Positions 1-64,000 of a DNA stretch of 64,000 nucleotides are shown in pieces. The stretch's first letter is position 1. Every line of letters begins with the position of its first letter. The stretch is from Marinoscillum pacificum. Lineage in GTDB: Bacteria > Bacteroidota > Bacteroidia > Cytophagales > Cyclobacteriaceae. Location of the stretch: the NCBI RefSeq assembly GCF_024714495.1, contig NZ_JAMZMJ010000007.1, forward strand, positions 124,001 to 188,000, given 5' to 3'. The position numbers and the translations under genes are program-made. The notes under the pieces were generated by a model. That model saw only the letters and a list, made by a program, of their open reading frames with translations. It had not been told where the DNA came from and ran no database searches.

Positions 1-1
1 T

Positions 2-241
2 ATTTTGAATAATACGAATTTTATTGTATTACCTAATACTGGAAGTGCTGAAGGAATGAATGACCGGATAGAAAGCATGTTATCAATTTTAAATATGGAG
101 GATCATTTAATGATTAAGTTTGATAAATCAAAATTTGATGAAATTTTAGAACGCAGAATAAACTGGGATTTTATTAATAAAAAAATAGAAGAATTGAGGA
201 TAGTTTCGAAATCATTCATTAGTGATTTTATCACTAGTTAA
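2..241 (+). CDS. C-terminal end of a probable polysaccharide pyruvyl transferase (partial)
   Basis: The frame is already open at the left edge, so this is the last 79 codons of a gene that begins outside the window. The visible tail has a short strand and turn (VLPNTGSAEG), an Arg followed by a helix (DRIESMLSILNMED), and a closing helix (NWDFINKKIEELRIVSKSF). This layout resembles the C-terminus of polysaccharide pyruvyl transferase (WcaK/CsaB) proteins, where a short sugar-binding loop precedes a helical end. That family adds ketal pyruvate to exopolysaccharide sugars, which fits the glycosyltransferase genes that follow immediately. The call rests on a short tail and on context; another GT-B-type enzyme is possible. 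Confidence 0.45.
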   Translation: MLNNTNFIVLPNTGSAEGMNDRIESMLSILNMEDHLMIKFDKSKFDEILERRINWDFINKKIEELRIVSKSFISDFITS

Positions 242-257
242 ATTTAAAGATAGCAGT

Positions 258-1325
258 TTGAAGATATTAGCATTTCCAGCATTTCGAAATGAACATAAAA
301 ATCCTTATAATTCTAGGCTATATAATTTTATTAAGGAACAAGGTCACAAGGTTGAAGAGTTTTATCGATTTCAATCTTTAAAAGATAAATATCATATTTT
401 CCATATTCATTGGCCGGATACAATTATAAGAGCTAAGAGTTTGTTTTTTCTAAATTCGCTTAGGTTGGTATTGTTTTATTTTGATTTAATAATATTGAAA
501 ATAGCAGGAACTAAAATTGTTTGGACTGCCCATAATCTAAGATCGCATGAGTATAGTCAGAATAGCCATTTAAATCAGGTATTGGAACGCATTCATATTT
601 CAATATTTATTAAGTACTTCATTAATGCTATTATAGTTTTGAATGACCAGACGGAGTCAATGATAAAGACTCTTTATAATATAGGTGAAAACCGTAGGTT
701 GACATTCGTTAAAATACCTCATCCTAATTATAGAGGGATTTATAAGACAATGGACCAACAATTTGCGAGAAAAGAATTGAATTTAAATCAGCAATTATTT
801 ACCTATGGATACTTCGGAATAATAAGAAAGTATAAAAATGTTAAAAATTTAGTTGAATGCTTTATTAATTTAAATGATGTCAATTCTCAATTGATAATTG
901 CTGGTAGTCCAGAGGATCTAGATGAAGTTAGAGCAATTGAAGAAATGATTGTAAATGAAAAAAATATTTACTTTTTAGAAAAAAGGTTGACCAACCACGA
1001 AGTTAGTTGTTTTTTTTCAGCGTGTGATTTGACTGTTCTCCCTTATAAAAATATTCATAATTCTGGATCAGCTATATTATCATTGTCCATGAATAAGCCA
1101 ATTCTGGTGCCTGATAGGCCTGTGTTTTCAGAGTTTAGTGATATTGTTGGGAAAGATTGGGTTTGTACCTATCAAGAATTGAGTGCTGATGCCCTTAAAG
1201 TGGCTCAGGAAAAAGCTAAAACTTTGAGAATACTTGAACCAATTAATTATGGGATATCTAAATTGGATAATTCGATATTGGCATCGGAAACTTTATCCTT
1301 TTATGAGTTAATAATTCGAAAATAG
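258..1325 (+). CDS. GT-B glycosyltransferase (GT4-like)
   Basis: A 355-residue cytoplasmic or peripheral glycosyltransferase that probably adds one sugar to a lipid-linked exopolysaccharide repeat unit. The TTG at 258 is preferred because it starts with KILAFPAF, a typical first beta strand of a GT-B enzyme, whereas the frame can be extended upstream to 222 over the preceding gene. Features include HIHWPD near residue 50, a WTAHN motif at the end of an N-terminal Rossmann half, an IPHPNY motif in the middle and GYFGIIRKYKN at the start of the second Rossmann half. The C-terminal half has SGSAILSLSMNKPIL where GT4 enzymes bind the nucleotide sugar, but the classical E-x7-E pair is not obvious. 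Donor and acceptor cannot be told from sequence. Confidence 0.75.
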   Translation: MKILAFPAFRNEHKNPYNSRLYNFIKEQGHKVEEFYRFQSLKDKYHIFHIHWPDTIIRAKSLFFLNSLRLVLFYFDLIILKIAGTKIVWTAHNLRSHEYSQNSHLNQVLERIHISIFIKYFINAIIVLNDQTESMIKTLYNIGENRRLTFVKIPHPNYRGIYKTMDQQFARKELNLNQQLFTYGYFGIIRKYKNVKNLVECFINLNDVNSQLIIAGSPEDLDEVRAIEEMIVNEKNIYFLEKRLTNHEVSCFFSACDLTVLPYKNIHNSGSAILSLSMNKPILVPDRPVFSEFSDIVGKDWVCTYQELSADALKVAQEKAKTLRILEPINYGISKLDNSILASETLSFYELIIRK

Positions 1326-1340
1326 AAGATAGTCAAATCT

Positions 1341-2522
1341 TTGAAAATTTTAATATTTAATTCGCTTTACACAGATTTTGTTAAAGGGGGGGCGGAAAGA
1401 TCTGTCAAGTTTTTAGCAGAATCACTTGTTAACAATAATGTTAGCGTCACTGTTGTGGCTTTAACCAATAAACGTAGTTTTCAGGCCTCAGAAAATGGGG
1501 TATTCGTTCAATACTTGAAGAATAGAAACGTTTATTGGGCTTTTGATGAGTCGAATAAAAATCGTAAAATCAATAGATTATTGAAGTATATATGGCATCT
1601 TATAGAGGCCTTCAACATATTTCAATACCACAGATTGAGGAAATTGATTAAAGATGAAGCTCCTGATGTTGTTCATACCAATAATATCACAGGCTTTTCC
1701 CCTATTATATGGTTTATCTGTAAGAACTTGAAAATTCCTGTGGTCCATACCATAAGGGACTACTATTTGATATGTTCCAATTCCAATATGTTACGACATA
1801 GTGTCAAATGTGAAAAACAATGTTCAATGTGTAGAATTTTTACTGCAACAAGGAGAATAGGAGCTAAAAATATTGATGTCATCGCAGGGATAAGTAATAA
1901 GGTTATTGAGGTTCATGAATCCAACGGATACATCACACAGCCTAATGTGTTGATATATAATCAATTGCATAGGTTGAGGGAAAAAGAAGTTCGAAGTAAT
2001 AAGCATGCTGGATTGGTATTTGGTTATTTAGGTAGATTATCTGTTCATAAGGGCATAGAGGTATTGTTGAATGCGTTTAGTTTTGTAACAGATGAAAATG
2101 TAAGGCTTATTATTGGAGGGAATGGTGATAAAAATTACGTCGATTATTTAAAACGTAAGTATGATGGAGAGAATATTGAATACATTGGCCATGTAGACAA
2201 AGATTTATTCTTCAAGAAAATCGACGCATTAGTTGTGCCTTCTATTTGGGATGAGCCGTTTGGTAGAATAATACTTGAGGCATACCAATATAATCTGCCT
2301 GTGATTGGCTCAAAGAATGGAGCAATTCCAGAATTGGTAAAACACGAGAAGTCTGGAATACTGTATTCAAATGAAACTGAATTGATAAAGGTGTTAGTTT
2401 CTTTTAAAGAGAATTATTCAAATTATGATTGGAATATCTCTGAAGTTTTATCTGCCTTTCAGGATCGAGATATTGCACAAGACTACATTAGTCTTTTCGA
2501 CAGTCTTACAAACATAACTTAA
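1341..2522 (+). CDS. Glycosyltransferase family 4 protein
   Basis: A 393-residue GT-B enzyme. It opens with KILIFNSLY and a glycine-rich GGAERS loop typical of GT4 N-termini, and carries the family signature EPFGRIILEA, in which two Glu residues are separated by seven residues (E-x7-E) for binding the nucleotide-sugar phosphates and ribose. YLGRLSVHKGIEVLL marks the start of the C-terminal Rossmann domain. A cluster of cysteines (CEKQCSMC, about residues 158-165) in the N-terminal half could bind a metal or form a disulfide. The start is TTG, 15 bp after the preceding stop. Its TAA overlaps the ATG of the downstream polymerase gene by one base, so the two are probably translationally coupled in one exopolysaccharide operon. 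The sugar transferred is unknown. Confidence 0.88.
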   Translation: MKILIFNSLYTDFVKGGAERSVKFLAESLVNNNVSVTVVALTNKRSFQASENGVFVQYLKNRNVYWAFDESNKNRKINRLLKYIWHLIEAFNIFQYHRLRKLIKDEAPDVVHTNNITGFSPIIWFICKNLKIPVVHTIRDYYLICSNSNMLRHSVKCEKQCSMCRIFTATRRIGAKNIDVIAGISNKVIEVHESNGYITQPNVLIYNQLHRLREKEVRSNKHAGLVFGYLGRLSVHKGIEVLLNAFSFVTDENVRLIIGGNGDKNYVDYLKRKYDGENIEYIGHVDKDLFFKKIDALVVPSIWDEPFGRIILEAYQYNLPVIGSKNGAIPELVKHEKSGILYSNETELIKVLVSFKENYSNYDWNISEVLSAFQDRDIAQDYISLFDSLTNIT

Positions 2523-3829
2523 TGCTGCTCAAAGAAAGAAGTATTGCATTGTATTTTATCGTTGCTTTGGTGCCTGCCAATGGTCTACTTATTCCCATTG
2601 GAAGAAATTGGACTCCTTTGCAAATTGCAGTTATTGTTTTGATTGGACTTCAATTCATAGGTTTAATTCTCTCCCGCGGCAATCCAAGGAATGCATATGT
2701 TCCAAAAATTATAATGTGTTTTTTTGCATTGATCATTTTTATTTCGTTCAATTCGTATGTTTTTCTGCCTTCAAAAAACGAAATAAAATATATTAGCGGC
2801 GAATTTCCAATAAGAGAATATGGGAAAAGTAGTTTGTTATACTTTTTGTGGACCATATTTAATTTAGTGATGGTCTTAAGCTTATACTTCGAAATTGATT
2901 CGAGACCAAAGTTTAATCAGGTTATTAAAGTATTATTGTATTCATCAGTTTTTTATGCAGTTTATGCTTTATATCAATATATAATTACTTCGGTTCTTGG
3001 TGATTCAAGTATGGGGTTAGTTTATATCTTGAAGCCTGAATATTTGTACGGTCCTGAAGCAATAAGAAGTGCATCGCTTGAAAGGGAACCACTATATTAT
3101 TCATTTTATTTAATGGGTGTATTATTCTTATCATTTCGTTTATATGAATTGAAACAATTTGATCAGATACCTCGAAAAATACTCATTTTGGTGATCTCCA
3201 TTAACTTGTTAGCTTTTTTTCTTACTAAAGCTACCTCCGGGTTTGTTGGTCTAATAGTTGGATTCGTAATATATAAAAATAGCTTATTTCGCTTTAAACG
3301 TGTTTTGCGACCAAGTATCTTGCTTCGCAACATATTCATCTTTATTGTCGTGATTTTTGGTCTTAGCGTATTTGTATTTATTAATAAGGCAATGCTATTT
3401 AGAAGATTGCAGACGGTAATAAGTTTTGATGAAGGTTATGTTAGAATTAAGTCTTACATTGAAGGATTTGAAGCTTTTAGTGCACACCCGTGGATAGGTA
3501 TTGGAATTGGTAATAGTCCCTATTTCGTCTCTACTGAGGTAATACATAATATGTATTTATCAATTGCCACTGAAATGGGAATTCCATTTTTATTGGTCTT
3601 TTTAGCTTTTTTGATTTATCTGATTGTAAATCTGTATAAAAGAAAAAATACAGGAATCTTTGAATATGCATTTTTGGCTTATTTGATATCTACTTCTGTT
3701 CAATGGATTTCCTTCTTTAATATGAATTTGCCCTCATTTTGGTTTTTTTGTACATTAATTGTTTGTTTGCTATTCAAACGTGAACTCAATAGTGTTAAAA
3801 CTGACTTGGAAAATATTAGGCTTGAGTAA
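2522..3829 (+). CDS. O-antigen ligase/polymerase (Wzy-like) membrane protein
   Basis: A 435-residue polytopic inner-membrane protein with roughly ten to twelve hydrophobic helices. A long periplasmic stretch in the middle is followed by the segment HPWIGIGIGNSPYF and then HNMYLSIATEMG, the arrangement seen in the Wzy_C/O-antigen ligase family, where a conserved His in the large periplasmic loop takes part in glycan polymerisation or transfer. The gene starts in an A-TAATG overlap with the upstream glycosyltransferase. In this cluster it most likely polymerises the repeat unit built by the neighbouring glycosyltransferases. Polymerase and ligase cannot be separated by eye. No Wzx flippase is seen in the window and it may lie further left. 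Confidence 0.8.
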   Translation: MLLKERSIALYFIVALVPANGLLIPIGRNWTPLQIAVIVLIGLQFIGLILSRGNPRNAYVPKIIMCFFALIIFISFNSYVFLPSKNEIKYISGEFPIREYGKSSLLYFLWTIFNLVMVLSLYFEIDSRPKFNQVIKVLLYSSVFYAVYALYQYIITSVLGDSSMGLVYILKPEYLYGPEAIRSASLEREPLYYSFYLMGVLFLSFRLYELKQFDQIPRKILILVISINLLAFFLTKATSGFVGLIVGFVIYKNSLFRFKRVLRPSILLRNIFIFIVVIFGLSVFVFINKAMLFRRLQTVISFDEGYVRIKSYIEGFEAFSAHPWIGIGIGNSPYFVSTEVIHNMYLSIATEMGIPFLLVFLAFLIYLIVNLYKRKNTGIFEYAFLAYLISTSVQWISFFNMNLPSFWFFCTLIVCLLFKRELNSVKTDLENIRLE

Positions 3830-3837
3830 ATATTGAA

Positions 3838-4992
3838 TTAATGTGTAATTATTAGTTTTTGTTTGATTGTCTCGGATCCTACGTTATTCAATTCAATAAT
3901 GTAAAGGCCTGGAGGAAGTTCAGGTAGTAAAATTACGTTATCATGTGTGACTGGCTCCAAATGAATTTGTTGACCAATTGAATTAGTGATTTTAACCTTC
4001 CAGTTTTTAAAACTTAGAGAACTTAATATTTTAATATAATTGAGATTACAGGGGTTAGGATAAAGTTTTATAGGTTCAGAAATTATACTTAGGTAAAGGT
4101 CGTCTGGAGAGCAATTCTTATTTCCAATGTTCCAAAGAATAGTTTCAAGTGGTTTGTTAAGCCGATCTACCGATTGAATACCTCTGATTTTTCCCGAAAT
4201 GTTAGAGTATAGAATGTTTGAAGAACATGACACCTCGCCACCCACACCATTGCAGTTATGGTCTGGTTCTATATAAAGGTCTTCTCCCCACCCATTCGCG
4301 AAAACACAATAATCGACACCCCAGTTAGCTGTTATTCCGTGAAAACTTGATCCAAATGCATTGAAGTTTATTATTAAATTATATTTGGAGAAACGAGATA
4401 CGGCAATGTGGAGATGGGAATTATTAGGATTTGCATGAACGTTTAATCCATCAACAGTATTGTAATGTCCTTCCCGAATAAACAATCCATTGTCAGCGTT
4501 TTTAATGCTTACATTTTTCACCCAGCAGTTTGAACAATGGTCTAATTCTATACCATTATAGCCGAAATTGTCTTCACCACAATGATGACACCACTCATGT
4601 GGATTAAAAAGTATGGTCAAATCTTCAATTCCTGTTTCAATTCCAGTGAGTTCAATAACAGCATTTTGCCAGTCATAACAATCGCCCCCTGAATGACCAC
4701 AAGGTTGATGCATTCCCTTTAACCCATTTGGAAAGTAAAGTATTGTTTTATGTTGTCCGGCACCTCTCAATACTTGTCCACTTCTAATTGATAGAGGTGA
4801 TTCAATAATGTGAATTCCTTCATCAAAGTTTATAATTCCGGATATATTGTTATTGTTATAAGGGATAGGTTTTTCCCCTTTTTTATATCCAACTTGTTTG
4901 TAGCCATTTAAAAAGAAGTCATCATATGTGCATTGACCATGTAAATTAGTAATTACTGTTAATAAAACAGAGATATAAAGTAATCTAAACAT
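3838..4992 (-). CDS. Secreted right-handed beta-helix protein with T9SS sorting domain
   Basis: A 384-residue exported protein. It has a signal peptide (MFRLLYISVLLTVITNLHGQ), then repeated short strands such as GIETGIEDLTI, HCSNCWVKNVSI and NADNGLFIREG that look like the rungs of a pectate-lyase-type beta helix, and a type A C-terminal sorting domain (LYPNPCN at about 314, then NSIGQQI and LPPGLYIIEL, ending in KQKLIITH). It is therefore probably secreted through the type IX system and possibly anchored on the surface. It is unusually rich in Cys and His (CGHSGGDCYDW, WCHHCGEDN, HCSNCW). It is transcribed opposite to the surrounding exopolysaccharide genes. A polysaccharide lyase or epimerase acting on the cluster product is plausible, but no catalytic residues are assigned. 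Confidence 0.72.
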   Translation of the reverse strand: MFRLLYISVLLTVITNLHGQCTYDDFFLNGYKQVGYKKGEKPIPYNNNNISGIINFDEGIHIIESPLSIRSGQVLRGAGQHKTILYFPNGLKGMHQPCGHSGGDCYDWQNAVIELTGIETGIEDLTILFNPHEWCHHCGEDNFGYNGIELDHCSNCWVKNVSIKNADNGLFIREGHYNTVDGLNVHANPNNSHLHIAVSRFSKYNLIINFNAFGSSFHGITANWGVDYCVFANGWGEDLYIEPDHNCNGVGGEVSCSSNILYSNISGKIRGIQSVDRLNKPLETILWNIGNKNCSPDDLYLSIISEPIKLYPNPCNLNYIKILSSLSFKNWKVKITNSIGQQIHLEPVTHDNVILLPELPPGLYIIELNNVGSETIKQKLIITH

Positions 4993-5143
4993 GTTCTATC
5001 ATTTTGAATGAAGATTATTTAATACTCTGTTAATAAGACTTTTGACAAATTCTAATTTAGATAACAAATTATCCGGTTTAACTTTAAGCTGTTTAAGTTG
5101 AAGTTTGTAGTTAAACTACATAATATTTAATTATAATTATCAA

Positions 5144-6268
5144 TTGAGGATATTAATCTTAGCAAAAGACTATCCACCAACTGTCGGTGGAGTTGAAAAT
5201 TATAGTAAAAATCTTGCTGAAGGACTTAGTAACTATAAGCAGGTAAAAGTTCTAACATTTGCTTCAAAACAGCCTTTGAATTTCAAGGATAACGTAGAGG
5301 TGGTAAGAGTTAAACCATGGAGTAATCTTGAGTTTGTTATGGCCATTCAGCTTTTAGGGTATTTGATAAAACTCACAATAAACTGGAGGCCTAATCTAAT
5401 ATTTGCGACTACATGGAAAGTTGCCATTCCTGCTTATTTGATTAAAAAATTTGGTCGGATAGACTATGTGATTACTGCACATGGGGCAGAAATTACTCGT
5501 CACCGGAGTAATAGGTTTATCATGCTATTAATGAGGGGTATTCTTCGATCGGCAGAGAAAATCATTTGTGTGAGTGAGTTTACTAAATCAAGAGTAATTA
5601 ACTATTGCCCGTCAATTGACACTAATAGAGTATTTGTAGTTCATAATGGAATTAATTTTGAAAGTATTAAGCGCTATGAAACCAATGAAGCTCGTAACCG
5701 TCTTTCATTGGATCAAGATAAAATCTATTTTCTGACTATATCTCGTATTGACAATAGGAAAGGGCATGATGTAGTTATTGAATCTTTGACTGAATTGGGA
5801 AAATTATTTGGAAATAATTTTGAATACCTTATCGTTGGAGATGGTCCGTGTAGGTCACAACTAGAAGAGAGAGTAAAAGCGCTGAAAGTGAATCATTTAG
5901 TCCAATTTACTGGTTTTGTTGATTTTGAGTTGTTGGATTATTACTATTCTTCATGTGATCTATTTGTGCTTTTGAATAAAATGGAGAGTGAAGAAGATTT
6001 TGAGGGGTTTGGTTTGGTTTTTGCTGAAGCTGGTTATCACGGTAAACCAGTCATTGCTGGAAAGAACGGTGGTCCGTTAGAGGTTGTAAAAGATGGAGTA
6101 ACAGGTTATTTAGTTGATCCGACGGTGAAGTCTTTCAAAGAAATAATAAACAAAAAGGCGTTGGATCAAGGGCAGTTGGCCAAGTTAGGTAATAATGGTA
6201 TGCAAAGGGTTAAGGAGAATTTTGATTTAGAACTTATGGTGGCACAAATAAATGATTTAATTGAATGA
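5144..6268 (+). CDS. Glycosyltransferase family 4 protein
   Basis: A 374-residue GT-B enzyme starting at TTG with RILILAKDYPPTVGGVENY, the typical GT4 N-terminus with a GG acceptor or phosphate loop. ITAHGAE and CVSEFTK mark the end of the N-terminal domain. ISRIDNRKGHDVVIESL starts the donor domain and YLIVGDGP is its second strand. The donor site reads EDFEGFGLVFAEAGYHGKPVI, giving the expected pair of Glu residues around FGLVFAE. The gene follows the inverted beta-helix gene after about 150 bp of AT-rich DNA and overlaps the next glycosyltransferase by 4 bp, so it begins a second forward sub-operon. Substrates are unknown. Confidence 0.88.
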   Translation: MRILILAKDYPPTVGGVENYSKNLAEGLSNYKQVKVLTFASKQPLNFKDNVEVVRVKPWSNLEFVMAIQLLGYLIKLTINWRPNLIFATTWKVAIPAYLIKKFGRIDYVITAHGAEITRHRSNRFIMLLMRGILRSAEKIICVSEFTKSRVINYCPSIDTNRVFVVHNGINFESIKRYETNEARNRLSLDQDKIYFLTISRIDNRKGHDVVIESLTELGKLFGNNFEYLIVGDGPCRSQLEERVKALKVNHLVQFTGFVDFELLDYYYSSCDLFVLLNKMESEEDFEGFGLVFAEAGYHGKPVIAGKNGGPLEVVKDGVTGYLVDPTVKSFKEIINKKALDQGQLAKLGNNGMQRVKENFDLELMVAQINDLIE

Positions 6269-7053
6269 GCAATTTGAATATTGAGCCACTAATATCAATA
6301 ATAACACCTGTTTATAATATTTCAGATTATTTATTTAAAACTATTGAATCTGTTATACATCAAACTTATAAAAATTGGGAGCTGATTCTGGTTGATGATT
6401 GTAGTGTCGATAGTTCTCCTGAGATTATGAGGTTTTATTCATCACTTGATGAAAGGGTAAGACCTTTTTTTTTAGAAGAAAATCAGGGTGCCGGTTATGC
6501 ACGTAATTTTGGTTTGAAACAAGCAAAAGGAGAATATGTGGCTTTTCTTGATAGCGACGATGTGTGGTTGGCTAACAAACTTCAAGCTCAGGTTGAGTTT
6601 ATGAGGTCAAATGTCTCCATTGAATTTTCCCATACTTGGTACTCTGAAATTGATGAAAATGATCAGGAAATTAGAATGTTTGTAACGCCCAAGAAAATTT
6701 CATTTAGGTTGCTTAAATACAATAATTATATCCTTACTTCTTCAGTTTTGTGCACTAGAGACTTGGCACTTGGTTCAAAGTTTTCGCTAATGCGTCGCAG
6801 ACAAGACTGGGTTTATTTTCTGGAGTTGTTGAAAAATACTAAGCATGCTTATGCAATTGATAAATGTCTCGTTCATTATAGGAAAAGTTCAAATTCATTA
6901 AGTTCTAATAGATGGAAATTAATAAAGCCTAATTTTGTGTTTTTTAAAAGCTATCTGTTCAAGGGAAACTTTTTAAGAGCGATAATTCATTTTTTAATTT
7001 TCTTACCTTTCTATTTTCATAACAAGATATTCAATAATAGACCTATTAAATGA
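6265..7053 (+). CDS. Glycosyltransferase family 2 protein
   Basis: A 262-residue GT-A fold inverting glycosyltransferase. ISIITPVYN at residues 10-18 and LILVDDCSVDSS at about 40 form the nucleotide-binding part, and FLDSDD near residue 94 is the metal-binding DxD motif. RRRQDWVYFLELL is the usual acceptor-side ED/QDW region. The C-terminus ends with a hydrophobic, basic helix (FLRAIIHFLIFLPFYFHNK) that probably lies on the membrane, as in many polysaccharide GT2 enzymes. The ATG overlaps the stop of the preceding gene by four bases, and its own stop overlaps the next gene by four bases, which supports one transcript. Confidence 0.88.
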   Translation: MSNLNIEPLISIITPVYNISDYLFKTIESVIHQTYKNWELILVDDCSVDSSPEIMRFYSSLDERVRPFFLEENQGAGYARNFGLKQAKGEYVAFLDSDDVWLANKLQAQVEFMRSNVSIEFSHTWYSEIDENDQEIRMFVTPKKISFRLLKYNNYILTSSVLCTRDLALGSKFSLMRRRQDWVYFLELLKNTKHAYAIDKCLVHYRKSSNSLSSNRWKLIKPNFVFFKSYLFKGNFLRAIIHFLIFLPFYFHNKIFNNRPIK

Positions 7054-8009
7054 AAGTATTAATCACTGGCGGATCCGGATTTATTGGGACTCATTTACTT
7101 AAATATCTACTTGAAAAGGACGATATTCAGGTTTTAAATATTGATTTGAACCCCTCACCGATTAATGATTCTCGCGTTAACACAATACATTGGGATATAA
7201 GGCAGGAAGAAGTGCTTCATCTAGAGGAAAGAGGTTTCGATTGTTGTATTCATTTGGCGGCGCTTTGTAAGGAACCTGGTTTTGATTGGAATGAATATTT
7301 TGTTACTAACCATTTTGGCACTAAACAGATAATAAAACTTTGTGAGACGTTGGCTATTGATCACATAATATTCACTAGCACTATGATGGTGTTTAAAGCT
7401 GAAGAAAGTGTTAAAGTTGAAACAGATGTAACAGCACCAGATACTGCTTATGGGATTTCAAAATTACTAGGGGAGTTAGAATTGTTAACTTGGCAAACCA
7501 AGAATAAAGGTAAATTGCAGATTATCAGACCTGCAGTGGTGTTTGGGGAGAATGAAAATGCCAATTTCACAAGATTGTATCAAGCATTAAAAAAGGGATT
7601 TTTCCCATATGTAGGTAAATCCAGTACGGTGAAATCAAACATCTACGTAAAGGAGCTGGTTTGTTTTGTTGATTATTTGTTCGCATATTCAGGAGAAAAC
7701 AGAATTTTCAACTTCGCTTTTCCTGTGAAGCAGCCTATGAAGGAAATTGTACAAACATTTAAAGAAGTTTTTGGTCTTAGATCTGTTAATCCGGTTATTC
7801 CTTATAGGTTATTGCTATTGCTTAGTTATGGGTTTGAGTTGTTAAACTCTATAGGTCTTAAAAATTCAGTGCATCATAGACGAATACAAAAGTTATTTTT
7901 CTCTACTTACATTCACCCAAAATCAGCTTTAGAAATCGGTTATAACTTTAGTTATGATTTGAAATCAGCTTTAAGGGACTGGAAAGAGTCTGGAGATTTA
8001 AATAAATAA
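7050..8009 (+). CDS. NAD-dependent sugar epimerase/dehydratase (extended SDR)
   Basis: A 319-residue extended short-chain dehydrogenase/reductase. It has the GGSGFIG Rossmann glycine motif at residues 7-13, an acidic residue after strand two (NIDL, NAD preference), FTSTMMVF in the active-site strand and YGISK as the catalytic YxxxK, with Thr/Ser upstream. This matches nucleotide-sugar 4-epimerases and dehydratases such as GalE- or WbpP-type enzymes. It probably supplies an activated sugar for the surrounding glycosyltransferases. It overlaps the upstream GT2 by four bases. A gap of about 210 bp with no gene and high A+T separates it from the initiating transferase. Confidence 0.85.
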   Translation: MKVLITGGSGFIGTHLLKYLLEKDDIQVLNIDLNPSPINDSRVNTIHWDIRQEEVLHLEERGFDCCIHLAALCKEPGFDWNEYFVTNHFGTKQIIKLCETLAIDHIIFTSTMMVFKAEESVKVETDVTAPDTAYGISKLLGELELLTWQTKNKGKLQIIRPAVVFGENENANFTRLYQALKKGFFPYVGKSSTVKSNIYVKELVCFVDYLFAYSGENRIFNFAFPVKQPMKEIVQTFKEVFGLRSVNPVIPYRLLLLLSYGFELLNSIGLKNSVHHRRIQKLFFSTYIHPKSALEIGYNFSYDLKSALRDWKESGDLNK

Positions 8010-8223
8010 CAATGTAATGAATTGCTAGTGTTTGAATGCATTATGTAAAGAAATCAAGCATTCGCTCTGTTCACAACCTATAATTGATGTATAGTTGGTT
8101 CAGAGTTTTGTTTATACTAAGATATTTCTTTATCAGATAGATCCAGTCAATATTTAATTGTGACAATTTAATAGTTTGAAAAGGGTATGTGTTGATGTAT
8201 TTTTACATTTTATTTTATTCTAA

Positions 8224-9609
8224 ATGACAGGGCATAGATTTTCTAAATATTTTCCGGTACTTTTCTTTTTGGCTGATCTTCTCTGTCTGAATTTTGGTGT
8301 CTTTATAGCAAACTACGATAGGTTTGGTCAATTCATATACACCAATGAATCGTATCTAACCTTGCAATTTGCTATAAATCTTATTTGGTTAGTTATTTTT
8401 TTTACCACAAAACTTCATGAAATCAGTCGAGAGGATCGATTAATTGACCATTTGAATAAGGTGCTTACAGCCTTGGTTATCAACTTGTCTGTTGTTTTCG
8501 CTCTTTGGTTTATTGCCAAGCCCTTCTACTATTCAAGACAGCATTTATTTGTTACCTACCTCGGTTTTACCTTTCTTCTGATAATTTGGAGAACAATATG
8601 GCATTACTTTATTCGCTATTACCGAACCAAAGGGTTCAACATTCGAAATGTGGTGATCGTAGGGTATGGTGAATTGGGTGTTGAGTTGGAGAAATATTTC
8701 AAAATAAACCCAGGTATCGGATATAAGTTTCTCGGTTATTTTGATAACAAAAAGGAAGATGTAGAAAGGAAATATCTAGGTGGTGTTAATGATTTAAAAG
8801 AGTATTCTATCAGTAATCCAGTTGATATCATCTTTTGTTGTTTACCGCGGATGTTTGAAAATGATATTAAAGAATTAATTGATTTTGCAGAGAACAATTT
8901 AATTAAGATAAAAATCATATCTCAGTTTAGTAGACTTGGAAATCGAAATTTGACTATTCAAAGATATGGCGGCTTACCTGTTATTAATGTTAGTGCTATT
9001 CCGTTAGATAGTCAGGCTAATCAGTTTATAAAACGTGTATTCGATGTTATTTTTGCGTCACTGGTTTTTATTTTTATTTTCTCTTGGTTAATTCCGATTG
9101 TTGGACTTCTTATAAAATTAGAATCGCCAGGTCCAATTTTCTTTAAGCAATATCGGAATGGTCGGGATAATCATCCATTTCTCTGCTGGAAATTTAGAAC
9201 GATGGTTGTAAATAAGGAGTCTGATAGTAGGCAAGCAACCAAAAATGATCCTAGAATAACCAAAATTGGAGCAATTCTCAGAAAAACGAGTATTGATGAG
9301 ATTCCGCAATTTGTCAATGTGTTTCTGGGCGATATGTCAGTTGTAGGGCCACGGCCACACCCAATTAAATTGAATGAAAAGTTTCAACCACAGATTGATC
9401 GTTTCATTCAGAGGCATGCTGTTAAACCAGGAATCACAGGCCTTGCGCAAGCTAAAGGTTTTAGAGGTGAGACTGCAGTTTTTTCGGATATGAGTGGTAG
9501 GGTTCGGTTGGATCGATTTTATGTAAAGAATTGGTCCTTGATTCTTGACTTTAAGATTATTGTTTTGACTGTTATTTCAATTATCAAAGGAAGTGAAAAT
9601 GCTTATTGA
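8224..9609 (+). CDS. Undecaprenyl-phosphate sugar phosphotransferase (WcaJ/WbaP family)
   Basis: A 461-residue polyisoprenyl-phosphate hexose-1-phosphate transferase that starts exopolysaccharide repeat-unit assembly on undecaprenyl phosphate. The N-terminal half has about four membrane helices followed by a CoA-binding-like Rossmann segment (VVIVGYGELGVELEKYF, about 140-157). The C-terminal catalytic domain begins with KRVFDVIFASLV, a re-entrant membrane helix, and contains ESPGPIFFKQYRNGRD, WKFRTMVV, the acidic IDEIPQFVNVFLGDMSVVGPRP block and PGITGLAQAKG. All are hallmarks of the bacterial sugar transferase domain. It closes the forward exopolysaccharide cluster. Glucose or galactose is the usual substrate, but sequence alone does not settle which. 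Confidence 0.9.
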   Translation: MTGHRFSKYFPVLFFLADLLCLNFGVFIANYDRFGQFIYTNESYLTLQFAINLIWLVIFFTTKLHEISREDRLIDHLNKVLTALVINLSVVFALWFIAKPFYYSRQHLFVTYLGFTFLLIIWRTIWHYFIRYYRTKGFNIRNVVIVGYGELGVELEKYFKINPGIGYKFLGYFDNKKEDVERKYLGGVNDLKEYSISNPVDIIFCCLPRMFENDIKELIDFAENNLIKIKIISQFSRLGNRNLTIQRYGGLPVINVSAIPLDSQANQFIKRVFDVIFASLVFIFIFSWLIPIVGLLIKLESPGPIFFKQYRNGRDNHPFLCWKFRTMVVNKESDSRQATKNDPRITKIGAILRKTSIDEIPQFVNVFLGDMSVVGPRPHPIKLNEKFQPQIDRFIQRHAVKPGITGLAQAKGFRGETAVFSDMSGRVRLDRFYVKNWSLILDFKIIVLTVISIIKGSENAY

Positions 9610-9610
9610 T

Positions 9611-10096
9611 TCATTTTTTATTAAGCTTAGTTATATCAGTGTAAAGAATTCGTCCTCCTTCAATTGCAAGTAATATAAATGGCAAACCAAATAGGTTTTT
9701 GAACTGATCCCTAAAGAAATTACCTATTTCAGGAATATGTATGCTTGTGAATAGAACCCAAAGGAATACAAGCATACATATTAATGCTGTTAGCCCTAGC
9801 ATGAGATAATTTCTCACTCTGACATTATTATCGAAAAGTAGATAGATGAATACTATGTGCAAGAGGAAATAGGTAGGGTAATATATTATCCAGCCCAAAG
9901 TTTGTTCACGAAATTCATCCTGCTTTGCTTGATTTCTAACAAGCTCATAGAAATCATTATTAGCTGCTCCAATAAAATTAGCCACACCATCGAGTAATTG
10001 AGCATAAAGTCTGAGTACCCAAATTTTAAGAATGCCATATACAATAATTAGGAACAAAGTAATTCCTGCAAAAAAACGATGATACTTCTTAAGCAT
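9611..10096 (-). CDS. Exosortase-associated small membrane protein
   Basis: A 161-residue protein from the ATG at 10096; a longer in-frame TTG at 10114 exists but lies further inside the upstream exosortase gene. It begins with a hydrophobic helix (FFAGITLFLIIVYGILKIWVLRLYA), has a soluble segment with LGWIIYYPTYFLLHIVFIYLLF, and two more helices, about four membrane spans in all. The ATG overlaps the exosortase stop region, so the two are cotranslated. Bacteroidota exosortases are often accompanied by one such partner; this one matches what I know of the XrtX-associated type by size and position. Its biochemical role is unknown. The 3' end abuts the convergent sugar transferase with a 1-bp gap. 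Confidence 0.6.
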   Translation of the reverse strand: MLKKYHRFFAGITLFLIIVYGILKIWVLRLYAQLLDGVANFIGAANNDFYELVRNQAKQDEFREQTLGWIIYYPTYFLLHIVFIYLLFDNNVRVRNYLMLGLTALICMLVFLWVLFTSIHIPEIGNFFRDQFKNLFGLPFILLAIEGGRILYTDITKLNKK

Positions 10097-10646
10097 GGCT
10101 TGTTTTCTTACCAATTGATGAATATCTATTTAGCCAATATCTCCACATTAGAAATATAATCAGGTACACGAAGAAGACGTAGGTGTATTTGTGGTTGAAA
10201 TCAAATGTCTCTTGGAAGTACTTGTAGTTGAGGGCTAGAATGATTTCGCGAATTACATTGATGAGGAACACTACAAGTGTACCAATAGGGATGATTATTA
10301 TTTTGTATTTCCAAGGTCCAGGAAAACAAAGTAAGAATCCAATGAAAAGAGCCATCAGCTCAAGTCCATTGCATGGATCAGCTACAAGAACCACTGGTTG
10401 GCCGTCTATATAGATGTATCTTGCAGACTCTCCACTTTCTTTATCTTTCCATCCATGACTCGTATCGTACCCAAGTATTGTCAAACCAATTCTTGTTCCC
10501 TGTACAACTTTAGTTGTTAGCCACTCATTAGCTCTGCCATCAGGTTTGATGAAGCCATGATACACTATCATCCATCCAACAAGGAGTATTAGTGCTCTAA
10601 TGGCAAATAGCTTAAGAATGGATTGAACTTTGTCGTTGGTACTCAT
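10089..10646 (-). CDS. Exosortase family transpeptidase (Bacteroidota XrtX/XrtF-like)
   Basis: A 185-residue multi-spanning membrane protein with the three residues that define exosortases: Cys92 in ADPCNGLE, Arg133 in NVIRE and His152 in NHKYTY. These families cleave and re-anchor proteins with PEP-CTERM-like tails, usually in strains that make exopolysaccharide, and sit in the inner membrane. The N-terminus has one helix (RALILLVGWMIVYHGFI), followed by a periplasmic segment with YIDGQPVVLVADPCN and three further helices. It lies beside the exopolysaccharide cluster and a WecA-like gene, the usual setting. No protein in the window shows a convincing tripartite PEP-CTERM tail, so the substrate is elsewhere or atypical. 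Confidence 0.82.
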   Translation of the reverse strand: MSTNDKVQSILKLFAIRALILLVGWMIVYHGFIKPDGRANEWLTTKVVQGTRIGLTILGYDTSHGWKDKESGESARYIYIDGQPVVLVADPCNGLELMALFIGFLLCFPGPWKYKIIIIPIGTLVVFLINVIREIILALNYKYFQETFDFNHKYTYVFFVYLIIFLMWRYWLNRYSSIGKKTSHA

Positions 10647-10817
10647 TAAAGTAAATGTAATTGTAAACTCTGAATTGAAATAATGAAATCTACTATTAGA
10701 TTTATCCCATTAAAGTGTAGATTTACACATCTATCCAGCATTAAGGCATATTTAACGAAATTCTAGCTCATTCTAAAATAGAGCGTATTAGCTTAGTGTC
10801 ATAATTATTCGCAACGT

Positions 10818-11909
10818 ATGCAAATCGTCCTAGCTGTATTGTCTTCATTTATCGTGACGTTCATCGTCTTGCCTATTATCATAAAGGTAAGTCGATCGAT
10901 CGATCTATTGGATAATCCAGATCGACGTAAGATTCACTCAATTAGTACTCCATCTCTTGGGGGGATAGCTATATTCCTTGGTTTTAGTTTAGCAGTTCTA
11001 ATTACTGTTCCATTAGCGGATCTTGGAGCCATTCGCTATTTCTTATTTGGTATTATTATCATGGTTTTTCTAGGAGTACGTGATGATGTGGCCAACATGA
11101 CTGCTAAGCATAAATTGGCTATCCAGATCTTTGCAGCTCTTATGGTAGTGTACTTCTCCGAGATAAGACTCGATGGGTTCTATGGAATCTTTGGTGTTAA
11201 TGATATGCCTGTATGGTTTGATATTCCCTTTTCCGTATTCGTTATTGTTGCTTTGACGAACTCCTTTAACCTTATTGATGGAATAGACGGGTTAGCAGGT
11301 TCTATTGGAATATTAATTCTTGGGTTTTTAGGATGGGCATTTTTAGCTGAAGGGCACATTGCTTATTCTGTCATCTGTATTTCATTGGTTGGAGCACTCT
11401 TTGCGTTTCTGTTCTATAATTGGTTTCCTTCGAAAGTATTTATGGGTGATACAGGCTCGCTATCAATGGGCTTTGTGATATCTAGTATGGTAATTCATTT
11501 CATCAACCTTGCGAATGATGGCGGATTTACTTTGCCAATAGAGTCTGCTGTAGGGGTGGGTATGTCATTGTTGATTTTACCCATTTATGATACTCTTAGA
11601 GTTTTTACAATTCGATTTGTGAATGGTAAAAACCCATTAGATCCAGATAGGAATCATCTACATCATGGGTTATTAAAATTAGGGTACAATCACGCTCAGG
11701 CTACACTAATCTTATTGAGTTTCAATGTGATTATACTCGCTATTGCCATTGTACTTAATTTCTATTTAAAAAACGGAGAATTGATTTTAGCCATAGCTTC
11801 TATTGTTGCGGTGATTACTATCTTTTTTGAGTACAAGCTGAGCAAGCTAAAGTATCTCAAAAAATCCGTAGCCAGAGATCGTAATCTTTACGTATCAAAA
11901 TCCGCTTAA
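10818..11909 (+). CDS. Undecaprenyl-phosphate N-acetylhexosamine-1-P transferase (WecA/MraY family)
   Basis: A 363-residue polytopic protein with about eleven membrane spans. It has the family motifs LLDNPDRRKIH near the N-terminus, LGVRDDVANMTAKHKL (the DD pair that binds Mg or the lipid phosphate), NSFNLIDGIDGLAG, the catalytic MGDTGSLSMGF and the HLHHGLLKLG loop of the WecA/TagO branch. MraY would show a different C-terminal loop, so a WecA-type GlcNAc-1-phosphate transferase is more likely. It would prime a second glycan such as O-antigen. It is divergent from the exosortase pair across a 171-bp AT-rich interval that probably carries both promoters. Confidence 0.88.
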   Translation: MQIVLAVLSSFIVTFIVLPIIIKVSRSIDLLDNPDRRKIHSISTPSLGGIAIFLGFSLAVLITVPLADLGAIRYFLFGIIIMVFLGVRDDVANMTAKHKLAIQIFAALMVVYFSEIRLDGFYGIFGVNDMPVWFDIPFSVFVIVALTNSFNLIDGIDGLAGSIGILILGFLGWAFLAEGHIAYSVICISLVGALFAFLFYNWFPSKVFMGDTGSLSMGFVISSMVIHFINLANDGGFTLPIESAVGVGMSLLILPIYDTLRVFTIRFVNGKNPLDPDRNHLHHGLLKLGYNHAQATLILLSFNVIILAIAIVLNFYLKNGELILAIASIVAVITIFFEYKLSKLKYLKKSVARDRNLYVSKSA

Positions 11910-11968
11910 TCTTAGCTGCTTTATTATTTTTGCCTTTCTTCACGATATTGAAGTGAAATACAGGCATT

Positions 11969-12979
11969 ATGATAGAAAAGATCCAACAATACTTAGAGGA
12001 GATAGAGAATACCACTGCTAAATCGAAAGATGAATTAGAGCAATTCAGACTAAGATTTATCAGCAGAAAAGGAGTCATGTCTGAGCTTTTCGATTCATTT
12101 AAAACCATTCCTAACGAGCAAAAGAAAGAACTAGGAGCGAAGCTGAATGTGTTGAAGCAGAAAGCGGAGGCTCAATTTCAATCTTTGATCGAACAGATAA
12201 ATGATTCAAACTCTAAAGAAGAGTCAGGTTCAATTGATGTAACTCTACCATCTTTCAAAAGTGATGGTACGATACATCCTCTAACCAAGACCAGGAATAG
12301 AATTATTCAGATATTTGAGCGACAAGGCTTTAGTGTTGCGGAAGGTCCTGAGATAGAGGATGATTTTCATAATTTCACTGCATTGAACTTTCCTGAAAAC
12401 CACCCTGCACGAGAAATGCAGGATACGTATTTCATTACCAAAAATCCTGATACGCTTCTTAGAACTCATACCTCTAATGTGCAGATAAGATTGATGGAGC
12501 ATGGAACGCCTCCATTCAGATCTATTATGCCAGGAAGAGTTTATCGAAATGAAGCTATTTCTGCGAGAGCTCACTGCTTCTTTAATCAAGTAGAGGGACT
12601 TTATGTGGATAAAGCTGTTTCATTCAAAGACTTGAAACAAACGCTTTATCACTTCTCAAAAGAGATGTTTGGTAAGGATACTCAAATTAGATTTAGACCT
12701 TCTTACTTCCCATTTACTGAGCCAAGTGCGGAAATTGATATTAGTTGCTTCATCTGTAAAGGTGATGGATGTAAAATCTGTAAACACACCGGATGGGTAG
12801 AAATAGGTGGATCTGGAATGGTTGATCCTAATGTTCTGGAAGCCTGTGGAATTGATTCTAAAGAATATAGCGGTTTCGCATTTGGTATGGGTATAGAAAG
12901 AATAACCATGCTCAAATACAGAATTGGAGACTTGAGACTCTTTTCTGAGAATGATTTGAGGTTCTTGAAGCAGTTCTAA
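11969..12979 (+). CDS. pheS: Phenylalanine--tRNA ligase alpha subunit
   Basis: A 336-residue class II aminoacyl-tRNA synthetase subunit, normal length for PheS, which charges tRNA-Phe together with PheT. The N-terminal coiled coil (IEKIQQYLEEIENTTAKSKDELE) binds tRNA. Motif 2 is PGRVYRNEAISARAHCFFNQ and motif 3 is FAFGMGIERITML. FPFTEPSAEIDISCF is the Phe-specific active-site segment. pheT is not adjacent, as in other Bacteroidota where the two genes are apart. A bidirectional terminator follows directly. Confidence 0.97.
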   Translation: MIEKIQQYLEEIENTTAKSKDELEQFRLRFISRKGVMSELFDSFKTIPNEQKKELGAKLNVLKQKAEAQFQSLIEQINDSNSKEESGSIDVTLPSFKSDGTIHPLTKTRNRIIQIFERQGFSVAEGPEIEDDFHNFTALNFPENHPAREMQDTYFITKNPDTLLRTHTSNVQIRLMEHGTPPFRSIMPGRVYRNEAISARAHCFFNQVEGLYVDKAVSFKDLKQTLYHFSKEMFGKDTQIRFRPSYFPFTEPSAEIDISCFICKGDGCKICKHTGWVEIGGSGMVDPNVLEACGIDSKEYSGFAFGMGIERITMLKYRIGDLRLFSENDLRFLKQF

Positions 12980-12985
12980 ATAAAA

Positions 12986-13007
12986 AGAGCCTATTACAAT
13001 AGGCTCT
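12986..13007. terminator. Bidirectional hairpin terminator between pheS and the MoxR gene
   Basis: The sequence contains a 9-bp inverted repeat, GAGCCTATT and AATAGGCTC, with a 2-base loop. It has A residues on the left for leftward transcription, giving a T-run in that RNA. The hairpin contains the last codons and stop of the leftward MoxR gene (stop at 12994-12996), so it terminates MoxR while also lying 7 bp after the pheS stop. Confidence 0.75.
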
Positions 13008-13959
13008 GTATAATCATTTCTTCTGTTTTACCTTCAGCTTCGGCTTTGAAGTTTCGGACTATTCTGTGCCTTAAAATAGGCTTAGCCACTTCTTTCACAT
13101 CTTCTATGTCTGGTGAGAATTTACCTTTCAATAGCGCATTACACTTGGCTGCTAGTACTAGGAACTGACTAGCTCTAGGTCCTGCTCCCCATTCCAGGTA
13201 TTCATTGGAATGATCAGAAGCATGCTCCGTAAAGGGTCTTGTTTTATGAACTAAATTCACAATGTATTCGAACACGTTATCAGGTACTGGCACCTTTTTG
13301 ACCAAGGCCTGATATTTCAATATCTCTTCTCGAGAAATGATCTCGTTCACTTCAGTTTCATTGCCTGAAGTGGTTTGTTTGATGATATTTAGTTCTTCCT
13401 CTAATGAAGGGTATTCTAATTTGATCATGAACATGAAGCGATCGAGTTGTGCTTCAGGTAAAGGATAAGTTCCTTCTTGTTCAATAGGGTTTTGTGTTGC
13501 TAGAACAAAAAATGGTTTATCTAGCTTATAGTTCTTTCCTCCTGTAGTAACCGCTCCCTCTTGCATCGCCTCAAGCAAAGCAGATTGAGTCTTTGGAGGA
13601 GTTCTATTTATCTCATCTGCTAGAATAACATTAGCGAAAATAGGTCCCTTGATAAATCTAAAATTACGTTCTTGATCTAACGTTTCCGCTCCAAGAACAT
13701 CTGATGGCATTAAGTCTGGAGTGAACTGGATTCTATTGAAGTCTAAGCCTAGCGCCTTGGTCATCGTATGCACTAAAAGCGTCTTAGCAAGACCGGGCAC
13801 ACCAACTAGTAGTGCATGGCCTCCACAAAAGATAGAAGTAATTAGAAGTTTTACGGTCTCTTTCTGCCCTACTACTACTTTGCTGATTTCACTCTCAAGT
13901 TTGGTATATGCAGCACTGAGTTCTTTGGCTACCTCTACTTCATTATTTATCTCTGTCAT
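12994..13959 (-). CDS. MoxR family AAA+ ATPase
   Basis: A 321-residue AAA+ ATPase of the MoxR group, which act as chaperones that assemble or activate other proteins, often VWA-domain partners. Walker A is GVPGLAKT at about residues 55-62 and Walker B is VILADEINR, followed by sensor 1 (FVLATQNP) and the MoxR-typical EGTYPLPEAQLDRFMF stretch. The C-terminal helical lid includes HASDHSNEYLEWGAGPRASQ. Usually a DUF58 protein gene follows; here MoxR is the last gene of the leftward block and ends in a terminator. It is 5 bp downstream of surA, so it is probably cotranscribed with the periplasmic chaperone genes. Confidence 0.93.
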   Translation of the reverse strand: MTEINNEVEVAKELSAAYTKLESEISKVVVGQKETVKLLITSIFCGGHALLVGVPGLAKTLLVHTMTKALGLDFNRIQFTPDLMPSDVLGAETLDQERNFRFIKGPIFANVILADEINRTPPKTQSALLEAMQEGAVTTGGKNYKLDKPFFVLATQNPIEQEGTYPLPEAQLDRFMFMIKLEYPSLEEELNIIKQTTSGNETEVNEIISREEILKYQALVKKVPVPDNVFEYIVNLVHKTRPFTEHASDHSNEYLEWGAGPRASQFLVLAAKCNALLKGKFSPDIEDVKEVAKPILRHRIVRNFKAEAEGKTEEMIIQSLL

Positions 13960-13964
13960 TCCGC

Positions 13965-15311
13965 TTATTGCTCTAGTAAATTACAGTTATCAAATTCCGG
14001 ATCGATCTCAATATAGACGTTGCCTCTGGCATCTTCAAACCACTCAGATAAAATCTTGTTTTGTTTATTATTCAAAGCGGCTTTTGCTATTTTTTGGTAG
14101 TCATCATTGAGGTTTGCCTGATGTGGTGCTAATCGATTCTTAAAATATAAAATTCTAAATGCGTTTGAACCGTCAGCTTGCTGAAATTCAAGTGGCTCAG
14201 TGATATTTCCAACAGTCATAGTGTCTAGAGTGAAGAAAATTGTTGGATCCAGTTGCTCCACGGATACTCTGTTTGATTCATTTGGATCCAAAAAATATCC
14301 TCCATTCGTAGAAGTCATTTTGTCATCTGAATATTCTTTAGCTGCTTTTTCAAAACTGATACTGTCTGCAATGATTACTGTTCTTAGGCTATCCAAATAT
14401 TTCTCAGCCTTAATTACGTCTTGTGCAGAAGGTTTTGGAGAAACTAAGATGTGACGAGTTTGGAAAGTGTTTCCTCTTTTTTGTTGTAACTCGATAAGGT
14501 GATAACCAAACTGAGTTTCTATAGGCATGGATAACTCACCTTCTTTTAAGGTCATCGCAGTTGCTTCAAACTCTGGTGCCAGGTCCCCTCTTTTGTAAAA
14601 TGGAAGTTGACCTCCTCTTGATGCAGAGCCAGGGTCTTCAGAATATTGTCTTGCTAGTGATTCGAACGATTCACCATTTTGGATTCTATCCCTAAGTTGA
14701 AACATTAGAGCTCTTACATCATCTTTTTGTTTTTTTCCTGGTTTCGGAGAAACAACAATCTGACCGACGGTAACTTCAGTAGAGAAAAAAGGTAAACTAT
14801 CCTGAGGAATGTTTTTAAAGAACTTCTTTACTTCAGCGGGTGATACTTTAAGGTCTGAAATAATGGTTTCCTGCATCCTTTGGATAATCAGTTGCTCCTT
14901 CATTTCATCAAAAGTCTCCTCTTGAATTTGTGCAAGCGTTTTTCCGTAATACTTTTCAATCTCTTCCTCTGAGCCGACCTGGGATATCATGTATTCCATT
15001 CTCCGCGTCAAGCTATTCTGAACTTCAAAATCAGAAACTTCTACGGAATCAATTTGAGCTTTTGCAACCAGCATTTTGTTAACTACAAGCTGCTCTAAAA
15101 TCTGACATTTCGCATTCGCATCACGGAACTGACCTTTTGAGAGGTAGTCCATGTAGGCTATTTCCAAATCGGATTTTAAAACGATATAATCATCGACTTT
15201 TGCGATAATCTTATCAATAACCACATCTTGAGCATTGGAGGCTATTCCTGCCAATAAAATGATACTAGCGATTATATATCTCAAACTCCTTATTTTTCTC
15301 TGCATCCTCAT
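13965..15311 (-). CDS. surA: Periplasmic peptidyl-prolyl isomerase SurA
   Basis: A 448-residue periplasmic chaperone and parvulin-type prolyl isomerase. It has a signal peptide (SLRYIIASIILLAGIASNAQ), a SurA-type N-terminal helical domain (VIDKIIAKVDDYIVLKSDLE), and two parvulin domains: TVGQIVVSPKP to PIETQFGYHLIEL (about 180-275), and FQTRHILVSPKPSAQD onward (about 280-385). The GGQLPFYKRGDL and GGYFLDPNESNRVS loops are the parvulin substrate loops. It escorts outer-membrane proteins to the BAM complex. The gene overlaps the 3' end of the upstream lipoprotein gene by about 46 bp. Confidence 0.92.
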   Translation of the reverse strand: MRMQRKIRSLRYIIASIILLAGIASNAQDVVIDKIIAKVDDYIVLKSDLEIAYMDYLSKGQFRDANAKCQILEQLVVNKMLVAKAQIDSVEVSDFEVQNSLTRRMEYMISQVGSEEEIEKYYGKTLAQIQEETFDEMKEQLIIQRMQETIISDLKVSPAEVKKFFKNIPQDSLPFFSTEVTVGQIVVSPKPGKKQKDDVRALMFQLRDRIQNGESFESLARQYSEDPGSASRGGQLPFYKRGDLAPEFEATAMTLKEGELSMPIETQFGYHLIELQQKRGNTFQTRHILVSPKPSAQDVIKAEKYLDSLRTVIIADSISFEKAAKEYSDDKMTSTNGGYFLDPNESNRVSVEQLDPTIFFTLDTMTVGNITEPLEFQQADGSNAFRILYFKNRLAPHQANLNDDYQKIAKAALNNKQNKILSEWFEDARGNVYIEIDPEFDNCNLLEQ

Positions 15312-16119
15312 ATATTGATTCTTCTAGCTTCTTTTTTAGGGCTATTTTTCTTTTATTGATTATGATATTCTCTACGTCTTCTCTTATAAATTCTAACGGT
15401 GAAATTTCATCTGAAATTTTATAATCGAAGATTTTTAAAAAATAGATGAATTCATCATCAGATGTTTCTGAGTATTTGTTCTTAGAAACAAAATCATTCT
15501 TATTTTGAAGCGACTCTAGCGGTGTTCCATAAATGAGCTCATCGAATATGATCCAGGTAGAATCCTCTAGAAAAGATTTGGAGGCGAATTGTGAGGTGTA
15601 AGAATATAAATCCTCAATGTTGCCATCTGGATATGCTCTAAAGTTTCTTCTAAATTGATTTAAGTTTGGTGCGTCCTTAGGCGTTTGAACGAATAGACAT
15701 TTAATGATATTTTGTTTCAGCAAGAAGTTGTCAGATTTATCTTCATAATACGCCAGTATATCCTCGTTACTTACTTTCCTGTCCAGGTTTTTGTCAATGT
15801 ATTGCTTCTCGTACGCATGTACGATGAGTGCGTATCTATAATCTAAAACTTTACGCTCTATTTCTGCTTCATTATACCCAATGGCATCTGAAGATTTAGC
15901 AATCATTAATTGCTTTTTAATCCAATCTTGGATGTATTTTTCGGCTAATTTAGAGCTATCTGAAGATGAAATATTACTCGCTACTAAGCCTGCCAGATCA
16001 GATGGGTAAAGATAATTTTCTCGAGCCTTAGCTAAAGGCTCTTCTGTGGTGTTTTCCTTAGGTTTGAAAAACTCACAGGCTGATAAAACTACAAGTATGG
16101 CAATCCACCAATACCTCAT
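15265..16119 (-). CDS. Lipoprotein related to SurA/PpiC chaperones, no recognisable parvulin domain
   Basis: A 284-residue lipoprotein from the ATG at 16119, whose ATG overlaps the TGA of the upstream kinase gene (ATGA). An in-frame upstream codon at 16146 is less likely. The signal ends in a lipobox, VVLSAC, at residues 11-16. The body has SurA-like features: AEKYIQDWIKKQLMI and EAEIERKVLDYRYALIVHAYEKQYID helices, KVSNEDILAYYEDKSDNFLL, and a C-terminal helix with NIIINKRKIALKKKLEESIY. The middle, where a parvulin domain would sit, does not show one. It probably works with SurA, which overlaps its 3' end. Annotated relatives are called peptidyl-prolyl isomerases, but catalysis is doubtful here. 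Confidence 0.7.
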   Translation of the reverse strand: MRYWWIAILVVLSACEFFKPKENTTEEPLAKARENYLYPSDLAGLVASNISSSDSSKLAEKYIQDWIKKQLMIAKSSDAIGYNEAEIERKVLDYRYALIVHAYEKQYIDKNLDRKVSNEDILAYYEDKSDNFLLKQNIIKCLFVQTPKDAPNLNQFRRNFRAYPDGNIEDLYSYTSQFASKSFLEDSTWIIFDELIYGTPLESLQNKNDFVSKNKYSETSDDEFIYFLKIFDYKISDEISPLEFIREDVENIIINKRKIALKKKLEESIYEDAEKNKEFEIYNR

Positions 16120-16532
16120 TTTCCTAGATTTTTGGTCAACCTGCAAATATTATAATTCTTCTCGGTTGAGAACTCAATTTTGTCCATTATTCTCTTTACA
16201 AGGATAAGCCCAACTCCCCCTTTTCTGCCTGATGACACAATTTCATTCATGGAAGGCTCTTGATATTTATTTAAATCAAAACTGATGCCTTTGTCTTTAA
16301 TGGTAAACTGAATTTGTTCTGATCCTATAAGATCAATGATCACATCAATTTTTTTTGTTGGATTGCAATGATTTGAGTGAATGATGAGATTGGCACATAC
16401 TTCATCAACAGCTAGAACTAATTTGTGAAGTTCAACCTCGCTGAGGTTGATCGATACCAATTGATCAGCAACGAAATGACGAATCTTTAGTAGATTCGAT
16501 TTGCTACACGATATGGATAGCTTATGCTTCAT
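16116..16532 (-). CDS. RsbW-like anti-sigma factor / ATP-binding protein
   Basis: A 138-residue GHKL-fold ATPase of the HATPase_c_2 type. The ATG at 16532 (KHKLSISCS) is chosen because longer starts lie well inside the preceding STAS gene. The N-box is LAVDEVCANLIIHS and the G box reads SSGRKGGVGLILVKRIMD, as in RsbW and SpoIIAB serine kinases. Such proteins phosphorylate the STAS antagonist encoded just upstream, which overlaps by 11 bp. Together with the phosphatase gene this makes a complete partner-switching set. The usual cognate sigma-B-type factor is not adjacent; in Bacteroidota such switches often control other outputs. Confidence 0.85.
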   Translation of the reverse strand: MKHKLSISCSKSNLLKIRHFVADQLVSINLSEVELHKLVLAVDEVCANLIIHSNHCNPTKKIDVIIDLIGSEQIQFTIKDKGISFDLNKYQEPSMNEIVSSGRKGGVGLILVKRIMDKIEFSTEKNYNICRLTKNLGK

Positions 16533-16863
16533 TAACCGCTTTAACTGCTTCTTCTTTCGTTTCAACAATATTCATGAGGTGTTGCAATCCCAGGATTTCA
16601 AAAACTTCATGAACTTTTTCTTTCAGACCAAAAATGACCAGACTCACTTCCTTTTTCTTTAATTCTTCTAAGTAGGATATAAATACGCCTAAACCAGCTG
16701 AAGAGATGTACTCAAGACTCGTCAGATCAATAAGAATTTTGGAAGTGTTTTCAGAGGCTTCTTTCAGCGCAGCATCAAGCTCGATAGATGAGCTCGCATC
16801 AATTTCTCCATTAACTTGAATCAAGTGATAATTATCTTCTGATATCGTGTCTATTTTGACCAT
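16522..16863 (-). CDS. STAS domain anti-sigma factor antagonist (RsbV/SpoIIAA-like)
   Basis: A 113-residue single STAS-domain protein. The phospho-acceptor serine motif YISSAGLGVF is at about residues 52-61, preceded by ILIDLTSLE, as in RsbV and SpoIIAA. The kinase product of the next gene would phosphorylate that serine, and the membrane PP2C phosphatase upstream would remove the phosphate. It starts only 4 bp after the phosphatase gene and overlaps the kinase gene by 11 bp, so all three are probably one transcript. Confidence 0.9.
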   Translation of the reverse strand: MVKIDTISEDNYHLIQVNGEIDASSSIELDAALKEASENTSKILIDLTSLEYISSAGLGVFISYLEELKKKEVSLVIFGLKEKVHEVFEILGLQHLMNIVETKEEAVKAVNEA

Positions 16864-16867
16864 ATTA

Positions 16868-18922
16868 TTAGCTGAATCTGACTATAGCTAGACTGTAGTC
16901 GTCATCTAGTTTATTTCCATTTAAAAAACTCATTAGATCATCAATAATCCCGTCTTTTACTTCTTCTAGCGGTTTATTGATGTGGTTAAGCAGCGAGGGT
17001 TCCAAGCCTTCTAATCCAAATTGTTGGTTATCATCGTTCTTTGCTTCTACAATTCCATCAGTGTATAGAAGCAATAAATCTCCAGGCTCATAAGCAATTG
17101 TATACTCTTCAACGTATTGGTCGTATTCTGAGTTTCTTAGAATGCCTAAACCCAGACCATTATTCTCTAAACGACAGATTTTTTTGGATGAAGCGGAGTA
17201 AAACAACGCCGGACAGTGACCTGCACGAACATAATCTATGACACTTTTTCGAGTGTCAATTCTAAAATACATTGCTGTAATGAATGAAGATCTTTCAAGG
17301 CAACGACTCATTGCAGCATTAGCTTGCTTAATGAATGCGGAGGGAGATTCATCTTTTTGAGCTAAACTATGGAAGATGCCGCGCATCTGCGCCATGTTAA
17401 ATGCTGCTGATGTTCCTTTACCGGAAACATCTCCTATAATTAGATTAAAGACACCTTCAGAAGGTTCCAAAACATCATAGTAATCTCCGCCTACTTCATC
17501 GGCAGCCATGCTGTAGCCTACTATCCCAAAACGGTCATTGTGACTCATCTCATCTGGAAGCAAGCTTTTTTGTACGCTTTTGGCAATCTTTAACTCTTCT
17601 TTATATCGCTCTGTCTCTATTGCTTCTTTGATCAAGTGGAAGTTTTCTAAGGAGATCCCAGCCTGGTTTACGAAGGTTGAAATGATATCGACCATTTCCC
17701 GATTAAAAGCTTCACCAACTTCCTGAAGCAATACCAAAACGCCAATCTGCTTGTTTTGAATCATTACCGGTACGGCAATGATTGACTTGTAATCTGGGTG
17801 ATGAAGTGAGCCTATGATTTTGCTTGATGAAAACTCACCATTGAATCGATAGTTGAGTACTTCTTTGATGTAATCTTGCTTCACCAGATCTTTAATGTCT
17901 TTTACGGTTGGCTCGGTAAGTCCACGTGTGAGAAGTACAGGTTCTGTATCCTTGATTTCCAGCCAGGCAGCATCAGCAAATACCGCACTCATGGAGCTTT
18001 CTAATAGGATGTCATAGGTCTGCTCTGCATTTTGTCCTGCAGGAATGGATTGGCTCAGCTTTTGGAAGTCTATTGCCTCTTGTAGCTTTCGCTCAAACAC
18101 ACTTGATGTAGGAAGGTTGAAGAGCGTAACCAAAACCGCAATCGCTGCATATAGTATGATGAAAATGAATAGAGAGACCATGAATACTCTATCCAACAGG
18201 TCAAGGCTTAAGGCTTCTGTTTCAGTGAAATTGTGCAGGTTAATCAGGAAGTGGTAAACGTAGATTCCTGAAAGCAAGATGAATAATATACTCTTCCACT
18301 TCTGCTTAAAATTGAGATAAGCTATCCACTTTAGGTTGAATGACAATACTAAAGCGAATATGCATAAGAAGATGAGCGCAGTGTTGAAATTGATGCTCAT
18401 CAACTTGTATCCAAACCAGTCAAATAACAAGCTGGCAAAAAGAGAATATTCAAATATGGTCCAAACCTGAATGAGACTCTTAGTCTTTTGATACAAGATC
18501 AGGCGCTTCCATACCACGAATGTTGAAACCAAAAAGATGACAACAAGTCCAATCAGGATGTTGTAAAGGAAATTTATGGTGAGTGCATTCTCCGTGATCG
18601 TACTGTTTTTGAAAACGAAGAAGAAAGCACGAATGAATAGCGAACCAATGGTGGTAACTAATCCTGTGATGAATACTCGCCATAATAAATCCAGAAAGTT
18701 GACACTATCCGCCTTAGTAATGGTGTATCTGTAGAAGAATAAGGTAGAAACAATAAGGGTGGTCAAGAATATCTGGGGCAATACCTCCGATAGGTTCACA
18801 TTCAGATCATATTTCTCTACAAATAGGAGATATAGATCAAAGAACGTGAATAGCAGCCAGGAGAGAATTCCTGCCAGCAGACTAAGCCTTATTTTGAGTT
18901 TATTGGTTAGCATTCGGATCAA
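16868..18922 (-). CDS. Membrane-bound GAF/PP2C-type serine phosphatase (RsbU/SpoIIE-like)
   Basis: A 684-residue signal transducer. The N-terminal ~275 residues have seven to eight hydrophobic helices, a probable membrane sensor. A GAF-like domain follows (about 290-430, TYDILLESSMSAVFADAAW to VNQAGISLENFHLI), then a short coiled linker (RYKEELKIAKSVQKSLLP) and a SpoIIE-type PP2C domain (about 465-684). The metal-binding motifs VGGDYYD, GDVSGKG and LLLYTDGIVEA are intact, so it should be active. It is predicted to dephosphorylate the adjacent STAS protein in response to a membrane or cytosolic cue. Transcription starts between this gene and guaB, past the guaB terminator. Confidence 0.9.
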   Translation of the reverse strand: MIRMLTNKLKIRLSLLAGILSWLLFTFFDLYLLFVEKYDLNVNLSEVLPQIFLTTLIVSTLFFYRYTITKADSVNFLDLLWRVFITGLVTTIGSLFIRAFFFVFKNSTITENALTINFLYNILIGLVVIFLVSTFVVWKRLILYQKTKSLIQVWTIFEYSLFASLLFDWFGYKLMSINFNTALIFLCIFALVLSFNLKWIAYLNFKQKWKSILFILLSGIYVYHFLINLHNFTETEALSLDLLDRVFMVSLFIFIILYAAIAVLVTLFNLPTSSVFERKLQEAIDFQKLSQSIPAGQNAEQTYDILLESSMSAVFADAAWLEIKDTEPVLLTRGLTEPTVKDIKDLVKQDYIKEVLNYRFNGEFSSSKIIGSLHHPDYKSIIAVPVMIQNKQIGVLVLLQEVGEAFNREMVDIISTFVNQAGISLENFHLIKEAIETERYKEELKIAKSVQKSLLPDEMSHNDRFGIVGYSMAADEVGGDYYDVLEPSEGVFNLIIGDVSGKGTSAAFNMAQMRGIFHSLAQKDESPSAFIKQANAAMSRCLERSSFITAMYFRIDTRKSVIDYVRAGHCPALFYSASSKKICRLENNGLGLGILRNSEYDQYVEEYTIAYEPGDLLLLYTDGIVEAKNDDNQQFGLEGLEPSLLNHINKPLEEVKDGIIDDLMSFLNGNKLDDDYSLAIVRFS

Positions 18923-18950
18923 TACAAAAATACGGGCTTCCTGCTAATAA

Positions 18951-18986
18951 AAAAGCCATGCTGACAGTATCGTCTGCATGGCTTTT
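18951..18986 (-). terminator. Rho-independent terminator downstream of guaB
   Basis: An 11-bp perfect inverted repeat, AAAAGCCATGC and GCATGGCTTTT, with a 14-base loop, lies about 55 bp after the guaB stop in the leftward direction. It separates guaB from the phosphatase operon. The A-run at its left end gives the U-tract in leftward RNA. Confidence 0.8.
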
Positions 18987-19040
18987 GTCATTTTAACCCA
19001 AATTAACATAAAAGGTCAATTTGGATGTGTCATTGAGAGA

Positions 19041-20507
19041 TTACCTTCTGCTGTAATTAGGTGCTTCTCTCGTAATATTGATATCGTGAGGATGTGACTC
19101 TGCAACCCCGGCTGCAGTAATCTTCACAAATTTTGCATCGTATAATTTCTCGATAGTAGATGCGCCACAGTATCCCATACCGGCCTTCAAACCACCTACT
19201 AACTGATAAAGTACTTCAGAAACCATTCCTTTGTACGGAACTCGACCTACGATTCCTTCTGGTACTAATTTTTTGATATCGTCTTCGGCATCCTGGAAGT
19301 ATCTGTCTTTAGAGCCATCTTCCATGGCCTCTACAGAACCCATTCCACGATACGTTTTAAACTTACGTCCCTCATAGATGATCATTTCTCCCGGAGCTTC
19401 GTCAGTTCCTGCTAGAAGAGATCCGATCATGATGCTGCTTGCTCCCCCAGCCAATGCTTTAACCACATCACCAGAGAAACGAATACCACCATCAGCGATG
19501 ATTGGCACTTTGCCTCTTACAGCTTTAGCCGCTTCATATACAGCAGAAAGCTGAGGCATACCTACACCAGCTACAACTCTAGTTGTACAGATACTTCCAG
19601 GACCTACACCTACTTTGATGGCATCAGCACCTGCTGCTGCTAAAGCTTCTGCAGCTTCTCTGGTAGCAATGTTCCCTACGATCAACTCAAGATCCGGGAA
19701 CTGCTTCTTTACATTTTTAGCAGCATCAATAACTCCTTTCGAGTGACCATGTGCTGTATCGATACTTACTACATCTACTCCTGCATTGATCAATGCTTGA
19801 ATTCTGTCATTCATATCTGGTGTTACACCTACAGCAGCACCAACTCTTAGTCTACCATACTCGTCTTTACAAGCATTCGGACGGTCTTTGTTTTTCAAGA
19901 TATCCTTATAGGTGATTAAACCTGTAAGCTTTCCGTCTTTATCTACGATTGGTAGTTTTTCAATTTTGTGTTCTTGCAGAATCTCTTCAGCTTCTTTCAA
20001 ACCAACTTCGACTTGAGCAGTAATCAAGTTCTCTTTGGTCATGATTTCGCTGATTGGGCGCTTCATGTTTTTCTGGAAGCGTAAATCACGGTTGGTGATG
20101 ATCCCAATAAGTTTTTTGTTAGCATCTACTACTGGAATACCTCCAATTTTATGCTCACGCATGATTTTTTCTGCATCACCAGCCACGCTATCATGTGCCA
20201 AAGTGATCGGATCCAGGATCATTCCACTTTGCGATCTTTTCACTTTACGAACCTGAGCCGCTTGTTTCTCAGCAGGCATGTTTTTGTGAATAAATCCAAG
20301 ACCACCTTCCAAAGCCATTGCAATAGCAAGATTAGCTTCAGTAACAGTATCCATTGCAGCAGACACAAATGGAATGTTCAGCGAAATGTTTCTTGTGATT
20401 AAACTTGTGGTATCTGTATCTCTGGGAAGTACTTCAGAGTAACCGGGGAGAAGCAATACATCATCGTATGTAAGTGCTTCGAATAAGAATTTGTCGTCGA
20501 GATTCAT
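19041..20507 (-). CDS. guaB: IMP dehydrogenase
   Basis: A 488-residue enzyme of normal length that oxidises IMP to XMP with NAD+, the committed step of GMP synthesis. The TIM barrel starts with [14 protein letters not shown]. Two CBS domains are inserted at about 95-215 ([18 protein letters not shown] and [13 protein letters not shown]). The catalytic cysteine loop is [15 protein letters not shown], followed by [19 protein letters not shown] and the mobile flap region [10 protein letters not shown]. It is a monocistronic leftward gene with a likely promoter at about 20537-20544. Confidence 0.97.
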
Positions 20508-20536
20508 GCAAATAATATTTGTTATTATTTGCCGGG

Positions 20537-20544
20537 CAAAATTA
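20537..20544 (-). promoter_or_regulatory. Possible Bacteroidota -7 element for guaB
   Basis: On the minus strand the sequence TAATTTTG matches the Bacteroidota housekeeping -7 consensus TAnnTTTG, 29 bp before the guaB ATG. A clear TTG-type -33 box at the right spacing is not obvious, so the call rests on the -7 match and position. Confidence 0.4.
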
Positions 20545-20594
20545 ACTGGTCTAAGTAAGATTGTAAAACTAAATGTGATTTATAATTTCACGAC

Positions 20595-21203
20595 ATGAAC
20601 GAATTCTTCTCCCAGTTAGTAGAGCAATTTTATCAAACCACTTGGTTAGAGGCAATTGCAGTGATTTTTGGACTCTTGAGTGTCTGGTATTCCAAGCAAG
20701 AAAATATTTTGGTTTACCCAACAGGTATCATTTCTGTTCTGATTTATGTCTACATCACTTTCCAATACAAGCTGTATGCTGATACAGGTATCAATTCCTA
20801 CTATTTTGTCATGAGCGTGTATGGCTGGTACAATTGGCTGAAGAAGGATGATGTCACCTCAGAGCAATTACCAATTACCTGGAATAGTAAAAGTGAAAAT
20901 CACTTGAGTTTGTTATTCCTGGCTTGTTCGTTTCTACTTATTCGTTGGGTACTTATATCATTTACTGACAGTGATGTGCCAAACTGGGATGCTACTACTA
21001 CTTCATTTGCACTCGTCGGGATGTGGTTGATGGCTAAAAAGAAAATAGAGAACTGGATTGCCTGGATTATAACCGATATAGTTTCAGTTCCGCTTTATAT
21101 CTACAAGGGATTGCCATTTACTGCTGTCCAGTATTTAATCTTTACTGTCTTGGCAATTTGGGGTTACTTTGCGTGGAAGAAATCATACGAAAAGAATGAC
21201 TAA
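20595..21203 (+). CDS. pnuC: PnuC family vitamin transporter (nicotinamide riboside or thiamine)
   Basis: A 202-residue inner-membrane transporter with about seven spans, the usual PnuC size. Family features are LSVWYSKQENILVYPTGI in the first third, SVYGWYNWLK in the middle, and WLMAKKKIENWIAWIITD with SVPLYIYKGLPFTAVQY near the end, ahead of a positively charged tail. PnuC moves nicotinamide riboside by facilitated diffusion with trapping by a kinase, and a NadR-like kinase gene overlaps its 3' end by 8 bp. Bacteroidota also have a thiamine branch (PnuT) associated with TPP riboswitches. A TPP riboswitch lies just after the kinase gene but not before pnuC, so the substrate is open. Confidence 0.88.
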   Translation: MNEFFSQLVEQFYQTTWLEAIAVIFGLLSVWYSKQENILVYPTGIISVLIYVYITFQYKLYADTGINSYYFVMSVYGWYNWLKKDDVTSEQLPITWNSKSENHLSLLFLACSFLLIRWVLISFTDSDVPNWDATTTSFALVGMWLMAKKKIENWIAWIITDIVSVPLYIYKGLPFTAVQYLIFTVLAIWGYFAWKKSYEKND

Positions 21204-21714
21204 GCGAATAGCGGTAATAGGTCCAGAATCTACAGGGAAAAGTGAAGTATGTCAGCATTTGGCTCGTATCTATGAAACAGAATGGGTGCCAGAATACGCT
21301 CGTTTCCATCTAGACAGAATGGATAGGCCCTATGAAAAAGAGGACCTTAAGTTGATTGCTCAGGGGCAAATGGCCTGGGAGGATGATAAAGCTGAGGAGG
21401 CTGGAGAATATCTCTTTTGTGATACCAATCTGATAGTCATGAAGGTCTGGAGTGATCATAAGTATGGAGATACAGATCCCTGGATACTAGAGGAACTGGA
21501 AAAGCGTCACTATGATTTTTACCTGCTAGGAAATATTGACCTCATCTGGCGACCTGATCCTCAGCGTGAGCATCCAAAGATGCGCAAGCATTTCTTCGAT
21601 ATCTATGAAAACTACCTGAAGGAACACAATTTGCCATATGGAATTGTGTCGGGTATTGAGGATCTCCGAGTAAAGTGTGCACAGGATTTGATCGAGGATT
21701 TTTTCAAAAAATAG
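21196..21714 (+). CDS. NadR-like P-loop kinase (nicotinamide riboside kinase domain)
   Basis: A 172-residue single-domain P-loop protein from the ATG at 21196, which overlaps the pnuC stop; an earlier in-frame start at 21169 is too deep in pnuC. Walker A is GPESTGKSE at about residues 9-17, followed by EWVPEYARFH and FCDTNLIVMKVW, then WRPDPQREHP, which acts as the lid. This corresponds to the C-terminal kinase domain of NadR without the adenylyltransferase domain. It would phosphorylate imported nicotinamide riboside, or another vitamin taken up by the PnuC protein. The 3' end contains the probable promoter of the riboswitch RNA. Confidence 0.85.
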   Translation: MTKRIAVIGPESTGKSEVCQHLARIYETEWVPEYARFHLDRMDRPYEKEDLKLIAQGQMAWEDDKAEEAGEYLFCDTNLIVMKVWSDHKYGDTDPWILEELEKRHYDFYLLGNIDLIWRPDPQREHPKMRKHFFDIYENYLKEHNLPYGIVSGIEDLRVKCAQDLIEDFFKK

Positions 21715-21719
21715 TTTTG
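21687..21719 (+). promoter_or_regulatory. Probable promoter of the TPP-riboswitch transcript
   Basis: A TTTG at 21687-21690 and TAGTTTTG at 21712-21719 are separated by 21 bp, close to the Bacteroidota TTTG...TAnnTTTG promoter pattern. Both lie in the last codons of the kinase gene, and transcription would start a few bases before the riboswitch. A second TAAGTTTG at 21723-21730 also matches the -7 consensus but has no good upstream box. Confidence 0.45.
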
Positions 21720-21736
21720 TTCTAAGTTTGCAGCAA

Positions 21737-21890
21737 AAGGGGTGCCTTACATGAGTAGTCAATGACTGCTCTATCGGGCTGAGATCATACCCATTGACCT
21801 GATCCGGTTAGTACCGGCGTAGGGATAAGGATCATATAAGATCCGTGTATGATAACCAGTAGGGGAGTTCCCCGCTTTCCGTATGGTTGA
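21737..21890 (+). ncRNA. TPP riboswitch (THI element) with expression platform
   Basis: The conserved THI elements occur in order: GGGGTGCC (21739-21746), a variable P3 hairpin (GAGTAGTC paired with GACTGCTC), GGGCTGAGA, CCC, GACCTGAT, a CCGG/CCGG P4-P5 stem and GGCGTAGGGAT (to about 21825). The downstream part holds two mutually exclusive stems, GGATC with GATCC (21829-21844) and ATCATA with TATGAT (21831-21853), and a GGGGA/TCCCC hairpin, a plausible switching platform. The ATG of the TonB-dependent receptor is about 20 bp later. Thiamine pyrophosphate binding is expected to repress that gene. Confidence 0.95.
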
Positions 21891-21909
21891 ATTTATTTCT
21901 TAACAAAAA

Positions 21910-24372
21910 ATGAAAATTTTGACAATGCTGGCAGTGTTGACACTGTCTGTATGTGCAATGGGTCAATCCTCATTGTACGGAACTATTACCAGCAATCAAG
22001 GTGAGCCTCTTGTTGGCGCCAATGTATGGCTGGAAGGAACCAACTATGCCGTAGCAACAGATGTGGACGGCAATTATCGAATCTCCAATATTTCCGACGG
22101 TACATATCGACTAAAAGTATCCTATGTTGGCTATGAATCATTCAGTGATCAGCTTCCAATAGATGGAGATGTTCGATTGGATCTTGAATTAAAAGAAAGC
22201 GTGATCAAAGGAGAAGAAGTGATTGTTTACGCGACTCGTGCCAACGAGAAAACACCAACAACTTATTCGAATATTTCCTCTGAAGAGATTGAAAAGCGTA
22301 ATCTTGGTCAGGACATTCCTTTCGTATTGAGGTATACTCCTTCCATAGTGGTGACTTCAGATGCAGGAAATGGAGTGGGGTATACTGGAATTCGTATTAG
22401 AGGAAGTGATCCCACTCGTATCAATGTGACGGTAAATGGTATTCCGTTGAACGACTCTGAGTCACATGGTACTTTTTGGGTGAATATGCCTGATTTTACT
22501 TCATCGGTAGACAATATCCAGATTCAGCGAGGAGTGGGAACATCAACAAACGGAGCAGCAGCATTTGGAGCATCAGTGAACCTTCAAACCGATATGCCGG
22601 ATCAAGATGCCTACGCGTCTATCAACAACAGTTTTGGATCATTCAATACCTGGAAGAATACAGTGGAGTTGAATTCTGGGTTGATCAATAATCGATGGGC
22701 TTTTCAAGGAAGGCTTTCTAGAATTGCTTCCGATGGATATATCGATAGAGCTAGTTCCGATTTGAAATCGTATTATGTATCTGGAGGATATTATGGTGAC
22801 AAAACCACTGTGAAGGCATTGACATTTTCTGGCAAAGAAGTGACCTATCAGTCATGGTATGGAACCCCAGAGGCGAAACTTTATGGTAATGACGAAGACC
22901 TGCAGGCAGTTGTTGATTTTGGAGGTGAATACAGTACGGAAGATGAATTGAATAACCTGTTTGAGTCGGGAAGAACATTCAATTATTACTTGTACGACAG
23001 AGAAGTTGATAACTATGGCCAGGATCATTACCAATTTCACTTGAGTCATACCTTCTCTCAAGCATTAAACATGACAGGGGCTCTTCATTATACGCATGGA
23101 GAAGGATACTATGAGCAGTATCGTGCAGATGATGATTTTGCGGATTATGGACTTGATGATGTAACCATAGGTGGTGAAACCATTAGTTCAACAGACCTGA
23201 TTAGAAGAAGATGGTTGGACAATGATTTTTACGGAGGAGTTTTTTCAGTGAATTATACTGATTCTGAGCTAAGCGTGACCTTTGGTGGTGGTTTAAACTG
23301 GTATGATGGAGACCATTTCGGTGAAATCATATGGTCACAGTTAGCGGGCAATTCTCAAATCAGAGATCGATATTATGACAACTATGGTCGTAAAGAAGAT
23401 TTTAATTTTTATGGCAAAGTAAATTACGAATTATCAGAATCACTCAATCTATTTGGTGATGTGCAGGTTCGAAACATCAATTATGAAACGAAAGGAATTG
23501 ATAATGATTTGTTGCCTATCAATACTGGAGGAGATTATACCTTCTTGAACCCTAAGTTTGGAGCCACATATTTCTTAAATCCACAGTCCAATGTATATGC
23601 ATCGTTTGCTGTAGGTAATAGAGAGCCTGTGAGAAATGATTTTGTAGACGCTCTTGGCGGTGAGATTCCAAAGCATGAAACTTTGAACAACCTGGAAGTA
23701 GGTTACCGTTTCAACTCGTCAGAAGCTACTTTTAGTGCGAACATTTATGTAATGGATTACCAAAATCAATTAGTGCTTACAGGAGCATTGAATGATGTTG
23801 GATCGGGTATTCGTACCAACGTGGATAATAGTTATCGAAGAGGAATTGAGCTAGTTGGTGGATATCAGCTCAATGAAATGATCAGTGTTGGAGGTAATTT
23901 GACATTCAGTCAAAACAAGATCGCTAACTTCACTGAAGTGGTTTATGATTATGGTGCAGATTTCAGTGAGTACAATGTTATTTCCATAGAGCATGAAAAT
24001 ACCGATATCGCTTTTTCTCCAGATGTGATTGCTGGCGGACAAATTGAATTCCAGCCGATTTCAGGATTGTCATTCCAGCTTTTGGGTAAGTATGTTGGGA
24101 AGCAATATCTAGACAACACGAGTAATGAGGATCGAGTAATCAGATCATACTTTTTGATGGATGGGTTGTTGAGTTATCAGACAGCTTTACCGGGATTGAA
24201 GCAATTATCTTTTTCATTAATGGTTAATAACTTATTGGATAAGGAATACGAGTCAAACGGATATACCTGGGGTTATTATTATGGTTATCAGGAGGGTAAT
24301 CTCTATCAACAAAACAACTATTACCCACAGGCAGGAACGAACTTCTTGCTTTCTGTTGGGTTGAAGTTCTAA
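21910..24372 (+). CDS. TonB-dependent outer-membrane receptor, thiamine-regulated
   Basis: An 820-residue outer-membrane transporter. It has a signal peptide (KILTMLAVLTLSVCAMGQ), a carboxypeptidase-regulatory-like domain (about 20-105, GTITSNQGEPLVGANVWL), a TonB-box-like GEEVIVYATR, a plug domain (about 120-235, IRIRGSDPTRINVTVNGIPL and GVGTSTNGAAAFGASVNLQT), and a 22-strand barrel ending in an aromatic residue (LLSVGLKF). The gene is directly behind a TPP riboswitch, so thiamine or a thiamine precursor is the likely ligand, matching the Omr-type receptors known under THI control in Bacteroidota. A strong terminator follows. Confidence 0.93.
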   Translation: MKILTMLAVLTLSVCAMGQSSLYGTITSNQGEPLVGANVWLEGTNYAVATDVDGNYRISNISDGTYRLKVSYVGYESFSDQLPIDGDVRLDLELKESVIKGEEVIVYATRANEKTPTTYSNISSEEIEKRNLGQDIPFVLRYTPSIVVTSDAGNGVGYTGIRIRGSDPTRINVTVNGIPLNDSESHGTFWVNMPDFTSSVDNIQIQRGVGTSTNGAAAFGASVNLQTDMPDQDAYASINNSFGSFNTWKNTVELNSGLINNRWAFQGRLSRIASDGYIDRASSDLKSYYVSGGYYGDKTTVKALTFSGKEVTYQSWYGTPEAKLYGNDEDLQAVVDFGGEYSTEDELNNLFESGRTFNYYLYDREVDNYGQDHYQFHLSHTFSQALNMTGALHYTHGEGYYEQYRADDDFADYGLDDVTIGGETISSTDLIRRRWLDNDFYGGVFSVNYTDSELSVTFGGGLNWYDGDHFGEIIWSQLAGNSQIRDRYYDNYGRKEDFNFYGKVNYELSESLNLFGDVQVRNINYETKGIDNDLLPINTGGDYTFLNPKFGATYFLNPQSNVYASFAVGNREPVRNDFVDALGGEIPKHETLNNLEVGYRFNSSEATFSANIYVMDYQNQLVLTGALNDVGSGIRTNVDNSYRRGIELVGGYQLNEMISVGGNLTFSQNKIANFTEVVYDYGADFSEYNVISIEHENTDIAFSPDVIAGGQIEFQPISGLSFQLLGKYVGKQYLDNTSNEDRVIRSYFLMDGLLSYQTALPGLKQLSFSLMVNNLLDKEYESNGYTWGYYYGYQEGNLYQQNNYYPQAGTNFLLSVGLKF

Positions 24373-24380
24373 TAAATAAA

Positions 24381-24407
24381 AAAGGGTAGATGCAATGTCT
24401 ACCCTTT
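24381..24407. terminator. Bidirectional terminator after the TonB receptor gene
   Basis: A perfect 10-bp inverted repeat, AAAGGGTAGA and TCTACCCTTT, with a 7-base loop, sits between two convergent genes, about 10 bp after the receptor stop and 10 bp before the end of the leftward DUF4136 gene. Confidence 0.8.
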
Positions 24408-24416
24408 ACTGTTTTG

Positions 24417-24989
24417 CTATTGATAGCTAGCTGCCAGAAGTCGATACTGATTTAGTATGCTTCTAACTGCATATTTTACATCCTTGCTAAAATATGTTTT
24501 GTCGTCAAAGAGTCCGCTTGCATAGCCTTGCCAAATTACTCCATGACTTTTTCTGTCTATAAAATCGATTAGAAGTGTACCTTCTTTAAGTTCATAATCG
24601 CGAGTGTTGTACTGTGCTTCTTTGATGTATTCAAGATTGCGTTCGTTTTCTGCTTTGGAGGCAAAGAACTGATCCCAGCTTTCTAGCTCCATTTGTTCGT
24701 ATCCTTTGAACTTCATATCATTTGAGAACACTTTGTAAGCAACATACAAGGAAGGTTTGTTGCTTATTTTGTAGCCTTGAGAGATCATTCTTCTCTCAAT
24801 TTCATCACGGATTAATTTGTCGCTTAAGCCATTAAAATTGACCGTGTCGCCAATATTAAGGAAGTTGAAGGTGTTGTATTGTTTGAATTTGCCTCGATAA
24901 GAGTAGTCATATTCTACTATGAAATCTCTTTCAGCAACACATCCCATCAGGGAAACACAAATAAGTAGTAGCGGTAAGTAATTTTTCAT
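24417..24989 (-). CDS. DUF4136 domain lipoprotein
   Basis: A 190-residue lipoprotein with a signal ending in VSLMGC (Cys17). The body (YDYSYRGKFKQYNTFNFL near the start, KLIRDEIERRMISQGYKISNKPSLYVAYKVF in the middle, GTLLIDFIDRKSHGVIWQGYASGLF towards the end) matches the DUF4136 pattern, in which an N-terminal strand set is followed by a helix that ends in an MxxxGY motif. Such proteins are periplasmic or outer-membrane lipoproteins of unknown role, common in Bacteroidota. It is convergent with the receptor gene and divergent from the next gene by about 85 bp. Confidence 0.82.
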   Translation of the reverse strand: MKNYLPLLLICVSLMGCVAERDFIVEYDYSYRGKFKQYNTFNFLNIGDTVNFNGLSDKLIRDEIERRMISQGYKISNKPSLYVAYKVFSNDMKFKGYEQMELESWDQFFASKAENERNLEYIKEAQYNTRDYELKEGTLLIDFIDRKSHGVIWQGYASGLFDDKTYFSKDVKYAVRSILNQYRLLAASYQ

Positions 24990-25075
24990 CTTCTTTGCAA
25001 GTAATTTAGAGTTAAGACAGTGAGCTTCATCATCTTAGAGTCTTATAAGTTAACATTGAATTATTACAATTCCGA

Positions 25076-25699
25076 ATGTCTTCACATCATATCGTACGAG
25101 ACGAACAAGAACCAGCACTAATCCTACATAAAATAGGTAACTTCCCTACACACATTCTTCATTCTCTGCTAGAATGGTCGCCCACCGTACTTTCTTGTGA
25201 GACATCAATCGATAGATTTACGAGTTTGGGGCATAAACTAGATGTCGTACTAGTTGGTTTTCAGAATTTTACAAAATGGCAAGAAAATCTTTCAGATCAG
25301 CAGCCGGTTAAGATCATCGCTATTCATGGGAATGAGTTTTTAATGACTGCATTGACCGTCCTGCAAAAGGATAATCATCAAGCGATCAATGTGGTGACTG
25401 ATGAAGAATCAGCTCCTGAGGTGTTGGAGTTACTGTCGCAATGGATGCATCTGCTAGATCTCGTTGTTTACACCGAATCCAAAAGGTACTTGTTGGTTAA
25501 GGAAACAGTATTTAAAAAGTGGCTTCCGGCTAATTCGAAAGTGGAGATTGTAAGTATGCAAAGCCCGGTACAGTGGAACTTTGAAGGAGTAGAATTGGAG
25601 CAAAGTGATGAGATTGAGCTAGAACTCATTAAACAAGAAGAGGGAGAACTTGTCATCCAAAGTAACAAGCCTCCCTTTCTCGTAATTGAGGAATTATAG
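25076..25699 (+). CDS. Divergent thiamine pyrophosphokinase-like protein, catalytic motifs apparently lost
   Basis: A 207-residue soluble protein. The opening MSSHHIVRDEQEPALIL, the following LLEWSPTV and the DVVLVGFQNF stretch resemble my recollection of Bacteroidota thiamine pyrophosphokinases, which begin MSSHHIV.. and continue ANG...LLEWSP...DGDFD. In this copy the ANG and the acidic DFD-type substrate motif are replaced (DVVLVGFQ), and the usual RxDH motif is absent. The C-terminal part (VEIVSMQSPVQWNFEGVELE to LVIQSNKPPFLVI) is strand-rich, like the thiamine-binding beta domain. It lies close to a thiamine-regulated receptor gene. A catalytically dead thiamine-binding paralog is my inference; otherwise it is an unknown protein. 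Confidence 0.45.
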   Translation: MSSHHIVRDEQEPALILHKIGNFPTHILHSLLEWSPTVLSCETSIDRFTSLGHKLDVVLVGFQNFTKWQENLSDQQPVKIIAIHGNEFLMTALTVLQKDNHQAINVVTDEESAPEVLELLSQWMHLLDLVVYTESKRYLLVKETVFKKWLPANSKVEIVSMQSPVQWNFEGVELEQSDEIELELIKQEEGELVIQSNKPPFLVIEEL

Positions 25700-25700
25700 T

Positions 25701-27548
25701 TTATTGTTGTAATCTGTTGGCCATGTCTACCAACTGAATAAATTCTGTACGGTATCCATATTCATCATCACCTTTATTTTTCTTAGCTGAAGCCAGTACC
25801 TGATCAAAAGTTAAGTTGCCTTTAAATTCAGAGTCTCTAAGTAGCATTCCGAAGCTGGCTACTGTTACTGCCCAGTTCAAATTGTTATCTTGATCCATAT
25901 GATCATCGTTGGCAATAGTCTGAGTTATTAATTTGCTTTTGCTTCCGTCTGGTTCTTTGTATCTGAACTTAACTGTCAGCAATTCATCAGCATTGCCAGT
26001 GGTGGAAGCATCCTGATATTTCAATGGATCGATATCTTTGATAAACTGACTTTTTACTCCAACAGGAATTACTTCGTATAGAGCTGTCACCGTATGGCCA
26101 CTACCCAACTCACCGGCATCTTTTTTGTCATCATTGAAGTCTTCATCATTTAGCTTACGGTTTTCATAACCAATCAATCTATAGGCCTGAACGGCGTTAG
26201 GATTAAACTCAACCTGAATTTTCACATCCTTTGCGATAGTGAACAATGTTCCACCAAATTCGGTAACCAATACTTTCTTGGCTTCCATGATATTGTCGAT
26301 ATAAGCGTAGTTTCCATTTCCTTTATCGGCCAATGTTTCCATTTTGGAATCCTTATAGTTACCCATTCCAAAACCTAGCACGGTTAAGAATACTCCACTT
26401 TCTCTTTTCTCCTCAATTAATCGCTGCATCTCGCCATTGCTAGAAACTCCTACATTGAAATCTCCATCTGTAGCAAGGATCACGCGATTGTTTCCACCTT
26501 TTACAAATTGCTCCTGAGCTACTTTATACGCTAATCGAATACCCTCACCACCTGCAGTTGATCCTCCAGCATTCAGTTTTTCAATAGCTTCTAGAATTTT
26601 CTTTTTGTCAGAACCATCTGTTGGTTCCAATACGAGACCTGCAGCTCCCGCATAGACCACAATAGAGATTTTGTCTTGAGGTCGTAGTTCGTTGACTAAC
26701 ATTTTAATTGAACTTTTTAATAGAGGTAGTTTATTTGGAGCACTCATACTGCCACTTACGTCTAGAAGGAATACGACATTGGAAGCAGGTAATTCATCCA
26801 TATCTAGTTTTTTTCCTTGAATCCCCACTTTTACAAGTAAATGCTTGTCATTCCAGGGAGCTTTGGTTTTAGATGTATGAATCGCAAATGGCTTACTGTC
26901 TGTTGGGCCATCATAGTCGTAATGGAAGTAATTGATCATTTCTTCTATTCGAACCGCGTCTTTTGGGGGCATAGACCCCATGTTTAGGAAACGACGCATG
27001 TTGCTGTATGATGCGGCATCTACATCTATGGAGAAAGTAGATAGTGGTTTGTCTTTGCTGTTATGAAAGATGTTTTCTTCAATGGCATCATATTCTTCAG
27101 TATTGTGAACAGGCATTTGTTCGTAGGTCATCATTGGTGAACTTCTTTTTAAAGAAGATTGACCTCTAATCATTATTTCGGCTACAGAACCTGCTAGCCT
27201 TTCTTGAAGAGGCATTTCATATTCAGCATCTTCCATTACAATAACCTCTTCCAGCTTTTGAAGTGTTTGTAATAGCACCACATCGATTTTTCGTTTCTTT
27301 CCTACTTTGACTTCTTTAGTGTCAAAACCTACAATGGAAAAGGATAATGTGCTTTGCTCATTTGTGACCTTGATGGTGTAATGTCCATTCATGTCTGCAA
27401 TGGATCCGTTTTGGGTTCCTTTTTCTAGAATGCTTACACCTGGAATTGGATTTCCAAGTTCGTCATAAATAGAGCCTGTGATGGTCAAATCTTCTGCATT
27501 CGCTGTGAAAGCAAAGAGTATGGTAATAAGAAAAATAAACTTTTGCAT
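25701..27548 (-). CDS. VWA-domain protein of the YfbK family with N-terminal carboxypeptidase-regulatory-like domain
   Basis: A 615-residue exported protein. The signal peptide (FIFLITILFAFTANAE) is followed by a carboxypeptidase-regulatory-like beta sandwich (about 20-95, GSIYDELGNPIPGVSILEKG). Next come a short LEEVIVMEDAEYEMP segment and RLAGSVAEIMIRGQSSL, which look like TonB-box and plug fragments of SusC receptors. The YfbK-type N-terminal domain (EENIFHNSKDKPLSTFSIDVDAASY) precedes a VWA domain with an intact MIDAS (DVSGSMS, about 266-272) and a DUF3520-like C-terminus. The role is unknown; VWA proteins bind partner proteins through a metal. It is divergent from an ECF sigma factor gene. 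Confidence 0.88.
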   Translation of the reverse strand: MQKFIFLITILFAFTANAEDLTITGSIYDELGNPIPGVSILEKGTQNGSIADMNGHYTIKVTNEQSTLSFSIVGFDTKEVKVGKKRKIDVVLLQTLQKLEEVIVMEDAEYEMPLQERLAGSVAEIMIRGQSSLKRSSPMMTYEQMPVHNTEEYDAIEENIFHNSKDKPLSTFSIDVDAASYSNMRRFLNMGSMPPKDAVRIEEMINYFHYDYDGPTDSKPFAIHTSKTKAPWNDKHLLVKVGIQGKKLDMDELPASNVVFLLDVSGSMSAPNKLPLLKSSIKMLVNELRPQDKISIVVYAGAAGLVLEPTDGSDKKKILEAIEKLNAGGSTAGGEGIRLAYKVAQEQFVKGGNNRVILATDGDFNVGVSSNGEMQRLIEEKRESGVFLTVLGFGMGNYKDSKMETLADKGNGNYAYIDNIMEAKKVLVTEFGGTLFTIAKDVKIQVEFNPNAVQAYRLIGYENRKLNDEDFNDDKKDAGELGSGHTVTALYEVIPVGVKSQFIKDIDPLKYQDASTTGNADELLTVKFRYKEPDGSKSKLITQTIANDDHMDQDNNLNWAVTVASFGMLLRDSEFKGNLTFDQVLASAKKNKGDDEYGYRTEFIQLVDMANRLQQ

Positions 27549-27663
27549 GTCGGTATCATTTTTGATTTGTATTGTTGAGATGCCGATGCACTATGTTTTC
27601 CATAAAATACTGCGAGAAATTTTTAATAAAATTCGTATATCGCTGATAATCAGTTGTTAATAG

Positions 27664-28233
27664 TTGAAATTATATTCATCAAATACCGACCAGCGCACAG
27701 ATGAAGACCTGTTGAGCTCCTATCAATCTAGTTTTGATAGTGAGATCATTGGTGTGCTTTTCAATAGATATGTGCATTTGGTTTATGGTCTTTGTTTGAA
27801 GTATTTGAAGGATCGAGATGAAGCGCAAGATGCAGTGATGGAAATATTTGAGTCTTTACAAAAGAAGTTGAAGACTCATGAAGTGCAGCATTTCAAGAGT
27901 TGGTTATACATGGTTTCGAAGAACCATTGTTTGATGTATCTGCGAAAACATACACCAACTGAAAAAATCAATGGCACAATTATGGAAAATGAGTTAATCA
28001 TGCATCCTATAGATGAAGAGAAGCCAATTGATGAAGATTTATCAGCTTTGGAAAAGTGCTTGAAGCAACTGAGAGATGACCAACAACAATGTGTTAGGTT
28101 GTTTTATCTGAAGCAGCACAGCTATGAAGAGGTAAGTCAAATGACGGCTTTTGCTTTGAAGAAAGTGAAGAGCTACATTCAAAACGGGAAACGAAATTTA
28201 AAAATCTGCCTGGAGAAGAATCATGTCAGCTAA
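27664..28233 (+). CDS. ECF-type RNA polymerase sigma factor
   Basis: A 189-residue sigma-70 family protein. Region 2 covers IIGVLFNRYVHLVYGLCLKYLKDRDEAQDAVMEIFESL with the DEAQDAVME core-binding helix, and FKSWLYMVSKNHCLMYLRK is the -10 recognition part. Region 4 is LEKCLKQLRDDQQQCVRLFYLKQHSYEEVSQMT, with a helix-turn-helix at VSQMTAFALKKVKSYIQNGKR. The start is TTG at 27664, since no in-frame ATG lies before region 2. It overlaps the next gene by 11 bp, the usual coupling of an ECF sigma to its regulator. Confidence 0.88.
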   Translation: MKLYSSNTDQRTDEDLLSSYQSSFDSEIIGVLFNRYVHLVYGLCLKYLKDRDEAQDAVMEIFESLQKKLKTHEVQHFKSWLYMVSKNHCLMYLRKHTPTEKINGTIMENELIMHPIDEEKPIDEDLSALEKCLKQLRDDQQQCVRLFYLKQHSYEEVSQMTAFALKKVKSYIQNGKRNLKICLEKNHVS

Positions 28234-29665
28234 GAAACGTGACATATCGAGAGAGGAAATGCGACAGTACCTGGAGGGTAAACTGAAAGGGAAAGCTGCG
28301 CATGAGGTAGAGCGTCATTTGCTGGAAAATGAGTTTGCCGATGAGGCAATGGATGGGTTTGAAGGATTTGATCAGGAATTGATTGATGCGGATATTAACC
28401 GTCTTAAGGCGAGAGTTGCCAGCAAAAAACGCAACGGGTTTTTCTATTATGTGGCAGCTGCGGTGGCGCTTCTGATCGTTTCGTTGAGTACTGTTTGGTT
28501 CTTGATGGATCAGGTGAATGATGATTCTACTTTATCCTATGAGGAACAAATTAATTCAGAAAAGGATGAGCTGCATGCTGATGAGTCAGTAACAGAAACT
28601 ATCCCAAAGAAAGAAGACGTAGTTGAACAAGAAGAACCACTTCTGATACAAGAGAAAGAAGAAGCTGAGACCAAAGCCATTCCAAAACCAACAAAGGCAG
28701 TAGAACTCAGAACTAAAAAGGAGGCAGAACAAATCATTGCAGAAGTTCGAATTGAGGAGGACTTAGGTTTTGAGGAGGAACTTGAAATTGTTGAAGAGCC
28801 CGTTTTAGCCGAAGTAGTTGTGGAGGAAGATGCAGAATTGCCGGCTCTTGAGCTGATGACTGAGGATTACATGCTTGAGGAAGAAGTAGTTGCTGATATG
28901 GTCATTGATACAAACTCTTTGCAAGACGCTTTAGCGGGTAAAGTTGCTGGAGTAGTTATTTCTGGAAAGCGATCAAAAGCAGAAGAGTCCATGACTAATA
29001 GTGTTGTTGATATTGAGGAGACAAAGGCGAAAAAGCCTATAATGATTCGGGGAATGAGCAGCATTAACAGCAATAATTCGGCTTATGTGACGGGCCAGAT
29101 TACTGATGATACCGGCGAACCTATTCCTGGAGTTAATGTAGTGATCAAAGGAACATTAACCGGGACTACTTCGGACCTTGAAGGGAATTATAAGATTGTT
29201 CGAATTCCTGGAATGGTTTTGAACTTTTCATTCATTGGTCTGGCATCAACAGATATTACTGTTGGAGATCAGCCGGAAATCAATGTAGAAATGGAGTCAG
29301 ACGTGCAATCCCTCAGTGAGGTTGTGGTGGTTGGCTACGGAGAAGCGGATGAAGTGGAAGAAAGCTACCAAAGTGCACGACCACAAATGGGTATGTCTGA
29401 ATACAAAGACTATCTGGAGCGCAACCTGAGATATCCGGAGGAGGCTCAAGAAAGACAAATTGAGGGTAAAGTCATTCTCAAACTGACCATCAATAGCTTC
29501 GGTGAAATAGAAGAAATCGATGTGAAGAGAAATCTGGGTTTTGGGTGTGATGAGGAAGCAATCCGCCTGGTAGAGGATGGTCCAAAATGGCTCCCTGCAG
29601 AAAAGGACGGTTCAAACATTTCTTCTACAGTAAGAGTGAAGGTGAAGTTTGAGTTGGAGGATTAG
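28223..29665 (+). CDS. Anti-sigma-factor / TonB-C-terminal fusion with SusC-like motifs
   Basis: A 480-residue inner-membrane protein. Residues 1-70 form an anti-sigma-like helical domain (ISREEMRQYLEGKLKGKAAHEVERHLL), followed by one membrane helix (FYYVAAAVALLIVSLSTVWF, about 74-95). A long Glu- and Lys-rich periplasmic linker leads to LQDALAGKVAGVVIS and MIRGMSSINSNNSAYV, which resemble SusC plug segments. A carboxypeptidase-regulatory-like domain (about 290-365) ends in a TonB-box-like LSEVVVVGYG. A TonB C-terminal domain closes it (YPEEAQERQIEGKVILKLTINSFGEIEEI, then VEDGPKWLPA). Probably it holds the cotranslated sigma factor until a periplasmic signal arrives. Confidence 0.82.
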   Translation: MSAKKRDISREEMRQYLEGKLKGKAAHEVERHLLENEFADEAMDGFEGFDQELIDADINRLKARVASKKRNGFFYYVAAAVALLIVSLSTVWFLMDQVNDDSTLSYEEQINSEKDELHADESVTETIPKKEDVVEQEEPLLIQEKEEAETKAIPKPTKAVELRTKKEAEQIIAEVRIEEDLGFEEELEIVEEPVLAEVVVEEDAELPALELMTEDYMLEEEVVADMVIDTNSLQDALAGKVAGVVISGKRSKAEESMTNSVVDIEETKAKKPIMIRGMSSINSNNSAYVTGQITDDTGEPIPGVNVVIKGTLTGTTSDLEGNYKIVRIPGMVLNFSFIGLASTDITVGDQPEINVEMESDVQSLSEVVVVGYGEADEVEESYQSARPQMGMSEYKDYLERNLRYPEEAQERQIEGKVILKLTINSFGEIEEIDVKRNLGFGCDEEAIRLVEDGPKWLPAEKDGSNISSTVRVKVKFELED

Positions 29666-30504
29666 CGTTGCGCTTTCACCATTCGATCCTTTCCATTCAA
29701 ATCTTGAAGAATCTCCACGTTTTCATATCCTAATTGGAGAAGCATTTCTTTAGTTGACTGACCCAATCGCTCATGAATTTCAAAGTAGAGTTTACCATTT
29801 TCATTCAAATTGGTTGTTCCAAACTCAGCGATTTTCTGATAAAAAAGTAATGGATCTTTGTCTTCTACAAAAAGCGCCAATCCAGGTTCGAAATCCAGTA
29901 CATTTTGGTGCATGGAAGCCTTGTCAGAGTAGGGAATGTACGGTGGATTGCTTACGATGATGTCAAATTTCTCCTCCGAGGTGATGTTCAAGGCGTCCAT
30001 TAATTCAAATTGGACATTGGCTGATAGACTTTCTGCATTTGACTTTGCAACCGAAAGAGCTTCTGGAGATATATCCCAAGCTGAGATTTGAGCTTCCTGG
30101 ATCTTCAATTTTAAACTGATTGGAATACAACCAGTTCCTGTTCCTATATCTAGAATTTTAATAGCTCCTTTGTTTTCGTTGGCAATTAAGTAAACCAGTT
30201 CTTCCGTTTCGGGTCGTGGGATTAAGGTGTCTGGAGTTACTTTGAATAAGTGTTCACAGAAATAAGCAAAGCCAACAATGTGCTGAACAGGTTCATAACT
30301 TAAAAGTCTTTTTGTTGCGCTTTCAAGTTGCTCCAATTCAAGCTCGGAGAGACTTTTTTCAGAATTAACTAGTCTATCAGTTCTGGAAATTTTTAGCAGA
30401 TCTTCGAAGAGAATATTGGCAATGGATTCTGCCTCTCCAGCGTCATAAGCTGGAGTGAGCGATTCTACTAATTGACTAAAAGCTTTTGATATGGTCTGAT
30501 TCAC
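29662..30504 (-). CDS. prmC: Peptide chain release factor N5-glutamine methyltransferase
   Basis: A 280-residue SAM-dependent methyltransferase that methylates the GGQ glutamine of release factors RF1 and RF2. An N-terminal helical domain contains VQHIVGFAYFCEHLFKV and the signature LIPRPETEELV. The Rossmann fold has ILDIGTGTGCIPISL for SAM binding, and the catalytic NPPY is in IIVSNPPYIPYSD. The length is normal. Its end overlaps the convergent anti-sigma gene by four bases, and its start is 43 bp from the divergent ribD start. Confidence 0.95.
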   Translation of the reverse strand: MNQTISKAFSQLVESLTPAYDAGEAESIANILFEDLLKISRTDRLVNSEKSLSELELEQLESATKRLLSYEPVQHIVGFAYFCEHLFKVTPDTLIPRPETEELVYLIANENKGAIKILDIGTGTGCIPISLKLKIQEAQISAWDISPEALSVAKSNAESLSANVQFELMDALNITSEEKFDIIVSNPPYIPYSDKASMHQNVLDFEPGLALFVEDKDPLLFYQKIAEFGTTNLNENGKLYFEIHERLGQSTKEMLLQLGYENVEILQDLNGKDRMVKAQR

Positions 30505-30547
30505 ACTCGAAGTTAGATAATCAGGCTAAACAAATTAAATTCGCGAC

Positions 30548-31570
30548 ATGTCGGATCAACACTACATGCAACGAGCACTTCAGTTGGCTCAATTGGGAAT
30601 AGGAAAGGTTAGCCCAAATCCGATGGTAGGTTGTGTGATTGTTCATCATGACAAAATCATAGGAGAAGGCTATCATGAGCAATATGGTGGTCCACATGCA
30701 GAGGTTAATGCAGTGGCAGATGTGACCAATAAAGAGTTGCTGAATGAGGCCGTTGTTTATGTAACCCTTGAGCCATGTTCTCACTATGGTAAAACACCTC
30801 CCTGTGCTGATTTATTGGTGCATCATCAAGTAAAGAAGGTGGTGATCTGCAATGATGATCCAAATCCCCTGGTTGCTGGTAAAGGAATCCAACGCTTGAA
30901 AGAAGCAGGGATAGTGGTGGAAATAGGATTGCTGTCTGATCAGGGGTTGGAGTTAAATAGACGCTTTTTCACATCTTTTGAGAAGAAACGACCTTATGTC
31001 ATTTTGAAGTGGGCTCAAACAGCTGATGGCTTTGTAGCTCGAGAAAATTTTGATAGCAAGTGGATCAGCAATCAGTATTCGCGTCAGATGGTTCATAAGT
31101 GGCGTTCAGAAGAAATCGCGATATTGGTTGGAAAGAATACGGCACTTTATGATAATCCTTCATTAACCACCAGAGACTGGTATGGTGCTGATCCTGTAAG
31201 AGTAGTTTTGGATAAGAAGCTGGAGCTAAACCGATCAATGCATTTATTTGATGGCTCTGTAAAGACCTATTGTTTTACAACTTTAGAGGAAGTTGATTCA
31301 GCAAACATGGAATTTATTCAGGTAGCTGAAATTACACCAGGGGTTGTATTGCAGGAATTGCATAATCGAAGGATTCAATCAATTATCATTGAAGGAGGAT
31401 CAAAAACTTTACAAAGTTTCATTGATGCAAACCTTTGGGATGAAGCGCGTGTTTTTACTTCTGAAACGCGCTTCGAAAAGGGAATTAAGGCACCTGATAT
31501 AAATGGAAACATTATTTCAGAGGAGAACGTACAACAAGATCAACTTAGAATTATAAGAAACCATGGCTGA
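30548..31570 (+). CDS. ribD: Riboflavin biosynthesis bifunctional deaminase/reductase
   Basis: A 340-residue bifunctional enzyme for the second and third steps of riboflavin synthesis. The N-terminal zinc deaminase domain has GGPHAEVNAV (His ligand and catalytic Glu) and EPCSHYGKTPPC (two Cys ligands). The C-terminal reductase domain (from about residue 150, RPYVILKWAQTADGFVA) contains VGKNTALYDNPSLTTR and the NADPH-binding IIIEGGSKTLQSFI. It overlaps the downstream GAF protein gene by 8 bp. Confidence 0.95.
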   Translation: MSDQHYMQRALQLAQLGIGKVSPNPMVGCVIVHHDKIIGEGYHEQYGGPHAEVNAVADVTNKELLNEAVVYVTLEPCSHYGKTPPCADLLVHHQVKKVVICNDDPNPLVAGKGIQRLKEAGIVVEIGLLSDQGLELNRRFFTSFEKKRPYVILKWAQTADGFVARENFDSKWISNQYSRQMVHKWRSEEIAILVGKNTALYDNPSLTTRDWYGADPVRVVLDKKLELNRSMHLFDGSVKTYCFTTLEEVDSANMEFIQVAEITPGVVLQELHNRRIQSIIIEGGSKTLQSFIDANLWDEARVFTSETRFEKGIKAPDINGNIISEENVQQDQLRIIRNHG

Positions 31571-32042
31571 GGAATTACACATCTCTACATCTACAGATAA
31601 GATTGAAAAATATGAATCTCTGATTCCACAGATTGAGGCTTTGATCTCAGGTGAATCTGATATGGTAGCAAACCTTGCCAATATCTCAGCGGCTTTGCGC
31701 TATGGAATGGACTTCTTCTGGGTGGGCTTTTACATGGTTAAAGAAGATCAGTTGGTTCTTGGTCCATTTCAAGGACCGATAGCATGCACCAGAATCAATA
31801 AAGGAAAAGGAGTTTGCGGTTCTGTTTGGGAAAAGGGGATTACTGCTGTTGTCCCTAATGTAGACGAGTATCCAGGTCACATTGCGTGTAGTTCGGATAG
31901 TAAGTCAGAGATTGTTGTTCCAATCAAGAAAGATGGAGAAGTAATAGGAGTCCTTGATGTGGATAGTGATCAATTGGAATCATTCGATGACATTGATCAA
32001 AAGTATCTAGAGAGACTGATGGACAGCCTCTCTAAGAATTAA
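31563..32042 (+). CDS. Free methionine-(R)-sulfoxide reductase (GAF domain)
   Basis: A 159-residue single GAF-domain protein of the fRMsr (YebR/MsrC) type that reduces free Met-R-sulfoxide. The three cysteines typical of the family are in IACTRINKGKGVCGSVWEKG and the following GHIACSSDSKSEIVVPI, and VIGVLDVDSDQLESFDD closes the fold. The 159-residue length is normal. The ATG overlaps the ribD stop, so the two genes are cotranscribed. It ends 2 bp from the convergent RDD gene. Confidence 0.9.
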   Translation: MAEELHISTSTDKIEKYESLIPQIEALISGESDMVANLANISAALRYGMDFFWVGFYMVKEDQLVLGPFQGPIACTRINKGKGVCGSVWEKGITAVVPNVDEYPGHIACSSDSKSEIVVPIKKDGEVIGVLDVDSDQLESFDDIDQKYLERLMDSLSKN

Positions 32043-32044
32043 GA

Positions 32045-32521
32045 TTATTTTTTCACTACCAATGCTCCAGCGATCATGTCATGAAGAGCTTGTTTCTTAT
32101 CTGTGAAGCCAGCTATGATATAGCCAATGAATAAAATTGTTTGAGAAACTATTTTTCCTAAGTTTCTCAAAAGTGATTTCCCAAAATCTAATGGTCTTCC
32201 TTCTGTGTCAGTGACTTTAAGACCTAGAGCCATTTTACCGAATGTTGCTTCGAATTTACTCGCCTCAAGAATGGTGTAGTAAAGGATGGAAATTAAACTT
32301 GAAACCAAAAAAACACTGCCCATAGTACTAATTGCAGCAAAGGCAGCCGCTATAGCTTGTTCATCAGACATATTTCCGTTGCTCATATTCATTGCCATGT
32401 CGATACCAAATATTCCAAGAATTGGAAATATGACAATGGTTTGAAGTGCGCCTATGATTATATAATCAATGATCATTGCTACAAATCGTAGCCAGAATCC
32501 AGCGTAGTTTGTTGTTGACAT
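32045..32521 (-). CDS. RDD family membrane protein
   Basis: A 158-residue membrane protein. The N-terminal helix has AGFWLRFVAMIIDYIIIGAL, where R and D match the RDD family pattern. A second hydrophobic hairpin follows at IAAAFAAISTMGSVFLVSSLISILYY. The DTEGRPLDFGKSLLRNLGKIVSQTILFIGYI segment, which precedes the last helix, is the family's most conserved part. The function is unknown, with transport roles suggested for relatives. The coding end is 2 bp from the fRMsr end, and it is the only leftward gene before the terminator of psd. Confidence 0.85.
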   Translation of the reverse strand: MSTTNYAGFWLRFVAMIIDYIIIGALQTIVIFPILGIFGIDMAMNMSNGNMSDEQAIAAAFAAISTMGSVFLVSSLISILYYTILEASKFEATFGKMALGLKVTDTEGRPLDFGKSLLRNLGKIVSQTILFIGYIIAGFTDKKQALHDMIAGALVVKK

Positions 32522-32580
32522 TTGTATGTAGTTAGGTTTTTTAATTTGATGATTAAGATACTAAGATTGCCCTAAATGAA

Positions 32581-32612
32581 AAAAGCCATTGTGAGGAATC
32601 ACAATGGCTTTT
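32581..32612 (-). terminator. Terminator downstream of psd
   Basis: A perfect 13-bp inverted repeat, AAAAGCCATTGTG and CACAATGGCTTTT, with a 6-base loop, is located about 20 bp beyond the psd stop in the leftward direction and 60 bp upstream of the RDD start. Confidence 0.8.
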
Positions 32613-32630
32613 AGTATATTTTGTAAATAC

Positions 32631-33287
32631 TTAAGGTAACTCAGCAATAACCGTTTTGCCTCCGTATGAGATATCGTCAATATTTACTTTGATCTTCGCA
32701 TCCAGTGGTAGATACAAGTCAATTCTACTTCCAAAACGAATGAATCCAAATTTTTCTCCTTGAACAACTGGATTGCCAGTTTCAGAGTAGAAGCAAATTC
32801 TTCTAGCTACCGCACCTGCTACCTGACGCATCATGATTTCTACACCAGACTTTAACTTCAAGCCAATGGATGTTCTTTCATTATCTGTACTTGATTTTGG
32901 GTGCCAAGCTACCAAAAACTTACCTGGGTGATGCTTAAAATAAGATACTTCACCAGCTACTGGGCTTCTGTTTACGTGAACATTAAGAGGAGACATGAAT
33001 ATCGAAACTTGAATTCTCTTTTCTTTCAAATATTCGGTTTCTTCAGTCTCTTCAATTACAACTACTTTTCCATCTGCAGGAGCAATGATGTGTTTATCGT
33101 TTAGCTCAATAGCAATTTCTGGATCTCTAAAAAATCTCACAACGAGGATAAACATTACCACAGCGGCAACTCCCAAAATGATCTGAACGATCTGAAATGG
33201 AATCAACCAATATAATAGTGCATAAAGCAACACTAGAACCAGCGTTGCAATTGGAATAATCTTGTATCCTTCTTTGTGAATAGTCAT
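32631..33287 (-). CDS. psd: Phosphatidylserine decarboxylase family protein
   Basis: A 218-residue short-form PSD that makes phosphatidylethanolamine. Two N-terminal membrane helices (IIPIATLVLVLLYALLYWLI and IVQIILGVAAVVMFILVVRFF) are followed by the soluble domain: FRDPEIAIE, IIAPADGKVVVIEE, IFMSPLNVHVNRSPVAG and KFGFIRFGSRIDLYLP. The GS within that last motif is the self-cleavage site that creates the pyruvoyl group. It is 2 bp downstream of the Glu/Leu dehydrogenase gene and has its own terminator. Confidence 0.92.
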   Translation of the reverse strand: MTIHKEGYKIIPIATLVLVLLYALLYWLIPFQIVQIILGVAAVVMFILVVRFFRDPEIAIELNDKHIIAPADGKVVVIEETEETEYLKEKRIQVSIFMSPLNVHVNRSPVAGEVSYFKHHPGKFLVAWHPKSSTDNERTSIGLKLKSGVEIMMRQVAGAVARRICFYSETGNPVVQGEKFGFIRFGSRIDLYLPLDAKIKVNIDDISYGGKTVIAELP

Positions 33288-33289
33288 TG

Positions 33290-34564
33290 TTAGAATCCTC
33301 CTCTGAATTTGTAAGTCTTCGCTACTTTGTCAATAGCAACAATATACGCAGCGATACGCAATGATACATCGTATTGCTGAGCTGTTTCATATACTTTATC
33401 GAAAGCTGTTTTCATGATCCTGTCAGATCTGCGGTTTACGCGCTCTGCAGTCCACTTATATCCTAGTCTGTTTTGTACCCACTCAAAGTATGAGACAGTT
33501 ACACCACCAGCATTGGCAAGAATATCAGGCACAGCCATGATACCATTGTCATTTAAGATAGCATCAGCTTTTGCAGATGTTGGTCCGTTAGCACCTTCTA
33601 CGATCAATTTCGCTTTGATTTTAGGTGCGTTTTCTTCGGTGATCACATCCTCTACCGCTGCTGGTACCAAAACATCAACTTCTAGTAGCAGTAATTCGTC
33701 TGGACTGATTTTTTCAGCACCTTCGAATCCGTCCAATGTACCATTGTTGTTGTTTCTGTATTCGATTGCTTTCTGAATGTTGATGCCATTTTTATTGTAG
33801 TAGGCTCCACTTAAATCTGAAACAGATACTACAGTGACGCCTCTTTCATGAAGCAAGCTTGCTGCCCATGAGCCTACGTTTCCAAATCCTTGTACAGCAC
33901 ATGTAGCTTTGAAAGGATTGATTTTCATTTTCTCCATTGCTGCAAGAGCAGAGATCATTACTCCACGTCCAGTCGCTTCTGTTCTGCCAAGCGAACCTCC
34001 AAGTACAAGTGGTTTACCTGTCACAACGGCGTTTACAGTCATGCCCTGAGCACGAGAGTAGTGGTCCATCAACCACGCCATTTCTCTTGGGCCTGTTCCC
34101 ATGTCTGGAGCAGGGATGTCTCTGTCCGGACCGAAAATTTCTAGCATCGCTTGAGTGAACGATCGGGTAAGTCGTTCAATCTCACCAGCAGACATCTCGC
34201 GAGGATTACATTTGATACCACCTTTGGCACCACCATAAGGGATGTCAACTACTGCACATTTCCAGGTCATCCATGCCGCAAGTGCTTTTACTTCATCCAG
34301 ATGAACATCCATGTCATATCGGATACCACCTTTTGAAGGTCCAAGAATGTTAGAGTGAATTACACGATATCCTTCAAACACTTTGATAGAACCATTGTCC
34401 ATCGTGATAGGAAGCGATACGATTACTTGCTTAGTTGGAGATTTTAATACATTGTAGACTTCATCATCCAGACCGAGGTGTTGTGCTGCAATGTGAAATC
34501 TTGACATCATTGACTCGAAAGGATTTCCTTTATCCTTAATGGGAGCCGGTTCAATGTAAGCCAT
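33290..34564 (-). CDS. Glu/Leu/Phe/Val dehydrogenase
   Basis: A 424-residue NAD(P)-dependent amino acid dehydrogenase from the ATG at 34564 (MAYIEPAP). A longer frame to 34609 begins with codons unlike the family. GGAKGGIKCNPREM holds the catalytic Lys and PAPDMGTGPREMAWLMDHYSR the substrate Asp region. The coenzyme domain has VQGFGNVGSWAASLL, and EGANGPTSAKAD and ILANAGGVTVSYFEWVQN follow. Glutamate dehydrogenase is most likely. It interconverts glutamate and 2-oxoglutarate and links nitrogen to carbon metabolism. Specificity cannot be assigned with certainty by eye. Confidence 0.93.
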   Translation of the reverse strand: MAYIEPAPIKDKGNPFESMMSRFHIAAQHLGLDDEVYNVLKSPTKQVIVSLPITMDNGSIKVFEGYRVIHSNILGPSKGGIRYDMDVHLDEVKALAAWMTWKCAVVDIPYGGAKGGIKCNPREMSAGEIERLTRSFTQAMLEIFGPDRDIPAPDMGTGPREMAWLMDHYSRAQGMTVNAVVTGKPLVLGGSLGRTEATGRGVMISALAAMEKMKINPFKATCAVQGFGNVGSWAASLLHERGVTVVSVSDLSGAYYNKNGINIQKAIEYRNNNNGTLDGFEGAEKISPDELLLLEVDVLVPAAVEDVITEENAPKIKAKLIVEGANGPTSAKADAILNDNGIMAVPDILANAGGVTVSYFEWVQNRLGYKWTAERVNRRSDRIMKTAFDKVYETAQQYDVSLRIAAYIVAIDKVAKTYKFRGGF

Positions 34565-34714
34565 GCTTATATAATGATTAAAATGGGTTATTTGTTTATT
34601 TGGCAGCAAAGCTAGCTCTTTCCTGTAATTTACCTAGCTAGTCAATGCTCTTTTCGTCAATATGTTATGTTATACGACAATGAGGAGATTGGTTGCAAAA
34701 ATGATGTGTTTCTA

Positions 34715-35533
34715 TTAAAACAATTTCAAGAAAACGACGACAAATGGTACAGCTAAAATTAGGCTGTCGAAGCGATCTAAAAATCCACCATGACCAGGGA
34801 TTGAAGCGCCCGAATCTTTGATTTGCATGGTGCGCTTAAACATGGATTCTACCAGGTCACCGTATGTTCCGGCGATTACTACAATCATGGCCACACACAT
34901 CCATTGCCATTGAGCAAGACCTGTGGAATATCTACTAATTAGAATTGAAAAAGCCACAGCTGTAATTGCCCCACCAATGGCGCCTTCCCAGGACTTTTTA
35001 GGTGAGTGTCTTTCAAATAGTTTACGTTTTCCAAAGCGGATTCCTGAGAAATAGGCTCCAGTATCACTTGCCCAAATGATGAGCATTAGACCAAGCAATA
35101 TCTCATAGCTGTAGTATCCGTGATAATGAACCACAACATTCATCAAAGCAAATGGAAGTGCTACATAAGTTAAGCCCAGATAGAACAGCGCGATACTTAA
35201 GAATGGGTTGTTGTCATTCTTTTTATAGAGCTTCACCAGGAAAATCAAAGAGGCAACCGGGAAAATTGCAAAGTAATATTTTGGATCAATACTTCCTCGT
35301 GCTACAAAAAAGGAAAGTACGAAGAGAGAACAGCCGATTACTACTCCCAACAGTCGAATTGGTAAATAACTTTGAAGTTTGATCAAACGATAAAACTCCC
35401 ATTGTGCCAATAATGAAATAGTTAAAAACACAATGAAATAACTCCATTCTCCAATTATCAAGGAGGAGATAATGATTGCAGCTCCGGCTGCTGCAGATAT
35501 AATTCGCTGGTATAGTTCTGAAAACTTATTCAA
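34715..35533 (-). CDS. cdsA: Phosphatidate cytidylyltransferase
   Basis: A 272-residue integral membrane enzyme with about eight spans that makes CDP-diacylglycerol from phosphatidic acid and CTP. The CDS signature is in ASDTGAYFSGIRFGKRKLF, SPKKSWEGAIGG and, near the C-terminus, GDLVESMFKRTMQIKDSGASIPGHGGFLDRFDS. It overlaps the preceding small gene by 8 bp, and phospholipid synthesis continues with psd a few genes away. Confidence 0.95.
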   Translation of the reverse strand: MNKFSELYQRIISAAAGAAIIISSLIIGEWSYFIVFLTISLLAQWEFYRLIKLQSYLPIRLLGVVIGCSLFVLSFFVARGSIDPKYYFAIFPVASLIFLVKLYKKNDNNPFLSIALFYLGLTYVALPFALMNVVVHYHGYYSYEILLGLMLIIWASDTGAYFSGIRFGKRKLFERHSPKKSWEGAIGGAITAVAFSILISRYSTGLAQWQWMCVAMIVVIAGTYGDLVESMFKRTMQIKDSGASIPGHGGFLDRFDSLILAVPFVVVFLKLF

Positions 35534-35732
35534 ACTGGATTTCGTCGTTTATTATTTTAATTGCTCTAATCACATTGTCTGGGGCAACACATACTTCATA
35601 GTGACCAATGTGATGGGAAGAGTCCATTTTGCTCAATAATACAGGATTCATCTCATAATCTTCCAGTACCGCCTTCACAATTTCTGCTCGGTACTGCAAT
35701 TGGTTACTATATACGCTTTGCCAATCACGCAT
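35526..35732 (-). CDS. DUF2007-type small protein
   Basis: A 68-residue protein starting at the ATG 35732 (MRDWQSVYSNQL), just inside the end of the protease gene. A longer frame to 35783 would add residues unlike the family. The sequence QYRAEIVKAVLEDYEMNPVLLSK with YEVCVAPDNVIRAIKIIND matches the DUF2007 domain, a ferredoxin-like fold called a putative signal-transducing protein. It is coupled at both ends: an 8-bp overlap with the CPBP gene and an 8-bp overlap with cdsA. Its role is unknown. Confidence 0.75.
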   Translation of the reverse strand: MRDWQSVYSNQLQYRAEIVKAVLEDYEMNPVLLSKMDSSHHIGHYEVCVAPDNVIRAIKIINDEIQFE

Positions 35733-36669
35733 CTTTTGGTTGCTGAAAGTAGTTCTTGAATAAATATAGCAAAGCAGAACCACCTACTAAGAATATCGCA
35801 ATCACATAAAATGGTGGAGAGGTTTCAGCGTCTGTTGGATCAAAATCCAGAATGTCAAGTTGACTTAGATACAGAAGAATTAAAGTCAAACCATTATTTA
35901 TAAAGTGGCCTAAGATAGCAACCGAAAGACTACCTGACCAATAATAGAGGTAGCCGAAAAGTGCTCCTAACAGAATTCTTGGTACTACTCCGTAAAACTG
36001 CATGTGCATTGCTCCAAAAAGTATGGCAGCAAACCATATACCTACATGATGATTGAAAAAGGCTTTGCTCAAAAGATTTTGAATTAATCCTCTAAATAGT
36101 AGCTCTTCTCCAACAGCAGGTATTACTGCTATGACGATTAAGGCGATTAAAAATTGTCCAATATTCGCGAAGCTGGTTAAGTATTCAGTTAGTTCTTCTA
36201 GCTGTAATTCTTTTTCCTGCGCCCAGTTTTCAAACCATGATAATGATTCGGGCATCTTGATCCCTTGATTCCACTCTATCACAATGCTATTGGCTATCAT
36301 GAAACATAACATGATCAATATGGTCATGAAGGCGGGTCTCAAAGGTGACTCTGGAGAGTTCAGAAATTCATTGAATTTAAGATGCAGGTTCTTATATAAA
36401 AAGAATAATGGAGTGATTATAAACATACCTACTGACGTAATGGCTTGCATCATCATTATGGCGCTGCGCGCATATTCTGTCTCTTTTGGGTTGGTCAAAA
36501 TGGAGGCTAATTCGGCTAAATCCAGTCCATAGATGACAACAATCAAGACCTGTGAGAGAATGGAAAATGCAAAAAAAGCAGCTACGATATAGCCAGTAAG
36601 TATTAATAATAAGATCCACGGAGCCGCACTGTTTTCACCTCCCGCGGTGTTTTTCAGGATATTCTGCAT
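35725..36669 (-). CDS. CPBP family intramembrane glutamic protease
   Basis: A 314-residue polytopic protein with about eight helices. The CPBP/Abi motifs are present: EELLFRGLIQNLL (the catalytic Glu pair and Arg), a His-bearing HHVGIWFAAILFGAMHM, and ILGHFINN near the C-terminus. Members are Rce1-like intramembrane proteases. It heads a leftward operon with the DUF2007 protein and cdsA and is divergent from dusB, 38 bp apart, so both promoters are squeezed into the interval. Confidence 0.9.
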   Translation of the reverse strand: MQNILKNTAGGENSAAPWILLLILTGYIVAAFFAFSILSQVLIVVIYGLDLAELASILTNPKETEYARSAIMMMQAITSVGMFIITPLFFLYKNLHLKFNEFLNSPESPLRPAFMTILIMLCFMIANSIVIEWNQGIKMPESLSWFENWAQEKELQLEELTEYLTSFANIGQFLIALIVIAVIPAVGEELLFRGLIQNLLSKAFFNHHVGIWFAAILFGAMHMQFYGVVPRILLGALFGYLYYWSGSLSVAILGHFINNGLTLILLYLSQLDILDFDPTDAETSPPFYVIAIFLVGGSALLYLFKNYFQQPKDA

Positions 36670-36707
36670 AATTGGCCTAAATTTACGGCAAAATTAAAGA
36701 TTAGGCT

Positions 36708-37700
36708 GTGGTCAAAATAGGAAACTTGGAAATTGCGGAATTTCCGCTGCTGTTGGCTCCGATGGAGGATGTGAGTGACCCACCATTTCGTGCAGTATGC
36801 AAGGAGAATGGTGCCGACTTAATGTATACTGAATTCATTTCATCTGAAGGATTGATTCGAGATGCTGCAAAGAGTGTCGAAAAATTGGATATCTATGATT
36901 ACGAACGTCCAATTGGAATTCAGATATTCGGTGATAAAATTGACTCCATGCGTCAGGCTGCAGCTATTGCAGAGGAGGCCAATCCTGAGTTGATAGATAT
37001 CAATTACGGTTGTCCCGTGAAGAAAGTGGCTTGTAAAGGAGCCGGTGCGGGTATCTTGCTTGACATCCCTAAGATGCAGGAGATGACAGGGGAAATCGTC
37101 AAAGCCGTGCAAAAGCCTGTGACTGTCAAGACTAGACTTGGTTGGGATGATAGCACCATTCGAATAGTTGAAGTTGCTAAAAGACTACAAGATGTAGGAA
37201 TTGCTGCATTGACAATCCACGGACGTACTCGTAAGCAGATGTACAAAGGAGTGGCGGATTGGACCAAAATTGCAGAAGTAAAAAATCATCCAGATATACA
37301 CATTCCTATTTTTGGAAATGGTGATATTGATAGCCCTGAGAAAGCAGTAGAATACAGAGAGCAATACGGTGTTGATGGGATTATGATTGGTAGGGCAGCT
37401 ATCGGGTATCCATGGATCTTTAACGAAATCAAACATTACATGGCTACAGGTGAGCATTTGCCAAAGCCGACGTTGGAAGAGCGAGTTAGAGTTGCCAAAA
37501 AGCATTTATCATTTTCTGTAGAGTGGAAAGGTGAGTTGAAAGGGATCTTTGAAATGCGTAGACACTATACCAATTACTTCAGAGGTATTCCTAACTTCAA
37601 GCCATTCAGAACAAGGTTGGTAGAAACTGATTCGTATGAAGAACTTCAGGCAACTTTGGATGAAGTAGCTTCTGTTTTTGCAGAAGTAGAAATGGAATAA
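36708..37700 (+). CDS. dusB: tRNA-dihydrouridine synthase B
   Basis: A 330-residue FMN-dependent reductase that makes dihydrouridine in tRNA. The TIM barrel begins with FPLLLAPMEDVSDPPFR. INYGCPVKKVACKGAGAGIL has the catalytic Cys in the family loop, and VTVKTRLGWD, LTIHGRTRKQMYKGVADW and FGNGDID follow. DGIMIGRAAIGYPWIF closes the FMN-binding barrel. The C-terminal helical domain contains MRRHYTNYFRGIPNFK for tRNA binding. The start is a GTG at 36708, with no better upstream codon. Confidence 0.95.
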   Translation: MVKIGNLEIAEFPLLLAPMEDVSDPPFRAVCKENGADLMYTEFISSEGLIRDAAKSVEKLDIYDYERPIGIQIFGDKIDSMRQAAAIAEEANPELIDINYGCPVKKVACKGAGAGILLDIPKMQEMTGEIVKAVQKPVTVKTRLGWDDSTIRIVEVAKRLQDVGIAALTIHGRTRKQMYKGVADWTKIAEVKNHPDIHIPIFGNGDIDSPEKAVEYREQYGVDGIMIGRAAIGYPWIFNEIKHYMATGEHLPKPTLEERVRVAKKHLSFSVEWKGELKGIFEMRRHYTNYFRGIPNFKPFRTRLVETDSYEELQATLDEVASVFAEVEME

Positions 37701-37713
37701 CCAATAGTATTTA

Positions 37714-38601
37714 ATGACCCAGAAAATTCCTCTAAAGGCCTGGGGCCTTTTGTTCACCCTATCCTTGATATGGGGGAGCTCATTTATTCTTATTAAAAAG
37801 GGCCTTGTTGGCTTGGAACCGATAGAACTTGGAGCTGTCAGAATACTTTCAGCTTCCTTGTTTATGCTTCCTTTTGCCATTCGTAATTTTAAGAAAGTAA
37901 GACGAGAGCATGTTAAATACTTGATCTCTGTTGGTTTCGTAGGGAGCTTTATTCCTGCATTTCTATTTGCAATAGCACAAACGAGACTGGAGAGCTCTAT
38001 TACAGGAGTTTTGAATGCTCTAACCCCAATCTTCACTATTCTAGTTGGATTGATATTTTATGCACAGAAGCAAAAGGCACAAGTCTTTATCGGGGTGTTC
38101 GTTGGTTTTGTTGGTACGACTATTTTAGTTCTTGCCGGATCAGGTGGAGATATCTCCAACTTTAACTTCTATGCCTTTTTTGTGGTGGCAGCAACTATCA
38201 TGTATGCACTAAATACTAATTTGATCAAGTATCACTTATCGGATTTGAAGGCAGTAACGATTACAAGCATTTCGCTTGCATTTGTCGGGCCAATAGCTGC
38301 AGTTCAACTTTTATTCTTCACAGACTTCTCTCACAAGTTGATGCATGTAGAAGGCACAATGATGGCCACTTCATTCATTCTGGTTCTGGGAGTGTTGGGT
38401 ACGGCTATTGCCTTGTTGATTTTTAATAGACTGGTAAGCCTTACCGATCCAGTTTTTACTTCTTCGGTAACTTATATCATTCCTGTTGTAGCTATTTGCT
38501 GGGGATTGATTGATGGTGAGGTTTTGCTCATGTCACACATCATAGGAATCTCCGGAATATTGGTTGGAGTTTATATTGCTAATACGGCAAGACGGAAATA
38601 A
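37714..38601 (+). CDS. EamA/DMT family transporter
   Basis: A 295-residue inner-membrane protein with ten predicted helices arranged as two EamA repeats. The first repeat opens with WGLLFTLSLIWGSSFILIKKGL and the second with FFVVAATIMYALNTNLIKYHL. The family exports metabolites such as amino acids or nucleosides; the substrate is unknown. It starts 13 bp after dusB and probably shares its transcript, which ends at the hairpin that follows. Confidence 0.9.
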   Translation: MTQKIPLKAWGLLFTLSLIWGSSFILIKKGLVGLEPIELGAVRILSASLFMLPFAIRNFKKVRREHVKYLISVGFVGSFIPAFLFAIAQTRLESSITGVLNALTPIFTILVGLIFYAQKQKAQVFIGVFVGFVGTTILVLAGSGGDISNFNFYAFFVVAATIMYALNTNLIKYHLSDLKAVTITSISLAFVGPIAAVQLLFFTDFSHKLMHVEGTMMATSFILVLGVLGTAIALLIFNRLVSLTDPVFTSSVTYIIPVVAICWGLIDGEVLLMSHIIGISGILVGVYIANTARRK

Positions 38602-38605
38602 ATAA

Positions 38606-38633
38606 AACGCCATCTACAAAAGCAGATGGCGTT
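38606..38633. terminator. Bidirectional terminator after the EamA gene
   Basis: A 10-bp perfect inverted repeat, AACGCCATCT and AGATGGCGTT, with an 8-base loop, lies 5 bp past the EamA stop and about 35 bp beyond the end of the convergent leftward gene. Confidence 0.7.
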
Positions 38634-38669
38634 AGATTCATTGAACATTAATGTTCTATTGGTTAGGTG

Positions 38670-39581
38670 TTAATGTCGAAGTTTTTCAACAGTGAACTCA
38701 GCCAAGAAACCCTTCGCCTGTTCTATTCCCTGGAATTCAAATACCTTGTTGTCTCCATCGGCTGTGTGAATCTCCATTACTATTGATTCCACTTTCTTAC
38801 CCGTTTTGAATGGATCAGTTGAAGACTTACTAGGGTCTCTTTCTCTATCCACATTGGAAGTAAGGTTCGTTGTTTTACGCTTGATTCGGCCACAATATGA
38901 ACATTTGTATTCCTTCAGAATCTCTCCATCTGTGGTATCAGTTGGCTGTACCAAGACTTCTTCTTTTTCAAGCTTCAATGTTTGGAATCCACATCTATCA
39001 CACTCAAGCGCGTGAAGGTGACCTTTGTATTTTTCAATTTTAGTTTCACCAGTTGCTTCATCAATCCATACATCATAATCTACAGAGAAAGCATTTTCTT
39101 CTGCTTGCATTCCTTCATCAAGGTATGAATCTTCTTCATCTTCACTAAGTAACTTCATTTTGTTACCAGTGCTTGGGTTAATTCTTGGAGTGAATCTTAA
39201 TTTCTTAAGTCTCTTTTCCAATTTTCCTGGGTAGTAGTATTTGAAAACCAAGAAAGCTACATATGCATGTAAAGTGGCAATGAAAATTCCGATGAATATT
39301 CGGGTAAGTTTCCAGGTGATACCTAGAGAGACCATCTCCACGTAGGTCTGGTTGACCAAACAAAAAATGGCAAATGCCAGGATGTAGTTGGTAATTAAAA
39401 GTGTTTTGATTTCTCTTTCATTAGCTAAGTCATATTTGGCTTTAGCACTTCCGGCGGCAAGGTAGCGGAATATATAAATCAAAAATATAAGAGCACTTAT
39501 AGCTACTGATCCGATAAAAAGATAGAGCATGACATCATGCCATATATCCAAAAACACCTGATAAGTCTCGTTATCTTTCAT
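38670..39581 (-). CDS. Membrane protein with C-terminal zinc ribbon, unknown function
   Basis: A 303-residue protein I do not recognise. The N-terminal half has three to four membrane helices (VMLYLFIGSVAISALIFLIY, LLITNYILAFAIFCLVNQTY and RIFIGIFIATLHAYVAFLVF), a short acidic cytoplasmic linker (LLSEDEEDSYLDEGMQAEE), then a CxxC-x30-CxxC zinc ribbon at about residues 199-236 (ECDRCGFQTL and YKCSYCGR). The end has a repeated strand pattern. The combination suggests a membrane scaffold with a metal-binding cytosolic domain. It is leftward, monocistronic and convergent with the EamA gene. Confidence 0.6.
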   Translation of the reverse strand: MKDNETYQVFLDIWHDVMLYLFIGSVAISALIFLIYIFRYLAAGSAKAKYDLANEREIKTLLITNYILAFAIFCLVNQTYVEMVSLGITWKLTRIFIGIFIATLHAYVAFLVFKYYYPGKLEKRLKKLRFTPRINPSTGNKMKLLSEDEEDSYLDEGMQAEENAFSVDYDVWIDEATGETKIEKYKGHLHALECDRCGFQTLKLEKEEVLVQPTDTTDGEILKEYKCSYCGRIKRKTTNLTSNVDRERDPSKSSTDPFKTGKKVESIVMEIHTADGDNKVFEFQGIEQAKGFLAEFTVEKLRH

Positions 39582-39718
39582 AAGATTTTAAATAAGCTTT
39601 TAAATAGTAAATATTCCTGTTCACGCTAAAATAATCCTATTTACTCAAGATTATTGTATGATGTCGTCAAAGTTTTGTATTTACGACAGTTGACAGGGGT
39701 CTAAAAGCCTCTAAAACC

Positions 39719-39910
39719 TCAATACTCTGCTTGCGTTACAAATTGGTTTGTAGGAGTGAAATCAACGGAATCAATCGAATCAGTGTACATTTCGGACAAC
39801 ACCACATCTTTTACTTGGTCCCATTTTTTGAGAGCTTGCTTTTCTGTTTCCATAATAAAGGAAAACAGAGTCATCAGGAGAAGTAGCGATATGATTTTAC
39901 TCTTTTTCAT
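39719..39910 (-). CDS. Small exported protein, unknown function
   Basis: A 63-residue protein from the ATG at 39910 (MKKSKIISLLLLMTLFSF), which gives a typical signal peptide; in-frame upstream codons to 39952 add an unlikely extension. The mature part is short and acidic (KKWDQVKDVVLSEMYTDSIDSVDF) with no Cys and no lipobox. No family is recognised. It lies alone between two divergent genes. Confidence 0.45.
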   Translation of the reverse strand: MKKSKIISLLLLMTLFSFIMETEKQALKKWDQVKDVVLSEMYTDSIDSVDFTPTNQFVTQAEY

Positions 39911-40070
39911 TCTATCTATTAGATGCTGTTGACCTGTTGTTGGTTGCATCATATTCGAAAAAAATACTTTCCGAAAATCAAAAAGTTACTCTTAGGGTTA
40001 AATAGTTTGCAGTCACTTTAGAAATAAAGGAATTATTGCTTTATTTTAATAACAAGCCAAATTTGATCAT

Positions 40071-41909
40071 ATGCCTAAAGCAACATCTAAACGTCTGACC
40101 AAAAGTCAAACGAACAACGCCCTCTTAGTAGAGATTGCCTGGGAAGTCCTAAATCAGGTAGGAGGTATCTACACAGTGATTCGTTCTAAGGTACCAACTG
40201 TAGTCCCAAAGTGGGGGAGTCATTATTGCTTGTTAGGTCCTTATATGCCTGGAAATGTTGCAGCAGAGTTTGAACCCATAGATGTTTCTTCTTCTGATCC
40301 GTATGGTAAAGTCGTTCAAAAAATGCGTGACGCAGGTTATGTAGTGCATTATGGAGTATGGCTTGTTTCCGGTAGACCAAAGGCTGTATTGTTTGATTTG
40401 GGAAGTGTGATACACCGTTTAGGGGATATCAAGTATTTGCTTTGGGAGCATCATGGTATTTCTACCCCAAGCGATGATTTCTTGCTCAATGATGTACTGG
40501 CTTTTGGAGAAATGGTTAAGATCTTTTTGACCGAATTGGCAGAAGTTAACAAAGGACAAAAAGAACTAATTGCGCATTTTCATGAATGGATGGCAGCAAC
40601 TGGCCTTCCCGGATTGAGAAGAGATAAAGTGAAAGTGAAAACCATTTTCACCACGCATGCGACCTTACTTGGTAGATATCTGGCAATGAATGATCCGCAG
40701 TTTTATGATCATTTACCGTTTATGGATTGGCAAAAGGAGGCGCAGCATTTCAATATTGAATCCAATGTCATGATCGAGCGTGCTGCTGCTCATGGCGCAC
40801 ATATATTTAGTACAGTGAGTGAAGTAACAGCTGCAGAGTGTAGGCAGTTGCTAGGTAGAAACCCAGACGTTATTTTGCCAAATGGCATAAATAACCAGCG
40901 TTTTGAAGCACTTCATGAGTTTCAAAACCTCCATCTGGAGAATAAGAATAAGATTCACTCATTTACCATGTCCCACTTCTTTTCGAGCTATACATTCGAT
41001 TTGGATAAGACTTTGTACTTCTTCACTTCAGGGCGATATGAGTATTTAAACAAAGGCTATGATTTGACTTTGGAGGCACTGGCGAGACTAAATCACAGAC
41101 TCCAGACAGAAAAATCTGATTTAACCGTGGTGATGTTCTTCATTACCAAGCGTCCTTACTATAGCATGAACCCTGAGATATTGCAGAGTCGTGCATTGTT
41201 AGAAGAATTCAGACACACTATAGATGCAATACAGCGTCAGGTTGGTGAGCGCATGCTTTTCGAAGCAGTGAGTCATAAGGATACCAAAATGCCTGAGCTG
41301 AATAAGTTTGTGGATGATTACTGGAAATTAAGGTTCCGAAGAACCTTACAAAGTTGGAAAAGTGATAGCCTTCCTCCTGTAATTACACATAATCTGCATG
41401 ACGATTCTGGTGATGAGATTCTCAATTTCTTGAGAACTAGTAACATGGTAAATAACAAGCACGATCGTGTGAAAGTGGTTTATCACCCAGACTTCATCAA
41501 TTATACTAACCCATTGTTCAGTATGGATTATGGGCAGTTTGTGAGAGGGTGTCATTTGGGGGTATTCCCTAGTTACTATGAGCCGTGGGGTTATACGCCT
41601 TTGGAATGTATCGCATCAGGAGTGCCAACAATCACAAGTGATTTAGCAGGATTTGGAGATTATGTGCAGGAAAATGTGCCTGACCATGATCGAAGAGGGA
41701 TCTACCTGGTAAGAAGAAATCAGAAATCCTTCGATGAGGCTGCTGGGCAACTTGCAAACAAAATGTACAACTACGTACGGTTGAGTAGAAGAGATCGCAT
41801 CGATTTGAGAAACCGTACGGAGAGCTCTTCTACTTTATTTGACTGGAGTAACCTGGTCAAGTACTATGAGCAGGCCTATGTCCAGGCCATGCAAATGGAT
41901 GCCGATTAA
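40071..41909 (+). CDS. Glycogen synthase, GT3 (eukaryote-like) type
   Basis: A 612-residue glycogen synthase that resembles the animal and fungal GYS enzymes rather than bacterial GlgA. The N-terminal LLVEIAWEVLNQVGGIYTVI is the GT3 donor-binding signature, followed by GPYMPGN, LWEHHGIS and AHFHEWMAATGLP, and TIFTTHATLLGRY. The C-terminal domain has FFTSGRYEYLNKGYDLTLEAL and GVFPSYYEPWGYTPLECIA with the Glu residues that bind the nucleotide sugar. It should use UDP-glucose. A 4-bp overlap with the convergent MBL gene follows. Confidence 0.93.
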   Translation: MPKATSKRLTKSQTNNALLVEIAWEVLNQVGGIYTVIRSKVPTVVPKWGSHYCLLGPYMPGNVAAEFEPIDVSSSDPYGKVVQKMRDAGYVVHYGVWLVSGRPKAVLFDLGSVIHRLGDIKYLLWEHHGISTPSDDFLLNDVLAFGEMVKIFLTELAEVNKGQKELIAHFHEWMAATGLPGLRRDKVKVKTIFTTHATLLGRYLAMNDPQFYDHLPFMDWQKEAQHFNIESNVMIERAAAHGAHIFSTVSEVTAAECRQLLGRNPDVILPNGINNQRFEALHEFQNLHLENKNKIHSFTMSHFFSSYTFDLDKTLYFFTSGRYEYLNKGYDLTLEALARLNHRLQTEKSDLTVVMFFITKRPYYSMNPEILQSRALLEEFRHTIDAIQRQVGERMLFEAVSHKDTKMPELNKFVDDYWKLRFRRTLQSWKSDSLPPVITHNLHDDSGDEILNFLRTSNMVNNKHDRVKVVYHPDFINYTNPLFSMDYGQFVRGCHLGVFPSYYEPWGYTPLECIASGVPTITSDLAGFGDYVQENVPDHDRRGIYLVRRNQKSFDEAAGQLANKMYNYVRLSRRDRIDLRNRTESSSTLFDWSNLVKYYEQAYVQAMQMDAD

Positions 41910-43039
41910 TTTTTCATATAATCTTCCCACCATTGTACATGTGGAAGATCCTGTGACAGGCTAAACGCTTTACCTATTTTCGGTGTAACTAATTCCAGAT
42001 TGGCTTCAGAAGCAGCTTTTGCTACTCTGACTGCTGGCTCATACCATTCATGAGGAGCTAAAGAAAATCCTCCCCAGTGAATTGGCATCATGGATTTGGT
42101 GCGAATGTCCAAAGATGCTTGAACGGTTTGCTCTGGCATCATATGGATCGGTTCCCATCGGTGGTTGTACTGACCACACTCCATCATCGCAAAATCAAAT
42201 GGCCCCATTTTGTCTCCAATCTCTTTGAAGTGCGGACCATAACCTCCATCTCCACTGAAGTAAATTTTGTTATGCTCACCTTGAATTACCCAAGATGCCC
42301 ACAGTGTTTTGTTTCTGTCATCTGTTCCACGTCCTGAGAAGTGTCGTGCAGGAGTAGCGGTGAAAGTGAATTGCTCTAATTGAGCAGCCTCCCACCAATC
42401 CAATTCAGTAATTTTTTCTTCTGGAACTCCCCATGCTTTTAGGTGTGATCCGAGTCCCAAAGGAGTATAAAAGTGACCAACCTTGTCCTTGATTCTTTTG
42501 ATGGTATAGTAGTCCAGATGATCATAGTGATCATGAGAATAAATCACAGCATCGAGTTGTGGGATATTATCAAAATCAAATGTTGGAGCGTTTTTAAATC
42601 GCTTTCCAAAGATTGGAACGGGCGAAGCATAAGGTCCAAGCATTGGGTCAAGAAAGATCTTTTTACCTTCTATTTCTAAAAGTAATGCGGAATGTCCATA
42701 CCAGGTGACCACAATGTTGGAATCATTAGCTGCTGGTTTCTCTGTACCAAAGAAGGTGTCAAGTTCCTCTTTTGGAGAAGTGTTTTTTGAACTAAGAGAT
42801 TCTTTGAGCATTCCCCAGGAATTGGAAAAACTCATATCCATTTTGGTCTCAATCAGGTTGACGAACTGGTCTTTCTCATAATGAGATGATTGAGCTATTT
42901 TTTGAAGGTGCTCACCACTCGGCTTAGCGCCAAACTGTGGGGCGAATTTGATAAATGCCATAACTGCTACTACAAATACGATGATTACCGAGGCAATAAT
43001 TGCCAGTACTTTTAAAAAGCGATTTTTTAGGATTGCCAT
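41906..43039 (-). CDS. Metallo-beta-lactamase fold hydrolase (UlaG/NAPE-PLD-like)
   Basis: A 377-residue protein with one N-terminal membrane anchor (VLAIIASVIIVFVVAVMAFI) and a soluble MBL domain. TWYGHSALLLEIEGKKIFLDPM opens the domain, SHDHYDHLDYYTI is the HxHxDH metal site, ATPARHFSGRGTDD holds a further His, and FSGDGGYGPHFKEI and MMPIHWGGFSLAPHEW complete the set. Family members hydrolyse lactones or N-acyl phospholipids. The anchor and the NAPE-PLD resemblance suggest a membrane-lipid substrate, which is an inference. Confidence 0.88.
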   Translation of the reverse strand: MAILKNRFLKVLAIIASVIIVFVVAVMAFIKFAPQFGAKPSGEHLQKIAQSSHYEKDQFVNLIETKMDMSFSNSWGMLKESLSSKNTSPKEELDTFFGTEKPAANDSNIVVTWYGHSALLLEIEGKKIFLDPMLGPYASPVPIFGKRFKNAPTFDFDNIPQLDAVIYSHDHYDHLDYYTIKRIKDKVGHFYTPLGLGSHLKAWGVPEEKITELDWWEAAQLEQFTFTATPARHFSGRGTDDRNKTLWASWVIQGEHNKIYFSGDGGYGPHFKEIGDKMGPFDFAMMECGQYNHRWEPIHMMPEQTVQASLDIRTKSMMPIHWGGFSLAPHEWYEPAVRVAKAASEANLELVTPKIGKAFSLSQDLPHVQWWEDYMKN

Positions 43040-43191
43040 TGGTTTGAATTGATACTTTCTTTTTTGAAACTGTGAAATCTACCAATTGATTTCAGATCGC
43101 TTCATTGCAGCTTAGACGATTAGCAGCTTACGATATTTTAAAATCGAAAATATTTTTTCAACTTCAAAGCTCGACCACCGTATTTTAAAAG

Positions 43192-44196
43192 ATGGTAGAA
43201 ATAGGAGTATTAGGAGTATTTGCGGGAATAGCTGTGGCCATGTCATTCTTTTTAGCCTATTTCTTGATAGTACAGGTTAGTAAGAAAAATTCAGCGGTAG
43301 TGTGGCTGGGGTTGGCTGTTTTGGCGATTGGTCTACGTATAGCTAAATCCATCATTTTCTTCATTTTTTACGAAATATCGCCAATTGGTTTGGCTATCGG
43401 CTTTTTTGCATTGGCAAGCATTGGTCCATTGTTTCTTACTTATGTTTCTAAATCTCGTCACAGAGATAAGAAGATTAGCTCGTCAATACTCTTGCATTTT
43501 CTAATACCTGTGGTTGGTGCGATTACTTGTTTTGTGATCACTCCTGATCCTTTGGAAACAACTTTATATGAATCGGCTACTTTATTGCTGTCGGGATATT
43601 TGGGTGTTATATTGTACAGACACTTGAGATTTCAGTATGAAACTTCAGAGGAGAAAAGATGGATATCTACAACGCTCTTTGTTGGATGGGGTGCCTGGTC
43701 TGCTTTTGTGTTACAGCATTTGGCAGGAACTATTGTCTTTTATGCTTACGGTTCGTTGGTTGCTTCTGCTTTTATCTTTTATCTCTTTATGAAAGTGCTG
43801 CAGAATCCGCCAGTTTTTGGAATGAAGACCAAAAAAGTTGCCGTTTCCACTGAAGTACTTGCAGAAGTGAGGCGAAGTTTTGAACTCGATAGAGTGTTTC
43901 TGCAAACTGGCATTTCGGTTAATTCATTGTCGGAGCAAATTAATGTGCCTGCTTATCAGGTGACAAAAGCTGTGCGTGAACTTTACAATAAATCCTTCCC
44001 GGAAGCATTGAGTCATTTTAGAGTGATAGCTTTTAAAGAATTGATCTCTGATCCTGAGCAGAGCAATTTTACCATTGAGTATTTAGCGGAGCAATCTGGT
44101 TTTAAAACAACCAGTTCGTTTTACACTGCTTTTAAGAAGGAAACCGGAATGACTCCAACAGAATACATGGAATCATCCCAGTTAAAAACGGCCTAA
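43192..44196 (+). CDS. AraC-family transcription regulator with N-terminal membrane domain
   Basis: A 334-residue regulator. The first ~210 residues contain seven hydrophobic helices (EIGVLGVFAGIAVAMSFFLA, IGLAIGFFALASIGPLFLTY and others), followed by a cytoplasmic AraC/XylS DNA-binding domain at about 225-330. The domain contains ISVNSLSEQINVPAYQVTKAV (first helix-turn-helix) and TIEYLAEQSGFKTTSSFYTAFKKETGMTP (second). Such membrane-bound AraC proteins sense a signal in the bilayer. It is divergent from the MBL hydrolase gene by about 150 bp and may regulate it. Confidence 0.9.
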   Translation: MVEIGVLGVFAGIAVAMSFFLAYFLIVQVSKKNSAVVWLGLAVLAIGLRIAKSIIFFIFYEISPIGLAIGFFALASIGPLFLTYVSKSRHRDKKISSSILLHFLIPVVGAITCFVITPDPLETTLYESATLLLSGYLGVILYRHLRFQYETSEEKRWISTTLFVGWGAWSAFVLQHLAGTIVFYAYGSLVASAFIFYLFMKVLQNPPVFGMKTKKVAVSTEVLAEVRRSFELDRVFLQTGISVNSLSEQINVPAYQVTKAVRELYNKSFPEALSHFRVIAFKELISDPEQSNFTIEYLAEQSGFKTTSSFYTAFKKETGMTPTEYMESSQLKTA

Positions 44197-44199
44197 TTT

Positions 44200-45315
44200 T
44201 TAAGTTCCAGGAAGTTTGTAAGTGCCGTTTTGAATTTCACTTTCGATTTGACCAAGACGCTCAGCAAAGTATTCTGGAGCATTAGGTTTTAGTTGCTTTA
44301 ACAGCTTTAGCGCGGTTGATTTTTTATCTAGAAAGTAATAACCAATTCCTTTATTTAGCTCTAGGAACCAGGTGTCAGGATGGTTCTTAAGTGTTCTGTT
44401 GAGAAGAGTAATTGCATCTTCATAATTACCAGTTTTCAACAGGAAGATACTGAAGTAGTTGGTTTGTCCTGGATCCATGTCCGTTGCGATCGCTTCTTGT
44501 ATGGTTTGCTTCAATTCGGTTTTACGATCTAGTTGGGCTAAGATTTCGGCTTTAGTCTGGAGGTTGCTGGCATTTCTATTGGCCGCAAATCCATTAGATC
44601 CTCCATTAATTGACCGGTTAGCCCATTCCAAAGCTTCTTCCAAATTCGTGTCATGGTTTAAACACCATCTTGCAGCATCATTCCAGGCTTCCCATCGATA
44701 GGTATTGAGCCCACGAAGTTCTCTTCTAAAGCTTGTGATCACCGTTTCATTGAGGTCAACTGATACTTTGAAAGGGATCCGTTTATCTGTCCATTCCAAG
44801 CCGATGATTACTTCATTTTCTTGCCAGCTCAAAAACTCATAGTCCAGCTTTTCTGAGTAAGGAGCCTCTTCCGAAGAAACTTCTACTTTTAAAGAAACGT
44901 CATTTTCTACATCCAAATAATAGCTGCCCCATTGCTCAGAAGCATGAGCAAATAGCAACTCATATTTATCCTCTCTTGGGATTATATGAAAGCCATAAGT
45001 CCCTGCTGAAAGAGGTTGCCCTTCTATCATCACGTCAGTGCTGAAGCTAATCGTGGTGTTCATGTTGGCACCAGCTCTCCAGGCTATTGGTTCGCCATTT
45101 TGAGGGATGATATTGGGGTTATTCCAGACTTCCCGGCCACGTGCAGCTGGACTATGATAGGTAATGGTAATATCGGTGACACCAAGAGTTTGTGTTTCCG
45201 TCACAAAATTGCTTGCCTGAGGTATTTTGAGTGTGTGAAATTGAGCATAAGTCATCCTTTGAACTCCCAATAGCATAGCTATCAGAAGCACACAGTTTCT
45301 GAGTTTTTGATTCAT
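44200..45315 (-). CDS. DUF2911 domain protein with TPR-like C-terminus
   Basis: A 371-residue exported protein with a signal peptide (LRNCVLLIAMLLGVQRMTYAQ). The N-terminal domain contains IPQASNFVTETQTLGVTDITITYHSPAARGREVW and AWRAGANMNTTISFSTDV, the DUF2911 signature, followed by a beta sandwich (PLSAGTYGFHIIPRED). The C-terminal third has helical repeats resembling TPRs (YEDAITLLNRTLKNHPDTW). DUF2911 proteins are common in Bacteroidota and have no known function. It is convergent with the AraC gene, 3 bp apart. Confidence 0.85.
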   Translation of the reverse strand: MNQKLRNCVLLIAMLLGVQRMTYAQFHTLKIPQASNFVTETQTLGVTDITITYHSPAARGREVWNNPNIIPQNGEPIAWRAGANMNTTISFSTDVMIEGQPLSAGTYGFHIIPREDKYELLFAHASEQWGSYYLDVENDVSLKVEVSSEEAPYSEKLDYEFLSWQENEVIIGLEWTDKRIPFKVSVDLNETVITSFRRELRGLNTYRWEAWNDAARWCLNHDTNLEEALEWANRSINGGSNGFAANRNASNLQTKAEILAQLDRKTELKQTIQEAIATDMDPGQTNYFSIFLLKTGNYEDAITLLNRTLKNHPDTWFLELNKGIGYYFLDKKSTALKLLKQLKPNAPEYFAERLGQIESEIQNGTYKLPGT

Positions 45316-45341
45316 GATTGATTAAGTTTTATGTTTTTGAT

Positions 45342-45938
45342 CTAAAATCCGTAGAGCAGATTGAGTTTGGTGTCGATGCCATTATGAGTATCTGGAAGTG
45401 CGTCCATGCTCGTCCCAATTTGGAATCGTGTGGACCAATGACTGGAAAATCGACCTTCATATCCGAGACCAACTCGGCCAAAGTTTTCAAAGTCGGTTTG
45501 TTGAAAGGTACTTCCATCTGGCATGGTGATGTCAATATCAAATCTGGTTTGGTTGAAGGCGAAATATCCCAGGATTAGATGGTTGTTTTCAACACCTAGC
45601 ACTTTGCCAAATTGAAACTGTAAAGCAGACTGTGGTTTGATGAAATAGTTAACAATCGCCTGGGCAGGATTCGAAGTATTTTTAAAGGTTCCGAATGGTT
45701 TGTTGAGTTGTACTTCCATTCCGAAGACAAGGTCATTGTCAAAATGCCATCTATAGCCACCTGTTAATCCAAAAGCGCTTCTGTTTCCATCTCCAATGGT
45801 TTCTTGGCCGTTTACTTGAGCTCCGCCAAATAAATAAAGATAGTTGATATCTAGCCCGATGAATACTCCTTGAAATTCTTTTTGAGCATAGACAGAGTAT
45901 GTTGAAAACAACAAAAGGATAATGTAAAAATGCTTCAT
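45342..45938 (-). CDS. Outer-membrane beta-barrel protein (OmpX-like size)
   Basis: A 198-residue protein from the ATG at 45938, which begins a signal peptide (MKHFYIILLLFSTYSVYAQ); the codons upstream to 45959 are probably not translated. The mature part has alternating-pattern strands such as GAFGLTGGYRW-like segments, VFGMEVQLNKPFG, ALQFQFGKVLG and FGRVGLGYEGRFSSHWSTRFQIG, ending in LNLLYGF with a terminal Phe. This fits an eight-stranded outer-membrane barrel. Its function is unknown. It is separated by 26 bp from the DUF2911 gene. Confidence 0.65.
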   Translation of the reverse strand: MKHFYIILLLFSTYSVYAQKEFQGVFIGLDINYLYLFGGAQVNGQETIGDGNRSAFGLTGGYRWHFDNDLVFGMEVQLNKPFGTFKNTSNPAQAIVNYFIKPQSALQFQFGKVLGVENNHLILGYFAFNQTRFDIDITMPDGSTFQQTDFENFGRVGLGYEGRFSSHWSTRFQIGTSMDALPDTHNGIDTKLNLLYGF

Positions 45939-46048
45939 GAGTTGTGGTTTGATCCTCATGCAAGCATACGGCGAAAATTGCTGGAGGTAAGAGTGAGTAT
46001 GTCCTGATTCTTGGAATTTGGAGAAATTTCGATAGGCGTGAAAATAAA

Positions 46049-46080
46049 AAATCCCTACCAGAGTGCTCTAGTAGGGATTT
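46049..46080. terminator. Terminator after hmgA
   Basis: A long hairpin pairs AAATCCCTAC with GTAGGGATTT, with an internal AGAG/CTCT extension, about 25 bp downstream of the hmgA stop in the leftward direction. Confidence 0.8.
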
Positions 46081-46105
46081 GAATCAGTTTCTTAAAACTC
46101 TGGTG

Positions 46106-47266
46106 TTATTCGGTCCAGCTCATTGGATACTTGTCATCCACATAGTTTAGTCCTTCTTCAGTTACATAGATTGGTCCAAAGGTGTCCAGCATTACCGCTA
46201 TTTCTTCGGTCTCTTTCGCGCCGATACTTTTCTCCACAGTACCTGGGTGAGGTCCATGTGGTAATCCTCCTGGATGTAGCGTAAATGATCCTCGATCTAT
46301 TCCTTTTCTACTCATGAAGTTGCCTTCTACATAGTAAAGCACTTCATCACTGTCAATATTCGAGTGATTGTATGGCGCAGGAATAGCTTTCGGGTGATAA
46401 TCGAATAGTCTTGGTACAAACGAACAGATCACATAGCCATATGCCTGGAACGTTTGATGAACTGGTGGTGGCTGATGGATTCGTCCTGTTATGGGTTCAA
46501 AGTCATGAATCGACAAGGCATAAGGATACAAGTAACCATCCCAACCAACCACGTCAAAAGGCGATTGATCATATTCATACTGATGCAACATGTCACCCTT
46601 TTTGATTTGCATCAAGTAATGACCTCTTTCAGGTTCGGTGACCAACTCAGAAGGAGGCCGGATGTCACGCTCACAATATGGAGAATGCTCTAGTAGTTGG
46701 CCCAATTCATTTCGGTATCTCTTGACTGTTTCCACAGGAGCTACAGACTCAATAATTAGTAATCTCAAAGGACCTTCATCCCATTCAAACTTGTAAATAG
46801 TTGTTCTTGGAATTACCACATAATCTCCTGAACGAACTTTGAACTTTCCGAATTGAGAGATCAAATAACCGCTACCATCATGGATGAATACCACTTCATC
46901 AGCTTCAGCATTTTTGTAATAATAATCCATCTTTCTGCTAGATGGATTGCACAGAGCCATGCTGACATCCTTGTTCTTTAGCAGCACTTTGCGTGCTCCT
47001 AGATAGTCTTCTCCCGTCACACCAACGCCATTGGTATTCAAGTGCGTTTGTTTCAATCCATACCCCTCGGCGATCTTAGAGCCGAATGGAACCGGATCCT
47101 TAATCCCTTTTATTCGGGTAGGGGGAGTGATGTGATACAGGTTTGAATATATGCCTGAAAATCCCTTGGACGACACCAATTCTTCCGCATACAGACTGCC
47201 ATCTGGTTGCCTAAATTGAGTATGTCGCTTGGGTGGGATTTCTCCAAGTCGATGATAATAGGTCAT
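46106..47266 (-). CDS. hmgA: Homogentisate 1,2-dioxygenase
   Basis: A 386-residue cupin-type ring-cleaving dioxygenase in tyrosine and phenylalanine catabolism that converts homogentisate to maleylacetoacetate. The start MTYYHRLGEIPPKRHTQFR is typical. The iron ligands are His and Glu in PYNHSNIDSDEVLYYVEGNFMSR and His in FTLHPGGLPHGPHPG. The GDYVVIPRTTIYKFEW segment belongs to the N-terminal cupin. The other catabolic genes (hppD, fahA, maiA) are not near it. It lies 15 bp after the S41 protease gene. Confidence 0.93.
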   Translation of the reverse strand: MTYYHRLGEIPPKRHTQFRQPDGSLYAEELVSSKGFSGIYSNLYHITPPTRIKGIKDPVPFGSKIAEGYGLKQTHLNTNGVGVTGEDYLGARKVLLKNKDVSMALCNPSSRKMDYYYKNAEADEVVFIHDGSGYLISQFGKFKVRSGDYVVIPRTTIYKFEWDEGPLRLLIIESVAPVETVKRYRNELGQLLEHSPYCERDIRPPSELVTEPERGHYLMQIKKGDMLHQYEYDQSPFDVVGWDGYLYPYALSIHDFEPITGRIHQPPPVHQTFQAYGYVICSFVPRLFDYHPKAIPAPYNHSNIDSDEVLYYVEGNFMSRKGIDRGSFTLHPGGLPHGPHPGTVEKSIGAKETEEIAVMLDTFGPIYVTEEGLNYVDDKYPMSWTE

Positions 47267-47281
47267 GTTGTTGTTTTGGGG

Positions 47282-48955
47282 TTAATTCTTTTCTGCCAAT
47301 CTATTGGCTTCATCCATCAATGTCAATGCTTTTTGGAAAATCTCGTTTTGCTCATTGAATACCGGGTAGAAACCATCATTGCTCCAGATATTCCTCGCGA
47401 TAAATGCTTTTAAGTAAATCTTCATTAAATCTTTACTCTTCTCCAGCTGTTTCGCATTGGGTTTAACATTATTTTGTTCTCCAATTTGAGCCAATTCAGC
47501 CAACATCTTATCAGACACTTTGAAGTTATTGATAAACTGTTGTAAAGACATTTTTTCTAATTCCGAACGATGATCGTCAGCATATACCAGACTGTATTCT
47601 GCCACAGAGTTGGTGTTGAACAAACGAGTCATGTAGCTAGAGTTTTCTGCAGTGTCAAGTGGCACAAAATAGTCCGGCATGATACCTCCACCTCCATACA
47701 CTTCTCGACCTTTGTCTGTTTTGAAAATCAGACTGTCGTTGAATTTGATGCTGTCAGCCGAGTACATTTCACCACTGGCAAAACGTTCATAGTATTCCAT
47801 GTGATAGTCTTCCAAAGACCCGTCGTATGGTTTTTGGATGCATCGGCCACTTGGAGTGTAATATCTGGAAATGGTCAGTCGCATAGCAGATCCATCATTC
47901 AGCTGGATCGGCATTTGCACAAGACCTTTACCAAATGATCTTCTTCCTACAATCAATGCTCTGTCATGATCTTGCAAAGCACCGGATACAATTTCTGAAG
48001 CAGAAGCAGAACCTTCGTCTAGAAGAACGATCACTGGACCTTGCTCAAAATCCCCTTTTCTATCGGAGTAATATTGTGAATTATGGTTAGCGTCTTTTCC
48101 TTTGGTGTAAACGATCATCTGATTGTCTCCCAGTAGCTCATCAACCATTTTTACAGCAGGATCCATATAACCACCTGGATTTCCAGATAGGTCAAGAATT
48201 AGCTTTTGCATTCCTGCTTTTTTAAGTTTTGTTAGGGCGTCTTTGAACTCAGCATAAGTTGTCGCAGCAAATCGGCTCACTTTGATGTAGCCAATTTCAT
48301 CATTGACCATGTAAGAAACATCCACTGAATATTGAGGAATCACATCTCGCTCAATTGTGTAAGCGAGAAGTTCACTATTATTTTTTCTTTTGATTTCAAT
48401 GGTTACTTCTGAGCCTTTTTCACCACGTAATGCTTTCACCACATCCTGGTTGGTGATGCCAACCCCGGCTACTGTTTCTCCATCTACTGTGATGATTTGA
48501 TCACCAGGCATGATGCCGAGTTTTTCAGAAGGCCCACCACTTAAAGGTGATACCACATGAATGGTGTCTTTGAAAATGTTGAATTCAATACCGATTCCCT
48601 CGAAATTACCTTCCAATTGAGCTTGAGAGATTTTAAGATCTTCTGCAGGAATGTAGACTGAGTGAGGATCTAGTTTGGTGAGCATTTCCTCGATAGCTGT
48701 CTCTACCAACTCATCTGTATTGACATCATCCACATAATCATTCTGAATATGGGAAATTACTTGTCTGAATTTGTAGATACTTTGGTACAATCCTTCGGAG
48801 TTGTTTCCACTTCCGTCAGCCATGTTGGCACCGATAAAAATTCCCAATGCAATAGCTGCACCGATAAATAATGGAAGCCTGATGGCGTTGTTTGTATTCT
48901 TGGTCTCGCTCACTTTGTCAACTTTAATTCCTAAAATTAGTCCCTTTGTAATCAT
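47282..48955 (-). CDS. S41 family C-terminal processing peptidase
   Basis: A 557-residue periplasmic protease of the CtpA/Prc type. An N-terminal membrane anchor (LPLFIGAAIALGIFIGANMA, about 27-46) is followed by a helical region with YVDDVNTDELVETAIEEML and LDPHSVYIPAED. A PDZ domain covers about 105-190 (IHVVSPLSGGPSEKLGIMPGD). In the protease domain, the nucleophile Ser sits in DEGSASASEIVSGAL (about 318-332) and the Lys in RRSFGKGLVQ. The C-terminal ~110 residues form an additional helical domain. It is the first gene of the leftward hmgA transcript. Confidence 0.93.
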   Translation of the reverse strand: MITKGLILGIKVDKVSETKNTNNAIRLPLFIGAAIALGIFIGANMADGSGNNSEGLYQSIYKFRQVISHIQNDYVDDVNTDELVETAIEEMLTKLDPHSVYIPAEDLKISQAQLEGNFEGIGIEFNIFKDTIHVVSPLSGGPSEKLGIMPGDQIITVDGETVAGVGITNQDVVKALRGEKGSEVTIEIKRKNNSELLAYTIERDVIPQYSVDVSYMVNDEIGYIKVSRFAATTYAEFKDALTKLKKAGMQKLILDLSGNPGGYMDPAVKMVDELLGDNQMIVYTKGKDANHNSQYYSDRKGDFEQGPVIVLLDEGSASASEIVSGALQDHDRALIVGRRSFGKGLVQMPIQLNDGSAMRLTISRYYTPSGRCIQKPYDGSLEDYHMEYYERFASGEMYSADSIKFNDSLIFKTDKGREVYGGGGIMPDYFVPLDTAENSSYMTRLFNTNSVAEYSLVYADDHRSELEKMSLQQFINNFKVSDKMLAELAQIGEQNNVKPNAKQLEKSKDLMKIYLKAFIARNIWSNDGFYPVFNEQNEIFQKALTLMDEANRLAEKN

Positions 48956-49037
48956 TTGTTAACGAGATGGAGACTAAAATCGTTTCTATGTAAAATGAAG
49001 CTGGCCTTTTTGATTCATATTGGTATCTTTGAAGATA

Positions 49038-49754
49038 ATGCGTGTATTTGATTTGACCATAAGATCTCTGGTAGATGAAAACTATGTCTATGCTCGTGCT
49101 TTGAGCTATTTGGGCGTGGATTTTTATTTATATCCAGATCGTAAGTTGAGAGAATTGTGCGCAGAACGTGGCTTGACCAAAAGTCAGGTATTAAATGCCT
49201 TCTATTTGTTTGATCGATCGCACCGGTTTTCTTTCCAGGAATTGAAGAAATATCCACTGGAGATTGTGATCGAATACCTAAAACATACCCACCATTCATT
49301 TATCAAGGACCGTTTGCCATACATCGCCCGATTGGTGAATCAATACCCTGAACAAGATGATTTGAAATTGATATTTCCTGAATTTATTGAGGAGTTTATC
49401 AGTCACATCTATGAGGAAGAGGATCATGTGTTTTCGTATATCAGCACATTGATTGACTACCAAAAAGGTAAATATGTCAATCCACAGATGTTCCAAATGG
49501 AATATGGTTCGATTTCCCTCAAATCAATTCACAAAGAACATAAGGAAGAGGACGAACTTGCCGGAATCAGAGCATTAGTAGAAGATTACAATGTGAATGA
49601 TCTACATCGTCAGGTGATCTCTAAAGAAGTGAAAGCCTTTGATCGGGAAATGTGGTACCACGCAGAGATTGAGAACAAGATACTTTTCCCTAAAGCGATT
49701 GCCTTAGAAGCGATTGTAAAAGATAAAATCAATAACCATTCTAAACTGAATTAA
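49038..49754 (+). CDS. Hemerythrin-like protein related to iron-sulfur repair (YtfE/RIC)
   Basis: A 238-residue protein from the ATG at 49038; a TTG at 49020 would add six residues. The first ~80 residues form an alpha/beta domain with a helix-turn (LVDENYVYARALSYLGVDF, LRELCAERGLTKSQVLNAF) that resembles the DUF542-like N-terminus of RIC proteins but lacks the Cys pair. The hemerythrin-like part has the His and Glu ligands (YLKHTHHSFI, EFISHIYEEEDHVF, SIHKEHKEEDE and EMWYHAEIENKILFPKAI). The family repairs Fe-S clusters after nitric-oxide or oxidative damage. It overlaps ruvX by one base. Confidence 0.8.
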   Translation: MRVFDLTIRSLVDENYVYARALSYLGVDFYLYPDRKLRELCAERGLTKSQVLNAFYLFDRSHRFSFQELKKYPLEIVIEYLKHTHHSFIKDRLPYIARLVNQYPEQDDLKLIFPEFIEEFISHIYEEEDHVFSYISTLIDYQKGKYVNPQMFQMEYGSISLKSIHKEHKEEDELAGIRALVEDYNVNDLHRQVISKEVKAFDREMWYHAEIENKILFPKAIALEAIVKDKINNHSKLN

Positions 49755-50167
49755 TGGCTCGAGTTTTAGCTATTGATTATGGAGCAAAACGAACAGGTCT
49801 TGCAGTGACTGACCCATTGGGAATGATAGCGTCTCCATTGGATACTGTTCGTTCACATGATCTCTTTGATTTCTTGAAAGAATACTTTCTGAAAGAGGAT
49901 GTTTCTGAGGTAGTAATAGGTATGCCGAAGAACACAGATGGTACTCCAACCAACGCCACTCCATTGGTAGAAGCAGCTGTTAATAGATTTAGGAAACTAT
50001 TTCCCGACAAGAAACTATTTTTGCATGACGAACGGTTTACTTCCAAAATGGCTATGGACGCAATGATTGCCGGAGGCATGAAGAAGAAAGACCGTCAGAA
50101 TAAAGGCAACATTGATAAAGTCAGTGCGGCCATCATTTTACAATCTTATTTAGAAACACGAATATGA
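49754..50167 (+). CDS. ruvX: Holliday junction resolvase-like protein RuvX/YqgF
   Basis: A 137-residue RNase-H-fold protein of normal length. MARVLAIDYGAKRTGLAVTD is the first strand with the catalytic Asp, VVIGMPKN the third and LHDERFTSKMA the conserved ERFTS motif. The family takes part in pre-16S rRNA 5' maturation and possibly in Holliday junction resolution. It begins in a TAATG overlap with the hemerythrin gene and ends in a 4-bp overlap with def. Confidence 0.93.
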   Translation: MARVLAIDYGAKRTGLAVTDPLGMIASPLDTVRSHDLFDFLKEYFLKEDVSEVVIGMPKNTDGTPTNATPLVEAAVNRFRKLFPDKKLFLHDERFTSKMAMDAMIAGGMKKKDRQNKGNIDKVSAAIILQSYLETRI

Positions 50168-50712
50168 TTTATCCAATTGTGCTCTTTGGAGACCCGGTTT
50201 TGAAGAAAAAGGCGAGTGATATACCGCATGGAGAAGATGTGAAAGAGCTAGTACAGGATATGTTTGATACCATGTATGCTGCTTCTGGAGTTGGTTTGGC
50301 CGCTCCGCAGATTGGTAAGTCCATCCGACTTTTTGTAGTGGATGATAACCCAATGATGGAAGAAGGCGAACAAGGAATGAAAAAGGCGTTCATCAATCCA
50401 GAGATAATTGAAGAGGATGGTGATGATTGGGCTTTTGAAGAAGGGTGTTTGAGTATTCCTGGTATCAGAGGTGAAGTGGAGCGTCCAGAGATTGTGAAAA
50501 TCAAATACTACGACGAAGACTGGAATGAGCATATAGAAGAATTTGATGATATCCATGCTCGTGTCATCCAGCACGAATACGATCACATAGAAGGAATTCT
50601 TTTCACGGATTACCTGACTCCATTCAAGAAAAGGTTGCTAAAAGGTAAGTTGGCGAGTATCAGCAAAGGCAAAGTGGATGCTGACTACCGAGTGAAAGTA
50701 CCTAAAAAGTGA
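50164..50712 (+). CDS. def: Peptide deformylase
   Basis: A 182-residue metalloenzyme that removes the N-formyl group of nascent proteins. The three deformylase motifs are intact: GVGLAAPQ, EEGCLSIPG with the Cys ligand, and HEYDHIEG with two His ligands and the catalytic Glu. It overlaps ruvX and the nitrilase gene by 4 bp each. Confidence 0.96.
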   Translation: MIYPIVLFGDPVLKKKASDIPHGEDVKELVQDMFDTMYAASGVGLAAPQIGKSIRLFVVDDNPMMEEGEQGMKKAFINPEIIEEDGDDWAFEEGCLSIPGIRGEVERPEIVKIKYYDEDWNEHIEEFDDIHARVIQHEYDHIEGILFTDYLTPFKKRLLKGKLASISKGKVDADYRVKVPKK

Positions 50713-51500
50713 TTGATGAGCTAAAGATAGCACTGATCCAATCTGATTTGCATTGGGAAAATGTGGAGGCCAATCTGGCCATGTTTGAAGAGAAGATCTG
50801 GACATTGAAACATCCGGTAGATGTAATAGTGCTACCGGAAATGTTTACCACTGGGTTTTCTATGAATGCAAAGGAGTTAGCGGAAGTTCATAAGACGAAA
50901 ACCTTTAAGTGGATGCAGCAACAAGCTGCTCAGACCAAAGCTATAGTCATTGGAAGTGCTATTATTAAAGAAGGTGAGCCCATCTACAATAGACTATATG
51001 CCGTATATCCTGATGGTAGTTTTCATCACTATGACAAAAAACATCGGTTTGGCTTAGCAGGAGAGGATCAGGATTATACTGCTGGAAAAAGTCGGGTTAT
51101 TATCGACGTGAAAGGCTGGAAAATCATGCCTTTGATTTGCTATGATCTTCGTTTCCCCGTGTGGGCTCGATCCAGAAGTTCACAAGAAAGCTTATTTGAA
51201 TATGATGCCCTAATCTATGTCGCAAATTGGCCGGAGCCAAGAGTGAATGCATGGGATGCATTGTTGACAGCTCGAGCAATAGAAAACACTTCGTATTGTA
51301 TAGGTGTTAATCGAGTAGGAGAAGATGGAGTAGGTGCGCATTATGTTGGGCATTCGGCAGCCTACAATTATAAAGGAGAGCAATTGGCATTTTCGGTGGA
51401 GGAAGAAATACTCTACGCTATTTTAACCAAAGAAGATCTATTGGCATTCAGGAAGCGATTTCCTTTCCAGGCAGATGCAGATGACTTTGAGTTGAAGTAA
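50709..51500 (+). CDS. Nitrilase-family amidohydrolase (omega-amidase-like)
   Basis: A 263-residue carbon-nitrogen hydrolase. The catalytic triad is Glu in VIVLPEMFTTGF (about residue 44), Lys in YDKKHRFG and Cys in MPLICYDLRFPVW. The opening ALIQSDLHWENVEANLAMFEE and the size match the YafV/omega-amidase branch, which hydrolyses 2-oxoglutaramate-type amides. It starts at a GTG that overlaps the def stop (GTGA). It ends the ruvX-def operon. Confidence 0.92.
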   Translation: MIDELKIALIQSDLHWENVEANLAMFEEKIWTLKHPVDVIVLPEMFTTGFSMNAKELAEVHKTKTFKWMQQQAAQTKAIVIGSAIIKEGEPIYNRLYAVYPDGSFHHYDKKHRFGLAGEDQDYTAGKSRVIIDVKGWKIMPLICYDLRFPVWARSRSSQESLFEYDALIYVANWPEPRVNAWDALLTARAIENTSYCIGVNRVGEDGVGAHYVGHSAAYNYKGEQLAFSVEEEILYAILTKEDLLAFRKRFPFQADADDFELK

Positions 51501-51527
51501 CCACAGAGAAGCTAAGAAAACAGAGAA

Positions 51528-51911
51528 TTAATATTTTTCAATCTCCTTGTTTAGTTCATTTCGATTAATAATTTTTCCTTTCATTCTTATCATAAATGGT
51601 TTCGTAGCTTGAATATCATTCAGCGCCAATAATTGGAGATTTTGATGTCTGATGGTTTGGTTCAGAATGGTTGAAGCTTTCCCAAGGGTTGCAGATTCTT
51701 CACCAGTTAGTATAATTGCCAGTTTCTCAGATTTGACTAGATCTGAGGCGTAACTCAATGTTACTGCGTCAGAGAAGTTGTCCATTTCCAATATGTTCGT
51801 TTCTGATCCGATCACTTCTTTAATTTGATTAACTAATGAATCATCAAAATTGAATGCATGAGCATCAGTTAAGAAGTGAATGATGATCAAACTGGATGGA
51901 TGTTGGCTCAT
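51528..51911 (-). CDS. Hypothetical protein, 127 residues
   Basis: A soluble 127-residue protein on the opposite strand between the nitrilase and murF genes. The sequence SLIIIHFLTDAHAFNFDD near the N-terminus, LAIILTGEESATLGKASTIL in the middle and PFMIRMKGKIINRNELNKEI at the end suggest an alpha/beta fold. No motif that I recognise and no signal peptide is present. The reading frame is convergent with the nitrilase gene and divergent from murF. Codon use is like its neighbours, so it is probably real. Confidence 0.55.
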   Translation of the reverse strand: MSQHPSSLIIIHFLTDAHAFNFDDSLVNQIKEVIGSETNILEMDNFSDAVTLSYASDLVKSEKLAIILTGEESATLGKASTILNQTIRHQNLQLLALNDIQATKPFMIRMKGKIINRNELNKEIEKY

Positions 51912-51942
51912 TACGAATGTTGAGAGATATATTTGCTAATCT

Positions 51943-53217
51943 ATGACAAGCTTCATCGAATTTCTATATTCTCGGTTTTTATTGAGTGACGGTGTGTCCA
52001 TCGATACACGAACTATCACTAAAGGGAATCTCTACTTTGCACTGAAAGGACCAAACTTCAATGCGAATAAGTACGCTATTCAAGCACTAGAACTTGGTGC
52101 AGCCTATGCTGTAGTAGATGAAGAAGAATATGTTACCGATGAGCGAATCATTCTTGCTGATGACGCACAGAAGGCTTTACAAGATCTGGCGACTTTTCAT
52201 AGAAGCAGATTCAAAAGACCCGTTTTAGGTCTTACTGGCTCGAATGGGAAGACTACTACCAAAGAACTCGTAAATCGGGTTTTAGCTACTAAATACATTA
52301 CTCATGCGACAAAGGGTAATCTGAACAATCATTTAGGTGTGCCTCTAACGCTCTTACACATTCATCCACAAGTAGAAATTGCCATAATAGAGATGGGTGC
52401 GAATCATGTGGGAGAAATAGCAGAGCTGTGCGGCTATGCCAACCCGACGCATGGATTGATTACCAACATTGGCGAAGCACATACCGAGTTGTTTGGAGGT
52501 ATAGAAGGTGTCCTGAGAGGGAAAAGTGAGTTGTTTGATCACTTACGCCAAACAGGCAGTAAAGCATTTATTAATGTGGATGATTTCCGATTGGAGAATA
52601 TGGCTAAGCGATTTGCGGATCCGGTTTTGTTCCCGGCGGAAGACTTAAAACTCATTGATGCTAACCCCTATTTGATGATCAAGTTGGGTGAAAAGGAAGT
52701 GCAGACCAATCTGGTAGGGAGATATAATTATGGAAACATCGCTGCGGCAGTAGCTGTTGGTCGAGAGTTCGGTGTTGCTGATGATCAGATTCTAGAAGCA
52801 ATCGCGTCGTACATTCCAGAAAATCAACGATCTCAGGTCATTAAAAAAGATTCGGTAACGATCATCAATGATTGCTACAATGCCAACCCTACTTCCATGA
52901 AAGCTGCTTTGGACAATCTGGAGTCGATGACAGGAAAAAAAGCGGTCATTCTCGGTGAAATGAAAGAATTACAAGATGCTGTGGACCGCCATTTGGATGT
53001 AGGCCGCTGGATCAAGCAAGCAAATTTTGATCAGGTGATATTGGTTGGGCGCCACATGATAGCCGCTGAGCAATTGCTGGAAAATGTCTACTGGTTTGAA
53101 ACCGTAGAAGCCGCTCGTCCATTCCTGGAAAAGCGAAATTTTAAAGATCACACAGTCTTAATCAAAGGCTCTCGAAGTGGTAAGCTGGATAAGGTAGCTG
53201 ATATGGTCAGTGGCTGA
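51943..53217 (+). CDS. murF: UDP-N-acetylmuramoyl-tripeptide--D-alanyl-D-alanine ligase
   Basis: A 424-residue Mur ligase that adds D-Ala-D-Ala to the UDP-MurNAc-tripeptide. Domain 1 starts with SDGVSIDTRTITKGNLYFALKG. The P-loop is GLTGSNGKTTTKE at about 95-107. MurF-specific features include ATKGNLNNHLGVPLTLL, IEMGANHVGEIAELC and NDCYNANPTSMKAAL. The C-terminal domain ends in VLIKGSRSGKLDKVADMVSG. The codons for this tail are repeated in degenerate form at 56893-57009, beyond the large surface protein gene. Confidence 0.96.
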   Translation: MTSFIEFLYSRFLLSDGVSIDTRTITKGNLYFALKGPNFNANKYAIQALELGAAYAVVDEEEYVTDERIILADDAQKALQDLATFHRSRFKRPVLGLTGSNGKTTTKELVNRVLATKYITHATKGNLNNHLGVPLTLLHIHPQVEIAIIEMGANHVGEIAELCGYANPTHGLITNIGEAHTELFGGIEGVLRGKSELFDHLRQTGSKAFINVDDFRLENMAKRFADPVLFPAEDLKLIDANPYLMIKLGEKEVQTNLVGRYNYGNIAAAVAVGREFGVADDQILEAIASYIPENQRSQVIKKDSVTIINDCYNANPTSMKAALDNLESMTGKKAVILGEMKELQDAVDRHLDVGRWIKQANFDQVILVGRHMIAAEQLLENVYWFETVEAARPFLEKRNFKDHTVLIKGSRSGKLDKVADMVSG

Positions 53218-53300
53218 TTATTAGTTTGACTGGTAATAATTGTGGTTAGTTGTATTTGAGCAAGAATAAATTTCATTTATCCTTGTAGTTAAGTGCGATT
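53104..53300 (+). repeat. Direct repeat copy A: murF 3' end plus downstream DNA
   Basis: This segment is the last ~38 codons of murF and ~80 bp beyond the stop. It aligns without gaps through the stop codon with 56896-57009 (offset 3792 bp), and beyond it with a few gaps up to about 57092, for example AGTTGTATTTGA, AGAATAAATTT and ATTTATCCTTGT. Over the last 55 bases up to the stop I count 44 identities. The 208-bp gap between murF and the surface gene is otherwise AT-rich and without a gene. Confidence 0.85.
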
Positions 53301-53425
53301 TAGTTAAATCCACTTCATGTCATTTAATGATAACTAATGCCTTAACCTTACCAAATCAGCAACTCCTTAAGTAGACCTGGAAGTTCATTTAAGCATTTCT
53401 GATTGGTATACAACCAGCCATTTCT

Positions 53426-56400
53426 ATGAAAAGATTTTCTTTATTATTCATTTTCGGACTTTCTTTTTTATCACATTTAGTAATTGCTCAAGAGGAGCAG
53501 CGTGCTTTCATAACCACCTGGAAGACTGATAATGATGGGCCTTCTGAGGATAACCAGATTATAATTCCAACAATATCAGCACCAACCTTTATCTATGATT
53601 ATAATATTTATTGGGAAAAAATTGACGATTCTTCCATTAATGGTGTAGTCACTGGTATTACTGGTAATTACACAATTGACTTTCCTTCTTCAGGTATCTA
53701 TAGGGTAGAGATTACCGGACAATTTCCTGCGATTGAGTTTGGAAGATTAAACAAATACGACTCTAAAAAAATTCTAACAATAGAGCAGTGGGGAGAAATA
53801 GAGTGGCAAACCATGTCTTTTGCTTTTGCTCACTGTAAAAATCTAAGAATTACAGCTATTGATTCTCCTGATTTAACAGAGGTAAGTTCGTTAAGTTACA
53901 TGTTTAGTAATGCCACTTCGATGAACGACTCAATTGGACATTGGGATGTAAGTCATATAGAAGTTCTGGAGGGGATGTTTAGTGAAGCCACAAATTTCAA
54001 TCAACCGATTGGACAATGGAAAGTTGATTCGGTAAATACATTGAATTATTTATTTCGTAGCGCAAGCAGTTTTAATCAGGATCTCAGTTTATGGGATGTT
54101 AGCAATGTAGAAATAATGACAAGTGTATTTTGGAACAGTGGGTTTAATCAGCCATTAGATACATGGGATGTAAGCAATGTCAAATATATGAACAGCATGT
54201 TTCGAGATGCTCAAAATTTCAACCAAGACCTCAGTTCATGGGATGTTTCTTCCGTAGAGCAGATGAATTTAATGTTTGCAGGAGCCGAAGAATTTGATCA
54301 GGACCTTAGTCAGTGGGATATTTCAAATGTTTGGAGATTTAACAATATTTTTGATAATAGTGGGCTTGGAAGTGATAATTATGATCAATTGTTAATGTCA
54401 TGGTCACAGTTAGATAGTTTGCAAAATGATGTGTCATTCGGAGCTCAAGGATTGGGATTTTGTCATGGAACGCATGCTAGGCTTTTATTAATGAGGCAAT
54501 TCGGTTGGACATTTTCTGGAGATACCCAGGAATGTTATTTTGAATCATTAGAAGGAAGAAGTGCAAGTGTCATGACTCAGGTTGGAGATCAAGTTTATTT
54601 TGGCTTAGGCAGTAATAATGACGAATATTTTTCTGATTGGTTTCTGCTCGGTTCCCCTTTAACATTTAGAGATTCTTTTCCAGGAGTTCCTAGAAGAGAA
54701 GCATCAATTTTCTCATTGGATTCAATAATTTATGTTGGGTTGGGAAAAGATTCAACCGGTCTTTATCTTGGTGACTTCTTTGCATATGACACTAGGGTTG
54801 ATGTTTGGACTGAATTATCTGAATTCTCAGGGGCAGAAAGAGCGAATGCTACTGAATTTGTTCTAAATGGAAGTGCTTATATTGGAACTGGTGTTAACGA
54901 GGGTGGAGAATTAGCAGATTTTTGGAGATACGATGTTCAAAAGGATGTTTGGGAAGAATTAAGTGATTGGGGTGAAAACGCTAGACAAGGGGCTTTTTCT
55001 TTTGTTTTAGATAATAAGGCCTATGTTGGGGGAGGGTTTTATGGAGACACATCAATACAACTATTTGATTTACATGAGTATGATCCAAACACTGAAATTT
55101 GGGAATTTAAATTACAAAATCAAACAATGCTTGGTTTAAGTAATGCGGCTTCTTTTGACATGAACGGTATAGGATATGTTGCTTATGGGAACACTCGGAA
55201 AATAGTTGGGTATAATGCTTTTTTCAATGAATTGATTGATTTTGGTGATACCTTATCTCTAGGCTCCAATTTGACGGATCCATTAGTTTTTATTTCTGAA
55301 GATAGTGCCATTTTTTGTTGGGGCAACAAATACAATACTGGTGATCTTTATTTGATGGATTTTCTAAGTTTTGTGGATAAGAATGAAAATCCATCAGAAC
55401 TTTATTTAAGTGATTCATTGGTAGATGAAAATTCTGATTCTTTGAAATATATAGGAACTTTATCAAGTTTTGATAGCGATAGGGTTCGTCTACCTGAATA
55501 TAGTATTTTAAATACAACATCTGAAGGAGCTAACTTTACCATTTCTAGAGATTCACTATTCTCTTCAATAGTTTTTAACTATGAACTAGATTCTTCTTAC
55601 AATATTGAGTTGAGAGTAAGTGATTCTAGAGGAGGTTTTTTTGATAAAGCCATTTCAATTTATGTAAATGATCAGAATGAAGCACCAACCTCTATATCCC
55701 TATCCAATACTTTAGTTGAGGAATCGAATGCTGAGACGGTACTTGTTGGAACCCTTTCATCAGAGGATGAAGATAACGGCGATACTTTCACATATACTAT
55801 TGTGTCTGGTGATGGTACTAATGACGTTGATAATGATCAGTTCACGATCACGGATGATCAGCTTTCACTGATTAGTCCAAATTTTGAGGAACAATCAAGC
55901 TATGTGGTGAATTTAGAAGTAACTGATAGTGGCGGAGAGACCTATGTCGAATCATTTACGATAGTGGTTAGTGATGTAAATGAAGCGCCAACCTCTATAT
56001 CCCTGTCCAATACTTCTGTTGAGGAATCGAATACTGAGACGGTACTTGTTGGAACCTTTTCATCAGAGGATGAAGATAACGGCGACACTTTCACATATAC
56101 TATTGTGTCTGGTGATGGCACTAATGATGTTGATAATGATCAGTTTACAATTACGGATGATGAGCTTTCTTTGATCAATCCAGACTATGAAGAGCAAGCT
56201 AGATATTTGGTGAATATAGAAGTTGCTGATGCTGGAGGGCTAATTTTAGCACAATCTTTTGTAGTGGATGTGACAGACCTCAACGAATCTCCAACCGACA
56301 TTCTATTCACTGTGGAGGAGATTTTCGAAGAAGATATCATTGGAACTCTTGCGGGAACATTTGAGACGGTCGATGAAGATGCCGATCAGACCTTTACTTA

Positions 56401-56812
56401 TACGTTTGATGTTCCATCAGATACATTTGAAATTGTTGATGACTCGTTATTTACAAAAGCAGAATTTGATTTCTTATCAGATCAGACGTATTCTATTACA
56501 GTTACAAGTACTGATCAGGGAGATTCTTCCTTCACAAAATCTTTTGAAGTACTTGTGATTGATATGGCAGAGCCAGTTGTATTAGGTGATAAAACTAATA
56601 AGCTATTAGTCTACCCTAACCCAGTTCAAAACCAGCTCCATGTACAATATGATGGAGTGACTAAATTGGAAGCATTTGATCTCTCTGGTATATTAGTTGC
56701 TGAGAGTGACAAGGAGAAATTCCTCGATACATCCAATTGGAACTCCGGAGTCTATATTCTTCGAATATGGGTTGGAGATGAATCTAAGGATGTCAAAATC
56801 ATCAAGAAATAA
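53426..56812 (+). CDS. Large T9SS-secreted surface protein: BspA-like, Kelch-like and cadherin-like domains
   Basis: A 1128-residue exported protein with a signal peptide (LLFIFGLSFLSHLVIAQ). An N-terminal beta region is followed by BspA/DUF285-type repeats (about 150-310) with a unit of ~23-25 residues such as SFNQDLSLWDVSNVEIM and NFNQDLSSWDVSSVEQM. A Kelch-like region (about 370-640) has blades such as RYDVQKDVWEELSDW. Three cadherin-like Ig domains follow (about 660-1040), two of them from a nearly identical 303-bp tandem repeat. The end is a type A T9SS domain (LLVYPNPVQNQLHV ... LRIWVGDESKDVKIIKK). It is likely to be an adhesin on the cell surface. Confidence 0.87.
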   Translation: MKRFSLLFIFGLSFLSHLVIAQEEQRAFITTWKTDNDGPSEDNQIIIPTISAPTFIYDYNIYWEKIDDSSINGVVTGITGNYTIDFPSSGIYRVEITGQFPAIEFGRLNKYDSKKILTIEQWGEIEWQTMSFAFAHCKNLRITAIDSPDLTEVSSLSYMFSNATSMNDSIGHWDVSHIEVLEGMFSEATNFNQPIGQWKVDSVNTLNYLFRSASSFNQDLSLWDVSNVEIMTSVFWNSGFNQPLDTWDVSNVKYMNSMFRDAQNFNQDLSSWDVSSVEQMNLMFAGAEEFDQDLSQWDISNVWRFNNIFDNSGLGSDNYDQLLMSWSQLDSLQNDVSFGAQGLGFCHGTHARLLLMRQFGWTFSGDTQECYFESLEGRSASVMTQVGDQVYFGLGSNNDEYFSDWFLLGSPLTFRDSFPGVPRREASIFSLDSIIYVGLGKDSTGLYLGDFFAYDTRVDVWTELSEFSGAERANATEFVLNGSAYIGTGVNEGGELADFWRYDVQKDVWEELSDWGENARQGAFSFVLDNKAYVGGGFYGDTSIQLFDLHEYDPNTEIWEFKLQNQTMLGLSNAASFDMNGIGYVAYGNTRKIVGYNAFFNELIDFGDTLSLGSNLTDPLVFISEDSAIFCWGNKYNTGDLYLMDFLSFVDKNENPSELYLSDSLVDENSDSLKYIGTLSSFDSDRVRLPEYSILNTTSEGANFTISRDSLFSSIVFNYELDSSYNIELRVSDSRGGFFDKAISIYVNDQNEAPTSISLSNTLVEESNAETVLVGTLSSEDEDNGDTFTYTIVSGDGTNDVDNDQFTITDDQLSLISPNFEEQSSYVVNLEVTDSGGETYVESFTIVVSDVNEAPTSISLSNTSVEESNTETVLVGTFSSEDEDNGDTFTYTIVSGDGTNDVDNDQFTITDDELSLINPDYEEQARYLVNIEVADAGGLILAQSFVVDVTDLNESPTDILFTVEEIFEEDIIGTLAGTFETVDEDADQTFTYTFDVPSDTFEIVDDSLFTKAEFDFLSDQTYSITVTSTDQGDSSFTKSFEVLVIDMAEPVVLGDKTNKLLVYPNPVQNQLHVQYDGVTKLEAFDLSGILVAESDKEKFLDTSNWNSGVYILRIWVGDESKDVKIIKK
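55679..56284 (+). repeat. Tandem 303-bp repeat encoding cadherin-like domains
   Basis: Two adjacent units, 55679-55981 and 55982-56284, each encode 101 residues beginning EAPTSISLSNT. They differ by scattered, mostly synonymous substitutions in the first ~200 bp and diverge more towards the end. The pair shows a recent in-frame duplication that lengthened the stalk of the surface protein. Confidence 0.9.
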
Positions 56813-56820
56813 ACAAACAG

Positions 56821-56849
56821 AAAAGGCTTGCCATCGGCAAGCCTTTTTT
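56821..56849 (+). terminator. Terminator of the surface protein gene
   Basis: GGCTTGCC and GGCAAGCC form an 8-bp stem with a 3-base loop, followed by a run of six T residues, 12 bp after the stop codon. Confidence 0.9.
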
Positions 56850-56892
56850 CGTTTAGATAAGTGAATATATGTTTGCTCATATAAGTTAGGTT

Positions 56893-57009
56893 AGTGTAGA
56901 AGCTCCACATCTATTCTTACCACAGCTATATTTCAAAGATCATAAAGCCTTAATAAATGGCTCGCGAGGTGGCAAGCTGCATAGGGTTGCTGATATGATC
57001 AATGGTTGA
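56893..57009 (+). pseudogene. murF: Decayed 3'-terminal fragment of murF
   Basis: In the frame at 56893 the DNA reads VEAPHLFLPQLYFKDHKAL, then INGSRGGKLHRVADMING and a stop. The true murF tail reads VEAARPFLEKRNFKDHTVL, then IKGSRSGKLDKVADMVSG and a stop. The last ~39 codons are therefore preserved in frame without indels, with both silent and amino-acid changes, but nothing upstream of ~56890 looks like murF. It has no start and is not expected to be expressed as an enzyme. This is the only recognisable coding trace in the 399-bp interval 56813-57211. Confidence 0.8.
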
Positions 57010-57092
57010 AATGTAGTTTGATTGGCGAAAAATTCTTTGGTAGTTGTATTTGAAGAAGAATAAATTTGATTTATCCTTGTGGATAACTTTGT
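56896..57092 (+). repeat. Direct repeat copy B: murF-tail remnant plus downstream DNA
   Basis: Copy B of the direct repeat whose copy A is at 53104-53300. It extends about 80 bp past the remnant stop codon with shared blocks (TAGTTGTATTTGA, AGAATAAATTTGATTTATCCTTGT). Both copies are followed after 120-140 bp by the start of a large signal-peptide gene, so a promoter may have been duplicated with them. Confidence 0.8.
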
Positions 57093-57211
57093 TTTAAACA
57101 ACGCCAACAGCTATGATTAACTATACACTACAATTCAGGGAATAACTGCATTTCGCATACCTTATATTCCAACTACATATTTTCTTAACCAGTATTTCTT
57201 AACCAACTCTC

Positions 57212-60200
57212 ATGAGAATGTCTATGCCCAACCTAAGATATTCAATGATCTTAGCGTCATTTTTCTTCCTTACGAAAGCTTTTTCGCAAATAAGTCTTCC
57301 ATACTATCAAAATTTTGATGGTGTAGCTGAAATATCCTATACTACGGATACCGATACTCTTAACGAAATCAATGAATGGGGCTTTGCTGCCGCAAGAGAT
57401 GATTCAGAAAGATTAGGTGGTTTACTTATGATAGGTTCAACTAATGGATTTCAAGGGTCACAATCCGTTAATCTAAGCAGGAATACTGATCATAATAATT
57501 CTCAATATGTAACCAATTCAGCTGTCCTAACTTTAGATCTTTCTGGCTATGATGCGAATACGACTGATATCTTTTTGGATTTCAGCTTTACTAGAGGGAA
57601 TTTATCTTATTCGAATAGTAATAATGTAAGAATCAAAGGCTCACCATCAGAAAACAATATAGTGATATACGATTGGGATGCTAATCTTCCGAATTATTTA
57701 GAATGGAAAAATGTCAAAAGACTCAATTTGAGTCAGGCATTAAGAAATGCAGGCCAAAATTTTTCTGACTCTACTCAAATTAGGTTCGTTGAACGGTCGT
57801 ATAGTAATACTCATGCTTTCTATTTTGATGAAGTAACTATATATGAGCGTCCAATTAATGATGTGCGTGTTACTGAAATTGACTTACCATCTGCGTCAGG
57901 TTCGCTCACATCTGCTGAAGAATTAAGTGTTTCTATTATTAATGATGGAACAAGTGATTTGACGAGTGTTCCACTCACTATTAAGGTGGAAGGTCCTGGA
58001 GTCACGGAGACAATCTCGGAAACAGCGTCTATGAGTGCCATTTCAACATCCGAAACTTATACCTATACATTTAGTCATTTATTTGACTTATCAGAGCCTG
58101 GAACCTATGATGTAACAGCGTATAGCTCACTTGCAGGAGATACTAGTTATTTTAATGATACGATTTTTAGTGTCACTTATAAGTATTCCACGTATAGTGC
58201 AGGATTGCCATATTCAGAGGATTTTGAATCAAATAATGGTGGATTTATTGGTTATGGTAATAATAGTAGTTGGGAGTATGGTGACTTATCAGATGGCTCC
58301 AAAGGTTGGGTAACTAATGCTTCTGGTAATTATAACAATAGCGAATATTCTTATTTATTATCACCAATATTTGATTTATCCGCCGAAACCTCAGATCCCT
58401 ATATCGGATTCGATATAGACTTTAATACTGAGTCTTGTTGTGATGAATTTTGGCTAGAAGTTAGTTTAGATGGAGGTATAACTTTTTCAAAAGTTGTATC
58501 TCCTCAGCTTCAATATACGTCAAACGAAAATTATTGGAATGGAGTAGGGAGCCTAAGTTTTAGTGAAATGCTTATTACTGGGACTGGAGGTAATTCTGAA
58601 GTAATGCTTCGCATCGCTTTTGATTCGGATGGATCAGTAATAAATCCTGGAATTGAAGTTGATAATTTTACTATTACAAGTAAACCGGCTAATGACGTTT
58701 CCTTAGAAGCTATAGGATTACCTCAAGCATCCACAGAATTATCATCCACCGAATCAATATCATTAGATGTAGTTAATTTAGGTACAGGGGGGCAGAGTTC
58801 TGTTCCCATTTCTATAGTATTCACTAGTCCTTCAGGTGTACAGACTTACTCTGAGAATACTCCTGCTATATCTTCAGGGGATACAATTACCTACACTTTT
58901 TCTCAACAATTCGATTTTTCTGAGGTTGGGAATTATTCTGTGACTGCTTATACATCCCTTGCAACAGATACATATAATGAGTTAGATACCATACGAAATC
59001 AAAGAAGTTACCATCAAGGAAAGTACGAAGGGGACTTGCCTTTATTCTATTCATTTAATGCTGAGAATGATACTATTATTTATGATGGTACGGCTTTTTT
59101 TGGAACTGAAGACTTAATTGGGGTAAGTTATTTGTCTGAAGGGATAAATGGTCAATTAAGGGTCAACTCAACATATGCAGAAGATGGAAAGTCACTAATA
59201 CTTAGCAGATCAGAATATAGTAATCAGGGAACTTTAAATCAGCTTTTAATTTCTGCGGATCTATCTAGTTATTCTGCAAGCTCGGATAAAGTGTTGTTCG
59301 ACTATAATGTTCGAACTTATTATGAAGGGACTTCTAGCGCTGGTGTATATGTTAGAGGAAGTGAGAGTGACCCATGGGTATTACTACATCAATGGGATCG
59401 CAATTATTCGGCAAATAGTGTTTGGCAAAAATATCAATCATTAGATATTTCAGCTGTCCTGGTTGCAAATAGTCAAGATTTTAGTTCCACTTCGCAGATT
59501 AAGGTTCAATCTATTGGTAATTCTGAATACCCATATGATTACGTCTCTTTTGATAATATACGTATATATTCTGAGCCTGTTAATGAATTGCAATTGCTCA
59601 ATATTGTCGTTAGCGAGGGGCCATTTTATTCTAGCTCTGAGTCTCTTCAGGTAGAAGTAATTAATAATGGAACAGCAACACAAACAAGTATACCAATCTC
59701 TTTCAATATAGAAGGACCCAATGGCTCTTCCACTTTTAATGAAGTATTGGTTGGTAGCTTAGCTGAAGGTGACACAACACTTTTGGATATTGCGGAATCA
59801 ATAGATTTTAGTGTGCCTGGAGCATATTCAATTACAGGTGCTTTAGGTTTAAGTGGTGATGAGTGGTTAGAAAACGACACTCTTACTGTGACTGTGGGTA
59901 GCTACTCAAAATATACAGGTGAATTGCCATATTACTTGACCTTAGAAGGATTAGCCGATACTACATATGCCCCCGGACAGTATACAATGGATGGATTGGA
60001 CGGAATATCATTTGAAGGGTCAACTTCTAAGTCGAGATTATCCATATTGGACGCAAACTATTATTATGGAACGGGTTCACAGGCACTAAAATTTGATAGA
60101 AGAGACTACTCTTATTCTTCCAATGAAATGGTTTTATCATTGGACTTAAGTGATTTAGATGATACTCAAGATCGGTTACTATTAGATTTTCAAGTTTATA

Positions 60201-63200
60201 GCTACAGTGCCGATGATTACGATGTTAATAAAATTTATGTAAGAGGCAATACAGATGATGATTGGCTTGTTGTTTATGATTGGTTTGATACTACTAGTTA
60301 CTATAGTAATAAGTGGATTTCTATACGAGAACTCCCTTTGTTTGATACTTTACAGGCTAATGGTCAAACATATTCAAGCGAAACACAAATCAAGTTTTCT
60401 GAATATGGGTATGGGACGTCCTCAGTATTGTTTGATAACATTAAAGTCTATCTCCAGTATGATACAGACTTAGCCATTGTGTCTTCAGACCTGGAAGGTA
60501 AATCTGCAGGATTAAGTGAAAGTCAACAGTTTAAAGTAGATATTTTTAACAATAGTGTATCGGACTTAACAGGATATACCATTAATGCTACTATTGATGG
60601 ACCATCTGGTCTCCAAAACCTTTCCGAAGTGTTTGATGTGACTATTCCAGCACAAGACACAATGTCTATTCAATTTTCGGAACCAATAGATTTTGGTGAT
60701 TTTGGTGACTATTCCGTATCCATGTCAGTAAGTATCACAGAGGATGGAGATCCAACTAATGATGAACTTAACTTGGATCTTTACAGAATTAGCAGATATA
60801 CGGGGGAGTTTCCATACTTTGAAGACTTTGAATCAGCAGCAGAAGCTACATATGGAATTACACCTTCTACCGAATTGACTGGATTTAGTTTCACAACCAC
60901 AGATCCTAATGGAATATTCCGAATTGTAGATAGCTTAACAAACAGTAATAAATCAAAAGTAGGGTTTTTATCAAGAGGATACACAGATGTTTTGGCTACA
61001 AATTCACTGATATTTTCGGCAGATTTATCAGCGTATATAAATCGTGAAATGATGCTTGATTACGATTTAAGCCAGAGTTGGATGAGCTACAGAAATTCAG
61101 ACAATGGTATTTATGTTAGAGGAAATGAGAATGAATCATGGGTGTTATTACATGATTGGAATTCTAACCGTCCTTCTCATTTAACTTGGAGCTCTTTTAC
61201 CGGTTTAAATATCACTGAAGTTTTAATTGAAAATGGACAGACTATTTCAGAGACCTTTCAAATGAAATTTCAAGACTTTGAAGTAGATTCTGGAAACGGA
61301 TACATAATAGATAACCTTAAATTATACCCTAAACTAGAACAAGATGCCGAATTACTCGCAATGGATATTGTGCAAATAGAGGGGGCAGAAGGAGAGAGAG
61401 TTTCATTGGATATTTACAATAATGGAACTGAGGAGATTGTAAGTGTTCCTGTTACTTTCGTTGCGACCAATGGCTCTGTAAGTCAGGATGTTACTGAGTT
61501 AGCATCTATTAATATTGGTCGAGGAGATACTGTGACTTATGTGTTTGATGCTGATTTAGATTTTTCGACCGGTGGATATTATATAATCGAGGCTTTTGTT
61601 GCTCTGCCTGGTGATATTTATAATGACGGAGATACTACTAGCATATCACTTTATAAAGATTTTAGGTTTAATGAAGAGATACCGATTTTAGTTGATTTTG
61701 AGCAAGACTCAGCCAATTTCCGCACGTATGGTTCAAATTCAAGTTGGACTTATGATTCATTAGAAAATGGGACGAAAGGATGGTTGACTAAAGTAGATGG
61801 TAATGCTGGGTATGGTAACTATGAAAGGTCATATTTGCAGTTTCCCACTCTTGATTTATCAAGCTATAATCAGGGGATATTTTTTGAATTTGATCTTTCT
61901 GTTAATTTGGAAGAAAGCTATGATTTCGCATGGTTAGAGATGTCTCTCGATGGAGAGACTTTTGATAAAATTGATAGTGAAGAACTCCATTATCAAGCAG
62001 GATCAACTAGTTGGAATGGAAATCAAGATATTCAAGTGCGCTCATTGTATATACCAGAATCATTTGGTAATTCACAAGTCATATTTAGGTTGGCCTTGTC
62101 TACGGATGGATCTGTTAATCGAGAAGGGTTGCAATTTGATAATTTTGTGGTAAGAGGCCCATTAGATAGAGACCTGGCATTCTTGATGTTGGAAGGAGAA
62201 TCAATGACTCCTGATTTTGGTGAAGCAGAATATTTATCAATAAAATTGGTAAATGAAGGTACTCAAATGATTGAGTCTGCTGATCTAGTTCTGAATATTG
62301 TAAATCCAGCTGGAGACACGATACAATTGGAAGAAACAAGTACAATAAACCTTGGGTCATATGATACGCTTTCTTATCAATTTGCGAGCTCGTTAGATTT
62401 GTCAGATGTCGGTGATTACTATGTTTGGGGTTATGTTTCTACTACAGGAGAACAGAATAGTCAAAACGATTCGATTTCTTCCTGGCTGTATCATCAGAAT
62501 AGTATTGATGAACTGCCATTTGTTTTAGATTTGAATGGAGTATACATTACTAGACAAAGAGTCAGTACTGCTTTAATTGAAGGGCTAGATGGGTTCAGTT
62601 TTGAATCAGGTGCATCAGGAGAGCTTACCATTTCGAACTATAACTCTGAGCACAAACACTCACTATACTTATATAACCGTAGTTCTTTAGATAACGTAAG
62701 TAAAGCTTTCTTAACTATGGATCTATCAACAATGAGCACATCATCGAATGTTTTGATGATGGATCTTCAATATTTAAATTCTGATCCTGACGAAATTAAT
62801 GGACTTTATGTGCGGGGAAGTCATGATCAAGAATGGATATTAGCTGTATCTTCAGAATCACTAAGTTCATTTACATGGAGTGATTTAAGAGTAAATTTGA
62901 CTGCTTTGTTAAAGCAGCATAATCAGGAATATTCTGCAACTACTCAGATTATGGTTTTTAACTCTGGGAGATGGAATCAGACCTATATCGACAACTTTTC
63001 AATCTATGAGAGAAGTTCGCATGATTTAGAACTTATTTCAGTTAGTATTCCTGAATCTGGATTTGTTATTCAGTCCAATGAATCTATTCAAGCAGTTGTA
63101 AGAAATAATGGTATTACAACAGTCAATTCTGTTCCATTAAGATTAAGAATTCTGGGGCCGTCTGGAGTTAACCAATCAGAGTCTTCAAGTAATGTCACAT

Positions 63201-64000
63201 TAGCTACAGATGAAATTGATACATTTTCAATTAATTCTACCAACACTTTTGTAGAAGAGGGGACTTATCAAATAACCGTAAGCACAGAGTTAACAGCCGA
63301 TACGGTTTCTGAAAATAATTCTTTACTTGCATATGTAGCGCATCAATCTATTTATTCGGGCTCTCTTCCATATTATGAGAATTTTACAAGCCTTACTGAT
63401 TCTGTTTATGATCATAGTAGAGGGAAGTTGGGAGCTATAGGTGGGTTATCCTTTAACGCTGTGCCAAATGTTGGCCGTTTGACTGTAGATGAAGATTCGC
63501 ACTCTATAAGAATGTGGAGATCAGATTATACTAACTCATCAAGTACAAATAATTTACTTCTATCAATGGACTTGTCTGCATATAGTACTTCAGATCCCAT
63601 TCAACTTGATTTTAAGTTTAAAGGGTATGACTATTATGACATATCAAGATATGTAGAAGTGAGAGGTGATACTTCACAAGCCTGGTTACGTTTGTATGAT
63701 TGGGTAGAGAATGCGTCTTCATCCAATTTTATTGAGGCTAAATATCTTGCAATTGCGGATACTTTGGCTGCTCATGGTCAGCAATTCGGAACCATGACTC
63801 AAGTTAGATTTACACAAGGAGCTGACTGTTCCGGCTGTTTCTTTGAGCTATCTTCTATTGAGGTGTATGAGGCACCAGAAGTAGATTTGGCAATTGAAGT
63901 TTTAGAACCAATTGCAGCATCCATTCACCATGAGAACTCTCAGATTAAAATTGTTCTGATGAATGAAGGACAAAATACAATAAGTAGTTTGCCTTTGTAT
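57212..64000 (+). CDS. Giant repetitive extracellular protein (partial, runs off the right edge)
   Basis: An open frame of 2263 codons from the ATG at 57212 with no stop before the window end. A signal peptide (YSMILASFFFLTKAFSQ) is followed by eight repeat units of about 280-295 residues, the last incomplete. Each has a jelly-roll-like half beginning near GxLPYxExF (units at about 57290, 58200, 59025, 59910, 60800, 61665, 62500 and 63360) and an Ig/CARDB-like half (such as LDIYNNGTEEIVSVPVTF). Most units carry VRGNENESWVLLHDW-like motifs; units 2 and 6 instead carry SSWEYGDLSDGSKGW-like and SLDGGITFSK-like motifs. It is probably T9SS-exported; the sorting domain would be beyond the edge. Confidence 0.85.
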   Translation, partial: MRMSMPNLRYSMILASFFFLTKAFSQISLPYYQNFDGVAEISYTTDTDTLNEINEWGFAAARDDSERLGGLLMIGSTNGFQGSQSVNLSRNTDHNNSQYVTNSAVLTLDLSGYDANTTDIFLDFSFTRGNLSYSNSNNVRIKGSPSENNIVIYDWDANLPNYLEWKNVKRLNLSQALRNAGQNFSDSTQIRFVERSYSNTHAFYFDEVTIYERPINDVRVTEIDLPSASGSLTSAEELSVSIINDGTSDLTSVPLTIKVEGPGVTETISETASMSAISTSETYTYTFSHLFDLSEPGTYDVTAYSSLAGDTSYFNDTIFSVTYKYSTYSAGLPYSEDFESNNGGFIGYGNNSSWEYGDLSDGSKGWVTNASGNYNNSEYSYLLSPIFDLSAETSDPYIGFDIDFNTESCCDEFWLEVSLDGGITFSKVVSPQLQYTSNENYWNGVGSLSFSEMLITGTGGNSEVMLRIAFDSDGSVINPGIEVDNFTITSKPANDVSLEAIGLPQASTELSSTESISLDVVNLGTGGQSSVPISIVFTSPSGVQTYSENTPAISSGDTITYTFSQQFDFSEVGNYSVTAYTSLATDTYNELDTIRNQRSYHQGKYEGDLPLFYSFNAENDTIIYDGTAFFGTEDLIGVSYLSEGINGQLRVNSTYAEDGKSLILSRSEYSNQGTLNQLLISADLSSYSASSDKVLFDYNVRTYYEGTSSAGVYVRGSESDPWVLLHQWDRNYSANSVWQKYQSLDISAVLVANSQDFSSTSQIKVQSIGNSEYPYDYVSFDNIRIYSEPVNELQLLNIVVSEGPFYSSSESLQVEVINNGTATQTSIPISFNIEGPNGSSTFNEVLVGSLAEGDTTLLDIAESIDFSVPGAYSITGALGLSGDEWLENDTLTVTVGSYSKYTGELPYYLTLEGLADTTYAPGQYTMDGLDGISFEGSTSKSRLSILDANYYYGTGSQALKFDRRDYSYSSNEMVLSLDLSDLDDTQDRLLLDFQVYSYSADDYDVNKIYVRGNTDDDWLVVYDWFDTTSYYSNKWISIRELPLFDTLQANGQTYSSETQIKFSEYGYGTSSVLFDNIKVYLQYDTDLAIVSSDLEGKSAGLSESQQFKVDIFNNSVSDLTGYTINATIDGPSGLQNLSEVFDVTIPAQDTMSIQFSEPIDFGDFGDYSVSMSVSITEDGDPTNDELNLDLYRISRYTGEFPYFEDFESAAEATYGITPSTELTGFSFTTTDPNGIFRIVDSLTNSNKSKVGFLSRGYTDVLATNSLIFSADLSAYINREMMLDYDLSQSWMSYRNSDNGIYVRGNENESWVLLHDWNSNRPSHLTWSSFTGLNITEVLIENGQTISETFQMKFQDFEVDSGNGYIIDNLKLYPKLEQDAELLAMDIVQIEGAEGERVSLDIYNNGTEEIVSVPVTFVATNGSVSQDVTELASINIGRGDTVTYVFDADLDFSTGGYYIIEAFVALPGDIYNDGDTTSISLYKDFRFNEEIPILVDFEQDSANFRTYGSNSSWTYDSLENGTKGWLTKVDGNAGYGNYERSYLQFPTLDLSSYNQGIFFEFDLSVNLEESYDFAWLEMSLDGETFDKIDSEELHYQAGSTSWNGNQDIQVRSLYIPESFGNSQVIFRLALSTDGSVNREGLQFDNFVVRGPLDRDLAFLMLEGESMTPDFGEAEYLSIKLVNEGTQMIESADLVLNIVNPAGDTIQLEETSTINLGSYDTLSYQFASSLDLSDVGDYYVWGYVSTTGEQNSQNDSISSWLYHQNSIDELPFVLDLNGVYITRQRVSTALIEGLDGFSFESGASGELTISNYNSEHKHSLYLYNRSSLDNVSKAFLTMDLSTMSTSSNVLMMDLQYLNSDPDEINGLYVRGSHDQEWILAVSSESLSSFTWSDLRVNLTALLKQHNQEYSATTQIMVFNSGRWNQTYIDNFSIYERSSHDLELISVSIPESGFVIQSNESIQAVVRNNGITTVNSVPLRLRILGPSGVNQSESSSNVTLATDEIDTFSINSTNTFVEEGTYQITVSTELTADTVSENNSLLAYVAHQSIYSGSLPYYENFTSLTDSVYDHSRGKLGAIGGLSFNAVPNVGRLTVDEDSHSIRMWRSDYTNSSSTNNLLLSMDLSAYSTSDPIQLDFKFKGYDYYDISRYVEVRGDTSQAWLRLYDWVENASSSNFIEAKYLAIADTLAAHGQQFGTMTQVRFTQGADCSGCFFELSSIEVYEAPEVDLAIEVLEPIAASIHHENSQIKIVLMNEGQNTISSLPLY

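Follow-up and report, generated by a model that had tools for sequence, protein, structure and literature searches.

A decayed copy of the murF 3' end in Marinoscillum pacificum is probably a scar of how a surface-protein gene was added

Porphyromonas gingivalis belongs to the same phylum as Marinoscillum pacificum. Its surface proteins are reported to undergo allelic exchange and gene conversion (PMC5266723). In type VI secretion effector-immunity arrays and in Rhs loci, a new module comes to lie beside an old one and the old 3' end is shifted downstream; homology-facilitated illegitimate recombination has been proposed as the route by which such arrays arise (Kirchberger 2017, PMC5361080). 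In Streptococcus pneumoniae, merodiploids form by transformation, with a duplication bordered by repeats through unequal pairing (PMC3784515). Here we describe a locus of M. pacificum in which two large surface-protein genes follow murF. It lies in a window of 64,000 nucleotides, meaning the whole stretch of DNA that was analysed.

The 3' end of murF and the DNA beyond it have a second copy 3,792 bp downstream (Table 1). A sequence-only reading of the window had counted identities over 55 bases; aligning 53104-53300 with 56896-57092 gave 77% identity over 53104-53292 (against 56896-57086, E 9.1e-34). When 53104-53300 was searched against the organism's own 6.40-Mb genome, these were the only two places matched at E <= 0.001. 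The repeat, its frame and its freedom from indels are as first described, but the murF part comes to 37 codons and the stop rather than about 39 codons (0 indels, 87/114 bases identical, 76%), followed by ~75 bp rather than about 80. Before the GTA codon at 53104 the identity is lost at once. The second copy, hereafter the stub, lies between surface gene 1 and surface gene 2 and stays in frame to the same stop as murF. Intact murF is 67-91% identical to its counterparts in five congeners. After the stop, 17/31 columns are alike, then 39/44 over 53247-53290, then 57/137. The best-kept part of the repeat is thus a promoter-like block (89%), with the promoter-like pair at the same position in both copies, the motif being TTTG-N19-TATCCTTG. 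Compared with shuffles, the window is not enriched in it (14 vs 13.99), and therefore only its shared position counts. The idea that the two surface genes share a promoter copy gains from the conserved block and the matching place of the pair, but draws nothing from motif frequency.

Table 1. Positions of the features at the murF locus, numbered from the first letter of the window
Feature	Position	Strand	Basis
murF (UDP-N-acetylmuramoyl-tripeptide--D-alanyl-D-alanine ligase), intact	51943..53217	+	TIGR01143 363.9 bits, cut-off 288.6
Repeated murF 3' end, 37 codons and stop	53104..53217	+	alignment to second copy
Promoter-like block, copy 1; TTTG-N19-TATCCTTG at 53255-53285	53247..53290	+	39/44 identical to copy 2; motif with 1 mismatch
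Surface gene 1, 1,128 aa; DUF285, Kelch, cadherin-like, T9SS type A sorting domain	53426..56812	+	domain matches; signal-like start by eye
3' block of gene 1: last 25 codons, stop, terminator, ~15 bp flank	56735..56864	+	96% to gene 2 end C30:189783-189912 (outside window)
Filler, 31 bp between terminator flank and stub, without visible likeness to murF	56865..56895	.	
Decayed murF 3'-end copy (stub), in frame to same stop	56896..57009	+	alignment, tree, codon-position counts
Promoter-like block ahead of surface gene 2, copy 2; motif at 57049-57079	57041..57084	+	39/44 identical to copy 1
Surface gene 2, 2,882 aa; CARDB match, cadherin-like region common with gene 1, T9SS type A sorting domain	57212..64000	+	

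A single large gene had been reported between the copies, and indeed one long ORF (1,128 aa) was found there, overlapped in other frames by a few ORFs of 60-76 aa; apart from these, no separate small (immunity-type) gene lies between the copies, and a domain search found no recombinase domain in the gene between them. Rfam returned nothing over gathering scores on 51000-58500. Both surface genes exceed the cut-off of 23 for the TIGR04183 type A sorting domain (42.0 and 37.7 bits) and have hydrophobic starts as judged by eye only; the products of both are most likely exported through the type IX secretion system. Their bodies align only over gene 1 residues 724-1128 (34% over 415 columns), where they are distant paralogues, and third positions before the 3' block are alike at 146/402 (sum over 22 windows). 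Gene 2 ends beyond the window, at C30:189860, and its end carries the second copy of the 3' block, which was found at the two surface genes only (a third match row is the other strand of the hairpin). The block contains a hairpin of -22.4 kcal/mol (z -6.0) and runs ~15 bp beyond the terminator into DNA peculiar to this site. Each surface gene has its own promoter-like block and its own copy of the 3' block. Between copies, the murF tail is 76%, the promoter block 89% and the 3' block 96% identical, and the bodies are far more different. With 5/130 differences against 27/111, the 3' blocks are less diverged than the stub (Fisher p 2e-6). The judgement that the copies differ too much to be a fresh duplication holds for the stub, but the 3' ends of the surface genes are 96% identical, a likeness hidden from the sequence-only reading because gene 2 ends outside the window.

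Among 110 murF loci (30 from one set, own included, and 80 from another), the nearest to the stub is the murF of its own genome (87/114), followed by that of G003, the nearest relative examined (75). A tree built on 105 bases groups the stub with its own murF (bootstrap 93), with branch lengths of 0.248 for the stub vs 0.044. Placing the stub outside G000 and G003 gave an AU p of 0.035-0.044, although neither the KH nor the SH test rejects this; placing it beside G003 alone gave 0.10-0.12. Of four rival placements, KH and SH rejected the two farthest away and no others. By codon position, the changes on the stub branch are 4:6:5, against 35:8:157 for working murF: under the murF profile 1 in 1,000,000 draws was as far off, and under equal positions p was 0.95. 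We read the stub as a decayed relic of the lineage's own murF because it groups with that gene and its changes ignore codon position; they look like decay after loss of coding.

In G003, murF is joined directly to a terminator followed by a DUF5777 gene. The same terminator and gene follow surface gene 2 in M. pacificum, and both surface genes are located between murF and the terminator that adjoins it in G003. In G004 there is no surface gene behind murF and the locus is rearranged. Six genomes of the genus were compared, with no conspecific among the other five, and none of these five has a surface gene behind murF. Insertion at the murF 3' end, as the sequence-only reading proposed, agrees with the direct junction in G003, and the case in which all relatives share the order murF, surface gene, remnant did not arise (0/5 congeners). 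Besides the two copies, 53200-53430 found only short matches in the six genomes (E 0.015 or worse). The decayed murF copy is probably a scar of how one surface gene was added; that this was a gain here rather than a loss in G003 we infer from G003 and the rearranged G004. In G003, murF ends in codons (MIKE) that slightly resemble the surface-gene ends (IIKK), which could be explained by a deletion in that genome.

As a recombination scar, the murF repeat would be of a known sort, with further cases elsewhere in this genome. A strict scan covering 1.649 Mb of the genome gave five. Two have a surface gene between the copies and two a transposase-type ORF: Y1_Tnp at C26:247621 and, at C22:142270, what we take by eye to be an IS256-like one. 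A scar special to surface genes is ruled out as stated, given that three of the five hold transposase-type or lipoprotein-like ORFs. The same scan found one case (L083, at a gene other than murF) in 1.40 Mb of 80 murF loci, which include contigs of G003 and G001, and none in 0.30 Mb in 23 stretches of relatives, samples that differ in kind from one another and from the own genome. At the gapA locus, a 135-bp repeat (96% identical) has the same layout as at murF, X-R-insert-R-Y; the two host genes adjoin each other in three relatives, the site is unbroken in G003, and this case is younger than the murF case. At C11, where the ORF between the copies is lipoprotein-like and without a Pfam match (its sequence was given without the first codon), the two tails differ 1:1:17 by codon position, having accumulated their differences under coding constraint before joining. 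The repeats at murF, gapA and C11 are the ends of different genes (compared by reading). Of six DUF285 genes in the genome, two are bracketed by gene-end repeats. The C14 stretch starts at a contig end and could hide a further bracketed DUF285 gene.

We give an even chance to the repeat being a scar of additive ('stacking') recombination at a surface-gene slot between murF and the terminator. Stacking of two slot versions fits better than plain duplication because the flanks are alike and the bodies unlike: upstream, both genes share an anchor of murF end and promoter-like block, after which the bodies differ. The first version would have consisted of murF end, promoter, gene 1, sorting-domain end and terminator. 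To this a second version would have been joined, on a fragment beginning inside murF near codon 388 and carrying promoter, gene 2, its end and terminator; homologous recombination would have made one of the joins, and the other, non-homologous, would have left the 31 bp of filler. The truncated piece of murF brought along would have been useless and decayed, while the promoter behind it would have been retained as required by gene 2. Since the 3' blocks are less diverged than the stub, a further event has to be assumed, and gene conversion may later have made the two 3' ends alike again. The slot with alternative versions is itself something we infer, because no strain turned up with just one surface gene behind murF.

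Alternatively, murF end, promoter and one surface gene could have been doubled once in place, one body being replaced or reshuffled afterwards. Such a tandem duplication would account at a stroke for the stub and for the extra promoter and terminator, and would suit both the grouping of the stub with its own murF and the distant paralogy of the genes over 415 columns. However, given that the shared bodies retain 34% of residues while the unconstrained stub DNA still retains 76%, the bodies cannot descend from the stub's duplication without wholesale replacement, and we regard this course as possible but rather unlikely. Recent entry of foreign DNA with a related murF tail, the origin first suggested, is improbable. 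Joins of that kind do occur in this genome, as C11 shows (1:1:17), but the stub and its own murF differ 8:8:11, codon-position counts from which the two-lineage signature is absent; the stub is nearest to and groups with its own murF, its changes look like decay, and the live murF tail shows no significant excess divergence from G003 (29/37 vs 149/254, Fisher p 0.28). Replacement of the live tail by a donor tail drew no significant support from that test. That the surface genes were ancestral behind murF and deleted in G003 and G004 might be read from the resemblance of MIKE to IIKK, but it requires two losses, and the third-position distance between stub and own murF (10/35) is below that between murF and its G003 counterpart (16/35; small numbers), which leaves it highly improbable. 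Site-specific integration of an element using the murF 3' end would leave a direct repeat there and the gene whole, as is seen, yet the lack of a recombinase domain in the intervening gene, the promoter-like block within the repeat and the origin of the other scars' repeats in other, unlike genes make it barely credible. All in all, the sequence-only reading keeps its insertion at the murF 3' end and part of its shared promoter, and loses the foreign tail.

Returning to stacking, a broader version may be put forward tentatively, although we think it unlikely as a whole: this genome would repeatedly add accessory genes, some of them for type IX surface proteins, downstream of host genes through one-sided recombination that copies a host-gene end of ~70-245 bp (with any promoter behind it); arrays of different surface proteins would grow as alternative versions of one slot are stacked, each stub dating an addition. 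Such stubs would be datable scars of how this marine member of the Bacteroidota assembles its arrays of very large surface proteins, with stub decay as the clock and unbroken sites in relatives as the direction; what stays while the bodies differ is seen in the promoter-like block and 3' ends that the genes share. Should the same pattern appear across strains, transformation-like stacking could be tested against tandem duplication as the route.

Compared with the described systems, the murF locus is far smaller than the S. pneumoniae duplications, ~4 kb with differing bodies against ~100-900 kb there (PMC3784515). With P. gingivalis it shares surface proteins, some with a type IX sorting domain, that are diversified by recombination, but there domains and alleles are exchanged, and the part of that study used here describes this without a gene-end scar (PMC5266723). 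Homology-facilitated illegitimate recombination (PMC3240628) would give the murF layout and the filler through one homologous and one non-homologous join, a likeness drawn from anatomy alone. Whereas in type VI secretion and Rhs arrays the displaced part belongs to an effector module with an immunity gene, here it is the end of a housekeeping gene that is not part of the module; it has decayed, the promoter-like block behind it is copied, and the contents are type IX surface proteins. What the murF locus has in common with those arrays is a module added beside an old one, with a 3' end displaced downstream.

The repeat of the murF 3' end proposed in the sequence-only reading is real. With 53104-53300 as the query, a search of the whole 6.40-Mb genome returned two matches, the segment itself and 56896-57086 (77% identity, E 9.1e-34). 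Compared codon by codon, the two copies become similar abruptly at murF codon 388 (GTA, position 53104), and the similarity continues through 37 codons and the stop without an indel (87/114 bases identical). Past the murF stop there are 31 weaker columns, 17 of them alike, and past a promoter-like block (53247-53290 and its copy, 39/44 identical) 57/137 columns match. This block is the best-kept stretch of the repeat and carries TTTG-N19-TATCCTTG at the same place in both copies, a pair one mismatch from the Bacteroidota promoter consensus. Such good keeping is as expected if surface gene 2 depends on the block. Promoter-motif matches in the window showed no excess over shuffled sequence.

Genes of the murF locus (window coordinates) and repeats at two other sites of the M. 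pacificum genome (G000)
Feature	Coordinates	Position	Description
murF		upstream of surface gene 1	TIGR01143
Surface gene 1	53426-56812		1,128 aa; DUF285, Kelch, cadherin, type A sorting domain
murF stub (decayed second copy of the 3' end)	56896-57009	between surface gene 1 and surface gene 2	
Surface gene 2	starts 57212, ends beyond window		2,882 aa; CARDB match, type A sorting domain as in gene 1
DUF5777 gene		after surface gene 2, opposite strand	
C22 repeat	G000:C22:270930-271064 / 279139-279272 (L155 6930-7064, 15139-15272)	one copy each side of insert	135-bp copies of the 3' end of a 204-aa gene, 96%
C11 repeat	G000:C11:234056-234299 and 235560-235803 (in L252)	repeated behind a 331-codon lipoprotein-like ORF (length counts the stop)	81-codon 3' end of an E1-type dehydrogenase gene

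murF was present in 39/39 genomes searched, our own included, and its neighbourhood was compared through ORF lists in 16 relatives, five of the same genus. In the nearest relative, G003 (murF 91% identical), a terminator follows murF directly and is itself followed by the same DUF5777 gene; in M. pacificum the counterparts of this terminator and this gene are found downstream of surface gene 2. Both surface genes therefore separate murF from the terminator that used to follow it. The site is one of insertion, as had been suggested. Another congener, G004, has no surface gene behind murF, but the region is rearranged there: a 161-column match (73%) to a gene of the DUF5777-side block lies ~500 bp behind murF (G004:C59, L044; 1991-2150 of the reverse complement), outside every listed ORF of at least 100 aa. 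The remaining three congeners have different neighbours around murF, and by these ORF lists the gene order of the window recurs in 0/5 congeners. The murF of PBTY01000040.1 (L060), a MAG titled Rickettsiales, shares 93% identity with the window's murF; the title looks wrong.

Where did the stub come from? Stub and murF differ at 25 of 105 bases; when G003 and G004 serve as outside references, 15 of these changes can be assigned to the stub and three to murF, with seven unclear. The 15 stub changes are spread over codon positions 1, 2 and 3 as 4, 6 and 5, whereas working murF differs between M. pacificum and G003 at 35, 8 and 157. Equal positions account well for the stub (p 0.95), while under the murF profile 1/1,000,000 draws was as far off; the pattern fits an absence of coding constraint. 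A tree of five sequences over these 105 bases groups the stub with its own murF (bootstrap 93; branch 0.248 for the stub against 0.044). Placing the stub outside M. pacificum plus G003 gave AU p 0.035-0.044 under three models, KH 0.076-0.086 and SH 0.16-0.19, and more distant placements AU <0.01; a position beside G003 alone was not rejected (AU 0.10-0.12). Among 110 murF loci the nearest is the genome's own (87/114), then G003 (75) and G004 (62). Given the grouping, the nearest locus and the unconstrained changes, the stub most likely began as a copy of the resident murF end and has since decayed, which makes it home-made rather than the foreign murF tail suggested earlier.

The 3' ends of the two surface genes tell of a later event. 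The final 130 bp of gene 1, made up of 25 codons, the stop, the terminator and ~15 bp of flanking DNA, match the end of gene 2 at 96% identity. Two differences fall within the 52 non-coding bases, and a search of the genome gave no third copy. Because these blocks are far less diverged than the stub (27/111; Fisher p 2e-6), the gene ends were made alike, or joined, after the stub arose. In windows of 20 codons, DNA identity climbs from 0.58 through 0.82 to 1.00 toward the end. Plain duplication as the source of both surface genes predicts bodies about as alike as the stub, yet the unconstrained stub DNA is 76% identical to the murF end and the shared bodies match at 34% of residues, with third positions alike at 146/402 over the first 22 windows. 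Instead, two versions of the slot between murF and its old terminator may have been stacked side by side, which would explain the like flanks and different bodies. The search turned up no strain carrying just one version. Elsewhere, neighbouring large genes share ~250-290 bp at 73-74% inside coding sequence, close to the 3' ends (L154 6160-6445/14328-14613; L158 9190-9438/16079-16327). In G003:C105 (L160 2161-2233, 9032-9102), two tandem giant genes begin differently but share a 73-bp leader (90%) that extends into the start codon, another copied 5' region.

Comparable scars occur in the same genome. On C22, gapA (a name assigned by eye) and the 204-aa gene, of 4HB_MCP type, lie on either side of an ~8-kb insert that carries genes for a histidine kinase, a LytTR regulator and a DUF285 surface protein. 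These host genes are adjacent in G003, G004 and the congener G001, and in G003 the sequence continues without a break. Because the two copies agree at states where G003 differs, the insertion seems to be recent and to have occurred in this lineage. On C11, the differences between the copies are distributed 1:1:17 over the codon positions, which means that the copies evolved as functional gene ends, in two lineages, until they were joined; the insert had no match in the G003 flank behind the dehydrogenase gene, over 470 bases. The genome therefore holds both kinds of scar, an own-lineage copy (C22) and a two-lineage join (C11). A strict scan of 1.649 Mb of the genome found five such layouts, two with surface genes and two with transposase-type ORFs, so that we reject the notion of a layout special to surface genes. 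On C26 (L156 15621-15753, 16453-16585), a Y1_Tnp transposase-type ORF lies between 133-bp copies (91%) of the 3' end of a neighbouring gene plus DNA downstream of it, with genes for PorP/SprF and a DUF285 surface protein close by.

The literature searched by title and abstract opening, which covered few subscription papers, showed no such scar involving murF or a sorting domain. In Porphyromonas gingivalis, allelic exchange diversifies surface proteins (PMC5266723). The murF locus is one more case of an already known type of recombination scar, to which it adds a copied promoter-like block, renewed 3' ends and unbroken sites in relatives as extra clues.
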